A program made the position numbers and the translations under genes. The notes beneath the pieces were generated by a model. The model worked only from the letters and a program-made list of their open reading frames with translations. It searched no databases and was not told the origin of the DNA. Shown one piece after another: positions 1 to 21,869 of a DNA stretch of 21,869 bases (positions within the stretch are counted from its first letter, which is position 1; every line of letters begins with the position of its first letter). The DNA lies in the IMG/VR virus record IMGVR_UViG_3300038324_000026, positions 1 to 21,869 of that record. One strand, given 5' to 3'. Source of the DNA: a virus.

Positions 1-82
1 GTGCCTCCATCTCGTCGGTGTCCTCCCACGCCCACGCCTCGACCTTGCGAATCACCTGGCACCCCGGCACGTCGTCGTTCAC
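1..82 (-). CDS. Partial unknown protein, N-terminus only
   Basis: A reading frame starts with GTG at 82 and stays open to the window edge (27 codons visible, beginning MNDDVPGCQVIRKVEAW). Its start overlaps the stop of the XhlA-like gene as GTGA, the same arrangement used by several genes in this operon, so it is probably the next translationally coupled gene. I see no convincing Shine-Dalgarno sequence of its own. The visible part is acidic with several Trp and no recognisable domain. By position it could be a further lysis protein or an unrelated late gene. The call rests on the overlap and the open frame only. Confidence 0.5.
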   Translation of the reverse strand, partial: MNDDVPGCQVIRKVEAWAWEDTDEMEA

Positions 83-369
83 GCGAACAGCCAGCGGATG
101 AGGAACGGCATACCCACGGACAGCGCGGCGAGTGCGCCCGCCGTGCGCCAGTACCAAGCCAGAAGCTTTTCCATGTTGGTTTCAAGCTTGTCGATCGATT
201 CGGTCGAGCTTGCGATGCTCGCGATGTTGCGCTCGTTCTCGGCCACCTTCTTCACCAACGCGGGCACGTCTCGCACTTCGTCGGCGGTCTGAATGCGCGC
301 GATGGCAAGCTTGAGTTCCGCCACCTCCTGCAACAACTGGTCAACCTTTCCCTCTAATCGATCAGGCAC
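79..369 (-). CDS. XhlA-like membrane-anchored coiled-coil lysis accessory protein
   Basis: The product is 96 residues. Residues about 2-70 form a charged, heptad-like helix (KVDQLLQEVAELKLAIARIQ and onward). Residues about 73-95 are a C-terminal hydrophobic segment ending in RWLFA. This long-helix-plus-C-terminal-TM layout is that of the haemolysin XhlA family, which sits beside holin and endolysin genes in many phages and assists lysis. The GTG start at 369 is chosen because GAGGA lies 8 nt upstream and the preceding holin-like gene stops at 374; a longer upstream frame to 480 would overlap that gene and looks non-coding. A spanin-like role is possible, but no signal peptide or lipobox is present. 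Family assignment is by architecture, not by specific residues. Confidence 0.72.
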   Translation of the reverse strand: MPDRLEGKVDQLLQEVAELKLAIARIQTADEVRDVPALVKKVAENERNIASIASSTESIDKLETNMEKLLAWYWRTAGALAALSVGMPFLIRWLFA

Positions 370-373
370 TGTC

Positions 374-580
374 TTAATCCTCGTCTTGGGAGAGTGACAC
401 TTGGCCAACGTCGATGCGCTTGAGCCATCCCAGCAGGACCGAGGACATCGCAGCGGCGGCGAGCCAACCGAGCTGGTCAATGTGGCCCAGCACGAGAAGC
501 ACTGTCGCCACTACGGCCACAAGCCATGCAAAAAGCTCGCGCGGCTCGTTGAATCCTGCTTTGAAGTTTTCCCAGCTCAT
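374..580 (-). CDS. Small two-TM holin-like protein
   Basis: The product is 68 residues: a short charged N-terminus (MSWENFKAGFNEPREL), a hydrophobic segment at about 16-33, a short turn (HIDQLG), a second hydrophobic segment at about 37-53, and a charged tail ending DED. Two membrane segments and a polar tail fit a class II holin, which permeabilises the inner membrane so the endolysin can act. The ATG at 580 overlaps the endolysin stop as ATGA and has AAGGTGGGA upstream. It lies between the endolysin and the XhlA-like gene, which supports the lysis role. The sequence does not match a named holin family that I recognise, so the call is from topology and neighbours. Confidence 0.72.
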   Translation of the reverse strand: MSWENFKAGFNEPRELFAWLVAVVATVLLVLGHIDQLGWLAAAAMSSVLLGWLKRIDVGQVSLSQDED

Positions 581-1089
581 GCGTCCCACCTTGCATACTG
601 CTCGTAATACTCGTCGAATCTTCGGAGGTAGGCGCGCAGGTTCGGGATGCCCTTCGCGGCCTGTGCTGCGCTTACCGTCTCGCCAAACGTGATGTCGCGG
701 CCGGTTTCGTAAGTCTGCTTGATATAGGCGGCGGTGCCGGGTCCACCTTTCCACAGCGTGGCCACCGAGCGACTGGCGTTCTTGCAGCCAACGAGCCGCG
801 CTTTGTATCGGTCCACGTAGCGCAAGAACGCATTGATTGCGGCGGGGCCGTCGCCCATTAGCGCTTCGGTGGTGTCCTTGCCGTCGTCTTCAAATCCAAC
901 ATCGATGCCCGCCATGCGCCCCATCTGGAGCAGCCCGCAGAACTGTGAGCCGACGCGCCGAGCTCGCGCATTGCCTGCCGACTCGACACGGATGAGCGCA
1001 AGCACGGTCTGCACGTCGACGCCCTCAATGTCGTAGTCCTCGAGTGCCGCCTCTACGTCGTCAGCCCATTTCAGAACGTTGTCTCTCAC
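577..1089 (-). CDS. Endolysin, lytic transglycosylase (SLT/lysozyme-like fold)
   Basis: The product is 170 residues. The region VLALIRVESAGN contains the catalytic-type Glu36, followed by FCGLLQMG at residues 50-57, which is the ES...GLLQ motif of soluble lytic transglycosylases. Further on, VATLWKGGPGTAAYIKQ resembles the A-x-N-x-G-x-G...Y motif of the same fold. It probably cleaves peptidoglycan at lysis. No signal peptide is visible, so release would depend on the holin-like protein encoded next, whose start overlaps this stop. The GTG start at 1089 overlaps the preceding stop as GTGA and has a GGGGG run 7 nt upstream. A tail-associated lysin is an alternative, but its place between adsorption and holin-like genes favours an endolysin. 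Confidence 0.85.
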   Translation of the reverse strand: MRDNVLKWADDVEAALEDYDIEGVDVQTVLALIRVESAGNARARRVGSQFCGLLQMGRMAGIDVGFEDDGKDTTEALMGDGPAAINAFLRYVDRYKARLVGCKNASRSVATLWKGGPGTAAYIKQTYETGRDITFGETVSAAQAAKGIPNLRAYLRRFDEYYEQYARWDA

Positions 1090-1424
1090 GGCCCTGCCCC
1101 CACTGGTTGGATGTCTTGAAGTTCCATGCGCGCAAGCAGCGTGTCGAACTGGTCACGAGGGGTGACCGCTGCTGCCTCGCCCACCTCAAAATCAGAGCCC
1201 TTGAATTGCCGCTTTAGTGCGTCGAGGCTCGCTGAGTTGCGGCCCTTGACCGGACAGCTTGCGCCGACGTGGGTCGCTGGCTCGGTTCCCGTTGCGCTGA
1301 TACGAACCGCGAAAAACCCGTCGGAGTCGGCCGGATTGCCCGTGATCTGAGCCGCCGAATTGGACGCCCGAGCTGCGTCGCCAACCTCCACGATGAGCGC
1401 CATGCGATACGTGTACTCCGTCAC
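1086..1424 (-). CDS. Unknown small late protein
   Basis: The product is 112 residues from the GTG at 1424 (begins MTEYTYRMALIVEVGDAARA). It contains alternating hydrophobic strands in the first half (FFAVRISATG) and a helical stretch near residues 65-105. I recognise no family. The start at 1424 is chosen because it overlaps the LamG-protein stop as GTGA and has GGGG 6 nt upstream; a GTG at 1436 in the same frame is possible but less well placed. Position between a receptor-binding candidate and the endolysin suggests a virion-tip or lysis-associated protein, but nothing in the sequence confirms that. Confidence 0.72.
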   Translation of the reverse strand: MTEYTYRMALIVEVGDAARASNSAAQITGNPADSDGFFAVRISATGTEPATHVGASCPVKGRNSASLDALKRQFKGSDFEVGEAAAVTPRDQFDTLLARMELQDIQPVGAGP

Positions 1425-2212
1425 AACGTACCCCACTCACTGCTGAGCCAGTTGTTGACCTGCGTTGTTTGCGCTGACGTAAGCTCGCTCGCATACACGA
1501 CGATTTCCGCAATCTCACCGTCGAACGGCGCGCCGCCCGTATAGAATGCTCCAAACCTCAGGCCGCTTGATGCCGTCTGCGTGCCCGGCGAGCCGGTGGC
1601 TCGGACCACTCCGTCGGTAATCAGTTGAGAGTCGGTCCGTGGATTGTCAAAACGACACTCGAACGTGGTCCACGAGCCGCGAACGTCGAACGATGCCGCC
1701 CGGTTACTTCCCGCGAATAGCGCAATGCCGGATGCGCTCAGGTTGTACAAGATGTTGCGGTCCGTGCTCGCCAGTCCGCCGAACACTGCGCCCTGTGCTG
1801 CGCCTGCGGTGTAGCGGGCGACGATAAAGTAGGTCGCCTCCGTTCCGAGCGTAACCGCGCTCGCGTCGAGGAAATCATCCACGCCGTCGAAATCGATTAC
1901 GGTGAGGCTTGAGACTGTCTGCTTGGTGGGCTGGTTGGCCGTTGTCGCTTGTACTGCCGTGTCGCTACTGTGCCGATCCGTCCACGTGGTCACGGGGTCG
2001 CCGTCGCTCAGCCCGCTCAACGATTTCGCCGACCAGTTCCACGACGTGATTCCGGAGAACTCGGGCGCAGCACTTGCGGTTTCTTCCACAAGGTCAGCAT
2101 TCTCCCCGGTCTGTGTGGGTCCCGCGATGATGAGCCCCGACTGCGTGACGGACTTCACCACACCCGTCTGCGTCGGACCGTCCAGAATCTCCCCCGTCTG
2201 CGTCACCCCCAC
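1421..2212 (-). CDS. LamG/concanavalin-like protein, probable receptor-binding tail protein
   Basis: The product is 263 residues. Residues 3-37 carry four short TQTG or TQSG units arranged as two copies of a roughly 19-residue unit. Residues about 50-263 look like a LamG/ConA-type jelly roll: FDGVDDF at 108-114, alternating beta strands, then FDGEIAEIVVYASELT and a terminal NNWLSSEWG, the usual ending of phage and bacterial LamG domains. Such domains bind glycans, so a role in host recognition is likely, with the N-terminal repeats as a virion attachment region. The GTG at 2212 has GAGG 7 nt upstream; an ATG at 2217 in another frame stops after four codons. The next gene starts inside its stop codon. 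Confidence 0.83.
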   Translation of the reverse strand: MGVTQTGEILDGPTQTGVVKSVTQSGLIIAGPTQTGENADLVEETASAAPEFSGITSWNWSAKSLSGLSDGDPVTTWTDRHSSDTAVQATTANQPTKQTVSSLTVIDFDGVDDFLDASAVTLGTEATYFIVARYTAGAAQGAVFGGLASTDRNILYNLSASGIALFAGSNRAASFDVRGSWTTFECRFDNPRTDSQLITDGVVRATGSPGTQTASSGLRFGAFYTGGAPFDGEIAEIVVYASELTSAQTTQVNNWLSSEWGTL

Positions 2213-2221
2213 GTCATTACC

Positions 2222-2572
2222 TCACGCCGACGAAGAGGCGAGGATGCGAAGCACGCCCTTCTTTACGGTGAACGTCGTTCCGCTGCTGATGACGAAGACC
2301 TCATACTCGAAGTATCCCGGCTCCTGGTCCGTCTCCGTTGATGTGAGGTTGATCGTGATCTCGCCCGACGCTGCGGTCGTGACGTCAATCTTCGACGAAG
2401 CCGTTCCGCTGTCGATGTCGACAACGAGAGTCGTGTCAGAATCCCCCCGACGCCACATGTGCAGATGTGCAGCGTAGCCCGTCAGATCGAAAGCCGAGCC
2501 GCCCTTGGTGACGTTAATCACCCAGTCATTAAAGGCGTTGCCTTCATAGAAATCGAAGTCGTAAGCCGCCAT
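2222..2572 (-). CDS. BppU-like small baseplate/tail adaptor protein
   Basis: The product is 116 residues and rich in beta strands. The segment around FDLTGYAAHLHMWRRGD, after an N-terminal strand, resembles the Ig-like N-terminal domain of the BppU family, in which a DLTG motif follows a short extension and leads into a strand. BppU-type proteins join receptor-binding proteins to the phage baseplate, and the LamG protein lies immediately downstream. The ATG at 2572 follows a GGGGGG run with a 4-nt spacer (2577-2582), the signal shared with many genes here. It is the first minus-strand gene after the antisense lipoprotein locus, so it may be read by run-through or from its own promoter. Family assignment is tentative. 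Confidence 0.78.
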   Translation of the reverse strand: MAAYDFDFYEGNAFNDWVINVTKGGSAFDLTGYAAHLHMWRRGDSDTTLVVDIDSGTASSKIDVTTAASGEITINLTSTETDQEPGYFEYEVFVISSGTTFTVKKGVLRILASSSA

Positions 2573-2656
2573 GCGTCCCCCCGGACTTTTTGCGGTGTCG
2601 TGAATACTCTACCATCTAGGTCGTCCAACTCCAAGAACCCACCCCTCGGGGGCATC
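2573..2656. promoter_or_regulatory. Divergent intergenic region upstream of the lipoprotein
   Basis: This 84-nt stretch lies between the minus-strand start at 2572 and the plus-strand start at 2657, the only divergent junction in the window. It must hold whatever promoter drives the lipoprotein, since no other plus-strand gene is near. Candidate elements are weak: TTTTTG, 17 nt, TACCAT on the plus strand matches a sigma70-type promoter poorly. It also contains G-run Shine-Dalgarno sequences for both genes, at 2577-2582 (minus) and 2648-2652 (plus). I cannot place a promoter with confidence. Confidence 0.3.
2648..2652 (+). promoter_or_regulatory. G-run ribosome binding site of the lipoprotein gene
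   Basis: GGGGG sits 4 nt before the ATG at 2657. It is the same G-run with short spacer seen before many minus-strand genes, and it decides this start over upstream in-frame codons reaching 2459, which would run back through the BppU-like gene. Confidence 0.45.
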
Positions 2657-3034
2657 ATGAAATATCTGACCGTTTTACTTTTCGCCCTGCTCTTTGCCGC
2701 CTGCGGCGATACTCAAGATGAGCCGAGCCTCGCCGAGTGCGTTGTCTCGTGTGAGCAAGGGCTCGACCAGTGCAAACACACCTACGACTGCGAAGCTGCA
2801 TGTCAGGCCGATCGCCAGCTTGAGCGGGCATGTCCCAACCAAACCGCCGAAGATTCGTGCTACGTTCGCTGTGTCGACAAGCTGGTCCCCGACGATGAAA
2901 TATCGGGCGACCCGAACCGTTGCATGATGGTTGATTCCATCTGCTCCGAACGCTGCGCCGAGCTGTACGCAGGCTGCGAGGAAGACATGAGCTGCCCCGA
3001 CGTGCCTTTCCCCGGAAATGTCGAGTGTCAGTAG
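2657..3034 (+). CDS. Cys-rich lipoprotein, antisense cargo (moron) gene
   Basis: The product is 125 residues: a short signal peptide (MKYLTVLLFALLFAAC) with lipobox-like FAAC and lipidated Cys16, followed by Gly17-Asp18. The mature part has 14 further cysteines, enough for seven disulfides. C28-C32-C39-C45 and C96-C100-C107-C113 have the identical spacing C-x3-C-x6-C-x5-C, and C45-x3-C49 and C68-x3-C72 are further CxxxC pairs, so the protein looks like an internal duplication of helical-hairpin units. It should be exported and anchored to a membrane facing the periplasm or cell surface. It is the only plus-strand gene, inserted between tail genes, and its stop overlaps the convergent tail gene by 7 nt. 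A role in superinfection exclusion or host surface change is inference. F at lipobox position -3 is slightly unusual. Confidence 0.85.
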   Translation: MKYLTVLLFALLFAACGDTQDEPSLAECVVSCEQGLDQCKHTYDCEAACQADRQLERACPNQTAEDSCYVRCVDKLVPDDEISGDPNRCMMVDSICSERCAELYAGCEEDMSCPDVPFPGNVECQ

Positions 3035-3648
3035 CCACGGGGTAAGCTCGCGTCGTCGGATGCTGTGAGTCGGTACTCGTGCCCGTGGTCTGCGTAAACC
3101 GTGCCCGTACTCGGCGAGCTGGTTGAGCGCCCTTCAGCGTAGACCGTGATCGTGCGCGGAGGTTGTCCCGCCGTCCCGCCCGCATCTGCATCCGCCGAAC
3201 TGATCGACAGACTTCCCGACAGCACCTCCACACCCGAGCCTGATGGAGTCAGCGTAATCGTGCCGAGCGTCGTCGAAGCTGATGATGCGTCTTCGGCCAC
3301 AATCGTGTAGCGGACTTCGCAGATCTCGACGACCGCAACGAACTCGAGGATAACAATCGTGCTGCTGCCGTTCTGTAGGTCACGCTCCAGCGAGAGGCAC
3401 GGGTGCCACGCCGACCAATCCAACGACGTGCCCGCACTGGTCTGCGTGAACGTCCCCGAAGTTGTCTGGAAGCTGGGGTCGTCGGTGTCAGGGAACGGGT
3501 AGAGCCCCGGAATGCGTGCTCCTGACTCGGCAAACTCGCGATGATTCGCGCGCAGAATCGTGCGCCAGTCCTCAGCGTCGATGTCTTTGGTGATGAGGTA
3601 CTCACCCCGCACGAACGACGGGAATTCCGATGGGATCACGGCACTCAT
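3028..3648 (-). CDS. Unknown tail-tip or fibre-associated protein
   Basis: The product is 206 residues, starting MSAVIPSEFPSFVRGEYL. A helical N-terminal portion (about 1-50) is followed by a Thr/Ser-rich, beta-strand-rich portion typical of tail surface proteins. I recognise no family. The ATG at 3648 overlaps the stop of the 1329-residue tail protein as ATGA and has GGGAGG 7 nt upstream, one of the few canonical Shine-Dalgarno sequences in the window. An in-frame extension upstream of it is rejected for that reason. Its 3' end overlaps the antisense lipoprotein gene by 7 nt. Coupling to the large tail protein suggests it is a partner or chaperone of the tail tip. Confidence 0.78.
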   Translation of the reverse strand: MSAVIPSEFPSFVRGEYLITKDIDAEDWRTILRANHREFAESGARIPGLYPFPDTDDPSFQTTSGTFTQTSAGTSLDWSAWHPCLSLERDLQNGSSTIVILEFVAVVEICEVRYTIVAEDASSASTTLGTITLTPSGSGVEVLSGSLSISSADADAGGTAGQPPRTITVYAEGRSTSSPSTGTVYADHGHEYRLTASDDASLPRGY

Positions 3649-6600
3649 TGCGGAACCTCCCAGACTGTCAGACCGGTCGTCATGCGGACCAGCCACTTGG
3701 CCAAGTGGAATCCTTCGGAGCCGTCGCCCCAATCCACATTAGCCACGGGATCATAACCCGGCTCCGTGCTCCCGTCGCCGAGCTCCAGCGTGAACCGAAA
3801 CCGCAGCATTCCATAGTCGGTGTCCGGGTCCCACGTGATGGGGACCTCAAGTGTGCGCCGGGTGATCAGCTCACGGTCCTCGGGATAGAGCAACCCCTCC
3901 TTGTAGACGTACGAGTCACCGCCGCCGCCGTCTCGAAAGTCGCGCACGCGCAACCGCTCTTGAAGCAGTGCCGTCCATCGTCCCGACTGGTCGGTGAGGA
4001 AGTGCTCGACCTTCTGGTCTTCAACCTCGGTGGCGATGTTTGACCACGCACCTGTGCTTGTGTCGAACTCGTCAACATAGAGCCGCATCCGCCACGTAGC
4101 TCTTGAGGTCGCCGGTAGGTCGCCACCCCCGGCCGCGTACGTGCGGACGTAGTGGTAAATCAGCTCGTTGACGCTGAGCCTGATGGTCGGATTTTTCGAC
4201 GTAGGCCTGATGGCTGCTTGGTCGACAAGGATCTCAGCCGTCGACCCAGTCGAGTCGAACACTCGCGTGAATCGCTGGCCGTACCCGCTTGGCCAGGACT
4301 CTTCGGGACCCAGTGTACCGCGAGGTCCGACATACAGCGCACGCGGTCGCGAGTGCACGCCAAGGATATTGTCGACGTGCTGCCCGCTCTCGGCTGCTCC
4401 CACGGTCACATTGGCGCGGTAGGCTCGCGGGCTCAGCTTCCGATACAGCCCCGACGACCCGCTATACTTGAATTCGATCGACACGCCTCGGATACAGACG
4501 TAGGAAAGCGGCCACAATTCTGGGTCGATGCCGTCGCTGATGGCGCCACCTGGTACCGCGGGGCGCACGTACATCTCGCCAGCGTTCAAGCTGATGAGGT
4601 GGTCGAAGTCGTTCTCAGACGTGTCGGTGTCGCCCAGCCGAGTGAACTGAAGCGAGGGATCGTTACTCGCCTGCACGGTGTATGTCCCGGCGGGGTACAT
4701 CGTCGCGTCGGAGGCGACCTTGAGCCGCGTACCCTGCCCGTCCGCGTCGGTCGCCGACTGGTAGAGTAGCCCCGAGCCTGCCTCGCTGCGCACGTCGATG
4801 AAGAAGTCCGTCACCACCGGCGTCTCAAGCGGTCGGTCGAGCGTCCATTCCACGAGTTCTTCGCCCGCGTCGTTGCCCGCGTTGGGCGCAAACTTGACTG
4901 ACTTCTCACCCAGTCCTCGCAGCCCGATGGTCAGCTCCACATCTTGGCTGTCCCCCTCGGTGTCGTCGATCTCCACGAAGAAGCGCACACGCACCGACTC
5001 GAGCCCGCCCTGTACCTCCCACGGGACCTGTAGGTACGTCGCGCGCCTGAGCGTTGCCACCGGGCGGATACCGCTGCTGCTCGCGTTGTTCTTCGAGTTG
5101 CCCGAGATCGGCGTGAAGGAGATAGCATCAGCGTTCTTCCACAGCTCCGACTCGTTGTGCCTCAAGATGTTGTCAACGTGGCAGTCCAGCGGGGAGCCCC
5201 CGCCGCTGTCCGTGATCATCTCGTCGAACATGCGGATAAAGCCCTGCGCCGCGATGGTCGAGCCCGTCTCGGGTCCGCTCGCGCCCGTCACCCCGAGAAA
5301 GCCGCCGTAGGGGTCCGGGTCCTCGGTGCCCGTCGTCGTCGTCAGCGAGCCCGAGGTGGCGAAGAAGGCATACGGCCGGACCGTCGACGAATACCGCGTG
5401 TCGTTGGAGTACTCATCCGAGTAAGCAAGCCGCACATAGTTGACACCCACCGTGGGGGTCGACGCAAAGGCTAAATTGATGTCGATGTAATCGCCGGTTC
5501 CATCGCTGCCGATGGCTGTGACCGAGCGCACGGTGCTTCCGATTGCGCTACCGTCAATCCAGCCGAGCCGGACTTCATCGCCTACCGTGAAGGTCTCGTT
5601 GTCCGAGGTATCGTTGCCGTACTGCGAAGACGCGAGGCAGTAAAGCCGGGTTCCGGAGCCTGCTGTGCCGCTGATGAACATGGCCGGGGCTCGCTCACGC
5701 GCGAAGGTTCCCGTGCGGTAGGCCATGAGCAGCACGTCGAGCTCCGCGGTAAAGTTGTGCATGTTGAGCTTGCGCGACACGATGAGCCCGATGAGGTCGA
5801 CACGGCCCTCCACGTCGGCACCGTTGACCACTTCGCCGTTTCGGTCGATCAGCACCCGGTTCTCAAGCGGAACGTTCTTGAAGCTGATCCACGCTCCGAG
5901 GTCGTAGCTGGTACCCGCGTGCTCTTCACTCGGTACCCGGACGGTGATTCGGGGAAGACCGTAGTGTCCGATCAGCGCGATGTTACTGAGCTGCTGGGCC
6001 ACGCCGAGCGCCTTCTCCCTTGAAATGGCCTCGACGCGGTACTCATTCTGCGTATCGCTCAAGAGCTTGGTGCGCCGTGACGTTCCCTGACTGGTGACCG
6101 ACACTGCCGACCCCGCGCGCCACGGAAGCTCGCCGATCGTCGCGATGAAGCTGTTGACCTGCGACGCGGCCGGGGGCTTCCATCCCCATGTGCCCTTGAG
6201 CGGCTGCACGGCGTTCGCCAGCGCGTCGGTATACGCGGCGATGTCGAGCACCTTGAGGCGGTCAATCGACAGTTTTCCCTCGCTCGTCTTGGTGTGGAAG
6301 AAGCCCCACGTGCGAAGCAACTGTCGGAGCTTCTCGCCGAGTCGCACCCGGCTTCCGTCCCAACCCCATACGAGATGGTCAATCGCCTCCCTCAACTCGG
6401 GCGTGTCGTCGATCACGGTCTCAAAGGCCGCAGTGTCGAGGTACTCTAACCCAAGCGCGAAGTCTTCACCTAGCGACTGGTAGAAGAACGACGAGTTGAC
6501 CCGCCCCACACTCTTCAAAACGGTGAGGTCGAACGCCACCGGATGATAACGGTCGTTCGCGGCGAGCCTCCGCGTTGCCGAGATGTACTCGCCCTGCGAG

Positions 6601-7634
6601 GTGTTCTCGTCGCCCTCTCGGTCAATCGCCAGCACTTCCCAGACCGCATCAGGAAACGGTCGAGAAGAGAGCTCGCCGTCTTCGGCCTCGTCAAGTTCAA
6701 GCCTCGACCCAAGCCGCACCCGTTCCGGAGTCCGACTATTCAACCCTATCCATCGGTCGTCCCCGTCCTTGGTTTCAAAGGCGTAGACGAGCGCGTCGTT
6801 TACCTGGATGGCAATCCCTCGCTCCGTGCCCGACCCGAACGCCTCGGGCAGCACCCGGCTCTTGATGTAGCTCCCATCCAAGTCTCGGAGCCGTGAACCG
6901 TAGACGAGCCGGTCGGATGACTGCGTGATTCCTCCCGTGCGCGCGAGGTCGTTTGGCGTGCGGTTCCCCTCCGCGTTAAGCAGTGCGGAGATCTGATCCT
7001 CGGTCGTGATGCTGATGGTCTCAGCAGAATCGGACCGAATTTCTTTGATGTAGGCTTTGCCAATGACCGTCACGGCGTCCGTGTCGAGGTTGTACCGGAC
7101 GAACGTGATGAGCCTCGCCTCCCACTTGGGAAGCCACGCATAGGCGTTGAGACCGCTGTCGTGTCCGGTCGCCTCGCTGCCGAAGTACCCCCTCGTGGAG
7201 CCCGTGTAGCTGCCAGCGGAATACGTCCCGCCGAGCTTGATGGCCTCGTCTCCAATCCAGACCACATCGCCGCCGAGCGTCGAGTCTCCAAGCGGGATGT
7301 CCGTGGCCGAGCTTGTGATGTCGCTCGTAAGCGAGCTAACGGGAATGGTCTCGGTGCGCTGGAAGATCTTGGCCATCGCGTCGGAGCCATCGACCTTCAG
7401 CGTCATCGCTCCGCCCGTGAGCTTGCCGGTGAACGGGTCGATGCTGTCGACCTTGTCCGGCATGGGGCGAAGGGCTTGAACCCAGTCGTAGGCCTTGGTG
7501 CCGAGCGTGTCGATAGCATACGAGCCAGACGGTGGCGTGTGCTGGCCGTGATAGAAGATGTACCCGCCCGCCTCGCCGGTGGGGTCTCCCACGCTCTCGA
7601 TGTGCACACCCGTGATATAGCGGTAGTTAGTCAC
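3645..7634 (-). CDS. Large tail-tip hub/fibre protein (1329 residues)
   Basis: This is the largest gene in the window. The N-terminal third (YRYITGVHIESVGDP onward, with DPFTGKLTGGAMTLKVDG near residue 70) looks like a baseplate-hub or tail-associated structural region. The rest is a long series of beta-rich, Gly/Thr/Asp-rich segments as in central tail fibres and receptor-contacting proteins. By position, two genes after the tape measure and before small adsorption genes, it corresponds to the tail-tip/host-specificity protein of siphoviruses. I do not see a specific motif that names a family. The GTG at 7634 overlaps the preceding gene by 8 nt and has GGAGG upstream with a 9-nt spacer. No glycine-repeat collagen or intramolecular chaperone end is evident. 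Confidence 0.82.
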   Translation of the reverse strand: MTNYRYITGVHIESVGDPTGEAGGYIFYHGQHTPPSGSYAIDTLGTKAYDWVQALRPMPDKVDSIDPFTGKLTGGAMTLKVDGSDAMAKIFQRTETIPVSSLTSDITSSATDIPLGDSTLGGDVVWIGDEAIKLGGTYSAGSYTGSTRGYFGSEATGHDSGLNAYAWLPKWEARLITFVRYNLDTDAVTVIGKAYIKEIRSDSAETISITTEDQISALLNAEGNRTPNDLARTGGITQSSDRLVYGSRLRDLDGSYIKSRVLPEAFGSGTERGIAIQVNDALVYAFETKDGDDRWIGLNSRTPERVRLGSRLELDEAEDGELSSRPFPDAVWEVLAIDREGDENTSQGEYISATRRLAANDRYHPVAFDLTVLKSVGRVNSSFFYQSLGEDFALGLEYLDTAAFETVIDDTPELREAIDHLVWGWDGSRVRLGEKLRQLLRTWGFFHTKTSEGKLSIDRLKVLDIAAYTDALANAVQPLKGTWGWKPPAASQVNSFIATIGELPWRAGSAVSVTSQGTSRRTKLLSDTQNEYRVEAISREKALGVAQQLSNIALIGHYGLPRITVRVPSEEHAGTSYDLGAWISFKNVPLENRVLIDRNGEVVNGADVEGRVDLIGLIVSRKLNMHNFTAELDVLLMAYRTGTFARERAPAMFISGTAGSGTRLYCLASSQYGNDTSDNETFTVGDEVRLGWIDGSAIGSTVRSVTAIGSDGTGDYIDINLAFASTPTVGVNYVRLAYSDEYSNDTRYSSTVRPYAFFATSGSLTTTTGTEDPDPYGGFLGVTGASGPETGSTIAAQGFIRMFDEMITDSGGGSPLDCHVDNILRHNESELWKNADAISFTPISGNSKNNASSSGIRPVATLRRATYLQVPWEVQGGLESVRVRFFVEIDDTEGDSQDVELTIGLRGLGEKSVKFAPNAGNDAGEELVEWTLDRPLETPVVTDFFIDVRSEAGSGLLYQSATDADGQGTRLKVASDATMYPAGTYTVQASNDPSLQFTRLGDTDTSENDFDHLISLNAGEMYVRPAVPGGAISDGIDPELWPLSYVCIRGVSIEFKYSGSSGLYRKLSPRAYRANVTVGAAESGQHVDNILGVHSRPRALYVGPRGTLGPEESWPSGYGQRFTRVFDSTGSTAEILVDQAAIRPTSKNPTIRLSVNELIYHYVRTYAAGGGDLPATSRATWRMRLYVDEFDTSTGAWSNIATEVEDQKVEHFLTDQSGRWTALLQERLRVRDFRDGGGGDSYVYKEGLLYPEDRELITRRTLEVPITWDPDTDYGMLRFRFTLELGDGSTEPGYDPVANVDWGDGSEGFHLAKWLVRMTTGLTVWEVPQ

Positions 7635-8520
7635 TCCGGTCGCCCTCCAGCACCTGTACCGCGAAGCGCACGTCGTAGAACTCGCCGCCCATCTGGCTCA
7701 TGTTGATGGCGTCTCGGAACCGCTGGGCGTTGTCGAGCAACCGCACGATTTCATACTTGAGCCCGCTTTCGTCTGCGTCGATCGTGACCGGGTCCATCTC
7801 ATAGAAGACGATGATGTCGTCGCGCTTCGACATGCTGGTCCACAGCCGTTCAAAGCTGCCGTTGTCGTCCTCAAGCCCCGCGATGTCGCCGTAGGTGTTG
7901 CCCGACCCGCCGAAGTCGCTCGAGGCCTTGCCGTTGATCACGGCACCCGCCGGTTGACGACGCCACTCGAAGGCCCGCAACGTGCGCGACCCATAGTCAG
8001 CCTGGTGAAAGTTGTCTGCCCCCACGTCATCGGTCGCCGCCGAGATATCGCGCACCACGTTCCGGCTCGCCTCCCGCCTGACCCGCTGCGGAATCCACAC
8101 CCCTAGCGGCTCGCGCGGCGAGGACAGCGTGAAGGTCGTCGTCGTCACCGCTGTCGACTGCGTAGCCGAGTAGCCGAGTAGCCGCGGGTCGAGCGTGCTG
8201 GCGGACCAGTCGATCCCCCACGGTGGCGTGTGCCCCTCCTGCGTAAGCGCTAACCCTCGACGGATTGCCCCCTCACCCTCGGTCTCGGTCGGCACGGACG
8301 CCTCAAACGAGTAGGTGCCAGTGGCCGCACTCGCGTTGAGAAGGTCCTCGATCGTCTTGTAGAGCCCGTCATAGCCCGTGTACTCAGTGCCCCGATAAGG
8401 CCAGTACGTGCCCGCGGGTATGGTCACCGTGGTCGTTGTGCCGTCTTCGTCGATCGCCAGTGTGCTCTCGGCAATGGTGACCGGGTAGGCCATTCGCGTG
8501 CGTCGGTCGGAAAAACTCAC
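7627..8520 (-). CDS. Distal tail / tail-tip protein
   Basis: The product is 297 residues. An N-terminal half rich in short beta strands (AYPVTIAESTLAIDEDG) is followed by FEWRRQPAGAVINGKASSDF and a C-terminal region with SKRDDIIVFYEMDPV and a final VRFAVQVLEG. I do not recognise a named family. Its place directly after the tape measure fits the distal tail protein, which forms the ring between tail tube and tip. The GTG at 8520 is chosen because GGAGG lies 5 nt upstream and it overlaps the tape-measure stop as GTGA. The internal ATG at 8493 lacks a ribosome binding site. It overlaps the next gene by 8 nt. Confidence 0.8.
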   Translation of the reverse strand: MSFSDRRTRMAYPVTIAESTLAIDEDGTTTTVTIPAGTYWPYRGTEYTGYDGLYKTIEDLLNASAATGTYSFEASVPTETEGEGAIRRGLALTQEGHTPPWGIDWSASTLDPRLLGYSATQSTAVTTTTFTLSSPREPLGVWIPQRVRREASRNVVRDISAATDDVGADNFHQADYGSRTLRAFEWRRQPAGAVINGKASSDFGGSGNTYGDIAGLEDDNGSFERLWTSMSKRDDIIVFYEMDPVTIDADESGLKYEIVRLLDNAQRFRDAINMSQMGGEFYDVRFAVQVLEGDRSD

Positions 8521-10895
8521 AGCAGCCTCCGCAGGTCGATGCCTTCTTGCCTCAGTGTGTCCTTGAGCCCGTCGGCAATCTGGCGCTTGACCTCGTTCGC
8601 GTCCTGAAGCTGCACGGATGACCCGAAGTCGATGGGAATGTTGATGGTCGACGGCCCACCCGAGTTGCGAAGCTTCTCGGCGAAGAGCTCGGCGAGCCGC
8701 TCTTGGCTGGCTTCAAAGTCGCGTTGCGTGACACGCGGCCCGGCGTTGTTGAGCGCCCCCGTGCTTGTGCCTGCACCGCCGCCTCCGCCTCCGCTGCCAC
8801 CACCGCCGCCCGCACCCGCCGCGATCGCTGCATGTTCTCCGGCCGCCAGCCCCGCTTGGATAGCCCCACGAAAGTCGCCGATAGCCCCGAGCCCGATGGC
8901 TTCCGCCGCGTACTGTGCGGCGCGGATGACCGACAGCACTCGAGCCGACGCGCCAGCCATCTCAAATGCCCGAGACAGCGCACCGCCGAGCAGCTTGGCG
9001 TTCTCGATGTCGCCCTTGATGGCCGCTTCGCGCTTCTTCTTGAGCGCCTCAAGGTGCTTGAGTTCCTGCTGCCGCAGCTTCCGCGCCTGCGCCTGAGCGT
9101 TGCGCTCGGCGTCCGCCTGCTCCTTCTTGAGGTCGGCAACGCCCTGCTCATACGTCTGGATCGCTTGCACGGTCTGAAGCTTCGCTTCGGCCGTCGTGAG
9201 GTCGGCTTTCTCGATCTCCCAGATGGCAAGGTTGAGCTCGAGTTGTAGCCGCTTCAGCGTGTCTTCCTGTCGGACGATGTCGAGCTTGCGCGCCGCGGCC
9301 TCATTCCGGAGACGCAGTTGCTCGCGCTCCTGCTCAAGCTTGCGCAGCTTCTCCTCTTGGGCCGCGAGATCGCGCTCATCGGTCACACTTGGCGCGGGGC
9401 CAGTGCCGCCGCCTTCTGCATCATCGGCACTTGGTCCGGCCTCTCGTGCCTTCTGAAGCTCTGTGCGCATCGTGCGGATGCGTCCGCGAAGCTCTTCAAT
9501 CCCCGCGTTAATCCGGTCCATCGTCTCGGGGGCGTCAAGCAGGGAATCAGCCATCCCCTCAATGTTGTCGCGCACCCCGGCCGCGTCCTTCTCGACGTCT
9601 TTGAAGGCGTGTGTCGCCAGATCATCCGCCGAGTCACTGAATGAACTGAGCCCGTCCGACGCGCTGCGAAGCGACTCGGCAAAGTCCAGCCCCATGAACT
9701 CGGCAACCTTTGCGGCACCGTCGAAGAACTCCGACCACCGCTTCGTGACCATGCTGATCACCTTTGAGCCGAGCGCGAGCAGCCCTTTGCCGACAACCTT
9801 CACGCCGCCCCACAGCGCCTGGTACCACTCGGACGCCACGCGGACATACGTGATCATCCCCGTGAACACCGGCGACAGTCCTTGCAAGACGTCCATCAGG
9901 CCGAACGCAGCGCTAATCGCCTTGTCCACACCCATGAACACCCACTCGCGGATCGTGTCGCTGTTGGCTTCGACCCAGCCCTCTACGTCTCGGAGTGCCT
10001 TGGTCAGCACGTCAAGCACTGGCTCGAATGCGCCCGATTCGCGGATAGCGAGCCCGATAGTCTGCTGAAAGTCACCGTAGGCGTTGCTCAGGTTCTTGGT
10101 GGATACCTGGAGCGGGTCGAGCGCGGTGAGCTGGTCGCCAAACTTCGCGGTCATCAGCTCTTGGATTTTCGCCTGCCGCTCGCCCGCGTCCGTCATCGCG
10201 GTGAGTGCCTGCTGCTGTTCCTTGGTCAGGCCAAGCAGTTCTTTCGCCGTCTCGATCTCGCCGTTGTAGGCTTTCTGGATGGTCTTGGCGGTTTCACCAA
10301 CGTCTTTGCCCGACTGCGCCGACGCGGCCAGCGCAAAGCCAAGATCCCGGTTTGCCTCTTCCGCCGTCTTGGCTTCCTGCGCCATCGCGTTCATTGAGCT
10401 CAGCGCGTTGGTTAACGCCTCGTCACCGACCCCCGTCTGTTTGGAGAGGTCCGCGACCGTGGAGTTGTATTGTCGGGTGAGTTGCGCAGCCTGTTTGCTG
10501 GCGACCCCGAGCGAGCGCAGAGCTGCGGCCTGCCTGCCGTTTACCTCGGCTTGCTCGGCCCCCGCTTCAATGCTGTCGATGAGGAACCCGCCGAGCGCCT
10601 TGAGCCCCAACGCCAGACCGGCAACGGCTGCGGTGCCCGCCAGCACGGCCGGGTGAAATGCCCCCTTCATGACACCACTGAATCCGCTCGCCGAACCCTT
10701 CGCAGACGAGAGCCCCTTGCCTGCCTTGTCGCTGCCGTCGCCGACCTTGTCGAGGTCACGCTCCGCAGACTCCGCGCCCTCCTCGGCACCCTTGAGCGCA
10801 CGGGTGAACTCGCGAAGTTCCTTCGTGAGGGCTGCGATCTCGGATTCCCCCGAGTCGCTATCTACCTCAAATCTGAGTCCGATTTCCTCGGCCAC
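8517..10895 (-). CDS. Tail tape measure protein
   Basis: The product is 792 residues. It has an N-terminal coiled coil (IAALTKELREFTRALKGAEE), a hydrophobic segment near residues 83-108 (VLAGTAAVAGLALGLKALGG), a long helical middle, a strong charged coiled coil at about 465-640 (EEKLRKLEQEREQLRLRNEA), a second hydrophobic/Gly-rich portion including a run of glycines near 700, and a short polar end. Length, helices and place directly after the G/G-T chaperones identify it. It sets tail length and is ejected with the DNA. At the usual rise of about 1.5 angstrom per residue the tail would be roughly 115-120 nm. The GTG at 10895 follows GGGGG with a 6-nt spacer and sits 1 nt past the G-T stop. 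Confidence 0.95.
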   Translation of the reverse strand: MAEEIGLRFEVDSDSGESEIAALTKELREFTRALKGAEEGAESAERDLDKVGDGSDKAGKGLSSAKGSASGFSGVMKGAFHPAVLAGTAAVAGLALGLKALGGFLIDSIEAGAEQAEVNGRQAAALRSLGVASKQAAQLTRQYNSTVADLSKQTGVGDEALTNALSSMNAMAQEAKTAEEANRDLGFALAASAQSGKDVGETAKTIQKAYNGEIETAKELLGLTKEQQQALTAMTDAGERQAKIQELMTAKFGDQLTALDPLQVSTKNLSNAYGDFQQTIGLAIRESGAFEPVLDVLTKALRDVEGWVEANSDTIREWVFMGVDKAISAAFGLMDVLQGLSPVFTGMITYVRVASEWYQALWGGVKVVGKGLLALGSKVISMVTKRWSEFFDGAAKVAEFMGLDFAESLRSASDGLSSFSDSADDLATHAFKDVEKDAAGVRDNIEGMADSLLDAPETMDRINAGIEELRGRIRTMRTELQKAREAGPSADDAEGGGTGPAPSVTDERDLAAQEEKLRKLEQEREQLRLRNEAAARKLDIVRQEDTLKRLQLELNLAIWEIEKADLTTAEAKLQTVQAIQTYEQGVADLKKEQADAERNAQAQARKLRQQELKHLEALKKKREAAIKGDIENAKLLGGALSRAFEMAGASARVLSVIRAAQYAAEAIGLGAIGDFRGAIQAGLAAGEHAAIAAGAGGGGGSGGGGGGAGTSTGALNNAGPRVTQRDFEASQERLAELFAEKLRNSGGPSTINIPIDFGSSVQLQDANEVKRQIADGLKDTLRQEGIDLRRLL

Positions 10896-10896
10896 G

Positions 10897-11633
10897 TTAG
10901 TCCCCCAAAAGTTCCGCGAGCTCGGCTTGGTCGCGCCGCTTGCGCTCTAGTCCGAGCCGTTCGCTGTGCACCTGCAACTCAATCTCGCCGATCTGAATGG
11001 CCCACCACGGTGCGGTATGGTCGACCCTCAGTTCCCACGACGTGCTCCCCCAAACGGAGAAATACGTTTCATACAGACTCTGCGCCTCGGGGTCGGCACC
11101 CCGCAGCTTGCAGCCTTGCGTGTCCTCCCCTATTCCTGAGCACTTGGCGCAGGGGCACCCGTCCCGGAGGACTCGGAGGAGGCTGGCGAGTTTCCCTTGA
11201 CCTCCTCGCGCAATCCCGCGGAGTTCTTGATCGCCGCAGCGAAGTGGAGCAGCTCAGTCGTGCTGTCGAGATGCAGGCAGATGTGGATGAGGTCGTCGCG
11301 GTCGAGCTGGTCAACCTCAATCGGCTGGCCGTCGGGATCCACAAGCCCCTCAACCTTCGTGATGTGATCGGCGCAGAACTCGGCGAGCGGTTGCAGATCC
11401 TCCCGCGCAATCTCTAGCACGAGAGGCTTCGAACCCTCTTCCCAGACCGCGGCCTCAAGCTTGCGCCCGAAAATGACGAGCTTCGCCTCCAGCCTCGACC
11501 GCTCGCGCTCCACCGACAGAATCGCATCCGTAGATGGCTTGCAGTAGGTGAAGACGAGCTGGTCTTCCTCGGGTCCGACTGCGTACGTTCCGCCGTATCG
11601 GGTGCCTTTGCTCTTGTCGTAAACGAATGGCAT
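10897..11633 (-). CDS. Tail assembly chaperone G-T, made by -1 ribosomal frameshift
   Basis: The 0 frame (11633 to 11130) can shift -1 at GGGAAAC, read as G GGA AAC, at codons 147-148. The -1 frame then stays open from 11190 to a TAA at 10897-10899, adding 97 residues to the first 148 for a 245-residue fusion. The extension has no good start of its own, begins LASLLRVLRDGCPCAKCSG with a CxCxxC cluster plus a further Cys, and continues with an aromatic/charged segment (PWWAIQIGEIELQVHSERLG). This is the lambda G/G-T arrangement, where the two products in a fixed ratio help the tube polymerise on the tape measure encoded next. The extension fills an otherwise empty 230-nt gap. The slip itself is inferred from the motif, its phase and the open frame. 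Confidence 0.85.
11130..11633 (-). CDS. Tail assembly chaperone G (unshifted product)
   Basis: The product is 167 residues, beginning MPFVYDKSKGTRYGG. It has a beta-rich N-terminal region, a central helical part rich in Glu and Leu (PLAEFCADHITKVEGLVD, then LIHICLHLDSTTELLHF), and a disordered Ser/Gly/Pro/Ala tail after residue 148. The tail is what the frameshifted product replaces. The gene lies between tail tube and tape measure, the invariant position of this chaperone. The ATG at 11633 has GGGG 6 nt upstream, and the gap to the tail-tube stop is only 12 nt. The sequence itself would not identify it without the position and the slippery site. Confidence 0.88.
   Translation of the reverse strand: MPFVYDKSKGTRYGGTYAVGPEEDQLVFTYCKPSTDAILSVERERSRLEAKLVIFGRKLEAAVWEEGSKPLVLEIAREDLQPLAEFCADHITKVEGLVDPDGQPIEVDQLDRDDLIHICLHLDSTTELLHFAAAIKNSAGLREEVKGNSPASSESSGTGAPAPSAQE
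11190..11196 (-). other. Programmed -1 frameshift slippery heptamer GGGAAAC
   Basis: The heptamer matches X XXY YYZ in phase with the G frame (codons GGA and AAC at 11195-11190), close to lambda's GGGAAAG. It lies 19 codons before the G stop. Downstream are GC-rich short stems, for instance GTCC TCCG GGAC starting about 17 nt later, which might stimulate slipping. I cannot judge a pseudoknot by eye. Confidence 0.82.
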
Positions 11634-11645
11634 TGGATGCCCCTA

Positions 11646-12641
11646 TCAGGTGAAGGTGAGCGTGGCTTCGTCTTCGCCGTCTGCGCTGTTGGCGTTGCAC
11701 ATGAACGGCACGGCGTAGCTGTGGACATTGCCCTTCGACTTCGAGGGCTTCATCAGCTGCACGGCCGGGCAGTTAAGTGCCACCGTGTCCGTTCCGTTGG
11801 TCCAGCTTGCGACGAGCGCCGATTCCGTATCAGCCGCGAAGTCGGTGAGCGCAACTTCGAGCTCGTCGGTGTCGCGGAACGTCTTTGAGCCACCCATGCG
11901 GCTCGCCTCGGCCCGAATCAAGTCCACCTGGTCGAGCGAGTTCGCGCCCGTAATGTTGCGCGTCTCCTCAAGCGTCCAGTTGGTCTGGAATTCGAACTCT
12001 TGAAGCGCGAACGCGGTAGCTGCTCGAGTGTGCGTCATGTTCTGCGTGAGCAGCGGAGCCTTGCCCCCGGAGTAGCTGGACGGGTTGGTCGGTGCCGCAA
12101 CTGCCGCCGAGTCCGGCGCGGAGTACAGGCCGATCCCCGTGAAGCTCAGGCGCACGTGCTGCTCGGCCGCAGCGGTCAACGTCATGTTGAGCCGCACCCC
12201 GGTCGCGATGTGTGTGCGGACCGTTCCGTCGGTCAGGTACTCGGCGAGGTACACCGTGCACGACGGAGCCGCCGACATCGTGTGATAGGTCACCCAGTTA
12301 TACACGACGTCGGTCGATGCCGTGACGGTCTCTTCGGCGCCCGCAGCTTGGAGCAGGACATCGAGGCTCGGCGGCGGGTCGCCAGCGGACGATGCCTTCC
12401 CATACAGGGGAAGGTTGATCGTAACGTCGCAGTGCGAGCCGTAGCTCTCGTGCTCAAGCCCTGAGTGAAACGGTCTGATGGTGGTATTCTCCACCGAGAT
12501 GCGCTCATGGCTGATGTCACTGTCCGCGTAGGCTGCGATCCAATCCCCGGTTGCCGGGTCCGAACCTCCAAATGCATCGGTGCCATAGGTCGTTTCCGAC
12601 TTGGCTGCGAGCAACATGTATCTGACTTGCTTGTCTCCCAT
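11646..12641 (-). CDS. Major tail tube protein
   Basis: The product is 331 residues from the ATG at 12641 (MGDKQVRYMLLAAKSETTYG). The opening resembles many siphoviral tube proteins, where a short lead with AKETTYGTD precedes a beta sandwich. Strand patterns such as CDVTINLPLYG and HVRLSFTGIGLY alternate with loops, and the C-terminus is an Asp/Asn-rich strand region (SYAVPFMCNANSADGED). It would form the stacked rings of the tail. The start is fixed by GGGGGG with a 4-nt spacer (12646-12651) directly after the upstream stop; the in-frame codons beyond it belong to the preceding gene. Position before the G/G-T chaperones and absence of a sheath gene support the call. Confidence 0.83.
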   Translation of the reverse strand: MGDKQVRYMLLAAKSETTYGTDAFGGSDPATGDWIAAYADSDISHERISVENTTIRPFHSGLEHESYGSHCDVTINLPLYGKASSAGDPPPSLDVLLQAAGAEETVTASTDVVYNWVTYHTMSAAPSCTVYLAEYLTDGTVRTHIATGVRLNMTLTAAAEQHVRLSFTGIGLYSAPDSAAVAAPTNPSSYSGGKAPLLTQNMTHTRAATAFALQEFEFQTNWTLEETRNITGANSLDQVDLIRAEASRMGGSKTFRDTDELEVALTDFAADTESALVASWTNGTDTVALNCPAVQLMKPSKSKGNVHSYAVPFMCNANSADGEDEATLTFT

Positions 12642-12651
12642 CTCTCCCCCC

Positions 12652-13233
12652 TTAAATCTCGTATGTGTGAGCCGGTACAAAGACCGACTGAAGTAGTCTG
12701 AATTCGACGATGCAGCCGCCGATCAGCACCTCGTCCTCTACATCTGGCACGAACGCAGACGAGCTGTAGTCGCTCGTGAGCGTCACGTCTTGGATTGCGT
12801 AGTTGTCGACGGCGTAGGCAAAGACGGTGTTGATCAGCGCTCCACAGTACCGTTCGCTGGCAAGCTGGACGTACTCGGACCGCGACTGCTGCTGCCGGTT
12901 CACGGTGGCAGGCTCGAAGCTTGCGGGCCCCTCAAAGACGATACGCACGCGCACGGGTAGCCGCGTTTCCATCGCCCGCTCGGTACCCTTGGTGGTGAGG
13001 TCGGCACTCACCGACGACTCGCGCACCTGCTCGATGAGGCACACCACGCCGTGCTCGACGATGATGTCTTCCGAAAGACGCTCGCCGGACAGGTGGTAGG
13101 CCTCAGGGTCAGGTGCCCGGAGCCCCGACGGAACGGTGAATTTGTCGAGCTCGCTTTGTAGCTTCTCCAGCAAAACGAAGTTGAGCCTTCGGATGGCCTC
13201 GGTCGTCGCGATGTTTTTCGCAATGTTTGGCAT
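12652..13233 (-). CDS. Probable tail terminator / tail completion protein
   Basis: The product is 193 residues. A helical start (MPNIAKNIATTEAIRRLNFV) is followed by a mixed alpha/beta body, including VVCLIEQVRESS, LPVRVRIVFEGP and a final CIVEFRLLQSVFVPAHTYEI. This order of helix and strands, and the slot between the virion morphogenesis protein and the tail tube, match the tail terminator of siphoviruses, a hexameric cap that stops tube growth and joins the head. No diagnostic residue names it, so the call rests on synteny. The ATG at 13233 overlaps the preceding stop by one base (TGATG), and the Shine-Dalgarno sequence is weak, which suggests coupled translation. Confidence 0.68.
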   Translation of the reverse strand: MPNIAKNIATTEAIRRLNFVLLEKLQSELDKFTVPSGLRAPDPEAYHLSGERLSEDIIVEHGVVCLIEQVRESSVSADLTTKGTERAMETRLPVRVRIVFEGPASFEPATVNRQQQSRSEYVQLASERYCGALINTVFAYAVDNYAIQDVTLTSDYSSSAFVPDVEDEVLIGGCIVEFRLLQSVFVPAHTYEI

Positions 13234-13775
13234 CAGAGCATATCCCGGAAGCTGCCGCGGGTGCCGCGTGCGTTAACCTTGTCGATGATGGCCCGCTGAA
13301 TAAGCGTGATCAGCCCTTTGCGCTGGCTTTGCGTCATCGCGAAGATGTTGCGGCCGGGAAACGACTCGCCGAATGGGCCCGTGCCGCCTTCAATCAACGA
13401 GCTTGCGTGGTCGACTGCCGAGCCGAAGAACATCGAGGTAGGCGTGGCTGTAAAGCGATGGTCCTTGTCTCCTGAGTCGATCAACGAGGGCCGAAGCCGC
13501 TCGCCTTCCTCGTCCCACCACAGCACCTTGTCTGCGAGTTCCTGACCGAGAAGCGCCTTCTTATAGGCGTAGTACTTGGGTTCACCCTTCAGGCTTTTCC
13601 ACGGGTCGCCGCCGTACCTCCCCAACGTGTCGAAGTTCTTGGCGAGATGCTCTAGAAGGTAGGGGTGCACAACGTCGCGCCAGACGTCTGACATATCGCC
13701 GATCGCCTCTCGCGCAACGCCCAACGTGCGGCTCATTGCCGCAACGCCACTACCCCCCACCCGAATCTTGAGCAC
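13233..13775 (-). CDS. Phage virion morphogenesis protein (Mu gpG / P2 gpS-like)
   Basis: The product is 180 residues. It starts MLKIRVGGSGVAAMSRTLG, has a helical first half with a W-rich region (DPWKSLKGEPKYYAYKKA), a central strand region with HRFTATPTSMFFGS, and ends with FPGRNIFAMTQSQRKGLITL leading into a helix. The late P-x-R-x-[FI]-x-x-[ML]-[ST] type motif followed by a helix is typical of the virion morphogenesis/tail completion family that joins head and tail. The GTG at 13775 follows GGGGG with a 6-nt spacer, 1 nt after the stop of the 58-residue gene. Family identity is likely but not certain. Confidence 0.74.
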   Translation of the reverse strand: MLKIRVGGSGVAAMSRTLGVAREAIGDMSDVWRDVVHPYLLEHLAKNFDTLGRYGGDPWKSLKGEPKYYAYKKALLGQELADKVLWWDEEGERLRPSLIDSGDKDHRFTATPTSMFFGSAVDHASSLIEGGTGPFGESFPGRNIFAMTQSQRKGLITLIQRAIIDKVNARGTRGSFRDML

Positions 13776-13776
13776 G

Positions 13777-13953
13777 TCAGTCCCCCGCCAGTTCGAAGCG
13801 GTTGCGGCCTTCGGCGTACTCGACAGGCAGCGTCAGCACGTCACCTGGCTTGTGCAGCTTGCCCGACTCGTCGATGAACCTACCGCGCACGAGGCGGTAG
13901 CGCGCCGTCTTCGGCTCTTTCTTCGCCTTCTTCTTTTCGGTCTCACCACTCAT
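13777..13953 (-). CDS. Small 58-residue head-tail region protein
   Basis: This short gene begins at the ATG at 13953, inside the end of the connector gene (11-nt overlap), and stops 1 nt before the morphogenesis gene. The product starts MSGETEKKKAKKEPKTARYR, a Lys-rich tail, followed by a compact beta-type segment with LHKPGDVLTLPVEYAEGRNR. The KPGDVLTLP turn resembles small SH3-like phage proteins encoded near head-tail connectors. I cannot name a family. A GCGGGA sequence lies just upstream of the start. Tight packing, the absence of any other use for this interval and protein-like composition support it as a real gene. Confidence 0.75.
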   Translation of the reverse strand: MSGETEKKKAKKEPKTARYRLVRGRFIDESGKLHKPGDVLTLPVEYAEGRNRFELAGD

Positions 13954-14392
13954 GATTTCCCGCTCCCCATTTGAATTTCTTGGCCTTCGCGGGCTTGATG
14001 TTGGTCACGATTCGACCCTCGCCCGCGTGCGTCTCGAATGACGTGGCCCGCTGCCTCCACTCCTCCCGAACCTCGCGATACATGTCCATGTAGACGTTGC
14101 CCGTTTCGGTCTTGCGCTGCGTGATGAGCGCCATACCTACCGCGTAAGCGATGATGGCACCCTTGACCGTCTCGGTGTCCGCTTCGCTCAGGTCCGTCGA
14201 CACGTCGAAGCTATCGCCCTTGCGTGAACGGATCAGGCTGTTGAGGTTCGCAGCCGCGCGTGTGAGCCACCCCTCGACCTTCGCCACCGTCACCCCGTGC
14301 GCGTCGTCTGATGCGCTAAAAGGCTGTGGGTCGGCTGACGGGTAGTCTGCGGCCACGTCGTCCGGGGTCAGGCTGTAGAGGTGGACCGCCAT
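13943..14392 (-). CDS. Head-tail connector protein (gp6 / Mu gp36-like)
   Basis: The product is 149 residues. It opens with LYSLTPDDVAADYPSAD, then a largely helical body (VEGWLTRAAANLNSLIRSRK and ETVKGAIIAYAVGMALITQR), with an YMDMYREVREEWRQRA helix near the end. An N-terminal strand-turn of the form YxTxxD followed by helices that line the ring is the plan of the head-completion/adaptor proteins that dock on the portal. The ATG at 14392 overlaps the preceding stop as TGATG, and GAGG lies 7 nt upstream. A GTG at 14395 immediately before it is an equally possible start and would add one residue. Position two genes after the major capsid protein fits the role. Confidence 0.73.
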   Translation of the reverse strand: MAVHLYSLTPDDVAADYPSADPQPFSASDDAHGVTVAKVEGWLTRAAANLNSLIRSRKGDSFDVSTDLSEADTETVKGAIIAYAVGMALITQRKTETGNVYMDMYREVREEWRQRATSFETHAGEGRIVTNIKPAKAKKFKWGAGNHEW

Positions 14393-14706
14393 CACTCAAC
14401 CTCGCCGCCGAGAATGTGCTCAACGTAAGCAGCTTCGACCGACGGCTTGCTACGCGCGGTCGGAACCTTGTCGATCTTGGAGAGGGCCGCGAGCTGGTCC
14501 TGGTATCCGGGGAGCTCGACCTCTTCAACGACCTCGACCACTTCGGTCTCAGCATCTTCTTCTTCGACGACCTCGACCAGCTTGACGCCGATTGACTCAA
14601 GCGTCTTCACCTCGGCAGGCGTCAGCTCGACCGGCTCGCCCTCAGCCTTGAGGACCTTCTTGTTGATGATGAGCCTCGATTTCGTTTGTTGCGTATAGAG
14701 CGCCAT
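14392..14706 (-). CDS. Small acidic protein downstream of the capsid gene
   Basis: The product is 104 residues. The basic start MALYTQQTKSRLIINKKVLK is followed by a helix, a strongly acidic middle (VEVVEEEDAETEVVEVVEEV) and a shorter end with YVEHILGGEVE. I recognise no family. Its place between major capsid and connector is where many phages keep small head fibre or head-completion genes, but the sequence does not decide this. The ATG at 14706 has a GGGGGG run with a 5-nt spacer (14712-14717), which rules out extension further upstream into the structured gap. The acidic stretch is low in complexity and may be disordered. Confidence 0.75.
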   Translation of the reverse strand: MALYTQQTKSRLIINKKVLKAEGEPVELTPAEVKTLESIGVKLVEVVEEEDAETEVVEVVEEVELPGYQDQLAALSKIDKVPTARSKPSVEAAYVEHILGGEVE

Positions 14707-14733
14707 GCATTCCCCCCTCGGGTCAGTTGTCAG

Positions 14734-14786
14734 AAGCGCGAGCGGAGTCGAACCGCCCACGGGGCCTATCCCCGCGCCATTGGCTT
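14734..14786 (-). other. Structured intergenic element with a tRNA T-arm-like hairpin
   Basis: In the 78-nt gap after the capsid gene the minus strand can fold into a three-way shape. AAGC (14786-14783) pairs with GCTT (14737-14734). CGGGG-CCCCG encloses a 5-nt loop (14774-14760). GCGG-TTCGACT-CCGC (14756-14742) has a loop matching the tRNA T-loop consensus TTCRANY. GCG next to AAGC can also pair with CGC if a CAATG bulge is skipped. No D-arm or normal anticodon arm is present, so a functional tRNA is unlikely. A tRNA remnant, an RNA processing site or chance in GC-rich DNA are all possible. Confidence 0.35.
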
Positions 14787-15708
14787 AGGAGCCAGCGAAG
14801 TTGGTGAACGAGATTCCGTTCTGGACGTACGCGCGCCGGAAGCATCCGACCCACTCGGCGAAGAACGACTTCACACCCTTGTCCTTGTCCTCGTCCTCTT
14901 CATAGCGAAGGGGCGCAAACTCCATCATCTTCAGGTTCTCGGGGGTGCCGAGATAGAAGACGCCGTCGAACAGGTTGGCGAAACCACTGTCGAAGTCGCG
15001 TTCACCATTCACATACTTTGCCCCCCCGACGTACGTCTGGGTGATACCTTCGTCCATGAGCAGCTCGGCGATGCGGCTGAAGAGAACGTAAGGCGTACCC
15101 GACCCGGCCGCGGCACCGGTGAAGTAGTCGTTGAGTGAGATCTGTCGAGCTCGGTCGCGACCCATCACGCAGATGAGGTCCGAGCCGCCGATGGCGTCCT
15201 GAGCATCACGGATGTGCGTGATGATCGGACTCGTGTCGGTCGCCCAGCCTTCGCCGGACGGGATGCTGAAGCTCGAGACATCGGTGTCAGTCGCAGCCGT
15301 TCCGCTTCCGCCAACGATGTTGGCCAGAAGCTGGTCGCGAGCACGCATCACCTGATGGCCCGCAGCGAGCGACAGGTCATTTGCCGCCTGTACGTACTTT
15401 TCCATCTCGGTGAGGTCGTGCTTTTCGATGTCCTCGCCCCACTTGATCGGCGCGCAGTCGACATCGACGGTGTCCATTCCGGACCGGCCGCGCGGGTGCG
15501 GCTCGCCGAAGTTGACGGATGCTGAGCGGTCCCCGTCCGAGCCGTAGCCCAGCGGGACGCTCCACTTGCGCACCGACGTCTTTTTGTTTCCTACCGGCAT
15601 AGTATCGCCGACGATCGACTCAGCCAGGTAACGGCTGAATTCGACCTTGTGATCTTCGAGAAACCCGTCCAATTCGGCTCGGGTCAGTGTTCCAGTGTTG
15701 AAGCCCAT
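14785..15708 (-). CDS. Major capsid protein
   Basis: The product is 307 residues. The N-terminal part is helical (LTRAELDGFLEDHKVEFSRY). A middle region with DTVDVDCAPIKWGEDIEKHD precedes a long helix (QAANDLSLAAGHQVMRARDQ), as in the spine helix of HK97-type capsid proteins. Later, VMGRDRARQISLNDY and a C-terminal strand region ending NGISFTNFAGS follow the P-domain/A-domain order. Its position after protease/scaffold and decoration genes and its size fit the capsid. It lacks a long N-terminal delta domain, consistent with a separate scaffold. The ATG at 15708 has GGGGGG with a 4-nt spacer, and the preceding stop lies 27 nt upstream. The fold assignment is from pattern and synteny. Confidence 0.85.
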   Translation of the reverse strand: MGFNTGTLTRAELDGFLEDHKVEFSRYLAESIVGDTMPVGNKKTSVRKWSVPLGYGSDGDRSASVNFGEPHPRGRSGMDTVDVDCAPIKWGEDIEKHDLTEMEKYVQAANDLSLAAGHQVMRARDQLLANIVGGSGTAATDTDVSSFSIPSGEGWATDTSPIITHIRDAQDAIGGSDLICVMGRDRARQISLNDYFTGAAAGSGTPYVLFSRIAELLMDEGITQTYVGGAKYVNGERDFDSGFANLFDGVFYLGTPENLKMMEFAPLRYEEDEDKDKGVKSFFAEWVGCFRRAYVQNGISFTNFAGS

Positions 15709-15712
15709 AGCT

Positions 15713-15718
15713 CCCCCC
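15713..15718 (-). promoter_or_regulatory. G-run ribosome binding site of the capsid gene
   Basis: AAGGGGGGAGCT precedes the ATG at 15708. GGGGGG can pair with the anti-Shine-Dalgarno CCUCC through a single G-U wobble. That the most highly translated gene of a phage uses it suggests the G-run is an effective signal in this host. Confidence 0.6.
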
Positions 15719-15735
15719 TTGCTGTTTCAGCTCGT

Positions 15736-16110
15736 TCAGTTGACCGTCTTGATGACCGGCAGAAGAATCTTTGCGTAATGCGCGATGCTTGAGGTGGTGG
15801 TGCCCCCGGCCTCTTCGGCGAGACCGATGCGAACGCGGCTTGCGGTCCCGGTCGCGGTGATCGCACGGCTGTTGGCGTCCGCCTCCACCTCGGAGCCCAC
15901 GGTCAATGCCGAGGTGGTCCGAACGTCGCACGGCCCGGCGATGCACACGTTGACGTCATCACCGTTCGCAGCCGAGTGGAGCGTCACGCCCTCACAGTCG
16001 GTTGCGGTGGCGAGAACCCACGTGTTCGAACTCACCTTGACGAATACGCCGTCATCGAGCGCGGCCCCTGCGGGCAGCGTCAGAATCTGTTGTCCTTCAT
16101 ACTTGCTCAT
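15736..16110 (-). CDS. Capsid decoration/stabilising-like protein (DUF2190-type)
   Basis: The product is 124 residues and almost entirely beta-type: QQILTLPAGAALDDGVFVKV at the N-terminus, a repeated pattern of Val/Thr/Ala strands separated by Gly/Asp turns, then ASRVRIGLAEEAGG and HYAKILLPVIKTVN. The opening is typical of DUF2190-like small proteins encoded just before major capsid genes, thought to decorate or stabilise capsids. It sits between the protease/scaffold and capsid genes, the lambda gpD slot. The ATG at 16110 follows GGGGG with a 5-nt spacer. A hairpin lies just upstream of that signal. Function is from position and fold-like pattern. Confidence 0.78.
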   Translation of the reverse strand: MSKYEGQQILTLPAGAALDDGVFVKVSSNTWVLATATDCEGVTLHSAANGDDVNVCIAGPCDVRTTSALTVGSEVEADANSRAITATGTASRVRIGLAEEAGGTTTSSIAHYAKILLPVIKTVN

Positions 16111-16123
16111 CTTGTCCCCCTAT

Positions 16124-16136
16124 GGCCTCAAAGGCC
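16124..16136 (-). other. Short perfect hairpin before the decoration gene
   Basis: GGCCT-CAA-AGGCC is a 5-bp perfect inverted repeat in the 38-nt gap between protease and decoration genes, ending 3 nt before the G-run ribosome binding site. No T-tract follows, so it is not a classical terminator. It may mark an RNA processing point or adjust translation of the decoration/capsid pair. It is short enough to be chance. Confidence 0.3.
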
Positions 16137-16148
16137 GGTGTTGTTGGT

Positions 16149-16562
16149 TTACTTTCGTGCGGCAATCGAGGCTTCCGCCTGCGACATACCCTGCTTTCGG
16201 AACTGTGCGATCTTGCCCTCGATGGTGCTCGGCTGGCCTTCCGGCTTGCCGTCGTCGCCTCCGGGCTCGTCGGTCAAGAGCGTGGCCTTGCGCTTGCTCA
16301 GCTCGGCAACAGCCTGCTCCATCTTCCCGAATCGCTCCGAGAACATCTTGCGAAGCTCGGCGACGGCTTCAGCGGCAGCGACATCAACCGAGGGCGCGCC
16401 GTCTTCGCTGTACTCCTCTTCGTCGTCCCCGGCTTCGATTTCTTCGTCCATAGCCTCGACCTCTTCGTCGTCGTCCATCGCCTCCACGGTACCCAGCGCC
16501 GCGTCGACCTTGGCTTCGAGTGCATCGAAACGCGCCATGATTTCCTTTGCGAGTTCTTCCAT
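16149..16562 (-). CDS. Nested scaffold protein (Mu gpZ / lambda Nu3-like)
   Basis: Inside the protease gene, Met188 (ATG at 16562) is preceded by GGGGG with a 5-nt spacer (16568-16572), the same signal as independent genes here. It would give a 137-residue protein: helix MEELAKEIMARFDALEAKVD, an acidic stretch rich in Asp/Glu, a second helix FSERFGKMEQAVAEL, and a basic C-terminal helix (IEGKIAQFRKQGMSQAEASI). In Mu, and similarly in lambda, the scaffold is made from such an internal in-frame start within the protease gene. It would line the inside of the prohead and be removed by the protease part. The internal start is inferred from the signal and precedent. Confidence 0.68.
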   Translation of the reverse strand: MEELAKEIMARFDALEAKVDAALGTVEAMDDDEEVEAMDEEIEAGDDEEEYSEDGAPSVDVAAAEAVAELRKMFSERFGKMEQAVAELSKRKATLLTDEPGGDDGKPEGQPSTIEGKIAQFRKQGMSQAEASIAARK

Positions 16563-17123
16563 TTGTTCCCCCTCTTGCTCATTGAGCGTGATTGTCTTGT
16601 CGTTGAGCCGAATGCTCAGCGTATCTTGAACCCGGCCGATGTCCTTCAGCTTCGGGTGTGTCGTCAGACTCGTCTCCCACAACACGCGGGCGTACTTCTC
16701 GCCCTTGCTGTCCTGGTATCCGCCGACCACGTGAGGCGAGATGAACTCGACCTCTTCGGCGAGCACTTGCTCCCACGTGTCAGCCTTCCACAGCACGAGC
16801 CCGTACAACTCATCGTTGGCAACCTTGGTGCGCTGGATGCTCCCGTAGGTCTTGCCACCCTCGCTCTTGTGCTCGCTCATGATGGGCGGCTTCCACGCGC
16901 TTCGGTCGTCCCCGGCCTCGGCTGCGTACTTCTCAATATTGGCAATCAGACGATTCGTTTCGGTGCTGATGAGTTCGAGCTCGGCCCGGTCGATCTCGAT
17001 CGGCTCACCCTCGTAGACCAGCGACCCGGCACGGAACAAACGCACCCAGCTCTCCTTGGGTCGCTCATCCGGCTCGGCAAGCTGCCAGATAGGCGTAAAC
17101 TTCGTTTCGACGACCGTCTTCAT
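16149..17123 (-). CDS. Prohead protease (Mu gpI-like) fused to a C-terminal scaffold
   Basis: The product is 324 residues. Residues 1-175 resemble Mu gpI-type prohead proteases: a strand opening, MSEHKSEGGKTYGSI with His85, LYGLVLWKADTWEQ, then EFISPHVVGGYQD with Ser129, and the LTTHPKLKDIG motif near 153-163. His85 and Ser129 are the expected catalytic residues. Residues about 188-324 are acidic coiled coil and low-complexity sequence ending in a conserved-looking basic helix, the usual scaffold part. The protease matures the prohead by removing the scaffold. The ATG at 17123 overlaps the portal-gene stop as ATGA and has GGGGG with a 4-nt spacer. A second product from 16562 is likely. Confidence 0.84.
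   Translation of the reverse strand: MKTVVETKFTPIWQLAEPDERPKESWVRLFRAGSLVYEGEPIEIDRAELELISTETNRLIANIEKYAAEAGDDRSAWKPPIMSEHKSEGGKTYGSIQRTKVANDELYGLVLWKADTWEQVLAEEVEFISPHVVGGYQDSKGEKYARVLWETSLTTHPKLKDIGRVQDTLSIRLNDKTITLNEQEGEQMEELAKEIMARFDALEAKVDAALGTVEAMDDDEEVEAMDEEIEAGDDEEEYSEDGAPSVDVAAAEAVAELRKMFSERFGKMEQAVAELSKRKATLLTDEPGGDDGKPEGQPSTIEGKIAQFRKQGMSQAEASIAARK
16568..16572 (-). promoter_or_regulatory. Internal ribosome binding site for the nested scaffold
   Basis: GAGGGGG with spacer AACAA precedes the in-frame ATG at 16562. It encodes the residues EGEQ within the protease, so the G-run could be coincidental, but its form and spacing equal those of the decoration gene downstream. Confidence 0.55.
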
Positions 17124-19735
17124 GCGTCCCCCTGCGCCCTGTAGAGCCTCGCAAACTGCACGAGCCCCCACGGCATCACGTCCTCGTTGAATCGCTGTGT
17201 GTTCCCCGTCTGGCTAAAGCCTGACGCCACCTCTTCGAAGATCTCGGCGTAGTCCGCTTCATCCGGCATGATGTAGCTGAAGATGCAGCGGCACCGGTTA
17301 CCTCCATCGCACACGCTCGGCGGCATGAGCTGGCGGTACTGGCGCGACCCGACGAAGACGCGGCGACCGTCAGCCGAGCCGCACGGGTCGCACGTGTTGC
17401 CGTCCAGCACCGAGCTATACTCGGCGATGATGCGCGGCTCCTTGCCGGGAGGCGCCCCGCGCTTGGATGCCTCGATGAGTTCTTTGACCACTTCGTCACG
17501 ACCTTGGCTGAATGCTGCGGCGGTACCTGCGGCCGCGTGCGAAGCGAAGGCGGATTGCGAGGGGATGGGGGGAAATGCCCGCTCAGGCGCTCCGTTCAAC
17601 TCGAGCGTCGTGCGCTCCAGCAGATACGCCTCTACGGTGTTGTAGCTGCGCAGTGCGACCGAGTCCGCAAGCTGGAGCGTGGAAGCCGTCGTCGGCGCGT
17701 CCTTGATGCTCTTCGGCACCTTCGGGATAGCCCCGATCTCGCGCGCGATGGACAGCCCACCCTTGGCTCGAAGCTCGTTGATGGCTGGCAGTGCAGCCTC
17801 GCGATACTGCGGCATCCACTCCTGACGGAATGCGTCACGCAGTTCGATCACTCGAGTCGGACTGGTCAGGCCGCGCGTTCGCTCGACCCACGCAGCGCGG
17901 TGCCGCTTGGCCAGCCTCTCGAACGCCTTACCGACCGCGGCGTTGGTCCTGTCGTGCGCGTCGTTGGCGTCGTCGACATCGAAGTCCGCGAAGAGGTTGC
18001 CCGCGGTCTCGTCGACGTGTGGCACTGTGTGAGCCGGGCAGCACTCCGAGGCGGTCACGTCGGCGGTCGACTGCTCTACCTGTGGCGTCGCGGCCATGCG
18101 CGCGGGAGCAACCATTGACTCGGCCGTCACGCTCGGGATCAGGAACGCGGTCTCTAGAATCTTCACAGCGCTGTCAGCGGGAAGCAGACCCTGCATGACC
18201 TGAGTAATGATGTTGACCACCGATTGCGCCTGTGCGCCGTTGAGAAGCGCAGCCTCGGCGGTTGCTTCGGTCTCTTCGCGCACGACCACAGGAAGCTTCA
18301 ATCGTTCGTGAATATGGTCCTGCACTTCGGGCGTGATGGTGATGAGCCCTTGGGTAGCCGCCGCCTGAATGTCTGCGAGCGGCACCTCTTCCTCGCCGAG
18401 CGAGAACGTCAGCTCAGGATAGGCCCCCGGCGCGACAGGCCCACCCATCGCGTCGACCATCGACCGTAGCGGCCCACTGCTCGGGCTGTTGTCGTGCCCG
18501 TTGAAGGCAATCGCAATCACCTGGGCGATGTAGACGGCGACGCGGAGTGACTGATCGTCCTTGGTCTCGGCGAGCGCGTACGATCCGGTCTTACCCGCGC
18601 CCAGCAGCGCGCCCTCGCTTGAAAGCGGCATCGAGATGTATTCGTCGCAAAGACGGATGAAGTCGATGACCGGCGGAAACGCACCCGCGGGGCTCAGCGT
18701 CTTCACGCTCAGGCCTTTCGGCAGAATGATGCTCTTCGGGTCGTCGCTTCGTCGTGCGTCCAGTACGTCCGCGACTAGTTCGGCGTCGCCGGTGTCCTCA
18801 GTGTAGTCCTCGGTCGCCTCAACGATGTCTTGCGGCGTACCGTGCTTCTCAACCGACAGCATGAACCGTTCAACCGCGAGCTGCTTCGCTCGCACATACT
18901 CGACCACCGACCGGAACGGCGAGAGTCCCTCGATGTCCGTCCCAATCTTGTTGGAGGTCAGGATGAGGCAGTCGCGGATGTCGACGATGTACTCACCGCC
19001 GTCCGTAGTGATGAACTTCAACGCGAGAATCTGGCTCTCGGACTCGTTGAGAATCACCCGGTCAATCGTGTTGGGCCTGCGGAACGCCAGACGCTTAAGC
19101 CTGCCGTCTTCGTGGTGGATGCGGAGCCATACCCCAAAGCCCGGAACCGTCAGCGAGTAGACCGCCTCCGTAAGAAACTGATTGAGCCCCGAGTCGAGAG
19201 CATCAACCGCCTTCTGGACTTCGCCCGCTTGAAGCTCAGCAGCTTCGGCGAGCTCTTCGTCAACTTCAGCCGGTCGCACCTCCCATATACCCGAGCACAC
19301 CGTCTGCATCGCGGAGTTAACCGGACGCTGGTAGACCGGCGAGGTCAGGTAAATGTTGTGGGCGTTGCCGTAGTCGGTCCGCAGGCCGCGCCACGTGAGC
19401 GGCTGGTCGTGCTCTCGGTGCTTGCCACGATACGGCCTGCCCGACTGGTAGTTGGTACCGTCGTTGCCCTGCTCCTCTTCAAGCGGACCGCTGCGCTCGG
19501 GAATCTCGTCGGACTCGGCCAGTGCCAGCCTCGTGCGCTCGTTGAGCGTCGAAGGCGGCGTCGTGAACGTGTACTCTTTCAGATGCTTCCCGAGTAGCCC
19601 GTCGTCGGTGAGCTGGTACTCGGTCCGCTCGTCGCGCAGGTACTGCATCAGCGTGCACGTGCCCTTCTCCGTCGCCCGGTCGATCCCGGCCGCTAAGTTG
19701 TAGCTGTCACGTTCCCATTGCTTGCGCGTGTACAT
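17120..19735 (-). CDS. Portal protein fused to a MuF-type minor head protein
   Basis: The product is 871 residues. Residues 1 to about 550 look like a DUF935/Mu gp29-like portal: YLTSPVYQRPVNSAMQ, FGVWLRIHHEDGRLKRLAFR, LILTSNKIGTDIEGLSPFR and LLGAGKTGSYALAETKDDQS, ending near FLIPSVTAESM. After a Gly/Asp-rich linker, residues about 600-871 form a MuF/SPP1 gp7-like domain with the Cys motif TCDPC (C782, C785), then PPSVC (C809) and RCRC (C815, C817), the family's metal-binding-like signature. These two are usually separate neighbouring genes. The portal forms the 12-subunit DNA channel and MuF proteins act in head assembly or are ejected. The ATG at 19735 has GGGGG with an 8-nt spacer. Confidence 0.88.
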   Translation of the reverse strand: MYTRKQWERDSYNLAAGIDRATEKGTCTLMQYLRDERTEYQLTDDGLLGKHLKEYTFTTPPSTLNERTRLALAESDEIPERSGPLEEEQGNDGTNYQSGRPYRGKHREHDQPLTWRGLRTDYGNAHNIYLTSPVYQRPVNSAMQTVCSGIWEVRPAEVDEELAEAAELQAGEVQKAVDALDSGLNQFLTEAVYSLTVPGFGVWLRIHHEDGRLKRLAFRRPNTIDRVILNESESQILALKFITTDGGEYIVDIRDCLILTSNKIGTDIEGLSPFRSVVEYVRAKQLAVERFMLSVEKHGTPQDIVEATEDYTEDTGDAELVADVLDARRSDDPKSIILPKGLSVKTLSPAGAFPPVIDFIRLCDEYISMPLSSEGALLGAGKTGSYALAETKDDQSLRVAVYIAQVIAIAFNGHDNSPSSGPLRSMVDAMGGPVAPGAYPELTFSLGEEEVPLADIQAAATQGLITITPEVQDHIHERLKLPVVVREETEATAEAALLNGAQAQSVVNIITQVMQGLLPADSAVKILETAFLIPSVTAESMVAPARMAATPQVEQSTADVTASECCPAHTVPHVDETAGNLFADFDVDDANDAHDRTNAAVGKAFERLAKRHRAAWVERTRGLTSPTRVIELRDAFRQEWMPQYREAALPAINELRAKGGLSIAREIGAIPKVPKSIKDAPTTASTLQLADSVALRSYNTVEAYLLERTTLELNGAPERAFPPIPSQSAFASHAAAGTAAAFSQGRDEVVKELIEASKRGAPPGKEPRIIAEYSSVLDGNTCDPCGSADGRRVFVGSRQYRQLMPPSVCDGGNRCRCIFSYIMPDEADYAEIFEEVASGFSQTGNTQRFNEDVMPWGLVQFARLYRAQGDA

Positions 19736-19748
19736 CAGGCCATCCCCC

Positions 19749-21113
19749 TCAGAAGTTCGTGACCTTGCGCTTCACCCGTCTGACGACCTTCACCGTCTGC
19801 TTGGGCGTGCTCGCGGCTTCGAGCGCACACAAGAGCGCTGACCAGCCGTCGCCGTGCCCTTCGGTCTCTTTGCCGTTGCGCTTCGTGCGCGGCACTGCAT
19901 ACGTGACCTTGTCGCCCGATGGTGTCGCCTGCTGCTCGACAGATGCCAGGTCGCTGAGCAGTTGCTTCGAGTGCCCGGGCTCCCATCGCCCCTCGATGTA
20001 GTTCGACTGCGACCAGTCGAAGGCGCACGCTTCCGCTGTGACCGCATCCATGATGGCCTCGGCGTACTCGACCTTGAAGCTGTTCGTAAACGCCTTGCCG
20101 CGTATCTCGTGCCGGTCCGCACCCACCTCTTCGAGCAGGCCGACGAAGCTCTTGTGCGCCGTGATGTCGACCACGGTGCGAATCGGCTGGTAGCGGTCGA
20201 GTAGCCGCGTGATCTCCTTGGCCTGCTCCCGGTAGTCCACCGAACGCATGTAGTACGTGTGTTCGACGTGCCACTGGTCTTTGGGGAGACGACGCAGCAC
20301 GACGAGCGCCGTGAAGTCGTTCACCTTGCCGAGGTCGATTCCGATGAAACACGGAGCCTCCCCGGCCCACGGCTGCGTCAGGCTGAGCAAACGCTCCCGG
20401 TCGTAGTAGTTGCCGCCGCCCTGTCGGAACTGCCGCAGGTACTCGGTCAACCACGCGTCGGCTCGAGTCTCCCGCTTGATGCGCTCGGCATCCAGCCCGA
20501 TGACCGGAGCCGCCTTCAGGAAGTCGATGTCGTGCCGAGACCAGTGCGAGTAGCGACCGGACTCGTTGGTCCACACGTCCGCATACCAGTTGTCGTCTCG
20601 GAACCAAGGCGTGCTGATGACCCACACAACGCCGTGCGGGTTGATCGCCGCACGCATCTGAGGAAACACCGCATCCTCGATCTGGTCGGTCTTGCGTCGC
20701 TCCCAGAACGCCGCCTCGTCGAAGAGATACGAGCATCGCTTCTTGCCCCGCAGTCGCTTCGGCTCGTTTGCCACCGCCACAAATCGCGAGCCGTTCGCTA
20801 GCTCGATCTCGTTCGCGTTGTCGGTGACCAGTCGGAGGTGTGGTGCGAGCTCGGGATCCTCGGCAAGCACCGGAATCGCCCGGTTGCGGATGACATCCAG
20901 CAGCTCGGTGCGGGCATTCCCCACGGTCGTCGACACGAGGTAGAACGTGTGCCCCGAGTGCTCCAGACAATGCAGCACGGCCGCGAAGCACGCGCCTTCG
21001 GTCAGGCCTACCTGGCGAGGCTTGCGAACAATCTTGAACCGGCTTCGGTCGGCTATCCACCGACGTTGCCACGGCCACAGCCGCGAGTTGATCCATTTGG
21101 CTGCAATCTTCAC
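19749..21113 (-). CDS. terL: Terminase large subunit
   Basis: The product is 454 residues. The ATPase part has a Walker A-like loop KPRQVGLTEG at 31-40, a variant without the usual GKT but like the RQxG-T loop of many phage terminases, a Walker B CSYLFDEAAF at 127-136 with Asp132-Glu133, and a coupling motif WVISTPW at 164-170. The nuclease part has FIGIDLGKVNDFTAL with Asp260, then TVVDITAHKSF with Asp316. It pumps DNA into the prohead and cuts it. The GTG at 21113 overlaps the terS stop as GTGA, with GGGGGG 9 nt upstream. The gene is intact. A 539-codon frame overlapping it on the same strand is a GC-driven shadow. Confidence 0.95.
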   Translation of the reverse strand: MKIAAKWINSRLWPWQRRWIADRSRFKIVRKPRQVGLTEGACFAAVLHCLEHSGHTFYLVSTTVGNARTELLDVIRNRAIPVLAEDPELAPHLRLVTDNANEIELANGSRFVAVANEPKRLRGKKRCSYLFDEAAFWERRKTDQIEDAVFPQMRAAINPHGVVWVISTPWFRDDNWYADVWTNESGRYSHWSRHDIDFLKAAPVIGLDAERIKRETRADAWLTEYLRQFRQGGGNYYDRERLLSLTQPWAGEAPCFIGIDLGKVNDFTALVVLRRLPKDQWHVEHTYYMRSVDYREQAKEITRLLDRYQPIRTVVDITAHKSFVGLLEEVGADRHEIRGKAFTNSFKVEYAEAIMDAVTAEACAFDWSQSNYIEGRWEPGHSKQLLSDLASVEQQATPSGDKVTYAVPRTKRNGKETEGHGDGWSALLCALEAASTPKQTVKVVRRVKRKVTNF

Positions 21114-21520
21114 GCACCGTCGCCCCCCTCGTGATCATCCGTGCGGATGAGTCCGAAAAGCTCGTCCATCTTCTCGTGAGCTTCTTTGTCGGAGGTGATG
21201 TTGACGCGAGTGATGAACTCGCCACGAAGCTCGAGCAGGTCGCGAATGGCCATACGGCGGTCGCGGTCGGTGGCTTCGTGGTCGAGCGCAATGCGAGCCA
21301 GCTCGGACAGCAGGACCGAGTTACTCGGGAGGAGCGCGTTGAGCTTTTCGTCAACGGCCTTGCGGATCTTCGGTTTTGTCAGGTTTTCAGAAGCGATAGT
21401 GGCGAGCGTCGAGCGGTCGCCCGAGTAGCCCGCCATCTCGGCGGCGTTGGTGCCGTTGAAGCGAGCCGGGCCGATGTAGGCGCGGATGAACGCTTCCTGT
21501 TTGTCGGTCAATCGACCCAC
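21110..21520 (-). CDS. terS: Terminase small subunit
   Basis: The product is 136 residues. The N-terminus LTDKQEAFIRAYIG, followed by FNGTNAAEMAGYSGD and ENLTKPKIRKAVDEKL, is the typical helix-turn-helix start of the Terminase_2 family, which binds the packaging site. A central helical part (LSELARIALDHEATDRDRR) and an acidic end (DDHEGGDGA) complete it. It recognises phage DNA and passes it to TerL. The GTG at 21520 is supported by GGGGGG with a 4-nt spacer (21525-21530). An ATG at 21524 lies in another frame. Its upstream region holds repeats that could be its binding site. Confidence 0.88.
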   Translation of the reverse strand: MGRLTDKQEAFIRAYIGPARFNGTNAAEMAGYSGDRSTLATIASENLTKPKIRKAVDEKLNALLPSNSVLLSELARIALDHEATDRDRRMAIRDLLELRGEFITRVNITSDKEAHEKMDELFGLIRTDDHEGGDGA

Positions 21521-21524
21521 TCAT

Positions 21525-21530
21525 CCCCCC
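21525..21530 (-). promoter_or_regulatory. G-run ribosome binding site of terS
   Basis: GGGGGG with spacer ATGA selects the GTG at 21520. The ATGA within the spacer is an out-of-frame ATG that might compete, but its frame encodes no recognisable protein. Confidence 0.55.
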
Positions 21531-21548
21531 AGATGGTGTGCGCTTCAT

Positions 21549-21651
21549 GGCGAGTAGGGGAGTCAAACCCCATCGGACGTGCGCCCTTCCCGGCTCACCT
21601 AACGCCGAGACAACCCCGGCGTGCGGGCCTCTGTACCAATTGAACCGGGGC
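21549..21651 (-). other. tRNA-like folded element upstream of terS
   Basis: The minus strand from 21651 reads GCCCCGGTTCAATTGGTAC, which resembles the 5' end and D-loop of a tRNA. It continues with ACGCCG-9 nt-CGGCGT (21622-21602) as an anticodon-like arm and GTGAGCC-6 nt-GGCGCAC (21598-21579) as a type II variable-arm-like stem with one mismatch. It ends with GGGG-TTTGACT-CCCC (21571-21557) as a T-arm. However, the outer ends are not complementary, and the anticodon-like loop has nine bases with no standard anticodon. It is therefore not a normal tRNA. A decayed type II tRNA or a structured packaging or leader RNA are the main options. Confidence 0.33.
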
Positions 21652-21697
21652 TTAGCATTGCCCATATAGTCGATTGGTTCCCGCAATATAGCCGCCG

Positions 21698-21748
21698 GCC
21701 AACGGTGTCCCCCCGGCCACCGTCGACCTGTAGCTACACGCCAACGGT
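21698..21748. repeat. Repeated 9-mer upstream of terS, candidate packaging or regulator site
   Basis: GCCAACGGT occurs at 21698-21706 and 21740-21748, in the same orientation 42 bp apart. Between them CACCGT (21718-21723) forms an inverted repeat with ACGGTG (21702-21707). The gap upstream of terS is a usual place for cos or pac sites that TerS binds. The rest of the 21652-21754 stretch has two TATAT boxes (21663-21667 and 21686-21690) but no convincing -35 partner, so a promoter cannot be assigned. Confidence 0.38.
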
Positions 21749-21754
21749 ACTGGC

Positions 21755-21869
21755 TTAATTCGGGGTAGTCAAATAAAGCGACCGATATATCTCGCAGAAC
21801 GCGTCTCGCTCGTCCGGCCTGTACGCCCTCACGCGATGCAAGGGCTCGGTGTCCTCTTCGTCGATGTCC
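21755..21869 (-). CDS. Partial unknown protein, C-terminus only
   Basis: An open frame enters from the right edge and ends with TAA at 21755-21757. The 37 visible residues (DIDEEDTEPLHRVRAYRPDE, then a region ending YLTTPN) are charged and protein-like, with an aromatic helix near the end. I recognise no family. As the gene before terS on the same strand it may be an HNH or packaging accessory gene or a regulator, but the visible part does not tell. It ends 234 nt before terS, the largest intergenic gap in the window. Confidence 0.58.
   Translation of the reverse strand, partial: DIDEEDTEPLHRVRAYRPDERDAFCEIYRSLYLTTPN

What the first reader, a model, noticed from the sequence alone, without database searches (positions are those of the whole stretch)
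2657..3034. Antisense Cys-rich lipoprotein with internal cysteine duplication inside the tail region
It is the only plus-strand gene in a solid minus-strand late operon, wedged between tail genes and overlapping one convergently by 7 nt. After the lipidated Cys16 there are 14 cysteines, with C-x3-C-x6-C-x5-C appearing twice at identical spacing (28-45 and 96-113). Phage-encoded lipoproteins such as T5 Llp block receptors against superinfection, so this is a candidate surface-altering cargo gene of an unfamiliar fold. The function is inference; the lipobox, cysteine spacing and orientation are seen.
Basis: partly seen in the sequence, partly recalled or inferred. Interest (0 to 1): 0.72.

Follow-up and report, generated by a model that had tools for sequence, protein, structure and literature searches.

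The report
Phage-borne cysteine-rich lipoprotein, probable cargo gene
A phage from an unknown host carries, backwards inside its tail genes, a small real gene for a membrane-anchored protein packed with cysteines; it looks like foreign cargo that alters the surface of the infected cell, and its nearest look-alikes are cysteine-rich surface lipoproteins of myxobacteria.

Summary
Window 2657-3034 (+) encodes a 125-aa lipoprotein (LFAAC lipobox, Cys16) with 14 further cysteines. It is the only plus-strand gene among 20 minus-strand morphogenesis and lysis genes, and overlaps a convergent gene by 7 nt. It is a real gene: base composition is codon-periodic (no shuffle matches it), and it alone fills the operon's only large hole (455 nt). 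Its synonymous codon usage lies below every 125-codon stretch of the phage's own genes, which suggests foreign origin. The 'internal duplication' shares cysteines only and is marginal (p 0.007-0.04). No homologue was found in phages, plasmids, IMG/VR, Pfam, PHROGs, NCBIfam, PADLOC or PDB. The best lead is an 8-cysteine tandem module of myxobacterial surface lipoproteins, itself without a Pfam or NCBIfam model. Residues 28-68 fit six of its seven cysteine intervals, but the fit is suggestive, not significant after composition correction. Best explanation: a moron, an accessory lipoprotein expressed when the late operon is silent and anchored in the host envelope. Receptor masking or superinfection exclusion is the likeliest action but is pure inference.

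The parts
2657..3034 (+). Cys-rich lipoprotein gene (125 aa plus stop)
2657..2701 (+). signal peptide, residues 1-15 (MKYLTVLLFALLFAA)
   Evidence: read from the sequence
2702..2704 (+). codon of Cys16, the predicted lipidated cysteine; G at +2, so no inner-membrane Asp signal by the E. coli rule
   Evidence: lipobox LFAAC; sorting rule from general knowledge
2738..2872 (+). first cysteine cluster, residues 28-72, intervals 3,6,5,3,9,8,3; fits the first six intervals of the myxobacterial 8-Cys module
2942..3028 (+). second cysteine cluster, residues 96-124, intervals 3,6,5,10; shares only Cys with the first
2573..2656 (.). 84-nt divergent gap where a promoter for the lipoprotein would lie; no sigma-70-like consensus found; weak G-rich ribosome-site-like run GGGGG at 2648-2652, 4 nt before the ATG
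3028..3648 (-). convergent neighbour (206 aa, unknown), 7-nt overlap
2222..2572 (-). divergent neighbour, PHROG 1084 (1.7e-10), weak BppU-N (baseplate-like)

Best explanation
The gene is a moron: an accessory gene picked up from outside and lodged backwards in the late operon. Shown: it is a coding gene with a lipoprotein signal, it is antisense to late genes, and its codon usage is foreign to the phage. Inferred from the signal: the protein is exported, lipidated on Cys16 and, with Gly at +2, probably carried to the outer membrane. Inferred from the even number of cysteines in an exported, acidic protein (25 D/E against 7 K/R): it folds as a compact helical protein held by up to seven disulfides. 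Inferred from position: it is made mainly when the late operon is silent (lysogeny or early infection), because late transcription would cross it head-on. Most likely action, inferred only: it sits at the cell surface and masks or alters a receptor or envelope component, so that related phages adsorb or inject less well.
For: Codon periodicity and cysteine content. The only plus-strand gene in the only large gap of the operon: 455 nt, the next being 234 nt, explained by a probable frameshift extension, and 167 nt. Synonymous codon score -0.08, with 0 of 288 equal-length stretches of the phage's own genes that low. Genes antisense to lytic genes are described as typical moron loci, and lambda bor and lom are expressed in lysogens (PMC7067206). 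Phage lipoproteins that block superinfection are established: Ltp of TP-J34 (PMC3952083). Cys framework similar to myxobacterial surface lipoproteins, which fits acquisition from a host.
Against: No promoter-like site found. Nothing in the window shows that the phage is temperate: no integrase, transposase or repressor is seen. No homologue in any phage, so there is no sign of selection for it in phages. No defence-family match. Function rests on analogy. A low codon score would also be seen in a non-gene, though periodicity argues against that.
Confidence: 0.5

Rival explanations
1. It is a host surface lipoprotein gene, a one-module relative of the myxobacterial 8-Cys repeat lipoproteins, carried by chance or for a benefit to the lysogen unrelated to phage exclusion, such as surface interaction or stress resistance.
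For: First six Cys intervals of residues 28-68 fall in the range of 43 family modules; five of them are identical to one module of L385. Profile score 24.7 bits without composition correction, above all 3000 full shuffles and all 23,817 held viral ORFs.
Against: With composition correction the score is 8.2 bits, reached by 9-15% of Cys-preserving or segment-permuted controls and by 18 viral ORFs. The last interval is 3 where 42 of 43 modules have 5.
Confidence: 0.3
2. It is a lysis accessory protein acting like an outer-membrane spanin subunit.
For: Small phage lipoprotein; a lysis cassette lies 1.6 kb away (577-1089 SLT lysozyme-like); weak Rz-like match E 0.21.
Against: Opposite strand to the lysis genes, no Rz-like partner around it, not proline-rich, 14 Cys. 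Real Rz1-like proteins found in related phages look quite different.
Confidence: 0.04
3. It is a metal-binding Cys-rich helical lipoprotein, for example storing Cu(I) with reduced thiols like Csp proteins.
For: Four CX3C pairs and an all-helical, though poor, model.
Against: No Pfam match to any such family at E up to 1. Even Cys number and an exported location favour disulfides.
Confidence: 0.06
4. The open frame is not a gene.
For: Plus-strand open frames are common here; synonymous codon score is no better than antisense DNA.
Against: Strong codon periodicity, lipobox exactly at the ATG, 15 Cys beyond any shuffle, and no credible minus-strand gene in the same gap.
Confidence: 0.05

Closest known systems
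Phage lambda Bor (outer-membrane lipoprotein moron)
   Same: Small lipoprotein of a phage, accessory; bor is expressed from the prophage (PMC7067206). Bor's orientation against the late genes is from general knowledge.
   Different: No sequence similarity known; Bor is not Cys-rich; serum resistance is not relevant here.
T5 Llp and Cor of mEp167/phi80/N15 (FhuA-blocking)
   Same: Phage-encoded envelope proteins that stop superinfection by acting on a receptor; Llp is a lipoprotein and Cor blocks FhuA (PMC9311878).
   Different: No sequence match; receptor and host unknown here; no function tested.
Ltp of Streptococcus phage TP-J34
   Same: Lipid anchor plus a repeat domain responsible for exclusion (PMC3952083).
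   Different: Gram-positive host, gene in the lysogeny module, serine-rich spacer, no Cys framework.
8-Cys tandem-module lipoproteins of myxobacteria (L385-L392, L399, L400, L411)
   Same: Lipobox, acidic Cys-rich exported part, matching first six Cys intervals.
   Different: Cellular genes, usually several modules; last interval differs; residue similarity beyond Cys not significant after correction.
Myxobacterial Cys-rich small lipoproteins (L251, L255)
   Same: Lipobox followed by 8-10 Cys in about 120 aa or less; L255 lies 8 kb from a Mu-like terminase remnant.
   Different: Different Cys spacing; chromosomal.

Membership tests
Moron (accessory gene of a prophage) | orientation against, or insertion between, phage genes | tested here: met
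   only + gene among 20 - genes, filling a 455-nt gap
Moron (accessory gene of a prophage) | composition or codon use foreign to the phage | tested here: met
   synonymous score below all 288 phage-gene windows
Moron (accessory gene of a prophage) | own promoter and terminator | tested here: inconclusive
   no sigma-70-like promoter and no terminator after the gene in a consensus scan; other promoter types are not covered and the host is unknown
Moron (accessory gene of a prophage) | absent from related phages at the same slot | not testable with these tools
   no phage with the flanking genes found
Moron (accessory gene of a prophage) | expressed in the lysogen | not testable with these tools
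   needs RNA-seq; temperate life style not shown
Bacterial lipoprotein | basic N-tip, hydrophobic stretch, lipobox with Cys | tested here: met
   MKYLTVLLFALLFAAC
Llp/Cor/Ltp superinfection exclusion lipoproteins | sequence similarity to known members | tested here: not met
   no PHROG, Pfam, NCBIfam, PADLOC or phage tblastn match
Llp/Cor/Ltp superinfection exclusion lipoproteins | blocks adsorption or injection | not testable with these tools
   needs plating and adsorption tests
Myxobacterial 8-Cys module | eight Cys with intervals 3,5-6,5-17,3,7-15,5-10,5-7 | tested here: inconclusive
   six of seven intervals fit; the last is 3 instead of 5
Myxobacterial 8-Cys module | significant profile score | tested here: inconclusive
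   24.7 bits uncorrected, 8.2 bits corrected; controls reach the latter in 9-15%
Outer-membrane spanin | paired with an inner-membrane spanin in the lysis cassette | tested here: not met
   opposite strand, no partner

The most novel reading that the evidence does not exclude
A phage has captured a single copy of an undescribed disulfide-rich repeat module that myxobacteria use in large surface lipoproteins, and displays it on lysogens to interfere with the surface systems, including phage receptors, in which the multi-module host proteins take part.
Probability: 0.15. Interest if true: 0.7.

Novelty: new variant of a known kind. Interest (0 to 1): 0.4.

Why it matters
If right, it adds a disulfide-rich class to the phage lipoproteins that alter host surfaces, in a phage with only distant relatives, and links phage cargo to an undescribed repeat module of myxobacterial surface lipoproteins. 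That module family, not recognised by Pfam or NCBIfam in the members scanned, may be the more useful result: it gives a profile for finding closer homologues and a testable structure.

Tried and rejected
Direct homologue searches of the lipoprotein gave nothing: viral contigs, genome contigs, phages, plasmids, PDB, Pfam, PHROGs, NCBIfam, PADLOC. Cys-pattern scans gave only low-complexity noise (in one search the reversed control pattern matched more often). Neighbour genes gave no close phage relatives. Distant terminase and tail-tube relatives, 160 loci, carry no comparable lipoprotein. The single-sequence fold was too poor to search with; its matches are meaningless. A minus-strand gene in the gap was rejected: the only long frame is arginine-rich with codon score -0.63. 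Most weak phylum hits, and the Planctomycetota hits, are not Cys-rich lipoproteins. Claims such as Fz domain (E 0.51) or PHROG 2087 (E 0.014) were rejected as chance. The alignment A4 could not be used to scan viral contigs.

Full report
1. The sequence. The window is a 21.9-kb virus record. Twenty minus-strand genes form a packaging, head, tail and lysis block: TerS and TerL (terminase, PHROG 2, 5e-31), a Mu-type portal (PF06074, 9e-16), tail tube (PF18906), a putative tape measure, baseplate-like and lectin-like proteins, and an SLT lysozyme-like protein. Relatives are remote: TerL 25-29% and tube 24-30% identical to Mu-like siphophages. The host is not known.

2. The finding. The mature protein is acidic, 25 D/E against 7 K/R.

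3. Is it a gene? Open frames on this strand are common (32 of at least 125 aa), so length is no evidence. But base use is strongly tied to codon position (chi2 42.6; 0 of 2000 shuffles), Cys number exceeds every shuffle, and the minus strand offers no credible gene in the gap. The gap of 455 nt is by far the largest between minus-strand genes; the next is 234 nt, which is filled by a probable -1 frameshift extension, and then 167 nt. Synonymous codon use is unlike the phage: -0.08, while 288 windows from its other genes range upward from -0.01. Real but foreign is the best reading.

4. The duplication. The two C-x3-C-x6-C-x5-C runs share only their Cys. A repeat of three intervals arises in 0.7% of random placements and 4% of permuted intervals. 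I do not regard it as evidence of duplication.

5. Relatives. Direct searches found none. A six-frame search of two groups of genomes, the phyla of two Myxococcales-labelled MAGs, gave weak hits. One (L348, E 0.036) is a roughly 530-aa lipoprotein with about 50 Cys in repeated modules, one of which has the same first five Cys intervals as the window protein, 3,6,5,3,9. Using it as query gave seven more such proteins (six further genomes and a second copy in G371; E 1e-62 to 1e-85), and a module profile then found shorter and longer tandem lipoproteins, in 12 of 174 genomes of that phylum against 1 partial match in 114 Planctomycetota. That profile included the window module as one of 16 rows. 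No NCBIfam model matched the one representative protein scanned, and no Pfam family matched more than a single member, at best E 0.005.

6. Does the window protein belong? With a profile built without it, residues 26-68 score 24.7 bits, above all 3000 full shuffles, 98.8% of segment permutations and 97.8% of Cys-preserving shuffles, and above all 23,817 held viral ORFs. With composition correction the score is 8.2 bits and 9-15% of the controls, and 18 viral ORFs, reach it. Six of seven intervals fit; the seventh does not. The lead was also selected from many genomes. I call it suggestive, about 0.4.

7. Structure. A single-sequence model is helical, with CX3C pairs on or beside the helices, but pLDDT is 54 and no fold match is usable.

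8. Mechanism. Position and codon use point to a moron. Published work describes genes antisense to lytic genes as typical accessory loci, and lambda bor and lom as expressed in lysogens (PMC7067206). Late minus-strand transcription would run through the gene as antisense, so expression when the late operon is silent is expected (inference). A lipid-anchored, disulfide-braced surface protein could mask a receptor, as T5 Llp and Cor do for FhuA (PMC9311878) or as Ltp blocks injection (PMC3952083). This step is analogy only.

9. What could not be settled. No phage with the same flanking genes was found, the life style is not shown by the window, and expression was not testable.

10. Verdict. Observation confirmed; cargo reading likely; exclusion function unproven; a Cys-rich lipoprotein of this kind is new among the phages searched. 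Interest 0.4.

Noticed in passing
window 10896-11633 (-), slip site 11190-11196: The gene upstream of the putative tape measure carries a canonical -1 slippery heptamer, G GGA AAC in frame, and the -1 frame stays open across the 234-nt gap to the putative tape measure gene: a probable tail assembly chaperone frameshift (weak TAC_14 match, E 0.053).
   Followed up: partly
L385-L392, L399, L400, L402, L404, L411, L416-L418, L401: An 8-cysteine tandem module (C-x3-C-x5/6-C-xn-C-x3-C-x9-C-x5..9-C-x5-C) in myxobacterial surface lipoproteins, from 1 to more than 5 copies, once beyond a Ser/Thr kinase and membrane span; no Pfam or NCBIfam model recognised it in the members scanned.
   Followed up: partly
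window 17120-19735 (-): The 871-aa portal protein matches Mu portal (PF06074) and, near its C-terminus, weakly a Mu F-like or PHROG 595 domain (7e-6): a probable portal-MuF fusion.
   Followed up: no
window 79-1089 (-): Lysis cassette: coiled-coil protein with a C-terminal membrane span (weak XhlA-like), a holin-like two-span frame, and an SLT lysozyme-like protein.
   Followed up: no
window 13776-13942: A 167-nt gap between head-tail genes with no assigned gene.
   Followed up: no
L255 1266-1631 (G012 contig C84): A chromosomal 121-aa Cys-rich lipoprotein (10 Cys) lies about 8 kb from a Mu-like transposase, terminase and portal remnant in a Myxococcales MAG.
   Followed up: partly
L218 (record titled Comamonas sp. 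KCTC 72670): The contig carries an encapsulin 96% identical, over the 71 residues compared, to the Myxococcus segment used as query, so the record is probably mislabelled or contaminated.
   Followed up: no
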